A DNA stretch of 64,000 nt, taken from the NCBI GenBank assembly GCA_015063845.1, contig SVTJ01000009.1, positions 1 to 64,000 on the forward strand. The letters run 5' to 3'. The notes under the pieces are model-generated. The model made no database searches and was not told where the DNA came from. It saw only the letters and a list, made by a program, of their open reading frames with translations. The position numbers were made by a program, and so were the translations under genes. This document shows positions 1-64,000 of this stretch, piece after piece; positions within the stretch are counted from its first letter, which is position 1; the number at the start of each line of letters is the position of its first letter. The DNA is from Oscillospiraceae bacterium (GTDB taxonomy: Bacteria > Bacillota > Clostridia > Oscillospirales > CAG-272).

Positions 1-300
1 TTTGTGACAGTAAAAATCTGCAATAAAATTGTCTATGGCTTTTTGCCTTTGAAATCTGATTTCATATTTTGATAGGAAATCGTACCACAAATGATTTTCC
101 TGCGGTGTTGCATTTTTACGAAGATTTTTTGCAAGAGTAATATTCTTTTCGTTGTAATCAAGCGACATACTTACTTCTCCAAAGTTTTATCACTTTATTA
201 TAACACAAATCGGCAGAGGAAACAAGTTCTCTGCCGAAGTTTTTGTGCCTGTCATTTCTCCGCTAAGAATGCAGAGAGAACAGTTCTGCTCTTTTTTGTT

Positions 301-552
301 TTACTTATTCTTATATTCCTTGAGTGCCTTTGCTACCTGATCGGGGCAAGACGTGGGTTTAAATCCGCATCTGATGCCCTCAAGTCGCTCGATAGCTTCA
401 TCGACAGTCATTCCGACGAGCAGTCTCGCAACTCCCTGCGTGTTTCCCGCACAGCCGCCCAAAAATTTGACGCTGACTATCTTGCCGTCCTCGACTGCGA
501 TATCTATCTTGCGCGAGCACACTCCGTGTGTTGCGTATGAAATATTCTCCAT
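301..552 (-). CDS. TSCPD domain-containing protein (TIGR03905-like)
   Basis: 83 aa; GGCAGNTQG...L..GM..DEAI..L.GI.CG.K.TSCPDQ pattern typical of TSCPD proteins. Confidence 0.85.
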   Translation of the reverse strand: MENISYATHGVCSRKIDIAVEDGKIVSVKFLGGCAGNTQGVARLLVGMTVDEAIERLEGIRCGFKPTSCPDQVAKALKEYKNK

Positions 553-565
553 TTTTTACCCTCCG

Positions 566-1444
566 TTATATACTGTAAAGTCCCAGCGGCGTATATCCGT
601 GATATTCAAGGCTGAGATAAAGTGCCATCGGTACGGTCTTATCAAGAGAGAGGTCTATCGCGAAATAGCATCGACAGCTCCTCGCGTCATATTCTACGGG
701 CAAGGTTGCCGTCGAATAGACGGCTCCGTCAAGCGATTTTACCGCCGCAAGTATATCCGTCAAAATATCCGCGCCCTCTCCGACCACCGAAAACTCAAAG
801 CGGAGCTTGCCGCGCTCATGGGGGAGCACCTTTATCCTACCCGCCACAAGCGCAAAGACTATTCCCTGCGAGTTATCGTCGGACATGACCTTTGCTATAC
901 TCTGTATCTTAAGGTCGTATCGGTCAAGCAATCGGTAGAACGAATAGAGCTTACCGTCCGCATCGTTTTCAATAGGCATTATGCAGAACTCACATCTGCC
1001 GTCAGCCACCGCCTCGCAAGCATCCTGAAAGCTTGCCACATACTCCGCCTTCGCTCCCTTGACGTTTCTTGCAAAGCTCAAAAACACGTCGTCGTTGCGT
1101 CGGTTTTTTACGTACGCAATTCTGCCGACAGCCTCTTTTTCGATGTCCTCACTCTCTCCAAAAACCCCCTGCTCGAGACATATCTCCGTCTGTCCCGCAA
1201 GAGAGCAAAGCCTCTCGCAGGCTCTCGCCTTTCGCTCGGCACAAAGCGCGCCGCAAAGCTCGGAATATATATCCTTGAGAGCGTCAGTTCCCTTTTGAGA
1301 AAACAGCTCCTTCGCAAGCATATCAATGCATATCTCTTGCTGCTCGGCGTTTCTGCGCTCTCTTTCGAGAAGCTCGGAAATATTACCGTGAAGCACCGAA
1401 GCTTTACTGTCCTGCTCCTTTATTGGCATACGCTTCTCCATCAA
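566..1444 (-). CDS. Prephenate dehydratase-like / ACT-like domain protein, probably non-catalytic
   Basis: 292 aa; FQDACEAVADGRCEFCIMPIENDADGKLYSFYRLLDRYDLKI resembles the PDT fold; C-terminal ACT-like segment; start overlaps htpG stop. Confidence 0.55.
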   Translation of the reverse strand: MMEKRMPIKEQDSKASVLHGNISELLERERRNAEQQEICIDMLAKELFSQKGTDALKDIYSELCGALCAERKARACERLCSLAGQTEICLEQGVFGESEDIEKEAVGRIAYVKNRRNDDVFLSFARNVKGAKAEYVASFQDACEAVADGRCEFCIMPIENDADGKLYSFYRLLDRYDLKIQSIAKVMSDDNSQGIVFALVAGRIKVLPHERGKLRFEFSVVGEGADILTDILAAVKSLDGAVYSTATLPVEYDARSCRCYFAIDLSLDKTVPMALYLSLEYHGYTPLGLYSI

Positions 1445-3255
1445 AGCTTCATAAGCAGGTCAACGCTGTCCTTCATAAAGTCCTGCATCTCCTCAGACGA
1501 AAACTTCTTTTGAGAGAGCAACGCGAGCTTATAAAGATATGCCGCGATGTCTTTTGCCTTTTGTACGTCACTCGTCGCCATATCGCAAAGCTTCTGCACA
1601 AGAGCCGACGAAGAGTTGAGCACGAGCGTGCTCTCTGTCATATCCGCGCCGCCCATATTATACATCTTCATCATCTCTTCCATTCTTCTCGACTCTTCGG
1701 AGACGTTGAGTATAACGGGAACGCCCGTATCCTTAAGTGCATCGTACTTGACGGTGACCTTCTCCCCCGCGACGTCCGCAAATATTTCCTTGAGCTCCTC
1801 GCTCTCGACAAACTCGCCCTCGCATCTGAGCGCGTCGCTTACGTCTGCGTCAACTCTTAAGAACTTGACGTTGCCCATATACTGCTCAAGCACAGAGGCA
1901 AACTGCGTGTCGATAGGATGCTCAAACATAGCGACCTCAACGCCTGCCATGGTATACATAGAAATATACTGCGCCTGAAGTGCTTTATCGGTTGCGTAAT
2001 ACACCGTCTTTTCCTGCTCCTCGCCAACATACTCTTCAAGCGTCTTTGAGCTTCCGTCGGTAAGCGTGAGCAGCAAACTCTTCTTTACTCTGTCGTAAAA
2101 CTTCTTATCGCGCATACACGCGTATTTGATAAACGGGCTTATGTCACCCCATATCTTTGCATATTCCTCACGGTCATTATTGCAAAGCGCGCAGAGCTTG
2201 TCCGCGACCTTCTTGACTATATGCGCGGACACCTTTGAAACGTAGGTGTTAGTCTGCAAATAGCTTCTTGACACGTTAAGAGGAAGCTCGGGACAATCAA
2301 GCACGCCCTTAAGCATAAGCAGATACTCGGGAATTACCTCCTTGATGTTATCCGCAACATAGACCTGATTGTAATAAAGCTTAACCTGTCCCTCAATGCT
2401 CTCATACTCGTTACCCATACGTGGGAAATAAAGAATTCCCTTGAAATTGAGGGGATAATCTGCGTTTATATGGATATAGAACAGCGGCTCGCGGAAATCT
2501 CCCGTAACCTTTCTGTAAAACTCCTTGTATTCTTCATCCGTACACTCCGAGGCAGGCTTTTGCCAAAGCGGAGTTTTGTCGTTGATAGGATTACTTTCCT
2601 TATCCGCGTCACTCTCAGAAGCATTGACAAGATAGATGTCCTCGGGCATAAACGCGCAGTACTTTTCGAGCATAGCGCGTATCTTGGAGATAGAGAGAAA
2701 CTCCTTTTCGTCCTCGGCGATATGCATGATAACACTCGTTCCGTGACCGTCTCTCTCCCCTGCCTCCATTTCGTATTCTCCGCTCTCAAGGCAGGTCCAG
2801 TGGACTGCCGGAGCGTCGGTATACGACTTGGTGATTATCTCGACCTTATCGCTCACCATAAACGATGAGTAAAATCCGAGGCCGAAATGACCTATAATGC
2901 CGTTCTTTGCTCCGTCATTCTCGTTCTCATATTTCTGTATAAACTCTACCGCGCCCGAAAGAGCGATGCTGCAAATATACTTTGTAAGCTCCTCCTCGCT
3001 CATTCCTATTCCGTTATCCTCAACGGTAAGAGTTCCCTCCTCCTCGTTGACCGTAACTGTAATACGGTAGCTCTCGTCTTGCGCCTCGCGGATACCGAGA
3101 GAGGAAAGACGGCGAAGCTTGGTCACAGCGTCCGTCGCGTTTGATACTATCTCACGCAGAAATATATCCTTTTCGGAATACAGCCATTTTTTGATTATCG
3201 GGAATATATGCTCCGTTTCTACGGAGATACCGCCTTTTTTAATATTTTCTTCCAT
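1441..3255 (-). CDS. htpG: Molecular chaperone HtpG (Hsp90)
   Basis: 604 aa; ETEHIFPIIKKWLYSEKDIFLREIVSNATDA, DNGIGMSEEEL, GHFGLGFYSSFMV. Confidence 0.96.
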   Translation of the reverse strand: MEENIKKGGISVETEHIFPIIKKWLYSEKDIFLREIVSNATDAVTKLRRLSSLGIREAQDESYRITVTVNEEEGTLTVEDNGIGMSEEELTKYICSIALSGAVEFIQKYENENDGAKNGIIGHFGLGFYSSFMVSDKVEIITKSYTDAPAVHWTCLESGEYEMEAGERDGHGTSVIMHIAEDEKEFLSISKIRAMLEKYCAFMPEDIYLVNASESDADKESNPINDKTPLWQKPASECTDEEYKEFYRKVTGDFREPLFYIHINADYPLNFKGILYFPRMGNEYESIEGQVKLYYNQVYVADNIKEVIPEYLLMLKGVLDCPELPLNVSRSYLQTNTYVSKVSAHIVKKVADKLCALCNNDREEYAKIWGDISPFIKYACMRDKKFYDRVKKSLLLTLTDGSSKTLEEYVGEEQEKTVYYATDKALQAQYISMYTMAGVEVAMFEHPIDTQFASVLEQYMGNVKFLRVDADVSDALRCEGEFVESEELKEIFADVAGEKVTVKYDALKDTGVPVILNVSEESRRMEEMMKMYNMGGADMTESTLVLNSSSALVQKLCDMATSDVQKAKDIAAYLYKLALLSQKKFSSEEMQDFMKDSVDLLMKL

Positions 3256-3263
3256 TTTTATAC

Positions 3264-4598
3264 TTAGTTTTCCTTGTTTTCGTTGTTATCGTTGTTTTGG
3301 TTTTCTTGTTTCTTGTGTTCTTCAGCCTTGCGGTGTCTGTTCTTTTTGAGCTTTTTGAGCTTTCTCTTCATTCCGAGCACAAGCTTTGTGATAGTGGGGG
3401 TGTGGTCCGCATATGGATCGACCACGGAGTTGGCGAGATAATACTCCTCCGTCTCGATAGGCTTATGCTTTTTGCGAAGCCTTGTCTCCACCATCTCCTT
3501 GACTATCATAGTACATACCGCAAATACGGGCACTCCGATAAGCATACCCACAAATCCGAAATACGCGCCCATGATTATGATAGCGATTATTACGCAAAGC
3601 GAGCTTATACCCGTTGCATCTCCGAGGATCTTGGGAGCTATGATGTTACCCTCTATCTGCTGAACTACGATTATGAGTATGAGGAACAGAAGCGCCTTTT
3701 CGGGACTGCTTATGAATATGATAAAGAACGAAGGAACTGCACCGATTATCGGACCGAATATCGGTATAATGTCCGTAACGCCTATGATAAAGGATACGAG
3801 GAGAGCAAACTCCGTCATACCGCAGCACATCATAAGCACAAACATTATGACAGTGACGATGATCGCGCTAAATATCTTTCCTACAAAATAATTCGAAAAG
3901 GTGGTGTGTGTGATATTGATATACTTTCCTATCATGTTCACCTTCTGCTCGGAGAATAGAGCCGCGCCCAGCTTTCTTGCCTGCGCTTGGAGCTTTTCCT
4001 TGGAAATAAGAACGTATACCGAAATAAACAGACCGAGAATAAGGTTCTTGATACCGACGAAAAGTCCCATTCCGTATTCAACGATGTATTCCATAACACC
4101 GCCGAGCACGTTACCCGACTTAGAGAAAAATCCGCGGATAGCCTCTTTGGTCTGTTCCTCGTTGATATATTTCGCGCCATCCTTGTTGGAAACTATCTTA
4201 TTGATAAAGTTGTTTATAAAGTTAGTCGCCGTCGATACGTAGACGTCATATTCGTTGACAAGGCTGTTTATGCTCTTGACTATCTGAGGAAGAAGCAAGC
4301 ACACCAGCAATGTTATGACCAAAAACGCAACAACATACGTCAAGAATATAGACAGCCCCCTATTGAGGTTCTTGCGCTTCATATTCTTGAACACCTTAAA
4401 TTCAAATATCCTCAATATCGGGTTTAATGCGTATGCTATCGCAAATCCGATTATTATAGGGCTAAAGACTGCCAGAACCGACGAAGCAGCTCCCGCAAGA
4501 GTGCTTGCGTTTACTATCGCAAACATCAGAACAAAAGCAATGCCTGCAATGACAAAGACTATTTTAAAGCCCCTTTTTTCTCCACCTTGATTATTCAT
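3264..4598 (-). CDS. AI-2E family transporter (PerM/YdiK-like)
   Basis: 444 aa multi-TM; IIGVTDIIPIFGPIIGAVPSF and QQIEGNIIAPKILGDATGISSL motifs. Confidence 0.9.
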   Translation of the reverse strand: MNNQGGEKRGFKIVFVIAGIAFVLMFAIVNASTLAGAASSVLAVFSPIIIGFAIAYALNPILRIFEFKVFKNMKRKNLNRGLSIFLTYVVAFLVITLLVCLLLPQIVKSINSLVNEYDVYVSTATNFINNFINKIVSNKDGAKYINEEQTKEAIRGFFSKSGNVLGGVMEYIVEYGMGLFVGIKNLILGLFISVYVLISKEKLQAQARKLGAALFSEQKVNMIGKYINITHTTFSNYFVGKIFSAIIVTVIMFVLMMCCGMTEFALLVSFIIGVTDIIPIFGPIIGAVPSFFIIFISSPEKALLFLILIIVVQQIEGNIIAPKILGDATGISSLCVIIAIIIMGAYFGFVGMLIGVPVFAVCTMIVKEMVETRLRKKHKPIETEEYYLANSVVDPYADHTPTITKLVLGMKRKLKKLKKNRHRKAEEHKKQENQNNDNNENKEN

Positions 4599-4779
4599 TT
4601 ACGGTCCTCCCGATGATAAATACAAATAGAAATACACAGTTTATTTTATATTTTTTTGAGTATTAAGTCAATAGGATTTTATAAAATTTACATATTTATA
4701 ATAAAAATATACATTTTGCTTGAAAAAAAGGATAATTTATGCTATATTAATCAGTAGTACAAGAAATATCGGAGGAAAA

Positions 4780-5646
4780 ATGAAAACTGCTATCATAAAG
4801 GGTTACGCAAAGATAAATCTTCATCTTGACGTAACGGGTATTATGGAAAACGGCTTCCACGCCGTTAATAATATTATGCAGAGCGTTTCACTGTGTGATA
4901 CCGTAACTCTCAAAGAGAGGCTCGACGGCGTTATCACAGTTGACTGCAATATAGACAAAGTTCCAAAGAACGAGAGCAATCTCGCATACCGTGCCGCGCG
5001 TCTTTTCTGTGAGAGAACCGGTGTATGCATAGGAGCGGACATATATATCGAGAAGCACATTCCCATGGCGGCGGGGCTTGCGGGCGGAAGCGCGGACGCG
5101 GCTGCGACCCTCAAAGGAATGAACGAGCTTTGCGCGTATCCTCTTTCTGAGGACGAGCTTTGCGCCATAGGCGGAGAGCTTGGCTCGGATATTCCCTTTT
5201 GCATAGTCGGCGGCGCGGCGTTTGCAGACGAAAAAGGAGACGTGCTCCACCCATTCCCCAAAATGCCGGATTGCACGATCGTTATCGCTTGCGGCGGAGA
5301 AGGCGTATCGACACCTCTTGCATACCGTATGCTTGACGACAAATACGATAGATTTTGCTCATACACCCCTGCGGACACCTTGGCTTTGAGGAAAGCTGCC
5401 GAGTGTGGAGATATCGCAAATATAGCAAAGAACACCTTCAACATTTTCGAGCAGCCCGTGCTCTCTGTCCGTCCCGTGGCGGCGGCTATAAAGCAGGCTA
5501 TGATAAACGGCGGAGCGATACGCGCTATGATGAGCGGCAGCGGCCCGTCGGTGTTCGGCATATTCATTGACGAGCACACGGCAGTTGAGGCAGCTCGCCT
5601 TATCTCTGCGCTTGGTGTGACGCCCCATATCTGCAAGCCAAACTAA
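4780..5646 (+). CDS. ispE: 4-diphosphocytidyl-2-C-methyl-D-erythritol kinase
   Basis: KGYAKINLHLDVTG, PMAAGLAGGSADAAATL GHMP kinase motifs; GGAGG RBS at 4771-4775 supports the start at 4780, inside the 4720 ORF. Confidence 0.95.
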   Translation: MKTAIIKGYAKINLHLDVTGIMENGFHAVNNIMQSVSLCDTVTLKERLDGVITVDCNIDKVPKNESNLAYRAARLFCERTGVCIGADIYIEKHIPMAAGLAGGSADAAATLKGMNELCAYPLSEDELCAIGGELGSDIPFCIVGGAAFADEKGDVLHPFPKMPDCTIVIACGGEGVSTPLAYRMLDDKYDRFCSYTPADTLALRKAAECGDIANIAKNTFNIFEQPVLSVRPVAAAIKQAMINGGAIRAMMSGSGPSVFGIFIDEHTAVEAARLISALGVTPHICKPN

Positions 5647-5709
5647 ACGATTTTTATATATTGATCGTCGCCGTTGTGTACTGCGCTCTCAAAAAATACT
5701 AAATACCTA

Positions 5710-5737
5710 TTGACAAATAAAAATTTTATGGTATAAT
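5710..5737 (+). promoter_or_regulatory. Sigma70-type promoter upstream of the 5957 transporter gene
   Basis: TTGACA (5710-5715), 16-bp spacer, TATAAT (5732-5737). Confidence 0.7.
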
Positions 5738-5743
5738 ATATTA

Positions 5744-5956
5744 TTGAATAAATTGTTTGATAGGAGAAAACCGCAGTGGGCAACGGCGATAGTGACGGGA
5801 ACTGTCGAAGTACCTTGAACTCAATAGACCGATAAGTACGCATAATTTCGAGGATAAAGCTCGGACTTATGCTTTTTTGCGTTCTGCTGCCACACTTTCA
5901 AGATGTCAAGCAATATCCGTATAAACGGAAATATATTTTTTAGGAGTTTTTACCTT
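5744..5956 (+). ncRNA. Candidate structured 5' leader (possible riboswitch/attenuator) with intrinsic terminator
   Basis: ~210-nt untranslated leader between a good promoter and an RBS-backed ATG; hairpin gcataat..tcgag/ctcgg..ttatgc then TTTTTT at ~5838-5878; no riboswitch class recognised by eye. Confidence 0.45.
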
Positions 5957-7264
5957 ATGCCCGACGGGAGTTTACCTATGATCATAGGAATGCTGATTTG
6001 TCTTGCCTTTTCCGCCTTCTTGGCAGCAAGCGAAACCGCTTTTACATCTCTCAATCGAAACAAACTTAAAAACCTTTCAATCGAAGGAAACAAGAGAGCT
6101 ACTCGCGTTATCAAAATGTGCGAGAACTACGACAAGCTGCTTTCCACCATTCTTGTTGGAAACAACATCGTCAATATCCTGCTCTCCTCTCTCGCCACCG
6201 TATGGTTCATCGCTCTTCTTGCGAACACAACTATCGCCAGCGCGGCTTCCACCATATCTACGGTAGTAGTCACTATCGTCGTTCTTATATTTGGTGAGAT
6301 AACCCCCAAGAGCCTTGCAAAGGACCACCCCGAGGGAGTTGCTATGGGAGTTTCCCGTTTCCTTTCCTTACTCATCGTCATTCTTACCCCAATCAACTTC
6401 TTCTTTATGCTCTGGAAAAAGCTTGTTTCCAAGATATTCAAGCCCAGCGCAGAGGATACTGTTACAGAGGGAGAGGTGCTCACGCTTATCGACGAAGCGC
6501 ACGAGGACGGAAACATTGATGAATATAACAAGGAGATCATCGAAAACGTATTTGAGTTCGACGATCTTACCGCCGGCGAGATAGCTACTCACCGCACAGA
6601 GCTCACCATGCTCGCATCCGACGCCTTTGATGAGGAATGGGAAGATGCTATAAACAACAGTCGCTTCTCCCGTTACCCCGTTTACGGAGAGAGCGTTGAC
6701 GATATTATCGGTATACTTGATGCGCGTACATATTTCCGACTTGAAGACAAGAGTCGTGAGAACGTGCTCAAAGAAGCGGTCGAGCCCGCATATCTCGTTC
6801 CCGAAACGGTCAAGGCTGACATACTTTTCAGAAACATGAAAAAGCAAAAGCAGTCTTTGGCGGTCGTCCTTGACGAATACGGCGGAGTTTTGGGTATAGT
6901 TACACTTACCGACCTCATCGAATGTCTTATAGGCGAATTCGCAACCGAAGCAGAGGAAGGCGAAGAGGTCGAGGAGCTCATCACAGCCCTTGAGAACAGC
7001 ACCTGGCAGATAAACGGAACAGCTCCCATATCCGACGTTGAGGAAGCTCTCGGGATCAACATCACAGATGAGGACTCCGATACGTTCGGCGGATACGTTC
7101 TCGGTCTTTACGGTTCAGTTCCCGAGGACGGAACGACCTTCGCACTTGATACCGAGGACCTCAACATAAGCATTGAGGCTATCAAGGACCACAAGATAGA
7201 AAAGGCTATCGTTTCCATAAAGGCACACGACGCGGAAAGCGACGAGACGCAAGATAAAGAATAA
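5957..7264 (+). CDS. Hemolysin family protein, CNNM/CorC-type transporter with CBS domains
   Basis: AASETAFTSLNRNKLKNL, GEITPKSLAKDHPE, DEYGGVLGIVTLTDLIE; AGGAG RBS at 5942-5946 favours 5957 over the 5903 ORF start. Confidence 0.92.
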   Translation: MPDGSLPMIIGMLICLAFSAFLAASETAFTSLNRNKLKNLSIEGNKRATRVIKMCENYDKLLSTILVGNNIVNILLSSLATVWFIALLANTTIASAASTISTVVVTIVVLIFGEITPKSLAKDHPEGVAMGVSRFLSLLIVILTPINFFFMLWKKLVSKIFKPSAEDTVTEGEVLTLIDEAHEDGNIDEYNKEIIENVFEFDDLTAGEIATHRTELTMLASDAFDEEWEDAINNSRFSRYPVYGESVDDIIGILDARTYFRLEDKSRENVLKEAVEPAYLVPETVKADILFRNMKKQKQSLAVVLDEYGGVLGIVTLTDLIECLIGEFATEAEEGEEVEELITALENSTWQINGTAPISDVEEALGINITDEDSDTFGGYVLGLYGSVPEDGTTFALDTEDLNISIEAIKDHKIEKAIVSIKAHDAESDETQDKE

Positions 7265-7292
7265 AGACACGCCGTTGCCAATATAAACACAG

Positions 7293-7338
7293 AAAGAGAG
7301 TACAGATCGGTATTTGCCGAAACGTACTCTCTTTTTTC
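7293..7338 (+). terminator. Intrinsic terminator after the hemolysin-family gene
   Basis: AGAGAGTAC...GTACTCTCT stem followed by a T-run. Confidence 0.7.
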
Positions 7339-7348
7339 TTTGTACAAA

Positions 7349-7420
7349 GTGATATTCTATTCGTCGAAGGCGAATAGAGTTAGCGTGATACTGCTAACGG
7401 AGTATCACGCCATTAGCAAC
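7349..7420. repeat. Short intergenic palindromic repeat (tandem nested hairpins)
   Basis: CTATTCG-tcgaagg-CGAATAG then overlapping GTTAGC/GCTAAC and GTGATAC/GTATCAC stems. Confidence 0.5.
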
Positions 7421-7431
7421 AGCCTTATATT

Positions 7432-7629
7432 TTACTTTTTATTTGCAAGGTCAGCTATTCCCTCGCCCACGATATAGGACGCGAGAGATGCGATGCCTGC
7501 AGCGATGACCGTCGTCTGCTCCCCGCTGAGCTCAGGCGCGCCAAACGCTACGGCAATTGCCCCCGCAAAGCCTATAACGGCTATCCACAGCTTTCTGCTG
7601 GTAAGCTTTTTGAGTATTTGTGTTCTCAT
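7432..7629 (-). CDS. Phage holin-like small membrane protein
   Basis: 65 aa; KLTSRKLWIAVIGFAGAIAVAFGAPEL...ASLASYIVGEGIADL resembles holins; RBS AAGGAGA. Confidence 0.7.
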   Translation of the reverse strand: MRTQILKKLTSRKLWIAVIGFAGAIAVAFGAPELSGEQTTVIAAGIASLASYIVGEGIADLANKK

Positions 7630-7928
7630 ATATTTCTCCTTGTATGTATTTGGTCTATTCTGTCGTTTGCCTGTCTTATCTGCTGCTCCGCAACGATTAG
7701 CCGCTCGGTGAGCTCTCTTATGTCTCCCTTTACGTTGCTGACGTCGCTCTTTATCTCCGATATACCGACGCTTATATCCTCAAGCTTTACTATCACCATA
7801 GTAAGCTCGGAAGCATCCTTTCGTTCTTCTGCGCGTCTTTCTCTCTTTATCGCAGAGCTACCCGAATATATCCCAAAAGCAAGGGACGCGAAGGAAATAA
7901 GCAGAGTTATCAACACCTCGCTACTCAT
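7626..7928 (-). CDS. TM plus coiled-coil protein, XhlA/hemolysin-like phage cassette protein
   Basis: 100 aa; N-terminal TM, KLEDISVGISEIKSDVSNVKGDIRELTERL coiled coil; overlaps both neighbours. Confidence 0.5.
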   Translation of the reverse strand: MSSEVLITLLISFASLAFGIYSGSSAIKRERRAEERKDASELTMVIVKLEDISVGISEIKSDVSNVKGDIRELTERLIVAEQQIRQANDRIDQIHTRRNI

Positions 7929-8248
7929 ATCCTGCCCTCCCCGTCTACGGTATTGAGGACGTAAAGCTCGCCCGAAAGAGTAGTCTTTCTCGCGCTTCCC
8001 GCTCTGCCTACCACCGCAAAGCTGCTCTTGCCGTGCGTCATCATGACCTCGTCGGGTATGCGCACCCGTCCGTCCTCACAAAGAGCTGTTACGCTTGTGC
8101 CCGAAGACGTCTGAAAGACCACGCTTTTGTCAAACGCTTCCCAGTCCTTTCCGAAGCACATCTCAAGGTATGTCACGTCAAAGCTACCCTTTATTCCGGC
8201 AATTATTCTCGCAGGTCTAAGAAAGCAACCGTCTACTTTTATCTTCAT
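7925..8248 (-). CDS. Phage-structural-like hypothetical protein
   Basis: ~107 aa from MKIKVDGCFLRPARIIAG; AAGGAG RBS just upstream of 8248; translationally coupled to the XhlA/holin pair. Confidence 0.45.
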   Translation of the reverse strand: MKIKVDGCFLRPARIIAGIKGSFDVTYLEMCFGKDWEAFDKSVVFQTSSGTSVTALCEDGRVRIPDEVMMTHGKSSFAVVGRAGSARKTTLSGELYVLNTVDGEGRI

Positions 8249-8421
8249 TTTGCTCCTTTTTTGCGGTCTGCCGTTATCCCATAAATATATTATCATAAAA
8301 TGCTTGCGTTTTACTGACTTCTTTTTGTCAGTAGGTCGCTAAATTTACAAAATGTTGTTGAAATCGGCACGCATATGTGATATACTATTTGGGTACACTT
8401 ATGAAAGGATCGATACAAACA

Positions 8422-8862
8422 ATGACAATCAAAGGCTTTATCAAAAAAGCTCTTTCTCATACCTGCGCGTATTTCACGCTCATAATGCTCGGCTACATCA
8501 TAATAGCCGCTATAATAAACGTTGGAGACGAGAAGCTTTTGCTCGACGGTGGCAGAACCGTTCTGTTCTTCCTTTTCTCTCTGCTTTGGGCATGTGCAAA
8601 CGTTATTTTTTCCATAAAAAGCATCGGTGGCGGAATAAGACTGTTTCTTCACTATCTCATAATACTATTTGCGTTTTTCACCTGCCTTATGCTTCCTCTG
8701 AAGCCCCGTACCTCGGGATACCTTATAGGTGTCGTGCTCTTCACGCTTATTTATTTCGCGGTAATGGGCATAATACACCTCATAACGGTGAAATTCAAGG
8801 CAAACGTAGAAAGCACGGAAAATTACGAAAAGCAGTTTTCTAAAAAGTCTTCCAAAAGATAA
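8422..8862 (+). CDS. Four-TM membrane protein of unknown function
   Basis: Hydrophobic 146-aa ORF (from MTIKGFIKK), possibly DUF3021-like. Confidence 0.5.
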   Translation: MTIKGFIKKALSHTCAYFTLIMLGYIIIAAIINVGDEKLLLDGGRTVLFFLFSLLWACANVIFSIKSIGGGIRLFLHYLIILFAFFTCLMLPLKPRTSGYLIGVVLFTLIYFAVMGIIHLITVKFKANVESTENYEKQFSKKSSKR

Positions 8863-8898
8863 CAGTTGTTCGATCCGCTTCATTGTGGGAGAACGATC

Positions 8899-9672
8899 AT
8901 GAAAAACAAATATTTAAAGCTATCATATATTTCACTCACGCTTATCACTTCCCTTTTGCTTGTCTCTTGCGCAAAAAGCGTTACAGTTCAGGGCGGCGGT
9001 GAGCAACCGAAAGACACGGGAGATATCCTTGTGGAATGCGAGGATCTGGGTGACGAATATATTGATAGCTTTATTTTTTTAGGCGAATCAACGACCTATC
9101 ATATGAAAAGCAGAGGGGTTTTGCGCGACGGCACGCAGACAACTCAGGTGTGGGGACCGAAAAACGGAACGGTAAACCTGGATACCGACATCTCCTCACT
9201 CAAGATAGTTTATCCCGAGACGGGAGAGGAGCTGAGCGTTGGTGAGGCGGTGAGCAGAAAAAAGCCAAAAAGAATGCTTCTTACCTTTGGACTTAACGGA
9301 GCGGTGACAAAGGTAAAAAAGGGTGAGAAGTATTTCAAGACCTGCTATCTCACTCTCATAAACACCATTCGCTCAGCATGTCCCGAGACTGCGATAATAA
9401 TACAGTCCTGCTTCCCTATCGGTGAGAATATGGATATGAGCGCGTACACCGTTGACGTAAAAACGCTCAACGGCTATATCGACACGGTAAACATCTGGGC
9501 AAAAGAGCTTGCATATGAGCAAGGGCTCGGATATCTCAACACGCAAGAGGTGCTACGCGACGACAAAGGATTTTTAAAGACCGAGTATCAGGTCGGCGAC
9601 GGATATCACCTGAGCGTTGAGGGATATGAGGCAATACTCAAATATATAAGAACACACACCACGGGAGAATGA
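8899..9672 (+). CDS. SGNH/GDSL-like lipoprotein
   Basis: Lipobox LLLVSC; FIFLGESTTYH; DGYHLSVEGYEAILKYI (D..H block). Confidence 0.65.
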   Translation: MKNKYLKLSYISLTLITSLLLVSCAKSVTVQGGGEQPKDTGDILVECEDLGDEYIDSFIFLGESTTYHMKSRGVLRDGTQTTQVWGPKNGTVNLDTDISSLKIVYPETGEELSVGEAVSRKKPKRMLLTFGLNGAVTKVKKGEKYFKTCYLTLINTIRSACPETAIIIQSCFPIGENMDMSAYTVDVKTLNGYIDTVNIWAKELAYEQGLGYLNTQEVLRDDKGFLKTEYQVGDGYHLSVEGYEAILKYIRTHTTGE

Positions 9673-10166
9673 TAATGAAAAAATTACGAGCATTAATGAT
9701 ACTTTTTGCGTGTGCTTGCGCTTGCCTTGCGTCCTGCGCGCGCACCAAATACACCGACGTAACGCCTTGCAAGGACGTCAGCGCGCTTGCGGCGCAAGAG
9801 CTTGGCGACGGGCTTGAATACACCGAATTTGACGCCTCGCACCGTGAGTTTTATTTTACGGACAGCGAGCTTTATGACGATTGCAGCTTGATATACTCGA
9901 CCGATACCAACAATATCAATGAAATAGGCGTGTTCCACGCAACGGACGAAAAAGCGGCAAAGCACCTTGAAGCAAAATGTCTGGATTATATTGAAGAAAT
10001 GAGAGAGGGCGAGCGCGCTTTTATCGCAAGCTACGCTCCCGAGGAGCTTCCAAAGCTTGACGGCGCAAAGGTCCATCGATTTGGAAACTACGTGGTCTAT
10101 ACCGTGCTTCCCAAGGATAGATCCTACGACGTTATCGATAAAATAGAAAACAGCTTGATGAAATAG
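9669..10166 (+). CDS. DUF4358 domain-containing lipoprotein
   Basis: Lipobox ACLASC; FYFTDSELYDDCSLIYS...INEIGVF pattern; ATG overlaps upstream stop. Confidence 0.75.
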   Translation: MIMKKLRALMILFACACACLASCARTKYTDVTPCKDVSALAAQELGDGLEYTEFDASHREFYFTDSELYDDCSLIYSTDTNNINEIGVFHATDEKAAKHLEAKCLDYIEEMREGERAFIASYAPEELPKLDGAKVHRFGNYVVYTVLPKDRSYDVIDKIENSLMK

Positions 10167-10195
10167 TTTTTTGTCACGAAAGATCTTTAAATTTT

Positions 10196-10402
10196 AAATT
10201 AGGATTTGTCGGTGTGTTCACACAGCACCCATAAGCCTCCCTCCGAGAGGGAGGGGGACCACGAAGTGGTGGAAGGAGCTGGCGTGCATACGGAGGTAAG
10301 ATATAACGCTATTGTACACGAGCTCTCCCTCAGTCTCGCATTCGCTCGACAGCTCCCTCCGCAGGGAGCCTTTGTTGCAATGCGATGCCATTTGTGCACT
10401 TT
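10196..10402. repeat. Dispersed palindromic repeat with element-type terminus
   Basis: AAATTAGGATTTGTCGGTGTGTTCACACAGCACCC terminus, then CTCCCTCCGAGAGGGAGG...AGCTCCCTCCGCAGGGAGCC inverted blocks. Confidence 0.6.
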
Positions 10403-10845
10403 CAAATTAGGATTTATAGATGTGTTCGCACAGCACCTATTTTTAAAAGTTTTAGTCAAGTTTTTTCAAAAACTTGCGGGGTCAAGGGGCGGCGTCCATT
10501 GTCGCTCGTCGCAACGAGCGAAACACCTTGCGGTGAGAAGGAGGTCTGGAGGGAACCTCCAGGCGCGCGTCGCAACGCGCGAAATCCCATATCGTTACGT
10601 AAAGTAACTTTGTGTTAACAAGGGGTCCGCTGCCTGCGGGCAGCGCTGGGAGGTCCCTAAACGTTTCGCTTTGCGAAACCTTACGGTTGAGCTTGCTCAA
10701 CCATAGACCCACCGTGACCGTGAGGGTGTTCCGACGCTTGCGAGCGTCGGCAAGCCTACGCGGCTTGTGCGCGAAAACTTTTGAAAAAGTTTTATCAAAA
10801 CTTTTAAGCGGGGTGCTTGCGAACTCCCAGACAAATCCTAATTTG
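10403..10845 (-). mobile_element. Non-coding ITR-bounded hairpin-cassette element, copy 1 (MITE-like)
   Basis: Reverse complement aligns over full length to 61627-62073; termini CAAATTAGGATTT.../...AAATCCTAATTTG; multiple perfect internal hairpins. Confidence 0.75.
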
Positions 10846-10925
10846 AAGTAATCTTGTTTTCGGCACTTTACATTAGTGCTATATTATGTTATAATTATTA
10901 CACGACACGTTTCGGGAGGGTAAAG

Positions 10926-12236
10926 ATGAGAAAGTTAAAGATAGTCTTACTGACGTCGGGAATACTTTTACTGCTTATGGTAGTGGCCTTATTTTTTGCC
11001 TTCAAGGAATTCTTATACAAGCCCAACGACGGGGACGTTGCTCCCGATATGCAGCAAGCTCCAAGCGACAGCAACAGCAATGGCGGCGGCGAAAGCGGCG
11101 CATCAAAGGTTGTACTGACACCTTCGGACGCAAGTAAAAATCTGTTATATCAAAAGGGTGCTGACGGCGCGTCATACGTAGTCAAGGGTATCGGGCTTTG
11201 TACCGACACGGACATAATCATTCCAGATACCTGCAACGGATATCCCGTTGTCGCGATAGACGTAGCGGCTTTCAAGGATAACAGAAACATAACCTCGGTG
11301 GTCGTCGGCGCTAACGTAACGAGTATCGCGGAAAGTGCCTTTCTCAACTGCACACGCCTTACGTCGGTCACCTTGCCCGACGGTCTTAAGGCACTCAGAA
11401 CAAACGCTTTCGGCGGATGCGTTTCTATCAAGAGCTTGGTGATACCGTCAAGTGTGACCTCTATATCCGCAGGTGCTCTCAACGACACGGCAATAGTAGA
11501 CCTTACTTTTCCCATCGCAAACCTTGCCGATATAGAATATCTTTTCTGCTCCGACATTACTCACCACACACCCACGACTTTAAAGACGCTGACCGTCACG
11601 AGTGGAACGACCGTTCCTGCCTTCTTCTTCTCTAGCGCTTCAAGCATCACTTCCATATCCCTGCCTCACACCGTCACGATCATAGACACGTCAGCATTTG
11701 TATTTTGTTATCTGCTTGAAAGTATAACCGTTGACGAGAACAATACGGTATACCGTTCGGTGGACGGAAATCTTTATACAAAGGATATGAAGACCATCGT
11801 AAAATACGCCATAGGAAGGACCGAACCCTCGTTTACTCTCCCGTCGAGTGTTACAGACATCGGAACATATGCTTTTTACAGCGTGAAAAATCTTACGTCA
11901 ATAACTATCCCGAACACCGTAAAAACAATACATTACGGCGCATTTATGTACTCAAGCATTACGAGCGTAGATATTCCCGACAGCGTAACGACCATCAAAA
12001 ACAGCGCATTCTATCAGTGCAATTCTCTGCTGAGCGTTACTATCGGTATGGGAGTAAACAGGATCGAGGAAAATGCTTTCAGCGACTGCCAGAAGCTTGA
12101 TAGCGTCGTTTTTATGAACAAGAACGGCTGGATGGCAGACCAATATGAGATCACTCCCGCGGAGCTTGAGGACCCCGCGACCGCCGCGGCGTATCTCGAC
12201 TCTCCTTATGGCGACAACGTCTGGACACGAACTTAA
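10926..12236 (+). CDS. BspA-like leucine-rich repeat (LRR_5) surface protein
   Basis: Repeated ITSVVVGANVTSIAESAFLNCTRLTSVTLPDGL-type units; N-terminal TM; GGGAGG RBS upstream of 10926. Confidence 0.88.
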   Translation: MRKLKIVLLTSGILLLLMVVALFFAFKEFLYKPNDGDVAPDMQQAPSDSNSNGGGESGASKVVLTPSDASKNLLYQKGADGASYVVKGIGLCTDTDIIIPDTCNGYPVVAIDVAAFKDNRNITSVVVGANVTSIAESAFLNCTRLTSVTLPDGLKALRTNAFGGCVSIKSLVIPSSVTSISAGALNDTAIVDLTFPIANLADIEYLFCSDITHHTPTTLKTLTVTSGTTVPAFFFSSASSITSISLPHTVTIIDTSAFVFCYLLESITVDENNTVYRSVDGNLYTKDMKTIVKYAIGRTEPSFTLPSSVTDIGTYAFYSVKNLTSITIPNTVKTIHYGAFMYSSITSVDIPDSVTTIKNSAFYQCNSLLSVTIGMGVNRIEENAFSDCQKLDSVVFMNKNGWMADQYEITPAELEDPATAAAYLDSPYGDNVWTRT

Positions 12237-12305
12237 TAAATAATGCCCGATATAGCGTGAACAACTCACTCTGCGTCGGGCATTTGCTTTTTCTCTGAAA
12301 AAAAT

Positions 12306-12341
12306 AAAAGGTGTTCGTTCAGAACACCTTTTATTTTTAGG
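12306..12341 (-). terminator. Intrinsic terminator of rplS
   Basis: AAAAGGTGTTC-tgaac-GAACACCTTTT then ATTTTTTT on the minus strand. Confidence 0.75.
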
Positions 12342-12683
12342 TTAGATCTTTTCCTTAACCTTAGAAGCCTTACCAACTCTGTCGCGGAGATAGTAGAGCT
12401 TTGCTCTTCTTACCTTACCCTGACGAATAACGTCAACCTTCTCTACGTTGGGAGAATGGATGGGGAAAGTCTTCTCAACGCCGCAGCCGTAGGATACGCG
12501 TCTTACTGTGAATGTCTCGGAGATTCCGCCGCCGTGCTTAGCGATAACAGTTCCCTCGAACATCTGGATTCTCTCTCTGGAACCCTCTTTGATCTTGTTG
12601 TGAACACGGATAGTGTCACCAATGTTGATTACCGGAACTTCGGTCTTCAACTGCTCGTTTGTAAAAGCCTGAAGCAAATTCAT
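12342..12683 (-). CDS. rplS: 50S ribosomal protein L19
   Basis: [57 protein letters not shown]. Confidence 0.97.
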
Positions 12684-12773
12684 CTTTCAGTCCTCCTAAA
12701 AGTAATATCCAAGCGTTCATGCAGAGCTTCGCAGCGGACCGCTTTTCCTTGTGTTTTGCACACAACGCATTAT

Positions 12774-12802
12774 ATTATAACATAAAAGATTTTATTTTGC
12801 AA
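12774..12802 (-). promoter_or_regulatory. Sigma70-type promoter for rplS
   Basis: TTGCAA - 17 bp - TATAAT on minus strand; leaves a ~90-nt leader that may hold an L19 leader. Confidence 0.55.
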
Positions 12803-12820
12803 TACCTTTTTTGCAATTTT

Positions 12821-14269
12821 TTAAGATTTTTCTTCTCTTTTGCCCTTTATCATTGCAAAAGCTCTCAAAACTATCGGTTTTACCGCTCTTATTATATCCT
12901 TGCCGTTAAATATCAGCACGAACAGCACGATCGCTATCTGAGCGTACTTCCAATATCTTATCTCGCTCACCATTATAAAGACCTGCGCCATTATCGCCGC
13001 GCTGTTTATTATGAGCTTTAGCGTATGCATATTGAATTTTACGTAAAAGCGCGTATCATACGCTCTTATCGCAAACACGGCAACGTAGCTTATGACCGTT
13101 GCCACAGCAGCACCCATCGCTCCCCTTTCGGGTATGAGCACGAAGTTGAGTACTACGTTTACAAGCGCGCCTGCCATTGAGGTCAGCATCGACATAACGC
13201 TCTTTTTCTCAAGGAAATAAACGCTTCCAAGGAAGGACACGAGTGCCGAAAACGTAGTAGCAATTACAAGCACGGGCACATATTCCCACGACTGATAATA
13301 GCTATCCGCCAAAAGCAGCCTTGTAAGTATCTTAGAGCCCGCGATTATCACCGACGCGCCCATAAATATGATACCCATATAGTTCTTATACACGTTTGAG
13401 AAAAAGTTCGTTCTCTCATCCTCGTCAGCGTCCTTTACCACCGAGAACTGCCAAGCCTCGATAAACACTCCGCAAACAAGCGTGAGTAGCGTTGGCAACT
13501 TATATGCCGCCGCATAAAGTCCGTTCTCAGCCGTTCCGCAATATGCTGTGACGATATATCTGTCGCTTACCGAGGTTATCAGCCACATCATCGTAGTCGG
13601 AATATACGGTATACTGAATTTTAGCATTCGTGACAAGCAGTCTTTGTCAATGCTGCGAATGCGGATGTATTTGTAAAGTCGAGCAACAAAGAATAAAACG
13701 AGCGTAGTACAAAGATCAGCAGCCACAACAGACGCCACGTATCCCGTAGCACCCATATCGAATGCAACAAGAAATACGATATTAAAGCCAATAGTAAGAA
13801 CGGTATTTGCTATGCCCTGTGCAGCAAACAACGCGGTCTTTCCGATCGCGCGGATAAAGCTCGCCACCACCGAATGCAGGTTGGCACATATAACGTACGC
13901 TGCAACCAAAAATACGTAGCTTTCAAGTACGTCATATATTCTCAATATTTGAACTGCGCCGAACGTAAGAGCACTTCCGAGAAGTATGACAAACAGTGCA
14001 GAGGTGAACGTGCGGCGCTCGTCCTTTATATCTCCGTTCGATTCGAGTGCAAAACGGAAAAGCCCCTCACATATACCGACCGATGCAAGCGGAATTATAA
14101 GATTTGCCGTTTGCGTTACGATATCCGCGATACCGAATTCCTCTGTTGAGAGAAGCGCGGTATAGAGCGGCATAAGCAGGAACACCAGCAGCTTTGACGT
14201 GAACGTTCCTGCCGCAAGTATCGCTGTATGAGATATCAGTCTTTTGTATTTACCCTCTGGCATACTCAA
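12821..14269 (-). CDS. Polysaccharide flippase / oligosaccharide translocase (MVF superfamily)
   Basis: 482 aa, ~12-14 TM; LISHTAILAAGTFTSKLLVFLLMPLYTALLSTEEFGIADIV. Confidence 0.9.
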   Translation of the reverse strand: MSMPEGKYKRLISHTAILAAGTFTSKLLVFLLMPLYTALLSTEEFGIADIVTQTANLIIPLASVGICEGLFRFALESNGDIKDERRTFTSALFVILLGSALTFGAVQILRIYDVLESYVFLVAAYVICANLHSVVASFIRAIGKTALFAAQGIANTVLTIGFNIVFLVAFDMGATGYVASVVAADLCTTLVLFFVARLYKYIRIRSIDKDCLSRMLKFSIPYIPTTMMWLITSVSDRYIVTAYCGTAENGLYAAAYKLPTLLTLVCGVFIEAWQFSVVKDADEDERTNFFSNVYKNYMGIIFMGASVIIAGSKILTRLLLADSYYQSWEYVPVLVIATTFSALVSFLGSVYFLEKKSVMSMLTSMAGALVNVVLNFVLIPERGAMGAAVATVISYVAVFAIRAYDTRFYVKFNMHTLKLIINSAAIMAQVFIMVSEIRYWKYAQIAIVLFVLIFNGKDIIRAVKPIVLRAFAMIKGKREEKS

Positions 14270-14997
14270 TCGCAGTTTTCCCAGTTATGGTAGACGTTCA
14301 TAACGTCATCGTCGTCCTCAAGCTTTTCTATAAGAAGCTCCATAAACTTTATGTCGTCCTCGCTGTCAAGCGTTACGTAGTTGGACGCTATCTTGGTCTT
14401 TTCTGCGGAAAGAAGCGTATATCCCGCGCCCTCAAGGTCCTCTTTAACAGCGTAAAGGTCATCGGGCTCGGTGTATATCTCAAATACCTCTCCCTCAGCG
14501 GCAAAGTCCTCAGCGCCTGCCTCGAGAGCCGTCTCCATAAGCTTATCCTCGTCTATATCGCCGTCCTCGTTCGAGATAACGATAAGTCCCTTCTCGGAAA
14601 AGAGATAGGACACACAGCCCGACTGTCCCATATTTCCGTGGTACTTGGAGAAATAAGAGCGAACATTACCTGCCGTACGGTTTCTGTTGTCAGTTGTAGC
14701 CTCAACTATAACCGCGATTCCCGCAGGACCGTAGCCCTCGTATACTACCTCCTCGTAGTTCTCACCTGTGCTTCCGAGAGCCTTCTTTATTGTACGCTCG
14801 ATATTATCGTTAGGTACGTTATTTGACTTTGCCTTAAGTATAAGGTCACGGAGCTTGGAGTTGGAATTAGGGTCTCCGCCACCCGCCTTAACCGCAATGG
14901 TTATCTCCTTACCTATTTTTGTAAACACCTTCGCTCTCTGCGCGTCGGTCTTTTCCTTCTTGTGCTTGATGTTAGCCCATTTACTGTGTCCTGACAT
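14266..14997 (-). CDS. YebC/PmpR family protein
   Basis: MSGHSKWANIKHKKEKTDAQRAKVFTKIGKEI. Confidence 0.97.
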   Translation of the reverse strand: MSGHSKWANIKHKKEKTDAQRAKVFTKIGKEITIAVKAGGGDPNSNSKLRDLILKAKSNNVPNDNIERTIKKALGSTGENYEEVVYEGYGPAGIAVIVEATTDNRNRTAGNVRSYFSKYHGNMGQSGCVSYLFSEKGLIVISNEDGDIDEDKLMETALEAGAEDFAAEGEVFEIYTEPDDLYAVKEDLEGAGYTLLSAEKTKIASNYVTLDSEDDIKFMELLIEKLEDDDDVMNVYHNWENCD

Positions 14998-15063
14998 TTT
15001 CGTTTACCTCTCTATACTATACTAATATTATGCTGTTAAATTTTTTGCTTTAGTTTTCTTTTG

Positions 15064-15092
15064 CTTACTTTTCTTTTTTAAAAGAAAAGTAA
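15064..15092. repeat. Perfect AT-rich palindrome after argS
   Basis: CTTACTTTTCTTTT-tt-AAAAGAAAAGTAAG; may be terminator-like but lacks a clear T tract on the argS strand. Confidence 0.5.
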
Positions 15093-15093
15093 G

Positions 15094-16806
15094 TTAAACT
15101 TTCTCGGTCTTTGCAAGGCAGATAAGACCAAATGCGTTGCCAAGAACGGTCTTTGCCGCCTCGGTGAGCGCGAGTCTTGTGTTCTTTATCTGCTCATTTT
15201 CAGCGCCGAGTATGGAGCAATTGTGGTAGAAGCGGTTATAAGCGCCCGCAACGTCGAGAATATATCTCGTTATCACCATAGGCTCATAGCTGTCTATCGC
15301 GTCTATCACGTGCTCCTCAAAGCGAGCGAGCGTCTTTACAAGCTCGGATTCCTCGGGAGCGGTTATGGTAAGAGCTGCGCTCTTATCGTAGTCCCCGGAC
15401 TTTGAAAGCACCGAGCAGGTACGCGCGTAGGTGTACTGAACGTAAGGTCCTGTATTGCCCTCGAAGCTCAGAGCATCCTCCATCACGAAGTTTATATCCC
15501 TGATACGGTTATTAGAGAGATAGTAGAATACGACAGCACCAACACCGATCTGCTCAGCTATCTTTTCCTTACCTTCAAGATTGGGGTTCTTCTCTTCCAT
15601 AATGCCCGCAACCTTCTCGATAGCAAGAGCAAAGAGATCGCGAAGAAGAATTACGTTACCTGTTCTCGTGGCAAGCTTCTCTCCGTTTATACTTACAGTT
15701 CCGTAAGGAACGTGAACGAGCTTGTCGTACCAATCGTAGCCCATAAGCTCTACGACCTTGAACCACTGTGCGAAGTGGAGCGACTGACCCGCACTTGTTA
15801 CGTAGATAGCCTTATCGAAGTCGTACGTCTGCTTTCTGTCATATGCCGCTGCTATGTCTCTTGTGGGATAGAGTGATGATCCATCGCGCTTGAGAATAAG
15901 ACAGGGGGGCATACCGTATTGCTCAAGGTCAACGATGGACGCGCCATCATCTATCTTGAGCAAACCTGTATCACGAAGTTTTTGTACTTGAACAGGCATT
16001 CCCTCGGTATAGCAACTCTCTCCCTTGTAGCTATCAAAGGTAATACCAAGCTGCTTGTATATTTCATCATTTGCCTTGATAGATTTCTCCACAAGCCATT
16101 TCCACAATGCGAGATTTTCCTCATCTCCCGCTTCCATTTTGCAAAACTCAGCTCGTGCTTCATCTGCAAGCGCGGAATCTTCTGCCACGGCATTATTTAT
16201 CTTTACATATAGGTCGACCAAGGCATCGACTCCTCCGGTTTCAACCGTTTCACGATCACCCCATTTTTTATAAGCCACAATAAGCTTGCCAAACTGTGTA
16301 CCCCAGTCACCAACGTAGTTGATGCCGATACACTTGTAGCCTGCAAACTCGTGGAGCATCTTAAGGGAATGACCGATGACGGTCGTTCCGAGGTGTCCAA
16401 TATGGAAGGGCTTTGCGAGGTTGGGAGAGGAATAATCAAGTACTACCGTCTTGCCCTCACCGAATGTGGGAGCTCCGTATTTATCTCCTTTTTCTCTGAC
16501 CTCACGGACCACCTTAGATGCAAGTGCTTCGCCGTCGAGGAATATATTGAAGTATCCATTCACCGCTTCAGCGCGTGCCACGCAAGGCGCGTCGAAGCCC
16601 TCGGCAATAGTTGCCGCGATCTTTACGGGCGCCATACGAAGCGTCTTGCTCATCTTAAAGCAAGGCAGAGCAAGGTCTCCCATCTTAGAGTCGGGCGGAT
16701 ACTCAAGCATCGCCGTGATATCGGATATTTCCATAGTCGCATCGGGGTTAAGAAGCTTGATCTTTTCTACTATCTTACCCGCAATAGCATTCTTAATTGA
16801 AAGCAT
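15094..16806 (-). CDS. argS: Arginyl-tRNA synthetase
   Basis: DYSSPNLAKPFHIGHLGTTVIGHSL; YPTRDIAAAYDR. Confidence 0.96.
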   Translation of the reverse strand: MLSIKNAIAGKIVEKIKLLNPDATMEISDITAMLEYPPDSKMGDLALPCFKMSKTLRMAPVKIAATIAEGFDAPCVARAEAVNGYFNIFLDGEALASKVVREVREKGDKYGAPTFGEGKTVVLDYSSPNLAKPFHIGHLGTTVIGHSLKMLHEFAGYKCIGINYVGDWGTQFGKLIVAYKKWGDRETVETGGVDALVDLYVKINNAVAEDSALADEARAEFCKMEAGDEENLALWKWLVEKSIKANDEIYKQLGITFDSYKGESCYTEGMPVQVQKLRDTGLLKIDDGASIVDLEQYGMPPCLILKRDGSSLYPTRDIAAAYDRKQTYDFDKAIYVTSAGQSLHFAQWFKVVELMGYDWYDKLVHVPYGTVSINGEKLATRTGNVILLRDLFALAIEKVAGIMEEKNPNLEGKEKIAEQIGVGAVVFYYLSNNRIRDINFVMEDALSFEGNTGPYVQYTYARTCSVLSKSGDYDKSAALTITAPEESELVKTLARFEEHVIDAIDSYEPMVITRYILDVAGAYNRFYHNCSILGAENEQIKNTRLALTEAAKTVLGNAFGLICLAKTEKV

Positions 16807-16885
16807 TTTTTGTCTCCTTAATATTTCAAATCACAAGATTACATTATACTACATTTACGCACAAAATTCAAGTATATGCGTAAAA

Positions 16886-17359
16886 TTATTTAACTGTCAC
16901 GTCGGCATATCTTGCGCCCGTGAAGCGCACGATATCCTCTCTCTTTAAAAGCAGCTGTATTCCCTTCGTTCCCGCGCTGACCGTAAGCTCGTCAAGGCTC
17001 TCTGCACTCGCGTCGAAATAAGTTGGGAATTTCTTTTTCATTCCGACAGGTGAGCAACCGCCTCTGATATATCCCGTAAGTCCAAGAAGCTCCTTGACCG
17101 CCACAGGCTCTACCTTTTTATTGCCAGTGATGCTTGCCGCACGCTTCAGGTCTATCTCCTTATGGCAAGGAATACAGAACACCATAAGCGCATTCTTATC
17201 AGAGCGAAGCACTATGGTCTTGAAGACCATCTCATAAGGAAGTCCTATACAATCAGCTATGTGGGTCCCCGAAAGATCGTTCTCATCGACCTCGTACACG
17301 CAAGGTGTGTATTTTATCTTTGCCGCGTCGAGCTGACGCATAGCGTTTGTCTTTGTCAT
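16886..17359 (-). CDS. ybaK: Cys-tRNA(Pro)/Cys-tRNA(Cys) deacylase YbaK family
   Basis: KTIVLRSDKNALMVFCIPCHKEIDLK; GYIRGGCSPVGMKKKFPTY. Confidence 0.9.
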   Translation of the reverse strand: MTKTNAMRQLDAAKIKYTPCVYEVDENDLSGTHIADCIGLPYEMVFKTIVLRSDKNALMVFCIPCHKEIDLKRAASITGNKKVEPVAVKELLGLTGYIRGGCSPVGMKKKFPTYFDASAESLDELTVSAGTKGIQLLLKREDIVRFTGARYADVTVK

Positions 17360-19032
17360 CAGTAGGTCTCCCCCTCGGATATAAGCTCCTCTGCCGCACG
17401 GCGCACCGCGTCTGTTATTTCTATGCCGCCGAGAATTCTGGCAACCTCGCGCACTCTTCCCTCTCTGTCAAGAGGTGTAAGAGCCGTGCTCACTCTGCCG
17501 TCGTGCTCTGCCTTTGAGATATACAAATGATTATCCGCAAGAGAAGCTATCTGCGCCGAGTGAGTAACACACAGCACCTGCGCTCCCTTGCCTATCTCCT
17601 TAAGCTTGATACCGACCTTTCGTGACGTCTTTCCCGATATTCCCGTATCTATCTCGTCGAAAATTACCGTTCCCACTCCGTCGCACTCATTGAGCACGTT
17701 CTTAAGTGAGAGCATAATTCTCGCAAGCTCACCGCCCGAGGCTATACGCGCCATAGGTAAAAGCGGCTCACCCGGGTTTGTGGATATCATAAACTCAACT
17801 CTGTCAAGTCCGAACGCGCAAAAATCGCTCTCTGCCTTGATGCCGACCTCGAACCGCACCTTAGGCATATCGAGGAAAGCGAGCGTTTCGAGCACACGTC
17901 CGTTAAGCTCTCTTGCGGCACGTCTTCTGCTTTTTGTCAAAGCGTCTGCCGCAGCCTTAGCGCGTGCTTCTATGTCCTTTATCTGCTCTTCAAGCTCTAT
18001 CTTGCGGTCGTCGGCGTTCTCTATCATATCAAGACGCTTTGCCGCCGTCTCTCTGAATTCAAGTATCTCTTTGACCGTGCTGCCGTATTTTCTCTTAAGC
18101 TTTGATATAGCGTTAAGACGAGCCTCTGCTTTATCGAGCTTCGCGGTGGGGTCACCGTCGCCAAGGTCGCAAAGTGCCGCCGCGCTTTCGGCAATGTCGT
18201 CAAGCTCATAGCGTATACTTTCAAGTCTGCGCGCAAGCTCCTCTGCCTCAGGAACAGCATCCGCTATCGCATCAAGCGCGCCTGCCGCTCTCATTGTGAG
18301 GTACGACGCGCCAAGGCTCTTCTCACCGCCGCCTATGGCTTTATTCACAAGAGCTACGCTCTTATTTATCTTTTCAAGGCTCTGAAGCTTACGCACGAGC
18401 TCAAGTAGTGCCTCTTCTTCTCCGTCCTTAAGCTTGACCGCGTCGATATCCGCTATCTGGAACTTCAGCATCTCACGAAGTCTCGCCTGCTCCATAGCGT
18501 CATTGCAAAGGCAATCAAGCTCGGCTCTCGCGTGCAAAAGCTCGTGGTAAACAGCGGAATATGCCAAAAGCAGCTCGCCGTTTGACGCAAAGCTATCAAG
18601 AAGCTTTACGTGATTCTTAGGGTCAAGCAGCTGCTGATTATCGTTTTGTCCGTGTATATTGAACAGCATACCGCCTATATCACGGAGCATAGCGACCGTT
18701 ATCGCTCTGCCGTCAAGCTTTGCAGTCGAGCCGCTTTTTGTAAGCGTTCTCGTGAGCATGACCGTTCCGTCCTCACACTCAAAGCCCATTTCGCCAAGCG
18801 CAAGTCTCACCTGCTCACCAACGTCCGCAAAAACGGCACTGACCACTGCTCTCTCCTCTCCCGTTCGGATAAGCTCCTTATCCGCCCTTGAGCCGAGCAA
18901 AAGCCCGAGACTGTCTATAATTATTGATTTTCCCGCTCCCGTTTCACCCGAGAGCACGGTCATACCGCCATCAAGGTCTACGTCAAGCGACTTGACCACA
19001 GCGATATTTTCTATATGCAAGGATTGTAGCAT
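17359..19032 (-). CDS. recN: DNA repair protein RecN
   Basis: LHIENIAVVKSLDVDLDGGMTVLSGETGAGKSIIIDSLGLLLG; ASGGELARIMLSLK. Confidence 0.96.
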   Translation of the reverse strand: MLQSLHIENIAVVKSLDVDLDGGMTVLSGETGAGKSIIIDSLGLLLGSRADKELIRTGEERAVVSAVFADVGEQVRLALGEMGFECEDGTVMLTRTLTKSGSTAKLDGRAITVAMLRDIGGMLFNIHGQNDNQQLLDPKNHVKLLDSFASNGELLLAYSAVYHELLHARAELDCLCNDAMEQARLREMLKFQIADIDAVKLKDGEEEALLELVRKLQSLEKINKSVALVNKAIGGGEKSLGASYLTMRAAGALDAIADAVPEAEELARRLESIRYELDDIAESAAALCDLGDGDPTAKLDKAEARLNAISKLKRKYGSTVKEILEFRETAAKRLDMIENADDRKIELEEQIKDIEARAKAAADALTKSRRRAARELNGRVLETLAFLDMPKVRFEVGIKAESDFCAFGLDRVEFMISTNPGEPLLPMARIASGGELARIMLSLKNVLNECDGVGTVIFDEIDTGISGKTSRKVGIKLKEIGKGAQVLCVTHSAQIASLADNHLYISKAEHDGRVSTALTPLDREGRVREVARILGGIEITDAVRRAAEELISEGETY

Positions 19033-19044
19033 CTTCCGTCCGCC

Positions 19045-19500
19045 TTAATACGTTTTCATAAGTTCCTTTATCTTCTCGCTGAACTCCGCCGAGCTCTCAA
19101 CGTCGATAGTGACGACGATTATAGTGTCGTCTCCCGCAACACAGCCAAGCACGCTGTCAAGGTTAAGCGCGTCAACTCCCGATGCGACCGCCTGAGCAAG
19201 TCCCGGGAAGGTCTTTATCACGACCGTATTCATCGAATACTTAACGCTTGTAATAGACTCCACCATTGCGTGATTGAGCTTGACCATTCCTATGTGCTCG
19301 TGCGCTCTGCCGACCGTATATCTGTAAACACCCATAGCGGACATATTCTTTGTTAGCTTCAAGTCACGAAGGTCGCGCGAGACGGTTGCCTGAGTTACCT
19401 TGAATCCCTCGTTTTTGAGTATCTCGGTTATCTCGTCCTGCGTCTGTACGTCAAAATTTGAAACTATTTCGAGTATTCTTTCCTGTCTCTGCTTTTTCAT
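19045..19500 (-). CDS. argR: Arginine repressor ArgR
   Basis: 151 aa; TQDEITEILKNEGFKVTQATVSRDLRDLKL; VLGCVAGDDTIIVV. Confidence 0.93.
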   Translation of the reverse strand: MKKQRQERILEIVSNFDVQTQDEITEILKNEGFKVTQATVSRDLRDLKLTKNMSAMGVYRYTVGRAHEHIGMVKLNHAMVESITSVKYSMNTVVIKTFPGLAQAVASGVDALNLDSVLGCVAGDDTIIVVTIDVESSAEFSEKIKELMKTY

Positions 19501-19516
19501 TTTTATCTCCTGCCTC

Positions 19517-20386
19517 TTATAGAAGCTTTTTCAATCTGATTTTTGAGCAGAAGCTTCCGTCCTTAAGACGCAAAAGCTTTGCCTTTATGGGGGATTTTGT
19601 GATAAGCGCAACGTCACCGTGATACATCTCAAAGTTCACTCTGCCGTCTATCGTCAGGTGGAGCATCTTTTCACGTACGCACACGTTCTTTATCTTAAGC
19701 GTTGCGGTATCGGGAAAAATGAGAGGGCGCGCAAAAAGCGAATGCGGACATACGGGTGTGACGCATATGCACGAAAGCTCGGGGGCTACGATAGGTCCGC
19801 CTGCTGACAGCGAATACGCCGTTGAGCCTGTCGGAGTTGCCACCACAAGTCCGTCCGCGCGATAGGTATTGACAAGCTCGTCTTTGTCGGACAGCTCAAG
19901 GTCGACTATCCTTGCAGTCGTTCCGTTAGCTATGACCGCTTCATTCAGCGCATCTGCCTTGAATTTGACCTGACCCTTTGAGGATACCACTGTGATATTG
20001 AGCATTGCGCGCTCATCAAGCACGTATTCTCCCGAAAAAATTCTGTCTATAAGGTCAAGCTCATCCATCTCAAGCTCGGTCATATATCCCACTCTGCCCA
20101 TATTTATTCCGAGCACGGGAATTCCCGAGGGAGCTGCGCGGCGCGCGTTGTCAAGCATAGAGCCGTCGCCGCCGATGACTATCGCAAGCTCCGCCTCATT
20201 GTATATCTCCTCTATCGGCTTATATGTGAATATCGGAGCGTGCAGATGATTGCGGATTATTCTTTCTTTGTAATTCTGAGGTATAAGTATACGCTCAACT
20301 CTATCCCCGATCTTTTCTGCCACAAGCATTGCAGCCTGAAGCTTTTCGGAAATATTGTAATTGGTTATCAATGCAATGGTTTTCAT
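19517..20386 (-). CDS. nadK: NAD kinase
   Basis: VIGGDGSMLDNARRAAPSGIPVLGINMGRVGYMTE; DGLVVATPTGSTAYSLSAGGP. Confidence 0.95.
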   Translation of the reverse strand: MKTIALITNYNISEKLQAAMLVAEKIGDRVERILIPQNYKERIIRNHLHAPIFTYKPIEEIYNEAELAIVIGGDGSMLDNARRAAPSGIPVLGINMGRVGYMTELEMDELDLIDRIFSGEYVLDERAMLNITVVSSKGQVKFKADALNEAVIANGTTARIVDLELSDKDELVNTYRADGLVVATPTGSTAYSLSAGGPIVAPELSCICVTPVCPHSLFARPLIFPDTATLKIKNVCVREKMLHLTIDGRVNFEMYHGDVALITKSPIKAKLLRLKDGSFCSKIRLKKLL

Positions 20387-20411
20387 TGTTTACCGTCCTA
20401 TGTTTTTTCGC

Positions 20412-21194
20412 TCACAGTGCCGTGATGCGCTTTATCGTTTTGTCGTCAATACGCGGTGTTATGCACTCACGCTTGACAAAATATGCAAGGTATTCCTTAT
20501 TTCCGTCTCCACCCTCTATGGGAGAACGTATCAGTCCCAGACAGTCAAAGCCGTACTCAACAGCGCAGCTTATTACTCTTTTCGCGGCAAGATAGCGGTA
20601 TGCTCCGCTATGTACGACACCGTTCTTTCCAAGTGCCGCTCTTCCCGCTTCAAACTGCGGTTTTATAAGACTTACAAACACGCCGCCGTCCTTAAGCACC
20701 TCTGCTATCCTCGGTATGATATAGGTCTGCGAGATAAACGAAACGTCAGCGACCGCAACGTCGCACTCGCCATCCGTAACGCTTGTGTCAAGCTCTCTGG
20801 CGTTGAACTGCTCGACAGAGCACACCCTTTCGTCCGCGAGAAGATCGGGGTGCAGCTGCCCTACACCGCTGTCCACGGCGTACACCATTGCAGCTCCCCT
20901 TTTCAAAAGGCAATCCGTAAAGCCGCCCGTTGACGCTCCCACGTCCACCGCCTTTTTTCGGTTTACGTTTATCGAGAAAGCATCAAGCGCCGCCTCAAGC
21001 TTCATTCCGCCTCGGCTGACGTACTTGAATATCTGTTCTATCTTTACCTCATGCTCAACGTTTTCATTGACGGCAGCCGACGCCTTTTTGACCACCTCTC
21101 CGTCTATGCTCACCGCTCCCGCGGCTATGAGGTCCTGCGCTTTTTTTCGGCTCTTTACGTATCCTGCCGCCGAAAGATATACGTCCGCTCTCAT
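20412..21194 (-). CDS. tlyA: TlyA family rRNA methyltransferase/hemolysin
   Basis: S4-like N terminus, VDVGASTGGFTDCLLKRGAAMVYAVDSGVGQL. Confidence 0.93.
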   Translation of the reverse strand: MRADVYLSAAGYVKSRKKAQDLIAAGAVSIDGEVVKKASAAVNENVEHEVKIEQIFKYVSRGGMKLEAALDAFSINVNRKKAVDVGASTGGFTDCLLKRGAAMVYAVDSGVGQLHPDLLADERVCSVEQFNARELDTSVTDGECDVAVADVSFISQTYIIPRIAEVLKDGGVFVSLIKPQFEAGRAALGKNGVVHSGAYRYLAAKRVISCAVEYGFDCLGLIRSPIEGGDGNKEYLAYFVKRECITPRIDDKTIKRITAL

Positions 21195-21670
21195 TATGCC
21201 CAAGGACCAAGCACGAACGCCATTCCGATAGCGACCGCTATTCCGAGCAGCGCGCCCATAAATACCTGGAAAGGAGTATGTCCCACAAGCTCCTTAAGAC
21301 CTGTGTTGAACTCCTCCGAGTTACCCGCAAACAGCTCCTTTGTGATCTTGTTGATTATAGCCGCCTGCTTACCCGTTTCATAACGAACTCCTCTTGCGTC
21401 GGTCATTACTATACCCGAGAGCACCAGAGAAATAGCAAACGCCGCCGAGCCAAGTCCCTCTCCTATGCCGCACGCTATACAAAGCGCGCACACCGACGAG
21501 GAGTGTGATGAGGGCATTCCGCCCGTTGAGAAAAATATGTTCGCAAGGTTGCGATCATCCTTTGTGAACAGCGCAATTATAACCTTTATAAGCTGTGCCA
21601 AAAACCAGCCTACGAGCGCGCTCATCAAAATATAACTTGTAAAAAAGTCCTTAACGTATTCCAAAGTCAA
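21194..21670 (-). CDS. Divergent PAP2 family protein (DUF212)
   Basis: STGGMPSSHSSSVCAL; MTDARGVRYETGKQA. Confidence 0.9.
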   Translation of the reverse strand: MTLEYVKDFFTSYILMSALVGWFLAQLIKVIIALFTKDDRNLANIFFSTGGMPSSHSSSVCALCIACGIGEGLGSAAFAISLVLSGIVMTDARGVRYETGKQAAIINKITKELFAGNSEEFNTGLKELVGHTPFQVFMGALLGIAVAIGMAFVLGPWA

Positions 21671-21679
21671 CCTCCAAGA

Positions 21680-22576
21680 TCAATTCGTTCTTTCAAGCAG
21701 ATACCGTGCGAGCTCAGCGAGTGTATCGCAATTCTGCAATCCCTCGAGAGCCTCTATCGCTTGGTTTGTAAGTGTACGCGCGTATTCCTTTGCCTCATCG
21801 ACTGTATAAAAGCTAAGAAACGTAGTTTTGTTGTTATCCGCATCCGAGCGCACGCTCTTACCGAGCTGCTGCTCGTCCGCCGTTACGTCCAGAACGTCGT
21901 CCACCACCTGGAACGCAAGTCCTATCTTTGCGGCATATACCGACAGCTTTTGCGATTCCACGCTGTCAGTTCCGTATCCCGCCGCGATACAGCCAAGCCG
22001 CGCCGAGCACACTATAAGCGCGCCCGTTTTGAGCGAATGAAGTCTCAAAAGCTTTGAAAACTCATAGCTCTGCTCCTCACCCGCAAGGTCCATTATCTGA
22101 CCGCCTATCATTCCGCGCTCGCCTGCGGCATCCGCGAGAAGCCTCACGGCTTCAGCCTTTTGGCCCGCGTCAAGCATATCCGTGCCAACTGCCGTGGCAA
22201 ACGCCTTTGTCAGCAGAGCGTCACCGGCCAAGAGCGCGTTTGCGTAGCCGAACTCAATATGATTTGACGGCTTTCCTCTGCGCATATCGTCATCGTCCAT
22301 ACAGGGCAGATCGTCGTGTATGAGCGAATAGGTGTGTATCATCTCGATAGCGCACGCCAAAGGCATCGACGCTTTCTCATCACCGCCTAAAGACGCGCAC
22401 ACCTCGTTTACTATAAACGGTCTTATTCTCTTTCCGCCGCCCAGCAAGGAGTATCTCTGCGCGCGAAAGATAAGACCTATATCCTCGTCCTCGCCCGAAG
22501 AATACGCGCTGAGCGCCGCCTCTACCCTATCGGAGTTCTGTTTTATTCTATCAAGCAAGATGTCCTTATTGTTCAT
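21680..22576 (-). CDS. ispA: Polyprenyl synthetase (farnesyl/geranyl diphosphate synthase)
   Basis: LIHDDLPCMDDDDMRRGKPSNH; QVVDDVLDVTAD. Confidence 0.93.
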   Translation of the reverse strand: MNNKDILLDRIKQNSDRVEAALSAYSSGEDEDIGLIFRAQRYSLLGGGKRIRPFIVNEVCASLGGDEKASMPLACAIEMIHTYSLIHDDLPCMDDDDMRRGKPSNHIEFGYANALLAGDALLTKAFATAVGTDMLDAGQKAEAVRLLADAAGERGMIGGQIMDLAGEEQSYEFSKLLRLHSLKTGALIVCSARLGCIAAGYGTDSVESQKLSVYAAKIGLAFQVVDDVLDVTADEQQLGKSVRSDADNNKTTFLSFYTVDEAKEYARTLTNQAIEALEGLQNCDTLAELARYLLERTN

Positions 22577-22585
22577 ATCAAAACC

Positions 22586-22834
22586 TCAAAGCACGCAAGA
22601 CGTATCGAACGGCACTTCTCCGACCTCGCCGTCAGCGCTCATCTTAAGCATATTTATCTTTCTCTGCGCGTCCTCAAGGCGAGCGTTAGCTATCTTTACG
22701 AGAGACACACCCTCCTCATAGAGCTCAAGAGATCTTTCAAGACTTATATTCTCAGCGGAAAGCAGAGACACAACTTCGTCAAGGCGCTTCATCGCGCTCT
22801 CAAGGTCCTTATATTCGGTTTTCTTCTGTTCCAT
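22586..22834 (-). CDS. xseB: Exodeoxyribonuclease VII small subunit
   Basis: LESAMKRLDEVVSLLSAENISLERSLELYEEGVSLVK. Confidence 0.93.
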   Translation of the reverse strand: MEQKKTEYKDLESAMKRLDEVVSLLSAENISLERSLELYEEGVSLVKIANARLEDAQRKINMLKMSADGEVGEVPFDTSCVL

Positions 22835-22835
22835 A

Positions 22836-24053
22836 TCATTTTCCTCTCTTTCCCGTTACCAAAGCGTCGATGCTTCCGTCTGACACGAGCACGCTTATCT
22901 TTTGATCCTTCTCGACCTGAGACGTTGACGACACTACCCTTCCGTCCGCATCCTGCGTAACGCTGTATCCTCTGCTTATTACCGCAAGCGGATTTATCGC
23001 CTCAAGTCTTCCTGTGCTCGCCGCGAGCATCAGCCTTTTTTTATCAAGAGCCGCAAGCACCGATACGCTCATAAGCTCCTCTGCTTTATTTATTCTGCTT
23101 CGCGCGTTTTTCAGCTTTTCCGTGGGAGATGCAAGCGCGAGCTGCTTTGCCGCCGCGTCAAGCGACGACCTATACGTTGCTATTCTCCTCTCAAGTAAGG
23201 TGCGCATTCTCACAGCCTTTTCGTCAACGCTCTGCAAAAGCGCGCCTCTGTCGGGAACGGCAAGCTCTGCCGCCGCAGACGGTGTTGGAGCTCTGAGGTC
23301 TGCCGCGTAGTCGCAAAGCGTGGTATCGGTCTCGTGACCTACCGCAGATATTATCGGGGTATTTGCCGCCGCGACCGCTCTCACGAGCGCCTCGTCATTG
23401 AACGCCCAAAGGTCCTCCGCCGAGCCTCCGCCGCGACCTATGATGATCACATCACACCCACCGACCGCATCAAGCAGCATAAGCGAGCGTCTCAGCTCCT
23501 CAGGAGCTTCCGCCCCCTGCACCGACGAGGGGCATATCACAAGCTCCGCTGTGGGGTATCTTCTTCCCGTGACGTTTATCATATCTCTTATCGCCGCGCC
23601 CGTCGGGGACGTGACGATACCTACGCGACACGGAAACGCGGGGATAGGCTTTTTTCTTGACGCGTCAAACAGTCCCTGTGCTCTCAGCTTTTCAAGCAGC
23701 CGTTGATATTCGGCATAGAGCGCGCCCGCTCCGTCGTCGGTCATCGCGTTGACGTACACCTGATATTTGCCCGACACCTCGTAGACCGAAACCTTACCGT
23801 AAGCGACCACCTTATCTCCGCTCTTGGGAGAAAAATTCAAACGTGATGCGGCAGCTCTGAACATCACCGCCGCTATCTCCGACTTATCGTCCTTAAGCGT
23901 GAAATAAAGATGTCCGCTCGAATGCCTTTTGAAGTTTGATATCTCTCCCCTTATGGTAACGTAGTTAAGTACATCGTCGCTCTCCATAAGCATTTTGATA
24001 TAGCTATTAAGTTGTGATACCGACAATGCCTTATCCGTCATTTTTACATTCAC
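22836..24053 (-). CDS. xseA: Exodeoxyribonuclease VII large subunit
   Basis: ALSVSQLNSYIKMLMESDDVLNYVTIRGEISNFKRHSSGHLYFTLKD; IIIGRGGGSAEDLWAFND; internal ATG at 24041 is a likelier start. Confidence 0.95.
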   Translation of the reverse strand: MNVKMTDKALSVSQLNSYIKMLMESDDVLNYVTIRGEISNFKRHSSGHLYFTLKDDKSEIAAVMFRAAASRLNFSPKSGDKVVAYGKVSVYEVSGKYQVYVNAMTDDGAGALYAEYQRLLEKLRAQGLFDASRKKPIPAFPCRVGIVTSPTGAAIRDMINVTGRRYPTAELVICPSSVQGAEAPEELRRSLMLLDAVGGCDVIIIGRGGGSAEDLWAFNDEALVRAVAAANTPIISAVGHETDTTLCDYAADLRAPTPSAAAELAVPDRGALLQSVDEKAVRMRTLLERRIATYRSSLDAAAKQLALASPTEKLKNARSRINKAEELMSVSVLAALDKKRLMLAASTGRLEAINPLAVISRGYSVTQDADGRVVSSTSQVEKDQKISVLVSDGSIDALVTGKRGK

Positions 24054-24060
24054 CTAAAAA

Positions 24061-25014
24061 TTACTTTTGTTTATAAATATGTTCTCTTCTCGCAAGCAGC
24101 GCGATGCCCGCCGCGTTATCGGCGGAAAACTGCGGCTCGGAAAAGTAAGCGTCAAAGCGCGCCGACAGTCTATCTCTCATAAGCTTATTGGACATAACGC
24201 CACCTGCGAATATCACAGGTCTTTCCCCGTATTTTTCCAAAACGTCCGCGCACATTTTCTCAAGCGTTCTTCCGATAAAGTCAAACACAAACGCGGCTAC
24301 CGCCTGCTTGTCAGCGCCGTTTTGATAAAGCTTCTTAGCGATATTTTCAACACCCGAAAGACTGCAAACGCCGTCTCTCACGCAAACTCCGTGAGAATGT
24401 ATCTTTCCGTTATACTCCGCCGCGAGAGCCTCAAGCTGCGCTCCGCAAGGAAATCTCAAGCCGAGAAAGACACCTATCCTATCTATCGCCTGACCTGCGT
24501 TTATGTCGTCGGTCTGTCCGACAAGCTCCACCGAAAATCCGCTTCCCGAGGGTCTTACAAGCAATGCCTCGGTCGTGCCGCCCGATACGTGAAAAGCAAT
24601 AAAGCCGTCGCTTTCCAAAAGTCCGAGCTTATCCGCGGAATAAAGAGCCGCCATTACGTGTCCGTTCTGATGCGAAAGCTCATATACGGGCACTCCCGCA
24701 ACCGCGGCAAATGAATATGCCGCGCTCTTTCCCGAGAGAAAGCAAGGCATATAAGAGCCCTCCGCGTCTCTCGGTCTGGTTGACACTCCGACCGCCACAG
24801 GCGTATATCCCTTGATAGCGTTTCCCAGCTGCTCCGCAACGCTCGGAAGATTTCTCACGTGCTCAAACACAGCCTCGGACTGTCTCAGTCCCCTTTCCCC
24901 TTCTTTAACGGGCAAGGGTATCTTTATATTCGCAATCACCCTACCTTCCGCATCGCACACAGCGGCAGAGGTGGTATAATTGCTGGTATCAAAGCCGACG
25001 AAGCACTCCTTCAT
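24061..25014 (-). CDS. TsaD/Kae1-like paralogue (O-sialoglycoprotein endopeptidase-like)
   Basis: FVGFDTSNYTTSAAVCD; HQNGHVMAAL; DDINAGQAIDRIGVFLGL; altered metal motif versus TsaD. Confidence 0.8.
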   Translation of the reverse strand: MKECFVGFDTSNYTTSAAVCDAEGRVIANIKIPLPVKEGERGLRQSEAVFEHVRNLPSVAEQLGNAIKGYTPVAVGVSTRPRDAEGSYMPCFLSGKSAAYSFAAVAGVPVYELSHQNGHVMAALYSADKLGLLESDGFIAFHVSGGTTEALLVRPSGSGFSVELVGQTDDINAGQAIDRIGVFLGLRFPCGAQLEALAAEYNGKIHSHGVCVRDGVCSLSGVENIAKKLYQNGADKQAVAAFVFDFIGRTLEKMCADVLEKYGERPVIFAGGVMSNKLMRDRLSARFDAYFSEPQFSADNAAGIALLARREHIYKQK

Positions 25015-25430
25015 CAGTTCTTCTCAGCCTCAAGCTCGTTCTTTACGGAATTGAGTATACCGTTTACAAAGGGACGTGCCTTTTCGTCGTCGAATTTCTT
25101 ACAAAGCTCGACTGCCTCGTTGATGGATACGCTGTAAGGTATCTCCTCAAAGAGCATCTCATATACGCAAAGGCGCAAAATAGAGCGCGAGAGCTTAGCC
25201 ATACGCTCGGTCTTCCAGCCCTTTGCGTGCTTACCGATAAGCGCGTCTATTTTTTCTACGTTATCGCAAACACCGAAAAAAGCGCGACTTATGTATTCGT
25301 CATTCGGTATGTCTCTATCCTCGAGGGCAAGCGCAAACACGGAGTTTGCATCCTCGTCCGTACGAAACTCGGATTCAAAAAGCAGAGCTATTACCTGCTC
25401 TCTTGCCTCTTTTCTTGTGATCTTAGCCAT
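25014..25430 (-). CDS. nusB: Transcription antitermination factor NusB
   Basis: MAKITRKEAREQVIALLFESEF...SILRLCVYEMLFEEIPYSVSINEAVELCKKFDDEKARPFVNGIL; AAAGGA RBS. Confidence 0.93.
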   Translation of the reverse strand: MAKITRKEAREQVIALLFESEFRTDEDANSVFALALEDRDIPNDEYISRAFFGVCDNVEKIDALIGKHAKGWKTERMAKLSRSILRLCVYEMLFEEIPYSVSINEAVELCKKFDDEKARPFVNGILNSVKNELEAEKN

Positions 25431-25587
25431 ATTTTTTTGTATTCCTTTCAATGCCGTCTTTTATGCAAGCGCATAATTACCCATATTAAATATTATATAT
25501 CTATTTGTAATAAAAGTCAAGGGATTATGAATATTTTTGAATTTTTATTCACTGTTTTATTCAATAAATACCCCCTTCAAGGCACAA

Positions 25588-25620
25588 AAAGGGCCTCCCC
25601 GAAAGGAAGCCCTTAAAAAT
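25588..25620 (-). terminator. Intrinsic terminator of the CDP-sugar/glycosyltransferase operon
   Basis: AAGGGCTTCC-tttc-GGGGAGGCCC-TTTTT on minus strand. Confidence 0.65.
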
Positions 25621-25625
25621 ATTAT

Positions 25626-26579
25626 TTACTTATCAAAGTTTATTCTCTCTTCCTCGATAACAAGAGGTCTGTTCATTATTCTTGCGTTCATACCTATTAT
25701 GTACTCACCGAGAAGTCCGACAAAGAACAGAATAAGTCCGCCAACGAAGAAGGTAGAAAGCACAGCCGCGCCAATGCCTATCGTAAAAGGCTCGTATGCG
25801 ACCGCGGAGCGGATTATCTTGACTATAAGCGAGATAACTGCCGCAAGCGCGCTCGTACCGCACATAAACATACCGAGGAAAGACGCAAAACGCGCACCTA
25901 TCTTGGTATAAGAGGTGAAAGAAAGCATAGCGGCATCGTAAAGACTGAAGAAATTATTACTTGTCTTTCCCGCTCTTCTCTGCGCCTGCTCATACTCAAG
26001 CTTGACTACCTTAGGTCCGAGCTCCGCAACTATTCCGCGGATAAACGGCGTGGGGTCTCCGAGGTTTCTGAGCACGTCGATAAAGCTCTTATCATAAAGT
26101 CCAAAGCCCGTAAAGTGCTCTATCTGCTCGACCTTTGAAAGCTTTTTGATTGCCTTATAATATACGCTGCGCAGGAAATACATTACCTTGCTTTCCTTGC
26201 TCGAGGTCTTTATTCCGCAAACTATCTTTGCTCCCTTTTCCCACTCCGCGATAAACTTAGGTATCATATCAACGGGATCCTGGAAGTCACAGCAAACGCT
26301 TATGGTGCAGTCCCCCGTGGTCTGGCAAAGTCCGTGGTAGGGGGAGTTGAACTGACCGAAGTTCTTGGAGTTGAATATTGCCTTTATCTTGCTGTTCTTC
26401 GCGCAGATCTCGCGAAGCTTCTCTCTTGTCGTATCAAGCGAGCAGTTGTCTATAAACAGTATCTCGTAATCGTACTGCGGAAGCTTTTCAAGCTCAGCGA
26501 CAAGTGCCTCGCTCATCGGAACGACGTTTTCCTCCTCGTTATAACAAGGAACCATTATACTTATCTTTTTCATAGCCAT
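25626..26579 (-). CDS. Glycosyltransferase family 2 (DPM1/GtrB-like with two C-terminal TMs)
   Basis: SIMVPCYNEEENVVPM; CDFQDPVDMIPKF; C-terminal TM pair. Confidence 0.92.
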   Translation of the reverse strand: MAMKKISIMVPCYNEEENVVPMSEALVAELEKLPQYDYEILFIDNCSLDTTREKLREICAKNSKIKAIFNSKNFGQFNSPYHGLCQTTGDCTISVCCDFQDPVDMIPKFIAEWEKGAKIVCGIKTSSKESKVMYFLRSVYYKAIKKLSKVEQIEHFTGFGLYDKSFIDVLRNLGDPTPFIRGIVAELGPKVVKLEYEQAQRRAGKTSNNFFSLYDAAMLSFTSYTKIGARFASFLGMFMCGTSALAAVISLIVKIIRSAVAYEPFTIGIGAAVLSTFFVGGLILFFVGLLGEYIIGMNARIMNRPLVIEEERINFDK

Positions 26580-27494
26580 TCATTTCCTTTCGTTCTTATA
26601 CCATTCTATGACCGTGTCAATAGCGTCCTCAAATTTTGCCACAGGCTCAAAGCCCGTATCGCAAACGAGCTCGCTCGTGTCCGCACACAGATACATGACC
26701 TGACCCTCTGCATAAGGGATATCACCAAGACCAAGCTTTGCCTCGGGGTCTATCTTATCCCTCATTATCTCAATATATTCACGCAAGAGCCTTGTTTTTC
26801 CGCTTCCAAGACAATATACTCCGCCGTCCTTGCCCTTATTCGCAAGCTCGACCATTGCCTTTGCGGCATCCCCGCTATACATATAGTCCCATACCTGCTC
26901 TCCTGCGGTAAACGAGGTCTTTTCTCCGTCAAGCAGCTTGCGTATGGTTGAGGTTATGAGTGAATTCTCTCCGTCATAAGGGCCGTACACACTGAGTATT
27001 CTTATCCATATATGACGGATGCCGTTATCCTTGCACATAACACGGCTCATCTGACCCGCGCAAAGTTTTGCCATTCCGTAACCGTTTTCGGGAAATGCGG
27101 GGGTCTTTGAACTTAGCTTTCCGCTCACTCTTCCGTATTCAGCCTGAGAGCCCGCCCCCATAAAGACCGAGCAACCAAGCCTTTTTGCAAGCGCGACCGC
27201 ATCCATAGTGTGCTTGATATTTCTCGTTTGAAGCTGCATATCGTTTCTTGCCGCTCCCGTCGTTCCCTCCCAAGCAAGGTGGAAAAACATATCGTACTTC
27301 TCGTCTCCGAGGTCAAGCTCGCACATCTTATCAAGCGGACAGTCTATCTTTTTCACCAATTTGTGGTCAGGTATGCGTCCGCTTCTCGCCGATGCCGCGC
27401 GCGTAAATACAAGCACCTCGATGTCTCTGCTTATAAGCTCCTTTATCAGCGCCATTCCGACTGCGCCCGTAGCTCCTGTAATTACTGCTCTCAT
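26580..27494 (-). CDS. NAD(P)-dependent epimerase/dehydratase (SDR), putative CDP-sugar modifying
   Basis: VITGATGAVGMALIKEL; YGMAKLCAGQM; operonic with rfbG/rfbF-like genes. Confidence 0.85.
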   Translation of the reverse strand: MRAVITGATGAVGMALIKELISRDIEVLVFTRAASARSGRIPDHKLVKKIDCPLDKMCELDLGDEKYDMFFHLAWEGTTGAARNDMQLQTRNIKHTMDAVALAKRLGCSVFMGAGSQAEYGRVSGKLSSKTPAFPENGYGMAKLCAGQMSRVMCKDNGIRHIWIRILSVYGPYDGENSLITSTIRKLLDGEKTSFTAGEQVWDYMYSGDAAKAMVELANKGKDGGVYCLGSGKTRLLREYIEIMRDKIDPEAKLGLGDIPYAEGQVMYLCADTSELVCDTGFEPVAKFEDAIDTVIEWYKNERK

Positions 27495-27567
27495 TAGCGT
27501 ATTCCTTTCAAAAAAGTCCTTAACACGCAGAAACAGCGACGAATATTCGACGCTGGTTCTGCAAAAA

Positions 27568-28650
27568 TTATTTGTTTATCCAGGAGCTTGCCGCGCAAAA
27601 CTCCTCTATCTGCTTATCCATACAGTCCGCAACGCTCTTGCCGTCACGCATGGTCTTTGACCATTCAACGGTCGCGCCGATCGCACCGTCAAGATTCCAT
27701 ACGGGCTTCCAGCCGAACACTGTCTTCAGCTTGGAGCAATCGAGCTTGAGGAAGTTTGCCTCGTGAGGACCGCCGTCATAGCGGTTTATCCACTTCATTC
27801 CCTCTCCCCACTTGTTGCAGAACAGATCAACGAGCGCTCCCGTCTGGAAACAGTCGCAATCGTCGGGACCTACGTTGTAGTATCCCGCATACTTTCCGTC
27901 CTCATACTGCATCTGCGCGATCATAAGATATGCGCAAACGGGCTCGAGAACGTGCTGATAAGGACGCGTGGAATGAGGATTTCTCACCACGATATCTCTC
28001 TTATCGAAAGCCGCTCTTACGCAGTCGGGGATAATTCTGTCATTCGCAAAATCTCCTCCGCCGATAACGTTACCCGCACGAGCTGTGGATATAGCTATCT
28101 TTCCGTCCGCAAAGAACGAATCCTTATAGCTGTGAGTTACAAGCTCAGAGCAGGACTTGGAATTAGAGTACGGATCAAAGCCGTCAAGCGGCTCGTTCTC
28201 TCTGTAGCCCCACTCCCACTCGTTGTTCTTATATACCTTATCGGTCGTAACATTAAGGAACGACTTTACGCAATCCGTAAGTCTTACGCACTCAAGTATA
28301 TTGACCGTACCCATAACGTTAGTCTCATAGGTATATCTCGGAAGCTTATAGCTGTCTCTGACTATGGGCTGTGCCGCAAGATGAAGAACTATCTCGGGCT
28401 GCGCCTCGTCAAAGCAAGCCTTAAGAGCATCAAAATCTCTGATATCTCCGATAACGGAGTTCATACCCTCTGCGATGTCCGCCATATCAAACAGTGCGGG
28501 CTCGGTGGGGGGGGTGAGCGAATAGCCCGTGACTATCGCGCCCGCATTCTTGAGCACCTTGCACATCCACGAGCCCTTAAAGCCCGTATGACCTGTGACA
28601 AGCACTCTTTTTCCTTTATAAAAGCTAAGATCCAACATCAGTCTTCCCAC
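27568..28650 (-). CDS. rfbG: CDP-glucose 4,6-dehydratase
   Basis: FYKGKRVLVTGHTGFKGSWMCKVL; DRIIPDCVRAAF; overlaps rfbF. Confidence 0.93.
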   Translation of the reverse strand: MGRLMLDLSFYKGKRVLVTGHTGFKGSWMCKVLKNAGAIVTGYSLTPPTEPALFDMADIAEGMNSVIGDIRDFDALKACFDEAQPEIVLHLAAQPIVRDSYKLPRYTYETNVMGTVNILECVRLTDCVKSFLNVTTDKVYKNNEWEWGYRENEPLDGFDPYSNSKSCSELVTHSYKDSFFADGKIAISTARAGNVIGGGDFANDRIIPDCVRAAFDKRDIVVRNPHSTRPYQHVLEPVCAYLMIAQMQYEDGKYAGYYNVGPDDCDCFQTGALVDLFCNKWGEGMKWINRYDGGPHEANFLKLDCSKLKTVFGWKPVWNLDGAIGATVEWSKTMRDGKSVADCMDKQIEEFCAASSWINK

Positions 28651-29420
28651 TTCTTCCAGGGAGCTTCACCGCTCAACCAGATTTTTTCAAGATCGTCTCT
28701 GTCCTTCTGCATATCCATGCACTGCCAGAAGCCGTCATGTCTGAACGCCATAAGCTCGCCGTCCTTTGCAAGGTTCTCAAGAGGAGCCTTCTCAAATACG
28801 GTGCTGTCGCCATCTATATAATCAATGACCTTGGGGTCAAGTACCATAAATCCGCCGTTGATCGGGTTACCGTCCGAATCTCTCTTCTCTCTGAAAGAGG
28901 ATATCTGGCTGTCCTTACCCATCTTGATAACGCCGAAACGCTGACCTGCGTTAACGACCGTCATAGTAGCGAGCTTTCCGTGTGACTTGTGGAACTCAAC
29001 AAGCTCCGCAATGTTAACATCCGAAACACCGTCACCGTACGTGAGCAGGAAGGGCTCGTTATCAAGATACTTCTTTACTCTCTTGATACGTCCGCCTGTC
29101 ATTGTGTGAAGACCCGTATCAGCTACCGTTACCTTCCACTGCTCGGTGTGTGTTTTATGTACCTTCATCTTATCTGCACCCGTTGTAAAATCAAAGGTGA
29201 CGTCAGATGTACGGATAAAGTAGTCGTTAAAGAAGTCTTTTATAACGTTCTGCTTATAGCCACAGCAGATAACGAACTCATTAAATCCGTAAGACGAATA
29301 GTATTTCATTATGTGCCAAAGTATAGGCATTCCGCCGATTTCGATCATAGGCTTAGGCTTAAGATGGGATTCCTCGGAAATACGTGTTCCAAATCCACCT
29401 GCAAGTATTACAACCTTCAT
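28638..29420 (-). CDS. rfbF: Glucose-1-phosphate cytidylyltransferase
   Basis: MKVVILAGGFGTRISEESHLKPKPMIEIGGMPILWHIMKYYSSYGFNEFVICCGYKQ. Confidence 0.95.
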   Translation of the reverse strand: MKVVILAGGFGTRISEESHLKPKPMIEIGGMPILWHIMKYYSSYGFNEFVICCGYKQNVIKDFFNDYFIRTSDVTFDFTTGADKMKVHKTHTEQWKVTVADTGLHTMTGGRIKRVKKYLDNEPFLLTYGDGVSDVNIAELVEFHKSHGKLATMTVVNAGQRFGVIKMGKDSQISSFREKRDSDGNPINGGFMVLDPKVIDYIDGDSTVFEKAPLENLAKDGELMAFRHDGFWQCMDMQKDRDDLEKIWLSGEAPWKKWED

Positions 29421-29556
29421 GTCTAAATACCTTTCTTGTATTCAACTTTTTTATTTTCCGCAGTATTCTGCAGCTGATTTATTATACCATATAACCATTC
29501 TTTTGTCAACACATTGACAAATAATTTGTCGAATTGGCTAAAATGACAACTGCCGT

Positions 29557-30174
29557 TTATTTTGGCGCGCTTGTGAGCGAGTTTTGCTTGGCTGCGGCTC
29601 TGTGACGACGCAATATTTTTTCAAAAGTTTTTGGAGTAACCATTCGTTTTCCAAAAATTTTCTGCCCCTCAACGATAGGCTCTCGTTGATCTGGGCGGTC
29701 TACGTACACACGGTCGTTCTCGGGATAATACAGCAAAATAAATTCAAGTTCTTTTGTCTTTTTTACCCTGAAATTACATCTTGTAACGGGCACCGACCTC
29801 GGCTTACCCGTCACCACGTATTTTTCTTCGGCAGACAGCCCCCCCGGCACGACGTAGCTCTCGCAGACAGTTCCGTCCTTGTTGATAACCAGAGTGCGGT
29901 CGGGCTTTTTGGCCGACCAAAGCTTTATGACGTATGCCCGTTCGCTGTTCTCAATGAGTATATCGTATTTGTCGGCAAAATTCGTTGAAAAGCACACCCA
30001 TTTATGGAGAGGGCGGACACGGTATCCGCACAGCTCGGCAGTCTTATATAAATGTCGCAGCATCTTATAGCGTTTGAACGCGGTCACGGCGTACGGAAAC
30101 AGCAATATCGCCGCGACAAAAACGGGTGACAAAAAGAATAACGCTATCACCACGGGAATAATTACGATTATCAT
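29557..30174 (-). CDS. Hypothetical membrane-anchored protein
   Basis: ~205 aa; two N-terminal TMs; AAAGGAG RBS supports ATG at 30174. Confidence 0.6.
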   Translation of the reverse strand: MIIVIIPVVIALFFLSPVFVAAILLFPYAVTAFKRYKMLRHLYKTAELCGYRVRPLHKWVCFSTNFADKYDILIENSERAYVIKLWSAKKPDRTLVINKDGTVCESYVVPGGLSAEEKYVVTGKPRSVPVTRCNFRVKKTKELEFILLYYPENDRVYVDRPDQREPIVEGQKIFGKRMVTPKTFEKILRRHRAAAKQNSLTSAPK

Positions 30175-30307
30175 TTCTGCTCCTTTCAAAGATGTCCTTT
30201 ATATATTCTACCACAAATACGCCCGATTGTAAATGACTAAGTGTTGATTTTTCTACCCTTTTAAAAAATCAAATGTTTTGATACGTGCTTTTTCGGCAAG
30301 CAAAAAA

Positions 30308-30350
30308 ACAAATGGGGAGCTTTTCCATAAGAAAGCTCCCCATTTTTGTA
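30308..30350. terminator. Bidirectional intrinsic terminator
   Basis: AAATGGGGAGCTTT-tccataag-AAAGCTCCCCATTTTT. Confidence 0.7.
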
Positions 30351-30354
30351 TTCG

Positions 30355-30966
30355 TCAGTCCTTGCTTATGACCTTTTTCTGCCAAGATTTCTTTTGGCAT
30401 TCGGGACATTTCATATATCTGGTTCTTCCCATATGCATCGCAAAGAACACGCTCTTAAACTTCGGCACGTACTTATGACCGCATATACGGCACTCGTAAT
30501 ATCCCGCTGTCTGCTCTATCCTTATCAAAAAAGGAATTGCCACCAAAATGGGGATCATACCTATCAAAATAAGCACTATCCTCAACCAATCCGCGATCTG
30601 CGCGTATGCGGCAATAACACACGCCGAAAGCATAATTCCTACGAACACTACGCCCATCAATATCTCTATTCGTAAAAGTCTCTTGTCTGCCTCTTGCTTT
30701 TGCTTTACTGTTTCAAGCAGATTCTTTTCCAATTCCTTGTTGTAATTTTCCATCAAAACTACCTTCCCACATAATAGATCGTTTACTGTTATTCCAAGAA
30801 TATCACAAAGCTCAAGCATTATAGAAGAATCGGGCATTGCCTTTCCCGTCTCCCATTTTGACACGGCTCTGTCGGTGATATTCAGCTTTTCCGCCAACTG
30901 CATCTGTGTAAGTCCCACGCTCTTTCTGCGCTCTGCAATAAAGCGTCCTATTTTTATCTGGTCCAT
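30355..30966 (-). CDS. XRE-family HTH regulator with TM helices and zinc-ribbon tail
   Basis: IGRFIAERRKSVGLTQMQLAEKLNITDRAVSKWETGKAMPDSSIMLELCDILGITVNDLL; YECRICGHKYVP...YMKCPECQKKSW. Confidence 0.88.
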   Translation of the reverse strand: MDQIKIGRFIAERRKSVGLTQMQLAEKLNITDRAVSKWETGKAMPDSSIMLELCDILGITVNDLLCGKVVLMENYNKELEKNLLETVKQKQEADKRLLRIEILMGVVFVGIMLSACVIAAYAQIADWLRIVLILIGMIPILVAIPFLIRIEQTAGYYECRICGHKYVPKFKSVFFAMHMGRTRYMKCPECQKKSWQKKVISKD

Positions 30967-31077
30967 CTTTGCGACCTCCTCTCACGTAAAAGTATATCTC
31001 TCCGCCTCAAAAAAGTCTACATACCGTTGGTTGAGTGGGGATGTTTTGTTATCAAACCATCGGTTGAACACTTAGCT

Positions 31078-31281
31078 TTAATCGGGCTGCTGACCGTCAT
31101 GAGCAAGCCATCTGCATTCGGTCAGCTCCATATTTGTAAAAGTTGCCTTGAACGACGAATCCTCGGGGCTGCAAGCGTAAATACCAAAGCTCACCTGTCC
31201 GTTTCCGTTTAACATATGACAGACACGCATTTGTTTGAATTTCACTCCGTCGTCCGAGCATTCTATGCAATAGTCGTCCTC
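31078..31281 (-). pseudogene. 3' fragment of a DUF1349-family protein
   Basis: Manual translation EDDYCIECSDDGVKFKQMRVCHMLNGNGQVSFGIYACSPEDSSFKATFTNMELTECRWLAHDGQQPD*; no start codon, begins directly after the acetyltransferase stop. Confidence 0.65.
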
Positions 31282-31908
31282 TCAATATCCGCTATTTACT
31301 ATATTTTCCCACGCCTCGTCGTCTATATCCTCGTCGCGGAACAGCTTGCGCCTATCGTCCTCGGTTATCTTGCGGATAACTCTGCAAGGATTTCCCACGG
31401 CTACGCACCAATCCGGGATATCCTTCGTCACCACGCTGCCCGCGCCTATGACAGTATTGCTGCCTATATGCACACCGGGACAAATGACGGTATTTCCGCC
31501 TATCCACACGTTGTCTCCGATGCTTATCGCCTTGCCGTACTCATACGCCGAATTGCGCGTGGTCGGGTATATCGGATGTCCTGCCGTGTATATCGCCACG
31601 TTGGGAGCAAGCAGACAGTTGTCACCGATAGTGACCTTCGCAACGTCGATTATCGTGCAGTTGTAATTGGCAAAAAAGTTCTTGCCCACCTCTATATGCG
31701 TGCCGTAATCACAGTAAAAGGGCGGATTGATAAACGCCCCCTCGGAGCGTCCGAGAAGTTGCTTTACAACTACCGAGATACCGTTAAAATCACTTCTGTC
31801 CATAAAATTCAGCTTTTGAAGTATCCTGCGGCACTTTGCTTGCTCGTCCATTACCGCTTTATCCGAAATATAAGCAAGCTCCTTGTCTCTGCGTTCTATA
31901 TTATCCAT
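31282..31908 (-). CDS. Sugar O-acetyltransferase (maltose/galactoside acetyltransferase, LbH)
   Basis: PPFYCDYGTHIEVGKNFFANYNCTIIDVAKVTIGDNCLLAPNVAIYTAGHP hexapeptide repeats. Confidence 0.93.
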   Translation of the reverse strand: MDNIERRDKELAYISDKAVMDEQAKCRRILQKLNFMDRSDFNGISVVVKQLLGRSEGAFINPPFYCDYGTHIEVGKNFFANYNCTIIDVAKVTIGDNCLLAPNVAIYTAGHPIYPTTRNSAYEYGKAISIGDNVWIGGNTVICPGVHIGSNTVIGAGSVVTKDIPDWCVAVGNPCRVIRKITEDDRRKLFRDEDIDDEAWENIVNSGY

Positions 31909-31921
31909 TATTTCACTCCGT

Positions 31922-32521
31922 TCAGTTCACATCTTTATAAAAGGGATAGCTCGTTTTATCCGCTTCACTTATCTCGCGCATAACTCTGCACGGAACACCG
32001 ACAGCCACCACGTTGGCGGGTATCGATTTTGTCACCACGCTTCCCGCGCCAATAACGGTGTTATCGCCTATCTCAACACCCGCGAGTATGACAGAGCCTG
32101 CCCCGATCCACACGTTGTTTCCGACGGTAATGGGCTTGGCTATCTCAACGCCCGCACGTCGCAGCTCGGGGTCGATGGCATGCTCAGCGGTAGTAAAGCA
32201 GCAGTTTGGAGCTATGAACACGTTATCGCCAAAGGTGACCTTCGCTCCGTCCGTTATTATAAGTCCGTGATTTGAATAAAAGTAATCCCCAACGCTTATA
32301 TTATAGCCGTAATCACACCAGAACGGCGGTGTGATGACCGTTTCCTTTCCCATTTCCCCAAGCAGCTCGGAAAGTATCTCGGTCTGCGCTTCCCTATCGT
32401 TTGGTGACAGCTGATTGTATTTGAAGCATTTTTCCTTTCCCTTGCGTATCTCCGCTTCATACGCAGGGTTATAGCAGCCCTGAAAAAAACAGTTTATAGG
32501 AACTATCGGCTTTTCGCTCAT
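31922..32521 (-). CDS. Sugar O-acetyltransferase (LacA/Maa-like)
   Basis: PPFWCDYGYNISVGDYFYSNHGLIITDGAKVTFGDNVFIAPNCCFTTAEHAI; AAGGAG RBS supports start at 32521 within the longer ORF. Confidence 0.92.
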   Translation of the reverse strand: MSEKPIVPINCFFQGCYNPAYEAEIRKGKEKCFKYNQLSPNDREAQTEILSELLGEMGKETVITPPFWCDYGYNISVGDYFYSNHGLIITDGAKVTFGDNVFIAPNCCFTTAEHAIDPELRRAGVEIAKPITVGNNVWIGAGSVILAGVEIGDNTVIGAGSVVTKSIPANVVAVGVPCRVMREISEADKTSYPFYKDVN

Positions 32522-32645
32522 AATGTACTTCTCCTTCTTCGTATTATCTGACGCTTTGATTATAGCATAAAAACGGCAAAAAGTAAATAGGACGGCGGGG
32601 TTTTTACAAATTGAGCCGCCCCGAGATTCCACTCGCCTGTGGCTC

Positions 32646-32770
32646 GTGCTTTTCCGTCGTGTCATCCTGAGCGTAGCGAAGCGGAGCCGAACTGCGAAGC
32701 AGCGTCAAACAAAGTGCAGACGGGATCTTCAACGGAAAAGTTCGACAAGCTCAGAATGACACGGAGCGGC
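32646..32770. repeat. Dispersed TGTCATCCTGAGC-type inverted repeat
   Basis: CCGTCGTGTCATCCTGAGC ... GCTCAGAATGACACGGAGCGG flanks of an imperfect palindrome. Confidence 0.6.
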
Positions 32771-32775
32771 AAAAA

Positions 32776-32805
32776 ACAGCACCCACTGAAAAGTGAGTGC
32801 TGTTT
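32776..32805. terminator. Hairpin terminator next to the duplicated rpsI tail
   Basis: ACAGCACCCACT-gaaa-AGTGAGTGCTGTTTT. Confidence 0.6.
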
Positions 32806-32807
32806 TG

Positions 32808-32848
32808 TATCGAAATAATCGCCGTGAGGCTGTAATTATCTCTTCGAG
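32808..32848 (-). repeat. Duplicate of rpsI 3' end and downstream flank (putative att half)
   Basis: tatcgaaataatCgccgtGaggcTGTaattatctcttcgag matches 33611-33651 at 36 of 41 positions by eye. Confidence 0.65.
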
Positions 32849-32970
32849 TTTTAAGAACACTGTTTGATATCGTGAATATCGTGAGTATCGCCCTATAAAG
32901 TATTGCACCAAATTTGCACCAAGATCACACCAACATTCAACGCTGTTCTACTCGAAAAATTGGAATTTGC

Positions 32971-33297
32971 TTACTTGTCAATAAATTTGACAGCAGTGCC
33001 ATATACAATAACCTCTGCAGCTCCCTGCATAACGGCAGAGGATGCATAACGAATATTCACAACAGCATCGGCTCCAAGTGATTCGGCTTCTTCAACCATT
33101 CTTTTTGTAGCAAGTGCTCTTGCTTCGTTCATCATCTCGTTGTATGATTTCAGTTCTCCGCCCACTAAGGTTTTAAAACTCTGTGAAATATCCTTTCCAA
33201 TGTGCTTAGACTGAATTGTACTTCCTTTCACGAGTGATAGCGTTTCTAACTCTTTGCCGCTAATGTAATCAGTATTTACTAATATCATCTTCTTCAC
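32971..33297 (-). CDS. YbjQ/UPF0145 family protein
   Basis: 108 aa; TLSLVKGSTIQSKHIGKDI...ALATKRMVEEAESLGADAVVNIRYASSAVMQGAAEVIVYGTAVKF. Confidence 0.9.
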   Translation of the reverse strand: MKKMILVNTDYISGKELETLSLVKGSTIQSKHIGKDISQSFKTLVGGELKSYNEMMNEARALATKRMVEEAESLGADAVVNIRYASSAVMQGAAEVIVYGTAVKFIDK

Positions 33298-33529
33298 CTT
33301 TCCTTATCTCGTTAATTCTTTCTATGCAAACCTTGACTATTAACACCGACAATGCCAAGGGTAGGATACCCAAAGCATATTTCCATATACCCGGAAGCAG
33401 TGTAATCAAAAAGCCAAAGTAAACAACGTAATAGAGTATCATAATGACCGAAACCACAATTGGTGCAATCATTTTCTTCCTATGGGGGTTCATTTTTATT
33501 ACCTCGCTTACAAATTCAAGTTCATCCAT
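33269..33529 (-). CDS. Small two-TM membrane protein
   Basis: 86 aa; two hydrophobic segments; overlaps YbjQ gene start. Confidence 0.5.
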   Translation of the reverse strand: MDELEFVSEVIKMNPHRKKMIAPIVVSVIMILYYVVYFGFLITLLPGIWKYALGILPLALSVLIVKVCIERINEIRKGEEDDISKY

Positions 33530-33587
33530 TGATCATATTATATCATAAAAGCCCCGAATTGTCAAGAAAATACAAAAACAAAAAGCT

Positions 33588-33609
33588 CTGACGAAGCAGA
33601 GCTTTTTGT
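33588..33609. terminator. rpsI intrinsic terminator
   Basis: AAAAGCTCTG-acgaag-CAGAGCTTTT with flanking A/T runs. Confidence 0.7.
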
Positions 33610-33638
33610 ATATCGAAATAATTGCCGTAAGGCACAAA

Positions 33639-34040
33639 TTATCTCTTCGAGAACTGAGGTGCACGACGTGCTGCCTTGAGTCCGTACTTCTTTCTTTCCT
33701 TCATACGAGGGTCACGAGTGAGGAAGCCTGCTGCCTTGAGAGCGGGCTTGTAGTTCTCGTCTGCCTGTACGAGTGCTCTTGCGAGACCGTGGCGGATAGC
33801 GCCTGCCTGTCCCGAAAGTCCACCGCCGTTAACGGTAGCGATGATGTCAAACTTACCCTCTGTTGCTGTTGCTCCGAAGGGCTGGTTTACGATGAGCTTG
33901 AGTGTCTCGAGACCGAAATACTCGTCGATGCTCTTCTTATTGATGGTGATAACACCTGTGCCGGGTACTATGCGTACACGTGCAACGGATTTCTTTCTTC
34001 TACCTGTTCCGTAGAAATAAGGCTTAGAGCTTGTATACAT
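33639..34040 (-). CDS. rpsI: 30S ribosomal protein S9
   Basis: [20 protein letters not shown] ... [14 protein letters not shown]. Confidence 0.97.
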
Positions 34041-34054
34041 TCTTTGCTACCTCC

Positions 34055-34486
34055 TTACTTAACTTCAACTGTCTCGGGCTTCTGCGCTGCGTGAGCGTGC
34101 TCTGCGCCTGCATAAACCTTAAGTCTTGTTGCGGACTTTGCACCGATGGAGTTGTGGGGGAGCATTCCCTTTACTGCAAGCTCCATTGCGAGCTCAGGCT
34201 TTGTAGCCATAAGTGTCTTGTACTGTACTTCCTTGAGACCGCCGATGTATCCGCTGTGTCTGCGGTAGTACTTCTGCTCAAGCTTCTTTCCTGTGAGAAC
34301 TGCCTTCTCTGCGTTGATAATGATAACGAACTCACCGCAATCTACGTGAGGGGTGAACTCGGGGCGATGCTTGCCGCGAAGAATGTTTGCAGCTGCAACT
34401 GCGGTCTTACCCATGGGCTTACCTGCAGCGTCAATTACATACCACTTGCGCTCAAGCGTTTCAACTTTTGCCATGTAGGTTGACAT
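34055..34486 (-). CDS. rplM: 50S ribosomal protein L13
   Basis: [77 protein letters not shown]. Confidence 0.97.
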
Positions 34487-34532
34487 TGTCAATTTCCTCC
34501 AAATTTTTGAGTTTTATTTTTCATACTCGCAT

Positions 34533-34561
34533 ATTATACCACGCTACTCTTCCCTTGTCAA
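34533..34561 (-). promoter_or_regulatory. Consensus sigma70 promoter for rplM-rpsI
   Basis: TTGACA - 17 bp - TATAAT on minus strand, both hexamers perfect. Confidence 0.85.
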
Positions 34562-34748
34562 TACCTTTTTTGAAAAAAGTTTTAAAATTTTAATTTAGAT
34601 ACCCGCAAGCTCCGTTTTTCTCGCAAAACGACCCATTTTCCTCTCAAATCCTTTTTTGCGGTCACAATTTTTTAACAGCTGTTTGTAATAACCTTATTCA
34701 CGTCGGCATACATTTTAATATCACAAGATACGGAGGTTAAAGTCACAG

Positions 34749-35699
34749 ATGACAAACAGCTACCGCCCCGAGGGCTATTTATTCGGTACAAGAGAAAACA
34801 GAGACTATATTTCGAGCAAGGCAGGCCTTGAGAGGGCTATGGACGAGGGGAGGATACTTGAAGCGAGCGTTATGCTTTGCGACAGCAGGATGCGGCTTCA
34901 CGTTGATCTTTACGGCATAACGGGTATTATCGACAAATCCGAGGCTGTTTACTCGCACGACAGCCGCGCCGTCAAGGAGATTGCCATAATAACACGCGTC
35001 GGCAAGCCCGTTTGCTTCAAGGTGATGGGCTTTGCGGTAGAGGACGGACGCGAGGTGGCTATACTTTCCCGACGCGAGGCGCAAAAGGAATGCGCGAGCT
35101 TTTATCTATCTGACGTCATTGAGGGAGATATCGTCGAGGCAAAGGTAACTCATCTTGACAACTTCGGCGCGTTTGTAGACATTGGCTGCGGTATCGTTTC
35201 CCTGCTCTCCATCGATTGCATATCGGTATCTCGAATATCTCACCCGTCAGACAGACTGTCGGTCGGAGACAAGATATTCACGGTGATAAAGAGCATCGAC
35301 CGACACAGCGGCAGAATATTCGTCAGTATGCGCGAGCTGCTTGGCACGTGGGAGCAAAACGCGCGTGAATTTGAGGTTGGACAGACGGTCGCTGGAATCG
35401 TGAGAAGTATAGAGCCATACGGTGTTTTCGTTGAGCTCTCTCCAAATCTCGCGGGGCTCGCGGAGCTCAAAGACGGAAGCGACGGAGATATCGCCCATGT
35501 AGGAGAATACGCCGCGGTCTACATAAAGAGCATTTTGCCCGACAAAATGAAGGTAAAGCTCGTGCTCATCGACAGCTATCACGGTGACATTCCTCAGCAA
35601 AGGCTCAAATATTATATTGATTGTAACGAGGTAACGCACATCAACAAATGGAGATATTCTCCCCCGTCGGCAAGTAAGATAATAGAGACTGTGTTTTAG
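34749..35699 (+). CDS. S1 RNA-binding domain protein (ribosomal S1-like)
   Basis: 316 aa; EGDIVEAKVTHLDNFGAFVDIGCGIVSLL; VGQTVAGIVRSIEPYGVFVELSPNLAGLAEL. Confidence 0.88.
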   Translation: MTNSYRPEGYLFGTRENRDYISSKAGLERAMDEGRILEASVMLCDSRMRLHVDLYGITGIIDKSEAVYSHDSRAVKEIAIITRVGKPVCFKVMGFAVEDGREVAILSRREAQKECASFYLSDVIEGDIVEAKVTHLDNFGAFVDIGCGIVSLLSIDCISVSRISHPSDRLSVGDKIFTVIKSIDRHSGRIFVSMRELLGTWEQNAREFEVGQTVAGIVRSIEPYGVFVELSPNLAGLAELKDGSDGDIAHVGEYAAVYIKSILPDKMKVKLVLIDSYHGDIPQQRLKYYIDCNEVTHINKWRYSPPSASKIIETVF

Positions 35700-35714
35700 T
35701 CATAAATTAGGACA

Positions 35715-35753
35715 CGTCATCCGTCGTCTGCGAAGCAGATGACGGATGACGTA
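35715..35753. repeat. Near-perfect 39-nt palindrome
   Basis: ACGTCATCCGTCGTCTGC-gaa-GCAGATGACGGATGACGT, preceded by taaattagga. Confidence 0.55.
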
Positions 35754-35812
35754 TCTCACCGATAAAGCCTACGTTACCACAAAGGCAAGAGAGATAACAA
35801 AGCAAAAATAAA

Positions 35813-35846
35813 AGCAGCTGCTTCGATCTGATCGAAGCAGCTTTTT
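35813..35846. terminator. Bidirectional terminator between convergent S1-like and pcrA genes
   Basis: AGCTGCTTCGATC-TGATCGAAGCAGCT-TTTTTTT. Confidence 0.75.
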
Positions 35847-38303
35847 TTATATCTTTCTCAGCTTTGCGAAGCTTCCCATAAGCTTCTTTGTGCCTGCATT
35901 ATCAAACACGACCTCATAGAGCACGTCCGCTCCCATAGGCTTTACGGAGTATATCTCTCCCTCTCCAAATACTCGGTGGCTCACTCTGTCGCCAACCTTA
36001 AGCACCGCTTGCGGAGTGGGTTGTGGCTTGGGTGTTGGGCGGGACACCTCTCTTTGAGTAGGCTGACTGTCCTCTATCTTATATACCTTAGGTCTTGTTG
36101 GCCTCGGCATATACGCATACGGATCGTAATCGGCAGTGTCCTCAAGCAAGAGCTCGTCGGGTATCTCGCGAACAAACTTTGAAAGCGGATTGTAGGAAGT
36201 CTGGTTATACAGCATTCTGTTGCGAGCGTGAGAAATATATATCATATCCTTTGCTCTGGTTATCGCAACGTATGCAAGTCTCCTCTCCTCCTCCATATCC
36301 TCGGGGTCGATGGAGTTTATGTTCTGCATTCCGGGGAATATACCGTCCTCCATAGCGGGCAGAAATACTATCGGGAATTCAAGACCCTTTGCGGAGTGTA
36401 CCGTCATCAGCACAACGGCATCCGCGTCCTCATCGTATCTGTCTACGTCCGCAACGAGCGAGCATCTTTCAAGAAACGCGTTAAGCACTCCGAGCGCGGT
36501 CGTATCGGTAGGCACTGTGGCAAAGCCGTCGTGCGTTTGGTCGATATAGATATTCGACGCTCCTCTGTACTCGTCCTCAAAGTCTATTACGTTCGATATA
36601 AGCTCGTCAAGGTTATCAACTCTTTCCTTTTCCTCGACACCCGCATCTATGAGCGACTGCTTGTATCCCGAAAGAGTGAGCGTTTGTCTGACTACGTTTT
36701 CAAGACTTGTGTCGGTGCTCAAAAGCGCATAGAGCGTATCTATCATTTTTGCGAAATCGCGAAGCTTATCAGCCGAGCGAGAAAGTGCGGTATACTTATT
36801 CGCAGTACGCATTATCTCTATGGGGTGAGCACCCTGCTCCGTAGCTATCGCAAAAAGTCCCTCTATTGTCTTAGCGCCTATACCTCTGCGAGGTACGTTG
36901 ATTATTCTCTTAAGTCTCTCTCTGTCAGCAGGGTTCACGAGCACGTAAAGATACGCAAGTGCGTCCTTTATCTCCATTCGCTCGTAAAAGCTCTGTCCCG
37001 AGAGGGTCAGGTGAGGTATTCCGCTTGCGGAGAGCGTGGTCTCTATCGAGCTCGAAACGGCATTTACACGGTAAAGCACCGCCATATCGCGATATTTATA
37101 CTTGCCGCTCATTACCAGCTCGTTTATTCTCTCGCTGATATACACCGCCTCGCTCTTTTGCGTTTCGGCGCGGTGCAGCACGATACGGCTGCCGTTTTGT
37201 CTGTCGGTATAAAGCTTTTTACCAAGACGCTTGGAGTTTTTGGCTATCACGGCGTTTGCCGCCTCAAGGATACAATCGGTGGAACGGTAATTTCTCTCAA
37301 GACGTATTATATTCGTTCCCTTTTCTCTGCCAAAGTCTATTATGTTCTGCACGACCGCTCCGCGGAATTTATATATACTCTGGTCGTCGTCTCCGACTAC
37401 CATTATATTGCCCCATTCCGAGCCAAGAAGCTGTGTGAGCTTTAGCTGCGCTTCGTTAGTGTCCTGGAACTCGTCAACGCAAACGTATCTGAACTTACCC
37501 GCGTAATACTTTCGCGCTTCCTCGTTTTTATCGAGTATATGCACGGCGTTCAAAATGATGTCGTCAAAATCGAGCGCGTTGCAGTCGCGAAGCCTTTGCT
37601 GATACTTCTCATATATGAGCGCGATCTTCTGCTTGCGATAGTCGGTCGCTATCTCGGCACGATATATCTCGGGCGTCATTAGCTTATTCTTTGCAAGACT
37701 TATCTCCGAGCGCACGCTCTTAAGCTGAAGCGATTTTTCATCGATATTCAGCTCCTTCATAACGTCCTTAAGGACTGACTTTGTGTTATCTGTATCGTAT
37801 ATCGAAAAGTCCGACTTATAGCCTATAAGATCGGCATACTTGCGGATTATCCTCACGCACACGGAGTGAAAAGTTCCCGCCCATATATCGTCGGCATTTA
37901 TCCCCTCGCCGAGAGTTGCGGCAAGTCTTTGTCTTATCTCCTCTGCCGCTTTTTTTGTAAAGGTTATGGCAAGCATTCTCCACGGTGGACACGGGCTCTG
38001 ACAAAACTCCGTCAGCACCTCTCCGAGCTGCTCTCTCGGCAAAAGCTTTGCGCCCTCGAGCCTCATTATCTTACCCTCGTCAAGATTTGCGGGAATATAC
38101 TCTCCGTGATATGCGTTTCCGTATTTTATTATGTATTCGACACGGTTTACAAGCACCGTCGTCTTTCCGCTTCCCGCACCCGCAAGCACCAAGAGATGTC
38201 CGTCTATACTGAACACCGCACGTCTTTGCTCCTCGTTAAGAAAGCTATAATATTTTTCAAACAGCTCTTTCTTTACCTTTATATATCGCTGTGCTAAGGT
38301 CAT
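35847..38303 (-). CDS. pcrA: UvrD/Rep-family ATP-dependent DNA helicase PcrA
   Basis: LNEEQRRAVFSIDGHLLVLAGAGSGKTTVLVNR; VVGDDDQSIYKFRGA; LMTVHSAKGLEFPIVFLPAMEDGIFP. Confidence 0.96.
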   Translation of the reverse strand: MTLAQRYIKVKKELFEKYYSFLNEEQRRAVFSIDGHLLVLAGAGSGKTTVLVNRVEYIIKYGNAYHGEYIPANLDEGKIMRLEGAKLLPREQLGEVLTEFCQSPCPPWRMLAITFTKKAAEEIRQRLAATLGEGINADDIWAGTFHSVCVRIIRKYADLIGYKSDFSIYDTDNTKSVLKDVMKELNIDEKSLQLKSVRSEISLAKNKLMTPEIYRAEIATDYRKQKIALIYEKYQQRLRDCNALDFDDIILNAVHILDKNEEARKYYAGKFRYVCVDEFQDTNEAQLKLTQLLGSEWGNIMVVGDDDQSIYKFRGAVVQNIIDFGREKGTNIIRLERNYRSTDCILEAANAVIAKNSKRLGKKLYTDRQNGSRIVLHRAETQKSEAVYISERINELVMSGKYKYRDMAVLYRVNAVSSSIETTLSASGIPHLTLSGQSFYERMEIKDALAYLYVLVNPADRERLKRIINVPRRGIGAKTIEGLFAIATEQGAHPIEIMRTANKYTALSRSADKLRDFAKMIDTLYALLSTDTSLENVVRQTLTLSGYKQSLIDAGVEEKERVDNLDELISNVIDFEDEYRGASNIYIDQTHDGFATVPTDTTALGVLNAFLERCSLVADVDRYDEDADAVVLMTVHSAKGLEFPIVFLPAMEDGIFPGMQNINSIDPEDMEEERRLAYVAITRAKDMIYISHARNRMLYNQTSYNPLSKFVREIPDELLLEDTADYDPYAYMPRPTRPKVYKIEDSQPTQREVSRPTPKPQPTPQAVLKVGDRVSHRVFGEGEIYSVKPMGADVLYEVVFDNAGTKKLMGSFAKLRKI

Positions 38304-39082
38304 TTATCTTCCTCGTCTTTGTTATCGTTATCGTCGGTTTTACTGAGCAGCCTGAGTATCCTCTCCGTCTGCTCCTCTCTTGCTCTTTTGTTCATCTTCT
38401 CGTATTCGTCGAGCTCCTCGTCGTCCTCTATGTTCTCTACCTCTTGCTCGGCGTCACTCATAGTCTTGAGAGGACGCGGCTTATAGAACACGTTCATCTC
38501 CTCTATAGTTTCGTACCTTGCGGTAAGCACGCTCACAGCCACCGTGAGAGCATATAGCACAAGCGCGACAAACATCATATCAAAGGGTGTGCATACAAGC
38601 TGTACGGGTATGAGAAGCACTCCGTCGTATATAGGCGGCAAAAGCATGGGAAAGAAGAATATCGGCAAAAGCAGTGCCTGATATATACAAAGCATGACTC
38701 TGTTCGGCACAAGCGTTATAAATAGCGCTCTCGCGCGAGTTGTCTTGCTTCCGCCAAAATACGCAAACGCGCTTACGGCGGAATAAACGGAAGCCGCCAC
38801 GCCTATCGCAAAAAGAGCTATAAAGCTCGGTATGAGCGCGAGCATATACTTTGCAAACTCCACTATCTGCTCCTGCTGCTGAGTATCCGCGCCGAAAAGA
38901 CGTTCTCTCGCCATATCCCAAAAGTTGTTCATAAGCGTGCTGAGAGACACAGCCTTTGTCATACCGTCTACCGTCAAGAACTGATAGCAAGGTATGAACA
39001 TAAGTATTATCATTATGATTATCGCTAAAAAGGGGAAAATATATCGGAAATATATAAGTCCCCGTCTGGTGCTTTTTTTCAT
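38300..39082 (-). CDS. Hypothetical polytopic membrane protein
   Basis: 260 aa, several TMs, acidic C-terminal tail; overlaps pcrA start. Confidence 0.65.
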   Translation of the reverse strand: MKKSTRRGLIYFRYIFPFLAIIIMIILMFIPCYQFLTVDGMTKAVSLSTLMNNFWDMARERLFGADTQQQEQIVEFAKYMLALIPSFIALFAIGVAASVYSAVSAFAYFGGSKTTRARALFITLVPNRVMLCIYQALLLPIFFFPMLLPPIYDGVLLIPVQLVCTPFDMMFVALVLYALTVAVSVLTARYETIEEMNVFYKPRPLKTMSDAEQEVENIEDDEELDEYEKMNKRAREEQTERILRLLSKTDDNDNKDEEDK

Positions 39083-39101
39083 TTTCTAAGTTTCCTCTTT
39101 T

Positions 39102-39491
39102 TCATTTAAGGTCAAACGCCCAAGGCAAAAGCTCGCCGAGCGTGGTCTCGCTGCCGTCGGCAAAATATATCTTCAAGGACGCATCCGCGTGCTCCGAGAG
39201 CACCTGACGGCAAACTCCGCAAGGATAACACGCGTCGGACGCGCTCTCCCCTGCCTTGCCACCCACAACGGCTAACGCACGAAAATCGGTAACTCCCTCG
39301 CTGACAGCCTTGAATATCGCAACTCTTTCAGCGCAGCACGTAGGGGTAAACGATGCGTTTTCTATATTGCAGCCCGTAAAGACCTCTCCGCTCTCGGAGA
39401 GCAATGCCGCTCCGACAAGAAATCCCGAATATGGCGCGTACGCCTTCTCTCTTGCGCTTTTTGCAAGCTCTATAAGCTTTTCGCTCGTCAT
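39102..39491 (-). CDS. cdd: Cytidine deaminase
   Basis: AYAPYSGFLVGAALLSESGEVFTGCNIENASFTPTCCAERVAIFKA; CYPCGVCRQVLSE. Confidence 0.95.
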   Translation of the reverse strand: MTSEKLIELAKSAREKAYAPYSGFLVGAALLSESGEVFTGCNIENASFTPTCCAERVAIFKAVSEGVTDFRALAVVGGKAGESASDACYPCGVCRQVLSEHADASLKIYFADGSETTLGELLPWAFDLK

Positions 39492-39500
39492 AATTTCTCC

Positions 39501-40637
39501 TTAATCGATACCGAGTGTATTTGATATTATCTTCGCTATGCGGCAAAAGCCGTCAAGCGTGCCGAGATCCTCTGCCGCCTCTCCCTTTTGATACACGAGC
39601 AGAGGCGTGTACTCTCTGGTGTGGTCGGTGCTCTTTGAGAAGCCCGGGTCACAGCCGTGGTCGGCGGTTATTATGAGCATATCGTCCTCGCTGAGCTTTT
39701 CAACAAAAGCTCCAAGCCAAGTATCAAAGGCGTTCAGTCCGCTCGCGTATGCGTTTGCATCTCTGCGGTGTCCCCAAAGCATATCGAAATCGACAAGATT
39801 TGCAAAGCAAAGTCCCGTGAAATCTATTTTGGAAAGCTCGTCAAGCACGCTCATACCCTCGTCGTTGGAATGGGTATAGTGCGCCTGTGTAAAGCTCTGA
39901 CCTGCAAAAATGTCGTATATCTTTCCGACGGATATACAGTCAAGTCCGCTTTTAACCACGCGCTCGGGCAAAATATCTTTTGGGGGCTCTAGCGAGAAAT
40001 CACGTCTGTTTGCGGTGCGTCGAAAGTCTCCCGCGCTTCCCTTGAAGGGACGGGCGATTATTCTGCCGACTCCGTATTTTTCTCCCCTCATTATCTCTCT
40101 TGCCTTGCGGCAGTAGCCGTAAAGCTCGTCGAGACTTACAATATCCTCATGAGCCGCTATCTGGAGCACGCTGTCTGCAGAGGTATACACGATAAGCTTT
40201 CCGCTTTCGAGATGCTCCGCTCCGAAATCGTTTATAACCGCCGTACCCGAATACGGCTTATTGCAGAGTATTCCCCTGCCAAAAGCGGCTTGCAGTCTAT
40301 CGACTATCTCGTCGGGAAAACCGTTTGGGAACGTGGGCATCGGCTCTTTTGAAATATGACCCGCTATCTCCCAGTGCCCGATAGTGGTGTCCTTACCACC
40401 CGACAGCTCACGCAGACGCGCGTGTGTCGCCAACGGCGCATTTGTCTTGCCGAGAAACGACAGTCCGTCTATATTTCCAAGCCCCAACGCACAAAGATTG
40501 GGGATATCAAGAATTCCCGTGTTATAAAGACTGCGAAGCGTATGCGCGCCGCTATCGCCAAAAATGCTCGCGTCGGGTGCTTCCCCCGCGCCAACGCTAT
40601 CGAGAACTATCAAAAAAACTCTCTTTGAGTGCTTCAT
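39501..40637 (-). CDS. deoB: Phosphopentomutase
   Basis: KRVFLIVLDSVGAGEAPDASIFGDSGAHTL; ADHGCDPGFSKSTDHTREYTPLLVY. Confidence 0.96.
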   Translation of the reverse strand: MKHSKRVFLIVLDSVGAGEAPDASIFGDSGAHTLRSLYNTGILDIPNLCALGLGNIDGLSFLGKTNAPLATHARLRELSGGKDTTIGHWEIAGHISKEPMPTFPNGFPDEIVDRLQAAFGRGILCNKPYSGTAVINDFGAEHLESGKLIVYTSADSVLQIAAHEDIVSLDELYGYCRKAREIMRGEKYGVGRIIARPFKGSAGDFRRTANRRDFSLEPPKDILPERVVKSGLDCISVGKIYDIFAGQSFTQAHYTHSNDEGMSVLDELSKIDFTGLCFANLVDFDMLWGHRRDANAYASGLNAFDTWLGAFVEKLSEDDMLIITADHGCDPGFSKSTDHTREYTPLLVYQKGEAAEDLGTLDGFCRIAKIISNTLGID

Positions 40638-40644
40638 ACTTTCC

Positions 40645-41370
40645 TCATTCTTGTATTTTTGCGGCAACGTCAAGCGCGAGACGCATCATATCCGTAAAGC
40701 CGCTCATTCTCTCGTCGGACGTAGTCGACTCACCCGTGACCAGCGAATCCGAGACCGTGCATATCGCAAGCGCCTTCTTTCCGGCTCTCGCCGCATTCAT
40801 ATAAAGAGCCGCCGCTTCCATCTCAACGGCAAGCACTCCCATCTTCTTCCACTTAAGTCCACCGCCGTTCTCATCGTAAAACGTATCCGACGAGAACAGA
40901 TTTCCAACGTGATATTCAAGTCCCTTTTGCTTTGCGAGCTCAACGGCGCACTCAAGCGTTTTATAGTCGCATATTGGCGCGTAATGACCGCCAAGAGCAT
41001 ACTGCTCGCTATACGCGGAATTTGTACAAGCTCCCATTCCGAAAACTATATCGCGAACCTTTACCTGCTCTTGCAAAGCTCCCGCAGAGCCTATCCTTAT
41101 GATACAGTCAACGTCAAAAAAGTTGTATAGCTCATAGCTGTAAATACCTATCGACGGCATTCCCATACCGCTTGCCATTACCGACACGCGCTTTCCGTTC
41201 CACTCTCCCGTATAGCCCTGTACCCCTCTTACGTTATTGAAAAGCACGGGGTTTTCAAGAAAATTCTTGGCAACGTACTCCGAACGCAAAGGGTCGCCCG
41301 GCATAAGCACGACCTTGGCAATATCCGACGGGGACGCCTTGATATGAGGTGTTGGTGTTTTTTCCGACAT
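40645..41370 (-). CDS. deoD: Purine-nucleoside phosphorylase DeoD-type
   Basis: TPHIKASPSDIAKVVLMPGDPLRSEYVAKNFLENPVLFNNVRGVQGYTGEWNGKRVSVMASGMGMPSIGIYSYEL. Confidence 0.95.
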   Translation of the reverse strand: MSEKTPTPHIKASPSDIAKVVLMPGDPLRSEYVAKNFLENPVLFNNVRGVQGYTGEWNGKRVSVMASGMGMPSIGIYSYELYNFFDVDCIIRIGSAGALQEQVKVRDIVFGMGACTNSAYSEQYALGGHYAPICDYKTLECAVELAKQKGLEYHVGNLFSSDTFYDENGGGLKWKKMGVLAVEMEAAALYMNAARAGKKALAICTVSDSLVTGESTTSDERMSGFTDMMRLALDVAAKIQE

Positions 41371-41390
41371 TTTTACGTACACTCCTTTTG

Positions 41391-41978
41391 TCAGTTTTTA
41401 AGCGGAGTTCCCTCCATATAGTACGACGCTTCCATATCCGCCACGCAAAGCGCAAAGGCAAGCGGAAACATCTCAAGTGCCCTGCCTATCTGATTTGCGT
41501 CCTCGGGACCCGAGAAGCCCATATGGTATCTTATCGCGAACGCCTCGTCACGCGTGAGCTTGATAAATCCCGAGATTATGTAAACGGATTTTTCGCCGTG
41601 ACCGTATGGCAGATTGTCCTCTATGGTATAATAAGGGACACTCTCCCACACTCCGTTCTTCTTTACGTTTCGCATCTCGGTCTTGTAAAAATTAGTCTTA
41701 CAAAGGTCGTGAAGCAATGCCGCGATGGCAAGCGACTCCTCTGAGAAGGTAAAGCCGTATTTCTCCTTAAAGCGCGGACGATTCACAAAATCGCAAAGAC
41801 ATTCGTAGACGTTGAGGCTGTGCTCAAGCAAGCCTCCCTCATACGCGCCGTGAAATCTCGTTGACGCAGGTGCTGTAAAGAAATCCGTCTTGCACTCAAT
41901 GTATTCCAGCAGCTTATCCGCGCCCTCTCTCTTTACACACGATTTGTAAATATCAATAAATTTTTCTCTGTTAGTCAT
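41391..41978 (-). CDS. HD domain-containing hydrolase
   Basis: GAYEGGLLEHSLNVYECLCDF; AALLHDLCKTNFYK. Confidence 0.88.
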   Translation of the reverse strand: MTNREKFIDIYKSCVKREGADKLLEYIECKTDFFTAPASTRFHGAYEGGLLEHSLNVYECLCDFVNRPRFKEKYGFTFSEESLAIAALLHDLCKTNFYKTEMRNVKKNGVWESVPYYTIEDNLPYGHGEKSVYIISGFIKLTRDEAFAIRYHMGFSGPEDANQIGRALEMFPLAFALCVADMEASYYMEGTPLKN

Positions 41979-42127
41979 ATTATTTCTCCATAAATATAGT
42001 TATATTTATTGTATCACATTTCCCGCCATAAATCAACGGTGATATTATAAATTTATAATATTTTTAAATATAAGATCCGCATTGGAAATGAAATTCATCT
42101 CCAATGCGGAAATAATGCTATCAATGC

Positions 42128-43861
42128 TCAAAATTCCAATATAACAAAGCCCGTTGCGGGTACTCTCACCTTATACGTCTTACCGTCCACTCTAATGATA
42201 TCCACGGGCATATCAACGCCCTCAACAAGCTTTTTGGGAACAGCGTTTTGCTTGAATGTCACCGTCACGCACTTTGTCGCCTCTTGGTTTATACTGTCAC
42301 CCGTCACGGCATCTCGTCTGTTACCCGCATTGTTGAATATCGAAAGATATCGCTTGCCGTTCTCATCGGCAGATACCAGCCACAAAAGTCCGTCAACGTA
42401 GCAGTCAAGCGTTTGTTTCGTCAGGGTGGAAATGACCGCTTCAAGTTTTTCGATATCTCCACTCTCAATTATCCTCAGTCCGCTTCCCTGCCTCTCACTT
42501 GCGAAGTCGCCGTCGACCGAAGCGTCTATCAGATACTCGTAACGAGAGAGCGCATCGTCGGACGCGTCCTCGTACAAAATATCAAAAACGTCACCGAAAC
42601 GAGTGTTGGTCATAACATGGTCCTCATTGTCGCCGTCATATCTTTCGCTGTAAGCGAAAAGCAGCTTTATGACGTCCTCGATATGTCCGAAATACCTCTT
42701 TTCCTCAGCGTCAAGAGGTGCCTCAAGATACGTATCTCTGTGCTCTCCTAACGCTCCCTTGAGTACATCTGTGTTTATCTGCACGACCGAGTAGCGTTTC
42801 GGAAGTACCACGGCAAACGGCACCCTTGCCTTTATACCGCGGAATTTCATAGCGTTATTTATAAAGTTCTTTTTGACCTGACCGTACTCGGACAGCTCGA
42901 ACGTAGTCATATCGTTGTAGCTGCAATTAAGTCCCCATTCCTCGCTCATATAGTGCGCGCCCGCCATAAGAGAATAGTAATATATGCGGTTTTGCAGCAG
43001 ACGCGAGCTTCCGCCGTTTTTGCCGTAGGTAGTAAAGTCGTCCTTGTGCGTTTCTTGAGTGAGATACCATTCGTTTTTCAAAGTAGTGTTGAATACGGGC
43101 ATAGTGTAGCCGTGCTCCTTTGACGCGCTCCAGCATTCGTAATACGTGCCCCAAGTCTTGCCCGACGCATTTGCCTGTCCTCGCGCGAGTGCCACGGCTA
43201 CGCACATAAGGGGTATCTGCGCTCCAACCTCGGGCATAAACGTCTTCATTCCCGCCTTGTCCTCAAGATAAGCGGCAAGATAATAGCTGTCACAAGGCAG
43301 AATACAGTTGTCGGTGTCTGCCATACGACACGCAAACAGCTCTTTGAACTCGTCAATAAATTCCTCGTGTGTCCTTGCGTAGGTCTTGTTTGCGTAAAAG
43401 TAAATGCTCTCTTGGGATAGTCCGTGCAGCACCTTTTTGTCAGGCGTTACCGCATAGGGACGCAGAAGCTCTTTGTCAAGCAAGGCTACGTCGTACGGGC
43501 CGTCACCGCCGACGCGCCTGAGCCGCGCCCAGTCCTGCCTGCGGCGATTAGAGCCGCTTTCGTGAAGCTGAAAACCGAGAAACCAATCTCCGAGCATTTC
43601 CCTATATTTACCGATAAGCAACTTGTCAAATTCATAAGGATACCACGTAATACCGCCCGCTATTCTGTCCACGTAAAAAGGGATATTATCCTGTTTTATC
43701 ATTTGGTAAAGACGAGAACCCTCGGCAGCAAAATAATTAAAGGTCTTATCCTTTGGGACTGCAAAGCAATGCTGTATCTTAAAGCCCGTATCACCGTTTA
43801 TCATTCCGTTTTTTTCAAGACCCGCAAAGCATTCGTCATTGTACACGTGAAAAAACTTCAT
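42128..43861 (-). CDS. Uncharacterised protein, possible glycoside-hydrolase-like TIM barrel
   Basis: 577 aa; aromatic-rich KTWGTYYECWSASKEHGYTMP and MSEEWGLNCSYND; no confident family recognised. Confidence 0.45.
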   Translation of the reverse strand: MKFFHVYNDECFAGLEKNGMINGDTGFKIQHCFAVPKDKTFNYFAAEGSRLYQMIKQDNIPFYVDRIAGGITWYPYEFDKLLIGKYREMLGDWFLGFQLHESGSNRRRQDWARLRRVGGDGPYDVALLDKELLRPYAVTPDKKVLHGLSQESIYFYANKTYARTHEEFIDEFKELFACRMADTDNCILPCDSYYLAAYLEDKAGMKTFMPEVGAQIPLMCVAVALARGQANASGKTWGTYYECWSASKEHGYTMPVFNTTLKNEWYLTQETHKDDFTTYGKNGGSSRLLQNRIYYYSLMAGAHYMSEEWGLNCSYNDMTTFELSEYGQVKKNFINNAMKFRGIKARVPFAVVLPKRYSVVQINTDVLKGALGEHRDTYLEAPLDAEEKRYFGHIEDVIKLLFAYSERYDGDNEDHVMTNTRFGDVFDILYEDASDDALSRYEYLIDASVDGDFASERQGSGLRIIESGDIEKLEAVISTLTKQTLDCYVDGLLWLVSADENGKRYLSIFNNAGNRRDAVTGDSINQEATKCVTVTFKQNAVPKKLVEGVDMPVDIIRVDGKTYKVRVPATGFVILEF

Positions 43862-44052
43862 ACTCGACCTCCGTATTAAAAAGCCAAAAAAGCCTTAATA
43901 AATGTCAATAAAAAGTATAGCATATCATTTTTTAAAAGTCAACAAGTTACCATATTTTCTCACTAATAATAAAAAAACATCTGTCAACAATAATAGCAGA
44001 GCAGCGGAAAAGCGGCGACAGGGGCAAAGGATTTTGCTCGGTATGCCGCAAA

Positions 44053-44086
44053 GGAAAGGCGCAGAGCCTTTTGCTCTGCGCTTTCC
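44053..44086 (+). promoter_or_regulatory. Strong leader hairpin upstream of SASP gene
   Basis: GGAAAGGCGCAGAG-ccttttg-CTCTGCGCTTTCC. Confidence 0.45.
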
Positions 44087-44128
44087 CTTCTTATGCTCGA
44101 TAAAATAGATAAGACAGGAGATTTTGAT

Positions 44129-44329
44129 ATGTCTAACAAGAACGTAGTGCCTGAGGCAAAGGAAGCGCTTAACAAGTTTAAGATGCAGGCTGCCAGCGAG
44201 GTCGGTGTTAACCTTAAGAACGGTTACAACGGTGACCTCACCTCTAAGCAGGCAGGTAGCGTCGGCGGTCAGATGGTAAAGAAGATGGTCGAGAGCTACG
44301 AGAACTCCATTAAGAACACCAACGGCTAA
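44129..44329 (+). CDS. Alpha/beta-type small acid-soluble spore protein
   Basis: EAKEALNKFKMQAASEVGVNLKNGYNGDLTSKQAGSVGGQMVKKMVESYE. Confidence 0.95.
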   Translation: MSNKNVVPEAKEALNKFKMQAASEVGVNLKNGYNGDLTSKQAGSVGGQMVKKMVESYENSIKNTNG

Positions 44330-44343
44330 AACGCCCTGGTAAT

Positions 44344-44378
44344 AAAACGGCGGTGCAAGTCACCGCCGTTTTATTATA
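44344..44378 (+). terminator. SASP terminator
   Basis: AAAACGGCGGTG-caagt-CACCGCCGTTTTATT. Confidence 0.75.
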
Positions 44379-44398
44379 TCGCTTTTTCCATTTAACTG

Positions 44399-44427
44399 TT
44401 GACAAAAAAGTTTTTTTGGTTTATAAT
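44399..44427 (+). promoter_or_regulatory. Consensus sigma70 promoter for tyrS
   Basis: TTGACA - 17 bp - TATAAT; short leader without T-box. Confidence 0.85.
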
Positions 44428-44468
44428 TAATAATTGTTATATAATTATTTTCAAACAGGAGATTTGTT

Positions 44469-45689
44469 ATGACTATTTATGACGAGCTCGTTGCCAGAGG
44501 TCTTATCGCTCAGGTAACGGACGAAGACGAGATCAAAGAACTTATAAACAACGGTAAAGCCGTTTTCTATATTGGTTTCGACCCCACGGCTGACAGCTTG
44601 CACGTCGGTCACTTCATGGCTCTCTGCCTTATGAAGAGACTTCAGATGGCAGGCAATAAACCCGTTGCTCTCATCGGCGGCGGTACGGCTATGGTCGGTG
44701 ACCCCTCGGGCAGAACCGATATGCGTCAGATGATGACTAAGGAGACTATCGCTCACAACTGCGAATGCTTCAAAAAGCAGATGAGCCGCTTTATCGATTT
44801 TTCCGACGGTAAGGCTCTTATGGTGAACAATGCCGACTGGCTGCTTGACCTCAACTACATCGAGGTGCTCCGCGAGGTTGGCGCTTGCTTCTCTGTTAAT
44901 CGTATGCTCTCCGCTGAGTGCTACAAGCAGAGAATGGAAAAGGGGCTTTCCTTCCTTGAGTTCAACTACATGATAATGCAGTCCTATGACTTCTATCACC
45001 TCTACCAGACGCTCGGCTGCAATATGCAGTTTGGCGGTGACGACCAGTGGTCGAATATGCTTGGCGGTACGGAGCTTATCCGCCGCAAGCTCGGTAAGGA
45101 CGCATACGCTATGACCATCACGCTTCTCCTCAATTCCGAGGGCAAGAAGATGGGTAAGACGCAGTCGGGCGCAGTTTGGCTCGACCCCGAAAAGACCTCT
45201 CCCTACGATTTCTATCAGTACTGGAGAAACGTTGCGGACGCTGACGTTCTTAAGTGCATAAGAATGCTCACCTTCCTTCCCCTCGAGCAGATAAACGAGA
45301 TGGATAGCTGGGAGGGCGCACAGCTCAATCGCGCTAAGGAGATACTCGCATACGAGCTCACAGCTCTCGTTCACGGTGAGGAAGAAGCAAAGAAGGCAGA
45401 GGCGAGCGCAAAGGCACTCTTCGGCGCGGGCGCTGAGGCTGAGATACCTATGACCGAGCTTTGTGACGCTGACTTTATCGACGGCGTTATCGACATCGGC
45501 TCTATACTAGTAAAGGCAGGACTTGTTCCCTCTAAGAGCGAGGCAAGACGCGCTATCGAGCAGGGCGGAGTTTCCTGCGACGGCGAAAAGGTTACCGACG
45601 TAAGAGCTACCTATTCTAAGGCAGACCTCGCCGACGGTAAGGTCTTCAAGCGTGGTAAAAAGAGCTTCCGCAAGGTAATCGCGAAGTAA
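44469..45689 (+). CDS. tyrS: Tyrosyl-tRNA synthetase
   Basis: [41 protein letters not shown] (KMSKS-like); S4 domain tail. Confidence 0.97.
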
Positions 45690-45694
45690 AATAA

Positions 45695-45730
45695 AACGGC
45701 AGTTCAAAATGAACTGCCGTTTGTTTTTTC
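45695..45730 (+). terminator. tyrS terminator
   Basis: AACGGCAGTTC-aaaat-GAACTGCCGTT-TGTTTTTT. Confidence 0.75.
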
Positions 45731-45764
45731 AGAACAAAAAGTAACGATAACTTAGTGCTTCTTG

Positions 45765-47363
45765 TCAAGAAGATATGCCACACGTTTCCGCTATTTTCTC
45801 AAGCAGATAGACGTATTTTGAAGTAGAAAAGCAGGTGGGTAAGGTTTTTAGCTTATCTATGCATTTATGTATAGTTTCGGGGGACAGCGTCGATGCGTCC
45901 GCATAAGTATAGCGATCGGCGCATCTTGGGGGGATAACGTCACCGACGTAGTCGAATACCTCGGATAGCTCTGCCGTTCCGAATATAAACTCAGAAAGCG
46001 CGGCTTTATATTGATCGGTATATTCCATATCGCGAAGTCCCCAGAGCTTATCTCCGAATATCGCGATAACGGACGGAGCGACGTATCCGTAAAAAGGATA
46101 CTCCCCATAATTTCCGAACTCCCACGCGCACGCTTCTGCGCCTATAATGCTCTGTGCGCATTCGCCGCACTGCTTCACAAGAGGCGACCACGTCTTCATT
46201 TTCTCCGAGGACATATACGCTTCATCGTCGAAATACGCGTTTTCAAAGCTTGCGTTTATCACCTTAAAGCCGTGATCAAGGAGCTTATCGAGCGAGCAGC
46301 CCTTATTAGGTCCTCTTCCCTCTTTTGCGACGCGCCAAAACTCGACGATAATATCTCTGCTGATAGGAACCTCCTTCGACACGTCTATCTGGTCGTTCCA
46401 CATCATCATTTTTTTACCGTGAGCGCGAACGATATCGTGCATTCTGTTTATGAGATAGTAAAACTCCTCGCGTTTATCCGCAAGTCCTTCCCTCTCTCTG
46501 AGCGCGCGACACTTCGGGCATTCGTCCCAATGGCATATCCTCGGCTTTGCCTGATCAAGGAACTCAAGCTCGTCAGAGCCGATATGTATATACTCGCTTC
46601 TTGGGAAGGTCTGTGCGACCTCCGCGACAAGCGCCTCATAAAACTCCCACACTCCCTCGCTTGACGGACACAGCGTCCAGACGTGCGCGTTTTCAACTCC
46701 GCACTTGAATTCGGGGTGTACGCTACACAGTGCGGTCGCGTGGGCGGGAATTTCTATCTCGGGAACTATCTCTATGGCATACGAGTGACAAAGCTCGTCT
46801 ATCCTTGCCAGCATAGCCTTTTCGCACTGTCCGCCCTCTCCCATATACTTATACTCGGGAACGGCATCACTGGCAAAGCATGGTCCTTTACTATCGCAAA
46901 GATGCAGATGCAGGCGATTGAATTTAGCAAGCGCCATATATCTGACCACCGCCTCTATATCCTCATAGGTCGGCAATCCGCGCGCCATATCTATCATCAA
47001 GGATCTATACTCGCAGGACGGATAGTCCACTATCTCACAAGGATAAAGCTGATCCTTTCTGAGCATAAGAGCAACGGTAGCGGCGGCGTTGACTGCCCCT
47101 CTCGCATCGCGAAAGCCGATAAGGATGCCGTCCTCAAGCACTCTTACGCTATATATCTCACTCCTATCCTCAAGCGTTGCGTCGGGCGCAAAGCTTATGA
47201 ATGCGCCGCAGTCGCTCTGCTCCGCATCTCTTACGAACGATGCAAGCGCACAAGCGCCAAGCTCTGCCTCGGCACAGCCCTTTTTGTAAGTGTACGTTAT
47301 TCTTTTTGGTATTTTGCAAGCGGCGCTCAAGGCTACCTGCTTTTTAACCTCCGGAATGAGCAT
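45765..47363 (-). CDS. GH20-family beta-N-acetylhexosaminidase
   Basis: DMARGLPTYEDIEAVVRYMALAKFNRLHLHLCDSKG; PEIEIPAHATAL; YIHIGSDELEF. Confidence 0.88.
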   Translation of the reverse strand: MLIPEVKKQVALSAACKIPKRITYTYKKGCAEAELGACALASFVRDAEQSDCGAFISFAPDATLEDRSEIYSVRVLEDGILIGFRDARGAVNAAATVALMLRKDQLYPCEIVDYPSCEYRSLMIDMARGLPTYEDIEAVVRYMALAKFNRLHLHLCDSKGPCFASDAVPEYKYMGEGGQCEKAMLARIDELCHSYAIEIVPEIEIPAHATALCSVHPEFKCGVENAHVWTLCPSSEGVWEFYEALVAEVAQTFPRSEYIHIGSDELEFLDQAKPRICHWDECPKCRALREREGLADKREEFYYLINRMHDIVRAHGKKMMMWNDQIDVSKEVPISRDIIVEFWRVAKEGRGPNKGCSLDKLLDHGFKVINASFENAYFDDEAYMSSEKMKTWSPLVKQCGECAQSIIGAEACAWEFGNYGEYPFYGYVAPSVIAIFGDKLWGLRDMEYTDQYKAALSEFIFGTAELSEVFDYVGDVIPPRCADRYTYADASTLSPETIHKCIDKLKTLPTCFSTSKYVYLLEKIAETCGISS

Positions 47364-47401
47364 ATGGTTTCTCCTAAAATTTTTATTGCGCTATGCTGAG
47401 C

Positions 47402-48658
47402 TTACGCTCTTGCGGCAAGCACTTCTCTTTCGTATCTTTCTATCTCGCCGTAAAGCTCGTCTCCTGTGGGAACACCGCAGCGGCGGCAATATTCGTCCCA
47501 AACGTCGCCCCAAGGATAAGACTTTATCTCCTCCTGCAAAAGCATAAGCTCGGTCATTCTGCCCTCATCCTGCAAGCGCTTAAGGTCAGCGTGCGGTGTG
47601 AGCATAGCGATGAGCATTGCCTTACGGAAGTTGCGCAGACCTATGGTCCAAGCAGCTATACGGTTGATGCTTGCGTCAAAATAGTCAAGAGCAATAGCAA
47701 TATCGTTGATCCTTCCGCTTGCGACTATCTCCTTAGCTATCTCGCGCGTTTCGTCATCAAGACGTATAACGTGGTCAGAATCCCAACGAACAGCTCTGGT
47801 TACGTGCAAGGCTATCTTTTTCGAGAAAAGAAGCATTGAAGATATCTTGTCGGAAACGAGCTCGGTCGGGTGATAATGTCCGTTATCCATAAGCGGCACT
47901 ATTCCTCTTGAGAGCACGTAGCCCATTGCAAACTCCGCAGAGCCTACCGTGCAGGACTCAAATCCGATACCGAACACCTTAGACTCAAGAGTAACGTACA
48001 CCTTTTCTTTATCGTAGCCTATACTGAGTATCTCGTCAAGAGATCTCGCAAATCTTTCTCTCGGACCTATTCTGTCGGCAGGTATATCCTTAAAGCCATC
48101 TGGTATCCAAATATTCATTACGCAAGGCATTCCCGTTTGATTAGCGAAGTACTCTGATATACGCAGACACGCCTGTCCGTGGCGCACCCAAAAGGCGCGT
48201 ATCTCTTCATCGGGAGAAGCGAGCGTAAGTCCGTCAGCCTTAGGATGCGAGAAGAACGTGGGGTTAAAATCAATTCCCATTCCCCTCTCCTTTGCAAAGC
48301 TTACCCACTTTGAGAAGTGCTTGGGCTCTATCGCGTCACGGTCGCAAAATTCTCCGTCCTCAAATATTGCATAGCACGCGTGGAGATTGAGCTTATGAGT
48401 TCCACCGTCAAGCTCGAGCACCTTATCAATATCAGCCATAAGCTCGTCGGGAGTTCTTGCGCGACCCGGATAATTTCCTGTTGTCTGGATACCGCCGCTG
48501 AGCTCTCCGTCGTTGTCAAAGCCCTTTACGTCGTCACCCTGCCAGCAATGCATAGCAACGTTAACGTCACGAAGGTCGTTTATCACCTTTTCGGTATCAA
48601 TACCCAAGGCCTCATATCTTTTTTTAGCTAACTCATACGCACAGCTCATATCGCACAC
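47402..48658 (-). CDS. rhaA: L-rhamnose isomerase
   Basis: NVAMHCWQGDDVKGFDNDGELSGGIQTTGNYPGRARTPDELMADI; LNLHACYA. Confidence 0.95.
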   Translation of the reverse strand: MCDMSCAYELAKKRYEALGIDTEKVINDLRDVNVAMHCWQGDDVKGFDNDGELSGGIQTTGNYPGRARTPDELMADIDKVLELDGGTHKLNLHACYAIFEDGEFCDRDAIEPKHFSKWVSFAKERGMGIDFNPTFFSHPKADGLTLASPDEEIRAFWVRHGQACLRISEYFANQTGMPCVMNIWIPDGFKDIPADRIGPRERFARSLDEILSIGYDKEKVYVTLESKVFGIGFESCTVGSAEFAMGYVLSRGIVPLMDNGHYHPTELVSDKISSMLLFSKKIALHVTRAVRWDSDHVIRLDDETREIAKEIVASGRINDIAIALDYFDASINRIAAWTIGLRNFRKAMLIAMLTPHADLKRLQDEGRMTELMLLQEEIKSYPWGDVWDEYCRRCGVPTGDELYGEIERYEREVLAARA

Positions 48659-48663
48659 CTCGT

Positions 48664-50049
48664 TTATATCCTCTTTACGTCAAACGAATTGAATACCGCT
48701 TCTCTTGCTTCGGCAACTGACGCGAACACGTCGGTCGCGAGCATCTGAGCGAGTATATTACCGATAGCCGTTGCCTCGGTAGGTCCTGCATACACAGGGA
48801 TATCTATTCTGTCAGCTGTGAGCTTGGAGAGATAATCGTCCTTGCTTCCGCCGCCGATTATGTGAAGCGCGTCAAGTGGCTTGCCTGCCGTCTCCTTGAG
48901 GTCTGCAATTGCCTCCGCATAGCAATTTGCGAGACTGTGATATACACAGCAAAGCATATGGTCAAGGGGCATATCGGGAGCGCCGCAATAATCCTTTATT
49001 GCCTGCATCATGCTCTTGGGAGCGAGGAACGCCTTATCGTTGACGTCTATTCTATACTCCGTATCGCCGAGAGCCGTTGCCATATCGCAGAGCTCTGCAA
49101 ACGAATACTTACCGCCAAGCTCCTTTTTGATGGACTGGATTATCCAAAGTCCCATTATATTCTTGAGGTATCTGTATCTTCTCTCTACGCCGCCCTCGTT
49201 GGTGAAATTCTTCTCACGGGAAGCGCAAGACGCGTCCGCCTCGGTCTTTTCAACGCCGAGAAGCGACCAAGTACCCGAGCTTATGTAGATAGCGTTATCC
49301 GAGTTTGTGGGAACTGCAAGCACAGCAGAGGCGGTGTCGTGTGAGCCCGGATGGATGACTGTAAGGTCATAGCCTATCTCGTCTCTAATCTCGGGCTTAA
49401 GATTTCCGAGTATCTCGCAGGGCTCGCTGAGCTTTCCGAAAAGCTTTTTGGGGTAACCGAGCTTTTCGATAAGCTCCATATCCCATTCTCCGCTCTTTGC
49501 GTTCAGCATTCCGGACGTACTTGCGACCGTATATTCCTGATGCGCTACGCCCGTCAAAAGGTAGCCGAGATAGTCGGGAGTGAACAGCAGCTTATCAGCC
49601 GCCTCCAGATGCTCGGGATTTTCCATTTTTATCGCCATAAGCTGGAATACCGAGTTATAATTCTGCTTCTGGATACCCGTGTGAGCATAAAGCTCATCCT
49701 CGGAAACTATCTTATAAACCTCGGGAGCTGAAGCCTCGGTGCGGCTATCGCGGTAGCCGACAGCGTCTCCGAGCATATTACCGTCCTTATCTACAAGAAC
49801 AAAGTCAACGCCCCATGTATCTATTCCCAAATAAGCGGGTATTTTTCCAATTTCCTTACACTTTTTAAGTCCGAGCACAAGATGCTTGGAAAGAGATTCA
49901 TGATCCCAGCAAAGGTGACCGTTCTTCTCGCTCATTCCGTTTGGAAAGCGATAGACCTCCTCAAGCTGTATTTTTCCGTTTTCAATCCAACCGAGAATAT
50001 GTCTTCCGCTGGACGCTCCTATATCGACAGCAAGATAATACGTAGGCAT
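48664..50049 (-). CDS. rhaB: Rhamnulokinase
   Basis: YLAVDIGASSGRHILGWIENGKIQLEEVYRFPNG; HIIGGGSKDDYLSKLTAD. Confidence 0.95.
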   Translation of the reverse strand: MPTYYLAVDIGASSGRHILGWIENGKIQLEEVYRFPNGMSEKNGHLCWDHESLSKHLVLGLKKCKEIGKIPAYLGIDTWGVDFVLVDKDGNMLGDAVGYRDSRTEASAPEVYKIVSEDELYAHTGIQKQNYNSVFQLMAIKMENPEHLEAADKLLFTPDYLGYLLTGVAHQEYTVASTSGMLNAKSGEWDMELIEKLGYPKKLFGKLSEPCEILGNLKPEIRDEIGYDLTVIHPGSHDTASAVLAVPTNSDNAIYISSGTWSLLGVEKTEADASCASREKNFTNEGGVERRYRYLKNIMGLWIIQSIKKELGGKYSFAELCDMATALGDTEYRIDVNDKAFLAPKSMMQAIKDYCGAPDMPLDHMLCCVYHSLANCYAEAIADLKETAGKPLDALHIIGGGSKDDYLSKLTADRIDIPVYAGPTEATAIGNILAQMLATDVFASVAEAREAVFNSFDVKRI

Positions 50050-50183
50050 AGCTACCTCCTAAAATTTCTTAATATACAACATTTTATCACACAGCAAGCA
50101 TTCCCGTCAAGTATAAACTTTATTTTTAACAAAAATGCGATATAAAAAGTGTGTTTTACGACATAAAAAAGATACTGTGATTA

Positions 50184-50212
50184 TTGACTTGCCGTTCTTT
50201 TTATGGTATAAT
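50184..50212 (+). promoter_or_regulatory. Sigma70 promoter for GH36 gene
   Basis: TTGACT - 17 bp - TATAAT. Confidence 0.7.
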
Positions 50213-50247
50213 TTCGGTAAATAAACAACACTTAGTGAGGTAATATA

Positions 50248-52428
50248 ATGGCTATTACATTCAACGAGCAAACAAAAACCTTTTACCTTGACGGTAAGGA
50301 TATGACCTATGCCTTTCGCATAACCGAATCGGGCTATCTCGCTCATCTTTGGTGCGGTTGTCCTATCGGTCATGACGACCTTTCCTATCATAACGCGAGA
50401 GGAAGGATATCGTTTTGCGCTACGGCTCCAGGTGGAACGGTAACCAGCGCAAATGCTTACTATGTCTTCCACCCCGAAATATCCTTCTTCGGAACGAGCG
50501 ACTACCGTGAGCCTTCCGTTCAGATACAGACTGCTGACGGCGACAGGCTCTGCGACCTTCTCTACAACTCCCACGAGATACTTCCCGCAAAGCCCGCCAT
50601 AAACGGAATGCCCTCAATGAGAGGCGGAGAGACACTTGTCGTCCATCTCAAGGATGCTTACAGCGATTTTGGCGCAGACCTTTACTATACGGTCTACGAC
50701 GACGCTTCCGTCGTTGCACGCAGAGTTGTTTTTGTAAACGGTACAGACCGTCCGATAAAGCTTCTCCGCGCTTATTCCTTCGCTTTTGGTCTTCCGGGTC
50801 AGGAATACGACGTTATGTCGCTTCAGGGCTCTTGGGCATGTGAGAGAAGCCCCGAGATAATTCCCATGCACCACGGTGTTGTCTCTATCGACTCCAAGAG
50901 ATGCACCTCGTCCGCAACGCTCAATCCCTTTATTGCTCTTATGACAAAGGGCGCGACCGAAACGACGGGACGCGTTATCGGTGTTAACCTTATATACTCC
51001 TCCTCTTTTGTTCTCAAGGTCGAGGGCTCTTGCTTGGGTGACACAGTCGTAACGGGCGGTATAAACGATTTTGACTTTACTTGGAATCTCGGCGTTGGCG
51101 AGAGCTTTGAAACGCCCGAGGCTGTTATCGCCGTATCTCACGAGGGTCTCGGCGGAATGAGCCGCGCATTCCACGACGCATACAGAAATCATCTTATTCC
51201 TAAAAAGAGAGTTTTTGAGAGCCGTCCCATCGTTATCAACAACTGGGAGGCTACTTACTTCAAGTTTGATACTGAAAAGCTCAAGGCTATCGTTGACGCT
51301 GTCGAGGGCACGGGCATTGATACACTCGTTCTTGACGACGGTTGGTTTGGCAAGCGCGACAACGACAAATCCGGACTTGGCGACTGGGTAGTCAACGAGC
51401 AAAAGCTTGAGGGCGGACTTAAGGCAATAATCGACCACACCCACTCCAAGGGAATGAAGTTCGGTCTTTGGTTTGAGCCTGAGATGATAAGCGAGGATTC
51501 GGATATATTCCGCGCTCATCCCGACTATGCGATAGGTAAGCCGGGGCGTCCGAGATGCTACTCGAGAACACAGTATATGATGGACCTCACCCGCAAGGAT
51601 GTCCGTGATTATATCGTAAACTCCGTCAACAAGGTGCTTGCCGAGAACGATATTGACTACGTCAAGTGGGACTACAACAGAAACGTAACCGATGCTTTCT
51701 CGGTTGAGCTTGAGCCCGAGAAGCAAATGGAATTTGCTCACCGCTACGTGCTTGGCGTATACGACCTCTTTGAGCGTATAGTCAACGCAAATCCCAACGT
51801 ATTCTTTGAGGGCTGCTCGGGTGGCGGCGCGCGCTTTGACGGCGGTGTGCTTGCATACTTCCCGCAGATATGGACGTCCGACGATACCGATGCCGAGGAG
51901 CGCACAAAGATACAGTACGGTACTTCCATGGTCTATCCCCTTTCTGCTATGAGCGCTCACGTATCCGCAGTTCCCAATCACCAGACCAACCGCATAACCT
52001 CTATGGCAACACGTGCGGATATTGCTCACCTCGGAGCTACGGGATACGAGCTTGACACGACCGAATTCACCGATGAGGACAGAGAGATGGTCAAGGCGCA
52101 GGTCGAGGAATATAAGATGCTCGAAGAGCTTATTCTTAAGGGTGACGTTTACCGTATCGACTCTCCCTTCAACAGCGGATTCTTTACTCAGGCAGTGGTC
52201 TCTAAGGATAAGTCAAGCGCAATGCTCACCGTTTACCGCAGACTTTCCGATCCCAATGCTGAGCGTCACAGAGTATGTCTTGCGGGTCTTGACAAGGATA
52301 AGACCTATCATATCGAAGGTCTTGACATTACCGCAAAGGGCTCAACGCTTATGAACGTCGGTATAGTGATCCAATACGGCAAACGAGACTTCTGGTCTGA
52401 AACTTATATTGTTACAGAGGTCAAGTAA
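50248..52428 (+). CDS. Alpha-galactosidase, GH36
   Basis: FGLWFEPEMISEDSDIFRAHPDYAI; YVKWDYNRNVTDAF; FFEGCSGGGARFDGGVLAYFPQIWTSDDTDAEERTKIQYGTSMVYPLSAMSAHVS. Confidence 0.96.
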   Translation: MAITFNEQTKTFYLDGKDMTYAFRITESGYLAHLWCGCPIGHDDLSYHNARGRISFCATAPGGTVTSANAYYVFHPEISFFGTSDYREPSVQIQTADGDRLCDLLYNSHEILPAKPAINGMPSMRGGETLVVHLKDAYSDFGADLYYTVYDDASVVARRVVFVNGTDRPIKLLRAYSFAFGLPGQEYDVMSLQGSWACERSPEIIPMHHGVVSIDSKRCTSSATLNPFIALMTKGATETTGRVIGVNLIYSSSFVLKVEGSCLGDTVVTGGINDFDFTWNLGVGESFETPEAVIAVSHEGLGGMSRAFHDAYRNHLIPKKRVFESRPIVINNWEATYFKFDTEKLKAIVDAVEGTGIDTLVLDDGWFGKRDNDKSGLGDWVVNEQKLEGGLKAIIDHTHSKGMKFGLWFEPEMISEDSDIFRAHPDYAIGKPGRPRCYSRTQYMMDLTRKDVRDYIVNSVNKVLAENDIDYVKWDYNRNVTDAFSVELEPEKQMEFAHRYVLGVYDLFERIVNANPNVFFEGCSGGGARFDGGVLAYFPQIWTSDDTDAEERTKIQYGTSMVYPLSAMSAHVSAVPNHQTNRITSMATRADIAHLGATGYELDTTEFTDEDREMVKAQVEEYKMLEELILKGDVYRIDSPFNSGFFTQAVVSKDKSSAMLTVYRRLSDPNAERHRVCLAGLDKDKTYHIEGLDITAKGSTLMNVGIVIQYGKRDFWSETYIVTEVK

Positions 52429-52436
52429 AAATAAAA

Positions 52437-52468
52437 ACAGCCGCACGCTCGTGCGGCTGTTTTGTTTT
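52437..52468 (+). terminator. GH36 gene terminator
   Basis: ACAGCCGCAC-gctc-GTGCGGCTGT-TTTGTTTT. Confidence 0.75.
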
Positions 52469-52591
52469 ATCTCCAAATTAGGATTTGTTTTCAAAAAACT
52501 CATTTATTTTTTCTAAGCTCTTGAAAAGAAAAAAGATTAGTTGTATAATATAATATGTTATTATGTATATGTATCACACGCGAGGTGAATT

Positions 52592-53968
52592 ATGGAATAT
52601 AGAATAGAGCACGACTCTATGGGCGAGATACGCGTTGGGGCGGACAAGCTCTGGGGTGCGCAGACACAGCGCAGCCTCGAAAACTTCAAAATAGGTGTGG
52701 GTACGGACACTATGCCCACCGAAATAATACACGCCTTCGGCATTCTCAAAAAGGCGGCAGCCATAGCAAACGCAAAGCTTCGTCCCGAGAAAATGACCGA
52801 ACAAAAGCTCGCGGCTATCTCTACCGCATGCGATGAGGTGATCTCGGGCGCTCTCGCATCTCACTTCCCTCTCGTCGTTTTCCAGACGGGTAGCGGAACA
52901 CAGTCGAATATGAACGCTAACGAGGTGATAGCAAACAGAGCAAATCAAATACTCGGCAAAGCTTTGCTTCATCCAAATGACGACGTGAATATGTCACAGT
53001 CCTCTAACGACACCTTCCCCACAGCTATGCACGTAGCCGCAGTAGTGGCAATAAAGCAACGCCTTCTGCCCTCGCTCGATGCTCTCATAAATACACTCAT
53101 ACGTCTCGAGGCGGAAAATGAGGGAGTGGTAAAGAGCGGAAGAACACATCTTCAGGACGCAACGCCTATAAGCTTCTCTCAGGAGATATCGGGCTGGCGC
53201 GCGTCGCTCGTGCGTGACCGTGAGCTTATCGAGTGCTCCCTGTCTCCCCTTTGCGAGCTCGCGCTCGGCGGCACGGCAGTGGGCACGGGACTTAATGCGC
53301 CAATAGGCTTTGATACGGCAGTTGCCGAGGAGATATCAAGCATCACGGGATATAAATTTATCACTGCATCAAATAAATTCCACGCGCTCACTTCAAAAGA
53401 CGAGCTCGTGTTCGCTCACGGCGCTCTCAAGGCGCTTGCGGCAGATATGATGAAGATAGCGAACGACGTCCGTTGGCTGGCGTCAGGTCCTCGTGTGGGG
53501 CTTGGGGAGATAAGCATTCCCGAGAACGAGCCCGGGTCGTCAATAATGCCCGGTAAGGTCAATCCCACGCAATGCGAGGCGGTAACTATGGTTGCAGTTC
53601 AGGTCATCGCAAACGACGTAGCGGTTGGTATGAGCGCGTCGCAAGGCAACTTTGAGCTCAACGTATTTATGCCCGTTTGCATATCTAACTTTTTGCAGTC
53701 TGTAAGACTTCTCGCCGACGCAATAGCTTCTTTTGATAAGAACTGCGCTTCGGGTATCGTCGCAAACAGACAAAAGATGCACGATAATCTCCACAATTCT
53801 CTTATGCTCGTGACCGCACTCAATCCGTATATCGGATACGAGAATGCCGCAAAGGTAGCAAAGCTTGCGTATGCCGAGGGTATTTCCCTGCGAGAGGCGT
53901 GCCTTAAGCTCGGTCTTATGAGCGAAGAGCAGTTTGACAGCGTTTTCAAGCCCGAACAAATGATTTAA
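52592..53968 (+). CDS. fumC: Class II fumarate hydratase
   Basis: GSGTQSNMNANEVIANRA; SSNDTFPTAMHVAA; GSSIMPGKVNPTQCEAVTMVA. Confidence 0.96.
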   Translation: MEYRIEHDSMGEIRVGADKLWGAQTQRSLENFKIGVGTDTMPTEIIHAFGILKKAAAIANAKLRPEKMTEQKLAAISTACDEVISGALASHFPLVVFQTGSGTQSNMNANEVIANRANQILGKALLHPNDDVNMSQSSNDTFPTAMHVAAVVAIKQRLLPSLDALINTLIRLEAENEGVVKSGRTHLQDATPISFSQEISGWRASLVRDRELIECSLSPLCELALGGTAVGTGLNAPIGFDTAVAEEISSITGYKFITASNKFHALTSKDELVFAHGALKALAADMMKIANDVRWLASGPRVGLGEISIPENEPGSSIMPGKVNPTQCEAVTMVAVQVIANDVAVGMSASQGNFELNVFMPVCISNFLQSVRLLADAIASFDKNCASGIVANRQKMHDNLHNSLMLVTALNPYIGYENAAKVAKLAYAEGISLREACLKLGLMSEEQFDSVFKPEQMI

Positions 53969-53978
53969 GGAACTTTAT

Positions 53979-55157
53979 ATGGATATAAGAAAGCAATCAC
54001 TCAAAAAGCATTACGAATGGGGCGGCAAGATAGAGGTCGTCAGTCGCTGCAAGATAGAAGATAGACAAGACCTTTCCCTTGCATACACCCCCGGTGTCGC
54101 AGAGCCGTGTCTTGAAATAAACAAGGATATAAACAAGTCGTACGAGCTCACAAGGAGATCAAATCTTGTGGCTGTCGTGACGGACGGTACGGCAGTGCTG
54201 GGGCTCGGCGATATAGGACCTGAGGCAGGAATGCCCGTTATGGAAGGCAAGTGCGCTCTTTTCAAGGAGTTTGCGGACGTTGACGCATTTCCTATCTGCG
54301 TACGCTCAAAGGACGTCGACGAGATAGTAAGAACGGTATATCTTATCTCGGGCAGCTTCGGCGGAATAAATCTTGAAGACATAAGCGCGCCTCGATGCTT
54401 TGAGATAGAGAAAAAGCTCAAGGAGATATGCGACATTCCCGTATTTCACGATGACCAGCACGGAACTGCGATAGTCGTTGCGGCGGCGCTTCTCAATGCG
54501 CTCAAGATAGTCAAAAAAGATATCGGCAAGGTACGTGTCGTTATAAACGGAGCGGGCAGCGCAGGCTGCGCTATCGGAAAGCACCTTTTGAATATGGGTG
54601 TAAAAGACCTAATTATGGTCGACCGCTTTGGCATTATTTGCGAGGGAGACAGTCAGCTCAACGAGGCTCACCGCGAAATAGCCGCTCTTACGAACAAAGA
54701 GCATTTGGTCGGAACTCTTGCAGATGCCATGAACGGTGCTGACGTGTTTATCGGAGTATCCGCTCCGAATATCGTCAGCGAGGATATGGTGCGCTCAATG
54801 GCTTCCGACGCAATAGTGTTCCCTATGGCAAACCCCACACCCGAGATAATGCCCGACAAGGCACTCGCCGCAGGTGCGAGAATAGTCGGCACGGGTCGCT
54901 CCGATTTTCCAAACCAGATAAACAACGTGCTTGCATTCCCAGGTATTTTCCGCGGCGCGCTCGATTGCAGAGCATCGTGCATAAACGAGGAGATGAAGGT
55001 GGCAACGTCTTACGCGCTTGCTTCGCTTATACCCGAGGATGAGCTCAGAGAGGACAATATAATCGCTCCCGCGCTTGACAAACGTGTGGCGGCGGTAGTT
55101 GCAAAGGCTGTTATAGATGCCGCGCACAAAACCGATGTTGCAAGAAAGGATGTATAA
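53979..55157 (+). CDS. NAD(P)-dependent malic enzyme
   Basis: DLSLAYTPGVAEPCLEI; VTDGTAVLGLGDIGPEAGMPVMEGKC; PVFHDDQHGTAIVVAAALLNALK. Confidence 0.95.
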   Translation: MDIRKQSLKKHYEWGGKIEVVSRCKIEDRQDLSLAYTPGVAEPCLEINKDINKSYELTRRSNLVAVVTDGTAVLGLGDIGPEAGMPVMEGKCALFKEFADVDAFPICVRSKDVDEIVRTVYLISGSFGGINLEDISAPRCFEIEKKLKEICDIPVFHDDQHGTAIVVAAALLNALKIVKKDIGKVRVVINGAGSAGCAIGKHLLNMGVKDLIMVDRFGIICEGDSQLNEAHREIAALTNKEHLVGTLADAMNGADVFIGVSAPNIVSEDMVRSMASDAIVFPMANPTPEIMPDKALAAGARIVGTGRSDFPNQINNVLAFPGIFRGALDCRASCINEEMKVATSYALASLIPEDELREDNIIAPALDKRVAAVVAKAVIDAAHKTDVARKDV

Positions 55158-55159
55158 CT

Positions 55160-55888
55160 ATGAATTTCAAAGAACTTGTCGCTGAATATGCTTACAAGAC
55201 AGAGCTTCACTCTCACACCTATCCCGTAAGCGCTTGCGGTCAGGTGCTCGCAGAGGACAGCGTTAAGATACACCGTGATGCGGGGGTAAGCACGCTGGTC
55301 ATCACCAATCACTTGACCGATTATCACCTTGTCGGAAGAACGACTGCCGAGGTCGCCGAGTATTACGTTTCCGACTACTACAAGGCGCTTGAGGCGGCAA
55401 AGGGCACGGATATGTGCGTAGCGCTCGGCTGTGAGCTTAAATTCGAGGGTACAAAAAACGATTATCTCATCTATGGCATCTGCCCTGACGATATTGAGAA
55501 GATAGTTTCGTATATTCCACGCAGTATTGAGGAGTTTTACAGAGACTTCAAAAATGACAAAAACGTAATAATCCACGCGCACCCCAGACGCGCGAATATG
55601 GACCCTACACCTTACGGATACGTTGACGGACTTGAGGTATTCAATATGCACCCCGGACTCGAGGCAAAGATAGTATATACCGCAAAGGACGCAAAAGACA
55701 GAGGGCTTCTCGTGACGGGCGGCAGCGATTTCCACGTTTGTCACTCAACCCTTACAAAGCAGGCTAACTGCCTTATGCGTACAAAGCATCAGCTTCGCGA
55801 CTCGTACGACGTAGCCGAGGCGATAAAATCCAAAGATGTGATATTCGATATATTCGGAAATATAATACTTCCCTATTTTCAGGCTTAA
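55160..55888 (+). CDS. PHP domain-containing phosphoesterase
   Basis: ELHSHTYPVS; VITNHLTD; IIHAHPRRANM; TGGSDFHV. Confidence 0.88.
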   Translation: MNFKELVAEYAYKTELHSHTYPVSACGQVLAEDSVKIHRDAGVSTLVITNHLTDYHLVGRTTAEVAEYYVSDYYKALEAAKGTDMCVALGCELKFEGTKNDYLIYGICPDDIEKIVSYIPRSIEEFYRDFKNDKNVIIHAHPRRANMDPTPYGYVDGLEVFNMHPGLEAKIVYTAKDAKDRGLLVTGGSDFHVCHSTLTKQANCLMRTKHQLRDSYDVAEAIKSKDVIFDIFGNIILPYFQA

Positions 55889-55900
55889 CGCGAGGTAAAA

Positions 55901-56617
55901 ATGGACTTCAGAAAAATTTTAGAGGAATACTCATACAAGACAGAGCTTCACGCTCACACCAGCCCCGTCAGTAACTGCGGAAAGCTCCCTGCCGCTTTTG
56001 ACGCGAAGCTTTACGCAAAGATCGGCTGTAATACTCTCACTATAACCAATCATATGGACCCCGACAAGTACAGAAGATTTCCCAATCCCGCAGATCTTGC
56101 AGAGTTCTATCTTTCGGACTACTACAAAGCAAAGGAAGCGGCAGATGGCACGGGAATGAGCGTTGCTCTCGGTGTTGAGATACGCTTTGTGGGCACGATA
56201 AACGACTACCTCGTTTACGGCATCTCTCCCGAGGACGTTGAGGAGATAGCAACCTACCTGCCGCTTGGTATCGAGGCGTTTTATAAGGGCTTCAAGAATA
56301 ATAAGAACGTAATTATCCACGCTCATCCCTTCCGCAACGGAATGGAGCCTACTCCTCTCGGATACGTTGACGGCATCGAAAGTCTCAATCTCCACCCCTC
56401 TCCCAACTCCCGTGTCGGTATCGCAGCACGCTTCGCACGTGATAACGATCTGCTCGTTACTGCCGGAAGTGACTTCCACGACCCCGATAGAATGGCTATG
56501 GGACTTATGAGAACAAAGACGCAGATGCGTGACTCCTTTGATATCGCAGAGGCTATAAAGTCACGCGACGTGGTGTTCGATATGTCGGGACACATAGTTA
56601 TCCCCTACCTCTACTGA
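55901..56617 (+). CDS. PHP domain-containing phosphoesterase (tandem paralogue)
   Basis: ELHAHTSPVSNCG; TITNHMDPD; IIHAHPFRNGMEPTP; TAGSDFHD; collinear similarity to preceding gene. Confidence 0.88.
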   Translation: MDFRKILEEYSYKTELHAHTSPVSNCGKLPAAFDAKLYAKIGCNTLTITNHMDPDKYRRFPNPADLAEFYLSDYYKAKEAADGTGMSVALGVEIRFVGTINDYLVYGISPEDVEEIATYLPLGIEAFYKGFKNNKNVIIHAHPFRNGMEPTPLGYVDGIESLNLHPSPNSRVGIAARFARDNDLLVTAGSDFHDPDRMAMGLMRTKTQMRDSFDIAEAIKSRDVVFDMSGHIVIPYLY

Positions 56618-56632
56618 TAAAGGAGCTTAAAT

Positions 56633-56905
56633 ATGGCTAAGAAGTATTTTTGGGAAATAAAAGAGGTCACTGAGGAAAACGCAGAGGTCACTCACAGCGT
56701 TTCTCTCGTTTGCTCTGCTATTTCGGGAAAGGCTATCATTACCATTGACGGCGATGAATACAATATAAGCGTAAAGCCGTTCTCGCTTAAGGGCACAAAC
56801 CAGATGTTCCGTCTTGGAGAAATGGCTGCTTTGATAGATTTCCCCAAAAAGGGAGAGCCCCGCATAATCATTGACGGAGAGGCTGTCGAGGCAAGCAAGA
56901 GCTAA
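56633..56905 (+). CDS. Small conserved hypothetical protein
   Basis: 90 aa; beta-rich; good codon usage, follows the PHP pair closely. Confidence 0.6.
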   Translation: MAKKYFWEIKEVTEENAEVTHSVSLVCSAISGKAIITIDGDEYNISVKPFSLKGTNQMFRLGEMAALIDFPKKGEPRIIIDGEAVEASKS

Positions 56906-56945
56906 AAAAACAAATATTCCCCATAAATCGAGGCGGAATACAATT

Positions 56946-56975
56946 AAACGGTTGAGTAGTTTACTCAACCGTTTT
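56946..56975 (+). terminator. Intrinsic terminator of the fumC-malic enzyme-PHP operon
   Basis: AAACGGTTGAGTA-gt-TTACTCAACCGTTTTTTC. Confidence 0.7.
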
Positions 56976-57067
56976 TTCATATCATTAATAAATTGGTGTT
57001 GGAATAGTCACATTTTGGGTGTATAATTATACTGTATTATTATAATTGATCGGAGAAAGACCTTTCG

Positions 57068-58363
57068 ATGATACCAAAAAAGTATACCGTAGCTGATAAT
57101 ATTCGGCTATCCTACATACAAACAGATAAATTCAAGGCAGAGGCACTGACGGTATCTCTCGATATGCCGCTGACACCCGAGAACTACGTTCTCTCACACG
57201 TGCTGTGTATCGCGCTCGGCAGAGGCTGCGAGCGTCTTCCCTCTATTGCCGACATCAACCGTGAGCTTGACGAGCTGTATTCGTCAACTCTTTCCTTTAA
57301 CACGACCACAAGAGGAGATAATCTCTCGGTGTGCCTTTGCGCGGATATGATAAGCAATAAATTCGTCACCGACGGTACAGACGTTCTGCGCGGTGTTCTG
57401 CACACAGGAGCAGATATGCTTATGCGCCCTTTGCTCCGTGACGGTGTTTTTCTGCCCGACACCGTGGAAAAGGTCAAGATATCATTTCTCGACCACGTAA
57501 AGTCAATAAAGAACTATCCAAAGCTATACGCGTCCGCAAGGCTCGGTGAGCTTATGGACAGAAATTGCGATAACAACATAACGCTTGAATACGTACTTGA
57601 AGCTACCAAAAAAGTTGACGCGGCAATGCTCTCCACCTTTTACACGAGCCTTATTTCCGACTGCTCGATGAACGTGTTTTACGTCGGGTCTCAGTCGCAA
57701 GAGCAGGTTATACACGCGCTTACCGACGCCTTTGCGGGATTTATCGGAGTGTCTAAAGCTCCCCCGATAATGCCGCGCATAAAGACACCAACTGAATATA
57801 TCAGCGTTACCGAGGATATGCCACTTAAGCAAGGCACGCTTGCTATGGGCTTCCGCACGGGAGCGGGAGTTCCCGAGAACACCGACACTGTACTCACAGT
57901 ATTGAACGAGATATTCGGCGGCTCAGCGGCATCAAAGCTTTTCCTCAATGTGAGAGAAAGAATGAGCCTTTGCTACTATTGCGGCTCAAAGGTGAGCCTG
58001 CTGTCGGGAAATATGAGTGTCCGCTCGGGACTTGATAATTCAAACAAGGATATCGCCGCTGAGGAGATACTTCGCCAGCTTTCACTTATTGCCAAGGGTG
58101 AGGTCAGCGAAAAGGAAATGATAGCGGCAAGACAAAGCATTGAATACACCTATTCGCAAATATACGATTCGCCGCGCGCACTTCAAAACTTCTATCTTGA
58201 GGGTGAGCTGTTCGGTATTGCGGAAACGGTTGAGGAGCACAAGCAAAAATTGCTTGCGGTAAGTGCTGAGGACGTTTGCCGCTTGGCGCAAAATACCGTT
58301 CACGACACGGTGTTTTACATTCACGGAACAAGCACGGAAAGTGAGGACGAAGACGATGAATAA
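57068..58363 (+). CDS. M16 family peptidase, YfmF-like
   Basis: 431 aa; TLAMGFRTGAGVPENTDTVLTVLNEIFGGSAASKLFLNVRERMSLCYYCGSKV. Confidence 0.88.
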   Translation: MIPKKYTVADNIRLSYIQTDKFKAEALTVSLDMPLTPENYVLSHVLCIALGRGCERLPSIADINRELDELYSSTLSFNTTTRGDNLSVCLCADMISNKFVTDGTDVLRGVLHTGADMLMRPLLRDGVFLPDTVEKVKISFLDHVKSIKNYPKLYASARLGELMDRNCDNNITLEYVLEATKKVDAAMLSTFYTSLISDCSMNVFYVGSQSQEQVIHALTDAFAGFIGVSKAPPIMPRIKTPTEYISVTEDMPLKQGTLAMGFRTGAGVPENTDTVLTVLNEIFGGSAASKLFLNVRERMSLCYYCGSKVSLLSGNMSVRSGLDNSNKDIAAEEILRQLSLIAKGEVSEKEMIAARQSIEYTYSQIYDSPRALQNFYLEGELFGIAETVEEHKQKLLAVSAEDVCRLAQNTVHDTVFYIHGTSTESEDEDDE

Positions 58364-59657
58364 TTACACGTCCGAACGCTTCGAAAGCGCGCTTCTCGGG
58401 GAGCATTATCAAAAGATAGACCACCCCTCGGGACTTTCGATATACGTATTTCCAAAGAAAATGTCAGCGACCTATGCCCTGTTCGGCACAAAATACGGCT
58501 CGATAAACAACGTTTTTCGCCCGTTCGACAAGGACTGCGACGTCACAGTTCCCGACGGAATAGCGCATTTTCTCGAGCATAAGCTGTTCTTCAACGAGGA
58601 CGGAAGCGACTCCTTCGAGCGCTTCACCGCACTCGGCGCTGACGCAAACGCATATACCACGTTTGATAAGACAGTGTATCTCTTCAGTTGCACGCACAAC
58701 CTTGATGCGTCTCTTGAAGAGCTGGTGACCTTTGTCACGCACCCCTATTTCACCGACGAATCGGTAAAAAAGGAGATCGGCATAATCGCTGAGGAGATAA
58801 AGATGTATGAGGACAATCCCTCTAACAGATGCTTTTACGGCATGCTTGAGGGAATGTATAAGAGCCACAGCGTAAAGCGGAATATTTGCGGAAGCGAAAA
58901 GTCTATAAAGCAGATAACGCCAGAGCTTCTTTACGGTTGCTACAATGCCTTCTATCGCCTTGACAATATGGCACTTGTCATATGCGGAGACGTGGACGCA
59001 AAGAGCGTGCTCCGTATCGTCGACCCATTGTTGCCCAAGTCTTCTACGGGCAGACCCACACTTTGCATAAACGAAAACGAAGCAGAGGAAAGAGAGGCGT
59101 ATATGCCGCTCGTTGAGCAGAAGATGCAGGTGGCAAAACCGCTTTTTGACATCGGATTCAAGGACGTTGATATCTCGTCCGATCCCCGTCAAAGGCTCAA
59201 AAAATGTATAACTATGGCGATAATCAACGACGTTCTGTTCGCAAAATCGGGAAGCTTATATTCCTCTTTGCTTGACCGTCGCTTGATATCCCCCAACATC
59301 TCTTGCGTTTACAACATCTGTCACAGCTTTGCCTTCAACAACGTCTCGGGCGAGGCTGACGACCCGAAGCTTGTATGCGAGGAGATACTCAAATATATCG
59401 ACAGCGTACGTGAGCGCGGCATCGAAATCGCGGATTTCGAGCGCACAAAAAAGGTCATGTACGCGGAATGGGTGATGTCCTTTGACTCCACCGAGGATAT
59501 CGCAAACGAGCTGTTCAACTCGATCTGCGAGGGCTCAGAATTTTTTGACTACGCCGACGTTCTCAATGAGATAACGCTCGAAGATGTCAACGAGCTGCTC
59601 CGTCACTCGTTTGACAAAACAACAATGACACTTTCAATCATCAATCCTTTAGAATAA
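58356..59657 (+). CDS. M16 family peptidase, YfmH-like
   Basis: Start from MNNYTSERFE overlapping YfmF stop; GIAHFLEHKLFFNEDG (HxxEH-type motif). Confidence 0.9.
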   Translation: MNNYTSERFESALLGEHYQKIDHPSGLSIYVFPKKMSATYALFGTKYGSINNVFRPFDKDCDVTVPDGIAHFLEHKLFFNEDGSDSFERFTALGADANAYTTFDKTVYLFSCTHNLDASLEELVTFVTHPYFTDESVKKEIGIIAEEIKMYEDNPSNRCFYGMLEGMYKSHSVKRNICGSEKSIKQITPELLYGCYNAFYRLDNMALVICGDVDAKSVLRIVDPLLPKSSTGRPTLCINENEAEEREAYMPLVEQKMQVAKPLFDIGFKDVDISSDPRQRLKKCITMAIINDVLFAKSGSLYSSLLDRRLISPNISCVYNICHSFAFNNVSGEADDPKLVCEEILKYIDSVRERGIEIADFERTKKVMYAEWVMSFDSTEDIANELFNSICEGSEFFDYADVLNEITLEDVNELLRHSFDKTTMTLSIINPLE

Positions 59658-59669
59658 GAGAGGTATTTT

Positions 59670-60713
59670 ATGGTCAACTTATCCTTCCCGGGGCTTGGAA
59701 TAGAAAACTTCAAGCTTGACCCCGTCGCTTTTTCCCTTCCCATCTTCGGCGGTATCGAGATAAGATGGTACGGTCTCATAATCACATTCGGCATGGTGAT
59801 CGCGTTTGCATACGCGTCGTACAGAGCAAAGCAGGTGGGTATAAGCTTTGACGATATGCTCGATTTCGTGATATTCACTATTATATTCGGCGTTATCGGC
59901 GCAAGGCTTTATTACGTGCTTATGTCGCTTGATGAGCTAAAAAGCTTTTATGACGTTATCGCTATTTGGAATGGCGGTCTTGCCATTTACGGAGGCCTCA
60001 TTGCGGGAGCTGTAACTATTTTTGTCATTTGCAAGATAAAAAAGATAAGCTTTTTCAAGATCGCGGATGCCACCGCACCCGGTGTCATGATAGCTCAGGC
60101 TATGGGCAGATGGGGCAACTTCTTCAACGGAGAAGCATACGGCACGGTAGTCCCCGATGACAGCCCTCTTTACTTTATGCGTATGGGTATTTTCCCCCAC
60201 GATATAGACAACGTTTTCGGTATGGCTTACGTTCATCCCACGTTCCTTTACGAGTCGCTCTGGAATATCCTCGGCTTTGTTCTTATCAATATCTTCTATA
60301 AGAAAAAGAAGTTTGACGGTCAGATATTCTACACCTACATCGCGTGGTACGGCTTTGGAAGAATGTTTATAGAGGGGCTCAGAACGGACAGCCTTTACGT
60401 TGGAGTTTTCAGAATATCCCAGGTGGTCGGCTTCGTTTGCTTTGTTGTCGGCACACTTATGCTGGTGCTTGAGCTGCTCAAGGCACGCCGCGCCGCTCTT
60501 ACAGCGCGTGATTACGACCCCGCTTATCCGAAGTTCGCGACGACCGCTTCAATGAACGCTGAAGCTGCAAAAATTGACGGTGAGCCCGAGCAGAGTGCCG
60601 AGAGCGACGGCGAAGACGAGAACACCGAGCCGCCCGAATACGTAGACGTTTCAAACAAAATAGACAAGCTTTTTACAAAAGAGGGAGACAATAACGATGG
60701 CAAAGATAATTGA
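59670..60713 (+). CDS. lgt: Prolipoprotein diacylglyceryl transferase
   Basis: IRWYGLIITFGMVIAF; GGLAIYGGLI; QAMGRWGNFFNGEAYG; HPTFLYESLWN. Confidence 0.95.
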   Translation: MVNLSFPGLGIENFKLDPVAFSLPIFGGIEIRWYGLIITFGMVIAFAYASYRAKQVGISFDDMLDFVIFTIIFGVIGARLYYVLMSLDELKSFYDVIAIWNGGLAIYGGLIAGAVTIFVICKIKKISFFKIADATAPGVMIAQAMGRWGNFFNGEAYGTVVPDDSPLYFMRMGIFPHDIDNVFGMAYVHPTFLYESLWNILGFVLINIFYKKKKFDGQIFYTYIAWYGFGRMFIEGLRTDSLYVGVFRISQVVGFVCFVVGTLMLVLELLKARRAALTARDYDPAYPKFATTASMNAEAAKIDGEPEQSAESDGEDENTEPPEYVDVSNKIDKLFTKEGDNNDGKDN

Positions 60714-61548
60714 CGGAAAAGCAATATCCGCGCAGATACGCGAGGAGATAAAAAAAGAGACTGAACAGTTTGCGGCTGAACACGGCTTCAGACCCGGTCT
60801 TGCAGTAATAATCGTTGGCGAGGACCCCGCATCTCAGGTGTACGTACGCAACAAGCGCCGCGCTTGTGACGAGGTTGGATTTTATTCCGAGGCTTACGAG
60901 CTTCCCGCAAGCACAACGCAAGATGAGCTTAACTCTCTCGTTGACAAGCTAAATGCGGACAAGGCGATACACGGCATACTCTGCCAGCTTCCCCTGCCCC
61001 GTCACCTTGATGAAAATCAGGTGATACTTCGCATCGACCCCAAAAAGGACGTTGACGCGTTCCACCCTTATAACGTGGGCAAGATAATGATAGGTGACTA
61101 TTCATTCCTGCCCTGCACACCCGCGGGAGTTATGGCGCTTCTTGAGAGAAGTGGGATAGACGTTTGCGGTAAGGAGTGCGTGGTAGTAGGACGTTCCAAT
61201 ATAGTTGGAAAACCTCAGGCAATGCTTCTGCTTCACAAGAGCGGAACAGTAACCGTTTGCCACAGCAAGACACGCGACCTCGCAGAGGTCTGCCGCAGAG
61301 CGGATATTCTCGTTGCGGCTATCGGAAAGGCTGACTTCTTTACTGGAGATATGATAAAAGAGGGTGCTGTGGTCATAGACGTTGGTATGAACAGACGAGC
61401 TGACGGAAAGCTCACGGGCGACGTTGACTTCGCGACCGTCGAGCCGAAAGCATCTTATATCACCCCCGTCCCGGGCGGCGTTGGACCTATGACGATAACA
61501 ATGCTTATGCAGAACACACTCACAGCAGCAAAGGATTCGGTCAAATAA
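60697..61548 (+). CDS. folD: Bifunctional methylenetetrahydrofolate dehydrogenase/cyclohydrolase
   Basis: IIVGEDPASQVYVRNKRRACDEVG; GILCQLPLPRHLDE; VVVGRSNIVGKPQAMLLL; PVPGGVGPMTITMLMQNT. Confidence 0.96.
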   Translation: MAKIIDGKAISAQIREEIKKETEQFAAEHGFRPGLAVIIVGEDPASQVYVRNKRRACDEVGFYSEAYELPASTTQDELNSLVDKLNADKAIHGILCQLPLPRHLDENQVILRIDPKKDVDAFHPYNVGKIMIGDYSFLPCTPAGVMALLERSGIDVCGKECVVVGRSNIVGKPQAMLLLHKSGTVTVCHSKTRDLAEVCRRADILVAAIGKADFFTGDMIKEGAVVIDVGMNRRADGKLTGDVDFATVEPKASYITPVPGGVGPMTITMLMQNTLTAAKDSVK

Positions 61549-61566
61549 CAGAGCAAATAAACTCAT

Positions 61567-61600
61567 CGGGTGTTCCTTTTTAGGAACACCCGATTTTGTT
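61567..61600 (+). terminator. folD terminator
   Basis: CGGGTGTTCC-ttttta-GGAACACCCG-ATTTTGTTT. Confidence 0.75.
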
Positions 61601-61626
61601 TAAGGGAGTAAAAATCTCGTTTAATT

Positions 61627-62073
61627 AAATTAGGATTTATCGGTGTGTTCGCACAGCACCCATTATTGAAAGTTTTGATAAAACTTTTTCAAAAGTTTTC
61701 GCGCTCAAGCCGCGTAGGCTTGTCGCTCGTCGCAACGAGCGAAACACCCTCACGGTCACGGTGGGTCTATGGTTGAGCAAGCTCAACCGTAAGGTTTCGC
61801 AAAGCGAAACGTTTAGGGACCTCCCAGCCGCTCTCCGCAGAGAGCGGAACACCCCTTATTAACACAAAGTTACTTTATGCTACAATAGGGGATTTCGCTG
61901 CCTGCGGGCAGCGCTCGGGGGTTCCCCCCGAACTCCCTTCTCAGCGTAAGGAGTTCCGCTCTCTGCGGAGAGCGGCAATGGGCGCCGCCCCTTGACCCCG
62001 CAAGTTTTTGAAAAAACTTGACTAAAACTTTTAAGAGGGGTGCTGTGCGAACACACCGATAAATCCTAATTTG
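61627..62073 (+). mobile_element. Non-coding ITR-bounded hairpin-cassette element, copy 2 (MITE-like)
   Basis: ITR AAATTAGGATTTATCGGTGTGTTCGCACAGCACCC / GGGTGCTGTGCGAACACACCGATAAATCCTAATTT (perfect inverted match); aligns to reverse complement of 10403-10845. Confidence 0.8.
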
Positions 62074-62097
62074 ACACACAAACACGTATTCAAAGAA

Positions 62098-62135
62098 AAG
62101 CCGCCCGTGGAAACCACGGGCGGCTTGTTTGTTTA
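62098..62135 (-). terminator. Terminator of the surface-protein gene
   Basis: AAGCCGCCCGTGG-ttt-CCACGGGCGGCTT-TTCTTT on minus strand. Confidence 0.7.
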
Positions 62136-62159
62136 AGTTTTAGTGTGACTGTTTTTTAA

Positions 62160-64000
62160 TCAGTCCTCGCGCTTCTTGGATACGATACCGCAAGCAAGTC
62201 CTGCAACTGCAAGAACTGCAACTGCGCCTACGCCGATAGAGTTCTTACAACCCTTTTCCTCAGCAGGAGCATCAGTAGCGGGTGCATCTGTTGCGGGAGC
62301 GTCAGCTGCGGGTGCGTCAAGCTTAGCTATAGCCTCGGTCTTTGTTGCGCCACAGTCTGCACATGTGTAAGTCTTAACGCCCTCTGCCTCAGTTGTAGCA
62401 GCTGTCGTTACCTCACCGTCATTCCATGCGTGATCTGCTGTAATGACGTCTCCGCAAGCACACGTCTTAGAGTGCTTAGCGTCATCTACCTTTGTCCAAT
62501 CGCCGTGAGCGTGCTCGGTCGTCTTTTCGATATCCTCTGTCTTTGTTGCACCACATCCGGTAGCTGTACATGTGTACGTCTTAACACCCTTTGTTGTGTG
62601 AGTTGCGGGAGTTGTTTCAACACCTGCATCCCATGTATGGTTCTCGAAAACATCTGCATCGGAAGAACAATCGCAAACCTTCTTGTGCTGGTTATCGTCA
62701 ACCTTTATCCAGTTGCCGTAGGAGTGTCCCTTTGCAGCTGAAGGCTCTGACTTTGTGCTGTTACATGCAGAACATGTGTATGTGAGAGTACCGGGTGCTG
62801 TATGAGTTGCGCTGTCAACGCCATCGCCCCATACATGAGCACAGTCGGGATCGATTATAGACATATTGATAACCTTTCCTGCAATGGTCGTATTAACTAC
62901 AGTCATAGAGCCCTTAAGGAAGGGGTTAACAGTAAGAGTTGTTGCCTCTGCACTGGAAGAAAGCGTACAGTTCTCTATTCTAAGCTTAAGGTCGATAGCA
63001 TCCAGAGGAGTGCTCTTCGATGTAGGACGGATAGCATATGCACCTGCGGAAACAATGGTAGCATTCTTTATTGTGATCTCACCTGACCAAACGGTCATTC
63101 CGCTTGTTGTACAGTTGATTGTCTTGTCGTTACCGTCAAGTGTCATCTTCTGATGTCTGTTGAGTATAACGATTGCCTTAATAGAAACGTCCTTAAGAAG
63201 CTTCACTGTGGAATCCTTATCAGCAACACCATTGAGTGCCAATGTGATAGCGGGCACCTCAATAGTTACTGTTTCCGCTTCATTTTTACGGATATAATCA
63301 GTAAGATAATATACTCTGCCGTCAGAGTTAGTTACCATAACGGAAGCATTCTCGGGAGCTGTTGTGGGCTGAACATAATTAATAGTATACTTTGTAACGC
63401 CTGTGAACTCCTTACCGTAAACGGTTACTGTCTGATTTTCTACGGTAGTTGCAGTATACTGATCAGCGGGAACGTGCTGGATTGTTGCCGCTGCCTTATT
63501 AACTACGGACATAAGGTTATCTTCACGGCTGGGCAGTGTAGTATAGAAGTTTCCGCCGTAAATGTTAGTGTTGATCTTTGTAAGCTCTGTATCATTCATA
63601 GCTGAAGAGCTACCGGAGAAGTTACCGATAAGCTGAGTAGAACCTGAAGTCATATCATCTGCCATAAAGGAGTAGAAGTTTCCACCGAAGATATTGAAGA
63701 AGCCTACGCAATTAGGTTTACTGCTGGAGATACCTGCCAAGAATACAAAGTCTCTGTGATTATTCGAACCGGTAGATCTGCCTGAGAACGATGCGAAATC
63801 ACCGCCGTGGATGTTAACTATACCGCCTTGATCAGCACGGATAACCGCTCCGTCTGTTGCTGCCTTTCTGTTGACCACAGGCTTTATAAACGTACCGCTG
63901 TATACGGTAAGAGAAGCAGTTGCATCAACAAGTTTGGTTTGAAGTGAGGAGTTAAGTACACGAGCAACGAACGTACAGTCCTCACCAACGAAGTTACCGC
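62160..64000 (-). CDS. Cell-surface protein with Cys/His/Trp-rich repeats and C-terminal TM anchor (5' end outside window)
   Basis: Frame stays open to the window edge (translation upstream of the listed GTG start reads ...VARVLNSSLQTKLVDATASLTVYSGTFIKPV); C-terminal HTWDAG...KTYTCTATGCGATKTE repeats; APATDAPATDAP linker; GVGAVAVLAVAGLACGIVSKKRED. Confidence 0.85.
   Translation of the reverse strand, partial: GNFVGEDCTFVARVLNSSLQTKLVDATASLTVYSGTFIKPVVNRKAATDGAVIRADQGGIVNIHGGDFASFSGRSTGSNNHRDFVFLAGISSSKPNCVGFFNIFGGNFYSFMADDMTSGSTQLIGNFSGSSSAMNDTELTKINTNIYGGNFYTTLPSREDNLMSVVNKAAATIQHVPADQYTATTVENQTVTVYGKEFTGVTKYTINYVQPTTAPENASVMVTNSDGRVYYLTDYIRKNEAETVTIEVPAITLALNGVADKDSTVKLLKDVSIKAIVILNRHQKMTLDGNDKTINCTTSGMTVWSGEITIKNATIVSAGAYAIRPTSKSTPLDAIDLKLRIENCTLSSSAEATTLTVNPFLKGSMTVVNTTIAGKVINMSIIDPDCAHVWGDGVDSATHTAPGTLTYTCSACNSTKSEPSAAKGHSYGNWIKVDDNQHKKVCDCSSDADVFENHTWDAGVETTPATHTTKGVKTYTCTATGCGATKTEDIEKTTEHAHGDWTKVDDAKHSKTCACGDVITADHAWNDGEVTTAATTEAEGVKTYTCADCGATKTEAIAKLDAPAADAPATDAPATDAPAEEKGCKNSIGVGAVAVLAVAGLACGIVSKKRED

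Follow-up and report, generated by a model that had tools for sequence, protein, structure and literature searches.

Two hairpin-rich elements in one genome

The window, i.e., the whole 64,000-nt stretch of DNA that was analysed, comes from the 1.88 Mb genome of an uncultured gut member of the Clostridia/Oscillospiraceae (labelled G000), the FolD of which is 93% identical to FolD of a water-deer caecum MAG. As originally predicted, two copies of an A-type hairpin element, 443 and 447 bp long, lie in opposite orientation ~51 kb apart; they are 85% identical over the element length. Both are indeed intergenic: genes for a DUF4358 protein and a BspA-type LRR protein surround copy 1, and copy 2 lies next to folD. 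Their folds as single-stranded DNA are much better than those of shuffles (z = −11.6 for copy 1 and −20.0 for copy 2), so that their hairpins cannot be ascribed to chance. The predicted extent of copy 1, 10403–10845, holds for the element itself, but its left boundary splits a compound of 650 bp with a further terminus, in direct orientation, at 10196. The additional module, B, has a right edge, TTTGTGCACTTTC, that adjoins the A element exactly at the terminus of the latter, and a 133-aa frame spanning the B–A junction (10206–10607) is probably spurious. The features are as follows:

10196–10403, + strand: B module, 208 bp, fused to the left end of copy 1; 15 copies in the genome
10196–10212: left terminus of the B module, in direct orientation relative to the copy 1 terminus
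10403–10845, + strand: A-type hairpin element copy 1, 443 bp; the first base is the Y preceding AAATT; fold z −11.6
10404–10420, + strand: left terminus of copy 1, AAATTAGGATTTATAGA; from the terminus family search and the logo of 107 termini
10447–10529, + strand: left arm module of copy 1; covariance-model match of 94 bits, covariation
10457–10476, 10483–10501 and 10502–10521, + strand: hairpins H1, H2 and H3 (loop CGCA) of the left arm of copy 1
10564–10581, + strand: central hairpin of copy 1 with CGCA loop, CGCGCGT-CGCA-ACGCGCG
10628–10645, + strand: central hairpin of copy 1 with TGCG loop, CGCTGCC-TGCG-GGCAGCG
10723–10803, − strand: right arm module of copy 1, H1–H3 inverted (H3 at 10731–10750); covariance-model match of 82 bits
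10828–10844, − strand: right terminus of copy 1, AAATTAGGATTTGTCTG; one mismatch
61627–62073, − strand: A-type hairpin element copy 2, 447 bp, between terminator-like hairpins 3′ of folD; fold z −20.0
61627–61643, + strand: terminus of copy 2, from the terminus search
61670–61750, + strand: arm module of copy 2; covariance-model match of 85 bits
61948–62030, − strand: second arm module of copy 2; covariance-model match of 99 bits
62056–62072, − strand: second terminus of copy 2, from the terminus search

Empty sites orthologous to the folD-downstream locus were sought in 17 relatives, in which the flanks are not conserved. A hairpin arm also lies 3′ of folD in another species (L242; covariance-model match of 87 bits), and the two occurrences do not resemble one shared insertion.

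A conserved terminus frames unrelated cores

The 17-nt terminus, AAATTAGGATTTRTCGG, has 118 matches with up to two mismatches across the 1.88 Mb genome, compared to two for a reversed control pattern. In a logo of 107 termini, bases 1–12 are 93–100% conserved, and among the termini that do not adjoin a B module, 96% have C or T as the base just outside. Copy 1 had been described as an older copy with decayed termini, which is not what we find: the outer 13 nt are intact at both ends (AAATTAGGATTTR), the right end carries a single rare change, and the variants at the left end, which reads ATAGA in place of RTCGG, are common end alleles, A being present at position 15 in 15% and at position 17 in 19% of the 107 termini. 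The two ends within one element vary independently (identical at position 13 with a frequency of 0.49 observed versus 0.51 expected), indicating that pairing does not keep them matched to one another; such lack of covariation within an element is expected of a protein-binding type of sequence rather than of a paired stem.

At the search setting used, 39 elements have two inverted 17-nt termini, and copy 1 brings this number to 40. These belong to four unrelated families, namely, D (13 copies, 310–517 bp), C (10 copies, 225–305 bp), A, the family of the 10403–10845 element (8 copies, 100–450 bp), and E (8 copies, 146–354 bp), plus a 73-bp singleton. Thus defined, the elements span 73–517 bp and contain no transposase ORF. 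The best pairs within families are 95–97% identical, with family D reaching 97%, and many truncated A copies exist beyond the eight two-ended ones. The ends are a common property of the elements, whereas the interiors are not.

By simple ORF calling, 17 elements lie between convergent, 14 between tandem and 7 between divergent genes, and one overlaps an ORF. A terminator-like hairpin followed by a T-run is found within 80 nt outside the element in 25 of 67 flanks versus 2 of 67 at a distance of 300 nt; given that this control is largely coding DNA, the enrichment shows that the elements sit 3′ of genes and does not by itself prove targeting.

The exact terminus pattern yielded no matches in a collection of genome contigs. 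Other species of the genus carry a variant, AAATT-N4-TTTRTCGG, with a species-specific middle (GCGG and TTGA in G002, ATGA in G014), and, with up to two mismatches allowed, a genome contains between 0 and 241 matches to AAATTRGGATTTRTCGG. Termini are numerous in G000, G002, G014 and G024 and scarce in most other species of the genus. A related end was found in another genus (G153, G195). Hairpin arms are also present in species that nearly lack termini (G005, G011, G029), so that core and end have separate histories.

Termini as possible integration sites for the B module

The 15 genomic copies of the B module have a median identity of 98%, and every one of them abuts exactly the terminus of another element (A, 1; C, 7; D, 3; E, 4), with C and E being occupied on either side. 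With all copies placed at a terminus, across four families, the termini behave like integration sites.

Several termini have, ~250 bp to their left, a further repeated module, T, with a terminator-like hairpin, ACTCGTCGG...CCGACGAGT (L164–L171 in G000). Its final stretch, GAATGAATAATGAT, adjoins termini of B, C, D and E, whereas L167 lacks the terminus and has core C directly after the T module.

Beside this shared T module, E occurs without B (L101, L053) as opposed to T-B-E (L057, L059), at both ends of E, these being paralogous loci rather than alleles. The simplest reading of the junction sequences would be that B enters at a terminus, leaving a direct repeat of ~16 bp. Such an arrangement could result from cassette-like site-specific recombination, in which termini would be att-like and modules would enter as one-terminus circles, producing direct repeats, perhaps through a tyrosine recombinase. 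The exact placement of B at either end of C or E, its ~16-bp direct repeat, the paired T|E and T|B|E junctions (L101/L057, L053/L059) and the tandem elements of G002 with their recurring joint all conform to this scheme, but the main cores have inverted, not direct, termini, and B could as well have spread through recombination between existing compounds. Of the two tyrosine recombinases encoded in the genome, the first is Xer-like and belongs to a type present in the majority of the 12 genomes searched, and the second is an integrase beside a helix-turn-helix gene. For neither is a link to the termini evident; their recombinase domains, as opposed to the full proteins, score 36–69 bits against an integron-integrase cut-off of 265 and are better matched by Xer models. 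On balance, we consider cassette-like recombination an unlikely explanation. In integron cassette (attC) arrays, modules are likewise added head-to-tail at a short site that they have in common; the present elements differ from such arrays in the lack of cassette genes, in the inverted termini of the main cores and in recombinase domains that score far below the integron-integrase cut-off.

The tandem elements in G002 (L215, L219, L220) share the 9-bp joint GAAGCARAC. One of these loci, L219, holds a minimal element of 50 bp in which 16 bp separate the two ends.

Enzyme and target site

Searches of this genome with models of the DDE families PF01609 and PF00872, of rve (PF00665) and of the RAYT/Y1 transposase (PF01797) produced no matches, and no autonomous partner was seen among the loci inspected. 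Two candidates were rejected. Terminus pairs ~2–6 kb apart in G002 enclose ordinary-looking genes, as read by eye, and a DDE transposase of G024 that matches PF01609 has flanks reading CAGTCTGTCGAAAA, so that it is not the source. This transposase, apparently split across two contigs (L319, L320), lies just past terminators.

No direct repeat is visible outside the element ends, although a duplication of AATT would be hidden within the conserved AAATT...AATTT end. By eye, the flanks show no general complementarity, and a target site within a hairpin loop is suggested in one case (L219).

Stems are conserved by pairing, ends by sequence

Each arm of ~83 nt comprises the hairpins H1, H2 and H3, and we aligned 52 distinct arms from 14 genomes. 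Under the named structure, 96.1% of the cells are paired, compared to 77.5% in shuffled alignments and 32–52% with slid partners; base-pair changes on both sides of the three hairpins number 249 versus 70 in shuffles, and the covariation score is 0.495 versus 0.173, these comparisons not being probabilities, as the arm sequences are related, and favouring well-kept arms, which were recovered by similarity to known ones. The internal pairing is thus preserved, and more strongly so than had been claimed.

H3 follows the plan YCG-nnnnn-CGCA-n′n′n′n′n′-CGR, with a constant loop and a variable stem. In this genome, the variable stem columns of H3 differ by 0.53 in pairwise comparisons between arms, yet 97% of the pairs are Watson–Crick. 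Non-Watson–Crick pairs account for 2.0–2.9% in H1 and H3, whereas mismatches per nucleotide at the ends amount to 4.7% (outer 12 nt) and 7.4% (17 nt), so the stems do not decay as fast as the terminal repeats. This difference does not warrant the proposal that the internal fold is more important than the ends. The comparison is misleading, because the stem sequence of H3 itself turns over strongly, whereas the ends barely change and are common to four unrelated cores; judging from these alignments, the ends are conserved by sequence and the stems by pairing, and the fold takes no precedence over the ends.

G–T states occupy only 3 of 416 H3 cells. Changes in RNA stems are generally believed to pass through G–U, whereas template switching can alter several bases at once in a compensatory manner, with no intermediate (PMC8794818), and can also homogenise arms and invert spacers (PMC8604942). 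The near-lack of G–T intermediates points to upkeep of the pairing at the DNA level, by copying or by exchange of hairpin units, rather than to stepwise compensation under RNA selection. The inverted loop expected from template switching is present in one clear case (L036, TGCG) among ~50 H3 loops. Template-switch-maintained hairpins, described in RNA genes and yeast coding sequence (PMC8794818, PMC8604942), resemble those studied here in their perfect stems, both-sided changes and few intermediates, but ours form a repeat family in which loop inversion is rare.

The same data bear on the possibility that the elements are structured RNAs or cis-regulatory elements, with a fold that would serve the 3′ end processing, stability or termination of transcripts, and repeats that would have spread and been kept for that role. 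The strong fold (z −11.6 and −20.0), genuine covariation over 14 genomes and the many copies located 3′ of genes, near terminators, are all compatible with such a function. However, the near absence of G–U pairs runs counter to how RNA stems are held to change (PMC8794818), unrelated cores occupy the same ends, and the arms are inverted copies, so that both strands would fold alike. Nor did Rfam report any family at gathering score in the 64 kb, the weak matches (E 1.1–1.3) being at chance level. We therefore regard an RNA function as very unlikely.

Probable non-autonomous mobile elements

Taken together, it is probable that the A-type element is a non-autonomous mobile element that works like a MITE and is moved in trans. 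The elements are short, lack a transposase gene and have inverted 17-nt termini, with 118 termini in four families; we describe them as working like MITEs rather than as formal members of the class because neither a target duplication nor a source enzyme was found. An enzyme acting in trans would recognise the terminus as sequence and mobilise whatever two termini enclose. The pairing would be kept on DNA, with one stem arm copied from the other by template switching; alternatively or in addition, hairpin units may be exchanged between copies, neither process involving RNA selection. That the repeats are ancient and inert, with hairpins persisting solely via replication template switching, would agree with pairing upkeep at the DNA level without intermediates and with the many truncated A copies, but is extremely improbable, as a fairly recent spread is implied by the exact termini and by the nearly identical copies (B median 98%, D up to 97%) that occupy unrelated loci.

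A more specific scenario, which we put forward tentatively and consider rather unlikely, is that gut Clostridia possess an undescribed system of site-specific recombination or transposition, for which the shared terminus serves as an att-like site. Such a site would frame interchangeable cores and take further cassettes (B), directly oriented, at either end; its central four bases would have diverged by species, and the hairpins would be kept by pairing at the DNA level. If the elements are mobilised as proposed, one enzyme would move several unrelated gene-free cores via a common end, which would double as a docking site for further modules and offer a simple route to the enzyme. Being naturally present in many copies, the hairpin arms also lend themselves to testing whether DNA template switching, rather than RNA selection, gives rise to compensatory changes.

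The common end of unrelated cores, the accretion of B at termini and the DNA-style covariation of the hairpins are new. The elements covered in the review PMC10969869 are likewise short, gene-free, multicopy, intergenic and strongly folding, with inverted termini; here, by contrast, no target duplication or source IS was found, one terminus delimits several unrelated cores, and the internal arms covary. Non-autonomous elements related to Tn3 also share inverted ends and form mosaics, and resemble the present elements in this organisation. REP/REPIN sequences, associated with RAYT (PMC3116915, PMC3733652), are small intergenic hairpins, too, and recall the GTAG-plus-palindrome of the E core; however, no Y1 transposase domain (PF01797) was matched in G000, and the elements described here are larger and bounded by a terminus of their own. 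The REP-like palindrome of the E core, tagged with GTAG, reads GTAGGGGCGATTC...GAATCGCCC and is found, for example, in L101 (871–1016) and L059 (1416–1561).

Follow-up and report, generated by a model that had tools for sequence, protein, structure and literature searches.

The window, a stretch of 64,000 nucleotides at the start of a contig from an Oscillospiraceae bacterium (SVTJ01000009.1), contains two full copies of a hairpin-rich element. Copy 2 occupies positions 61627-62072, with exact ends that were read directly from the sequence, and copy 1 lies inverted relative to it at 10404-10844 on the minus strand, as seen by direct reading and by BLAST match. Copy 2 is bounded by a left terminal inverted repeat (ITR) of 35 bp, AAATTAGGATTTATCGGTGTGTTCGCACAGCACCC (61627-61661, plus strand), and by its perfect inverse on the right (62038-62072, minus strand). 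Both were located by an ITR search, for which shuffled sequences gave a chance expectation of zero matches. Several small hairpins occupy the interior of copy 2, and five of these, termed slots, were delimited by comparison of the two copies: slot 1, TCGCTCGT-CGCA-ACGAGCGA (61723-61742); slot 2, CCGCTCTC-CGCA-GAGAGCGG (61828-61847); slot 3, CGCTGCC-TGCG-GGCAGCG (61896-61913); slot 4, TCGGGGG-TTC-CCCCCGA (61915-61931); and slot 5, CCGCTCTC-TGCG-GAGAGCGG (61956-61975). An inner insert with two further hairpins (GGTTGAGC/GCTCAACC and GTTTCGC/GCGAAAC) lies at approximately 61769-61818, and direct reading places the AT-rich dyad centre, which includes AAAGTTACTTT, at 61848-61895.

As CGCA is the reverse complement of TGCG, the slots of the left half are those of the right half seen from the other strand, and each arm therefore holds three hairpins in the order B-A-C, which form a module of about 83 nt that faces outward. 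A covariance model located the left-arm module of copy 2 at 61668-61748 (minus strand, 82.7 bits), with slot 1 as its hairpin B, and the right-arm module at 61950-62032 (plus strand, 98.1 bits), with slot 5 as its hairpin B. Hairpin B of the core module has the form TT-YCGNNNNY-TGCG-RNNNNCGR, hairpin A has a loop of 3-5 nt and hairpin C resembles CAAGCTTTT-TGAA-AAAAGCTTG, followed by ANCAAAACTTT. The same model placed the modules of copy 1 at 10725-10805 in the left arm (plus strand; B is CCGACGCT, 10731-10750) and at 10445-10527 in the right arm (minus strand; B is TCGCTCGT, 10502-10521). Direct reading gave slots 2, 3 and 4 of copy 1 as CGCTGCC-CGCA-GGCAGCG (10628-10645), CGCGCGT-TGCG-ACGCGCG (10564-10581) and CTGGAGG-TTC-CCTCCAG (10546-10562).

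The original prediction described a near-identical scaffold interrupted by slots in which both copies carry perfect hairpins of different sequence around conserved loops. This description proved accurate, as 317 of 347 ungapped scaffold positions (91%) and all 19 loop positions are identical between the copies, while only 41 of 76 stem bases agree and all five pairs of different perfect hairpins are present as written. Folding of the whole element as a single strand yielded -250 kcal/mol (z = -21 against shuffled sequences). Greater divergence of stems than of scaffold holds for this pair of copies but not as a general rule: pooled stem and scaffold identities were 0.81 and 0.86 in the genome that contains the window (G000), 0.83 and 0.75 in G016, and 0.81 and 0.84 in G027, so that faster evolution of stems than of scaffold was rejected as a general rule.

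Copies in the genome and among relatives

The element had been regarded as present in two copies, which is incorrect. In its own genome, a draft of 1.88 Mb in 21 contigs, the element matched 116 pieces by BLAST, and about 15 related hairpin elements could be recognized, three of them near full length. The covariance model, which was built from near-perfect hairpin seeds and whose lower-scoring matches in G089 show the same pattern, detected 30 matches in this genome. Matches were obtained in 21 of 30 genomes of the genus (59 in G026 and 32 in G016) and in 16 of 292 sampled genomes of the class, with 68 in G356 and the highest number per genome, 143, in G089. The core module is thus also found in other Oscillospiraceae-type clostridia outside the genus. 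A 23-nt pattern of one B word matched many Oscillospiraceae, Ruminococcus and related gut MAGs as well as the isolate Pseudoruminococcus massiliensis, which indicates that the word CCGCTCTC or TCGCTCTC is common to genomes well beyond the genus. Phage and plasmid collections, and viral contigs searched by pattern, gave no match to the element. In Rfam no match reached the gathering score, and the weak matches at E<=1 were far below it.

Copy numbers vary widely from genome to genome. The MAGs are fragmented, with repeats frequently at contig ends, and G026, which holds near-identical copies, has five contigs (C3, C32, C36, C40 and C80; L195-L197, L355, L356) that end beside such copies. The family therefore breaks assemblies made from short reads, and its true copy numbers are probably higher than those counted. 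Relative to neighbouring genes, 18 copies are placed antisense, 11 sense, 10 between convergent and 9 between divergent genes, with no clear strand preference. Some copies have decayed and carry single uncompensated stem mutations. Neither placement, nor the varying copy number, nor the decaying copies indicate a host function. In G081 and G356, which represent one family of the order (L098, L103, L124, L386-L405), the module mostly occurs singly, not as an inverted pair, and a different conserved block of hairpins (CACTCGCTCTTCTCAG-AAGAGAGTT) lies upstream of it.

Ends, target sites and possible mobility

The element shares with miniature inverted-repeat transposable elements (MITEs) its terminal inverted repeats and its short, non-coding, multi-copy and scattered nature. 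Other short elements of the same genome have identical ends but quite different interiors, and the ITR was found at dozens of element ends. At positions 10197-10404 of the window and elsewhere (L046-L050, L361-L374), the ITR AAATTAGGATTTRTCGGTGTGTTCGC bounds other short element types with unrelated interiors, namely a CCTCCCTCCGAGAGGGAGG type of about 208 bp, a GGGCGATT hairpin type, a GGGTCGTCGAGGACGACGACCC type and a GGCTTGCGAGTG type, some of which are joined end to end in chains. At 52475-52489 of the window, a solitary ITR end (AAATTAGGATTTGTT) directly follows a terminator-like hairpin; no element lies behind this end, which is possibly a remnant.

No target-site duplication was recognized, as the listed flanks showed no direct duplication outside AAATTAGG...CCTAATTT. 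When the flanks of three element sites were queried across the genus, no clean empty site was obtained at the nucleotide level. Only the site downstream of rplL gave an informative counterpart, which was occupied, and at the C4 site the alignments of several relatives run through the insertion point without a break at 64-71% identity; these relatives look empty there but are too diverged to define the junction. Among the BLAST matches in the 21-contig draft, no pair of these ends resembled the termini of a longer element that carries a gene or transposase. A Y1 (IS200-like) transposase was considered as mobilizer; it is unsupported, as PF01797 had no match in G000 or in the copy-rich G026 and G027. 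Mobility is therefore deduced from copy number and scatter, and the element is best read as a mobile or formerly mobile palindromic repeat.

Strict pairing of the stems

Across 137 distinct modules, 96.9% of all pair cells contained standard pairs, and changes on both sides of a pair (719, compared to 190 in shuffles) far outnumbered changes on one side (18). Further copies of the element thus exist, and their stems do not vary in a random, non-compensatory manner. Long-stem inner hairpins in G016 (TTTCAAAAGC...GCTTTTGAAA and GGGGAACCCACATGAGGGGTTCCCC; L083, L088, L184-L186) likewise vary in matched pairs, with a GTAAC/GTTAC centre that recurs in other genomes. Such strong covariation would be expected if the modules were structured non-coding RNAs, transcribed outward from the centre and under selection for their fold, with compensatory changes as the result. 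UGCG is a member of the UNCG tetraloop series, and the TGCG loop could be read in this way. Copy 2 also contains a promoter-like sequence in its AT-rich centre, a putative sigma70-like site (TTAACA-16-TACAAT, 61859-61886). As this site is a consensus match only, promoter-driven RNA from the dyad centre was judged unsupported.

Selection for an RNA fold would make G-U pairs far more common than A-C pairs on one strand. Neither strand shows this: the 137 modules contain 20 G-U cells and 27 A-C cells, so that G-U is no more common than A-C. In a second set of modules from named genomes the counts were 14 and 12, where hairpin B is biased by the search word and hairpins A and C are unbiased. SRP RNA from 21 genomes of the same genus, used as a control, gave the opposite picture with 164 G-U and a single A-C cell, and with 51 one-sided as opposed to 18 two-sided changes. 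Module rows are not phylogenetically independent and their counts are descriptive; the argument therefore rests on the contrast with SRP RNA and on the within-genome linkage contrast described below. Together with the lack of a clear orientation bias and of an Rfam match at gathering level, these observations make a structured RNA very improbable and lend no support to selection for an RNA fold. The selection for folding that was part of the original prediction was not shown, given the scarcity of G-U wobble pairs and the single uncompensated stem mutations in some copies.

The same features can be accommodated by recognition of the hairpins as DNA. An enzyme would bind folded single-stranded or cruciform hairpins, and movement would be confined to copies whose stems are perfectly Watson-Crick paired and which carry a TGCG loop and basal CG pairs; selection at each round of mobilization, and not copying of one arm from the other, would keep the stems perfect while recombination shuffles them. 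The strict Watson-Crick pairing, equal on both strands, is in agreement with this proposal, as are the uncompensated mutations in decayed copies and the distribution of conservation, with variable stem middles between basal CG pairs and a loop that are both near-invariant (of 137 distinct rows, 120 have TGCG). No such enzyme was found, however, with the genome itself devoid of a Y1 transposase match, and the exact loop inversions reported below are not predicted by recognition alone. This proposal is considered possible but unlikely.

Linkage within and reassortment between hairpins

Linkage between positions was analyzed in G089 (40 modules) and G356 (20 modules). Partner bases in these two genomes, 5-21 nt apart, were in almost complete linkage (r2 0.73-1.0). 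In G089, partners within one hairpin, separated by 9-21 nt, gave r2 values of 0.73-1.0, whereas the median r2 for positions taken from two different hairpins, at separations of 6 nt or more, was 0.01 and thus near equilibrium. The corresponding values in G356 were 1.0 for partner bases and a median of 0.03 between hairpins. All four allele combinations were observed for B with A, B with C and A with C, and 39 modules of G089 comprised 22 distinct haplotypes. Within hairpin B of G356, the outermost pair (C-G or T-A) occurs with both inner forms. The hairpins are in effect cassettes: the alleles of neighbouring hairpins reassort between copies, while the arms of each hairpin stay Watson-Crick complements. 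Module shuffling or stem-level gene conversion, as originally proposed from two copies, is thereby strongly supported, and the genome-wide reassortment extends the cassette idea to two other families of the order.

One might attribute this pattern to ordinary repeats, with recent bursts from few source copies and RecA-type gene conversion among near-identical copies, in which hairpins play no special role. The near-identical copies in G026 fit such a scenario, and hairpin words are identical in 40% of within-genome pairs compared to 6% between genomes. An apparent scarcity of within-genome words one step apart disappeared once distinct words were tested against a null, and distinct words of one genome differ from each other by distances resembling those of random draws, also in line with ordinary repeats. 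Randomly placed ends of conversion tracts would nevertheless break stems, yet partner bases are linked and equally close non-partners are not. Stems at a site shared by two genomes (see below) are also heavily changed and still paired, and ordinary repeat dynamics are judged improbable. On a more far-reaching view, each hairpin would be exchanged as a genuine cassette, with either a replication-linked process or an enzyme dedicated to this task reading the TT-YCG foot and the TGCG loop and swapping whole hairpins between copies; the hairpin instead of the element would then be the unit of inheritance. We regard this as rather unlikely.

Rearrangement footprints

Several copies preserve traces of exchange in the form of chimeric, fused and loop-inverted hairpins, which lend further weight to the proposed shuffling. 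In the genome of the window, the inner two-hairpin insert is located in the other half and inverted at G000:C13:13852-14301, the outer arms are swapped on C18, where one B loop reads CGCA although the flanks predict TGCG, and on C2 a fusion of slots 3 and 5 has produced the hybrid hairpin CGCGCGT-TGCG-ACGAGCGA. One module (L442) is an arm-chimera with one arm from each C allele. In G027, a half-matched stem, TCGCCGCC/TCGTCGCC, coexists with both of its perfect derivatives. Two modules of the same genome (L176 and L183) are identical over the 83-bp module except for the A loop, which is changed from GCT to its exact reverse complement AGC, and the B loop of L034 is inverted to CGCA. Arm homogenization and exact spacer inversion, the marks of template switching, are thus present as footprints in L176/L183 and in L034.

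An element is present in both G000 and G018 at the same site downstream of a gene recognizable as rplL (ribosomal protein L7/L12). The B, A and C stems all differ between the two genomes, B and C are fully paired and the TGCG and TGAA loops are retained. These could also be two independent insertions.

A proposed template-switching model

These data are best explained, with a probability of roughly 0.6, by a MITE-like family of palindromes in which template switching copies hairpins from arm to arm and hairpins are reassorted between copies. The element is a non-coding interspersed palindrome with 35-bp inverted ends, two outward-facing three-hairpin modules and some inner hairpins, and would be spread by a putative mobilizing enzyme. 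Reassortment may result from ectopic recombination or template switching at short conserved words (TT-YCG, TGCG and TGAA). DNA polymerase would remove the resulting mismatches by using one arm as the template for its partner (quasi-palindrome template switching), a process that would also flip loops. Template switching homogenizes arms and inverts spacers (PMC8604942), and double compensatory changes are possible in a single event (PMC8794818). As copying of one arm onto the other would explain perfect stems, selection need not be invoked. Arm-to-arm linkage could equally be maintained by selection for pairing, and recurrent double changes could mimic the reassortment pattern. The near-invariant TGCG loop and basal CG pairs are left unexplained by neutral copying, which speaks against arm-copying alone and suggests that the folded hairpin is still recognized by something, probably as DNA. 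With regard to the original interpretation as a whole, shuffling or gene conversion is retained and selection for folding is not.

Compensatory changes in perfect hairpins commonly count as proof of a selected RNA structure. In the present family, apparently an abundant repeat of gut clostridia, covariation is very strong, wobble pairs are nearly absent and hairpins reassort one by one. The family offers a large natural data set for the question of whether template switching alone can create covariation signals, and it calls for caution when RNAs are predicted from covariation in genomes rich in repeats. The family is also an unusually clear natural record of DNA hairpins being kept perfect and exchanged.

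Comparison with known systems

No description of this element family was found in the open-access papers searched. Prokaryotic MITEs, as reviewed in PMC10969869 (a text without the terms 'hairpin', 'Clostridi-' or 'Ruminococc-'), are likewise short, non-coding and multi-copy with inverted ends, whereas no target duplication or parental insertion sequence was found for the element. REP/BIME palindromes with RAYT transposases (PMC2817692, PMC3733652) share the many short extragenic palindromes in alternating orientation; in contrast, the genome studied here has no Y1 transposase match, and neither a GTAG nor a CGTC tag was seen at the foot of the hairpins on sequence inspection. BOX elements of Streptococcus pneumoniae (PMC3049150) are also interspersed, intergenic, modular, highly folded and MITE-like, with variable combinations of modules. 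Compared by architecture only, BOX modularity lies in the number and order of boxA, boxB and boxC, while the element has a fixed order of hairpins with interchangeable stems and a conserved loop. The repetitive hairpin-forming elements of sponge mitochondria (PMC2800124) are mobile-looking intergenic hairpin repeats as well, but their stems are conserved and their loops vary, whereas here the loops are conserved and the stems vary in matched pairs. Quasi-palindrome template switching (PMC8794818, PMC8604942) shows the same arm homogenization, spacer inversion and apparent compensatory double changes. It is known from mutation events at scattered sites, whereas here identical footprints recur throughout a single repeat family with hundreds of copies.
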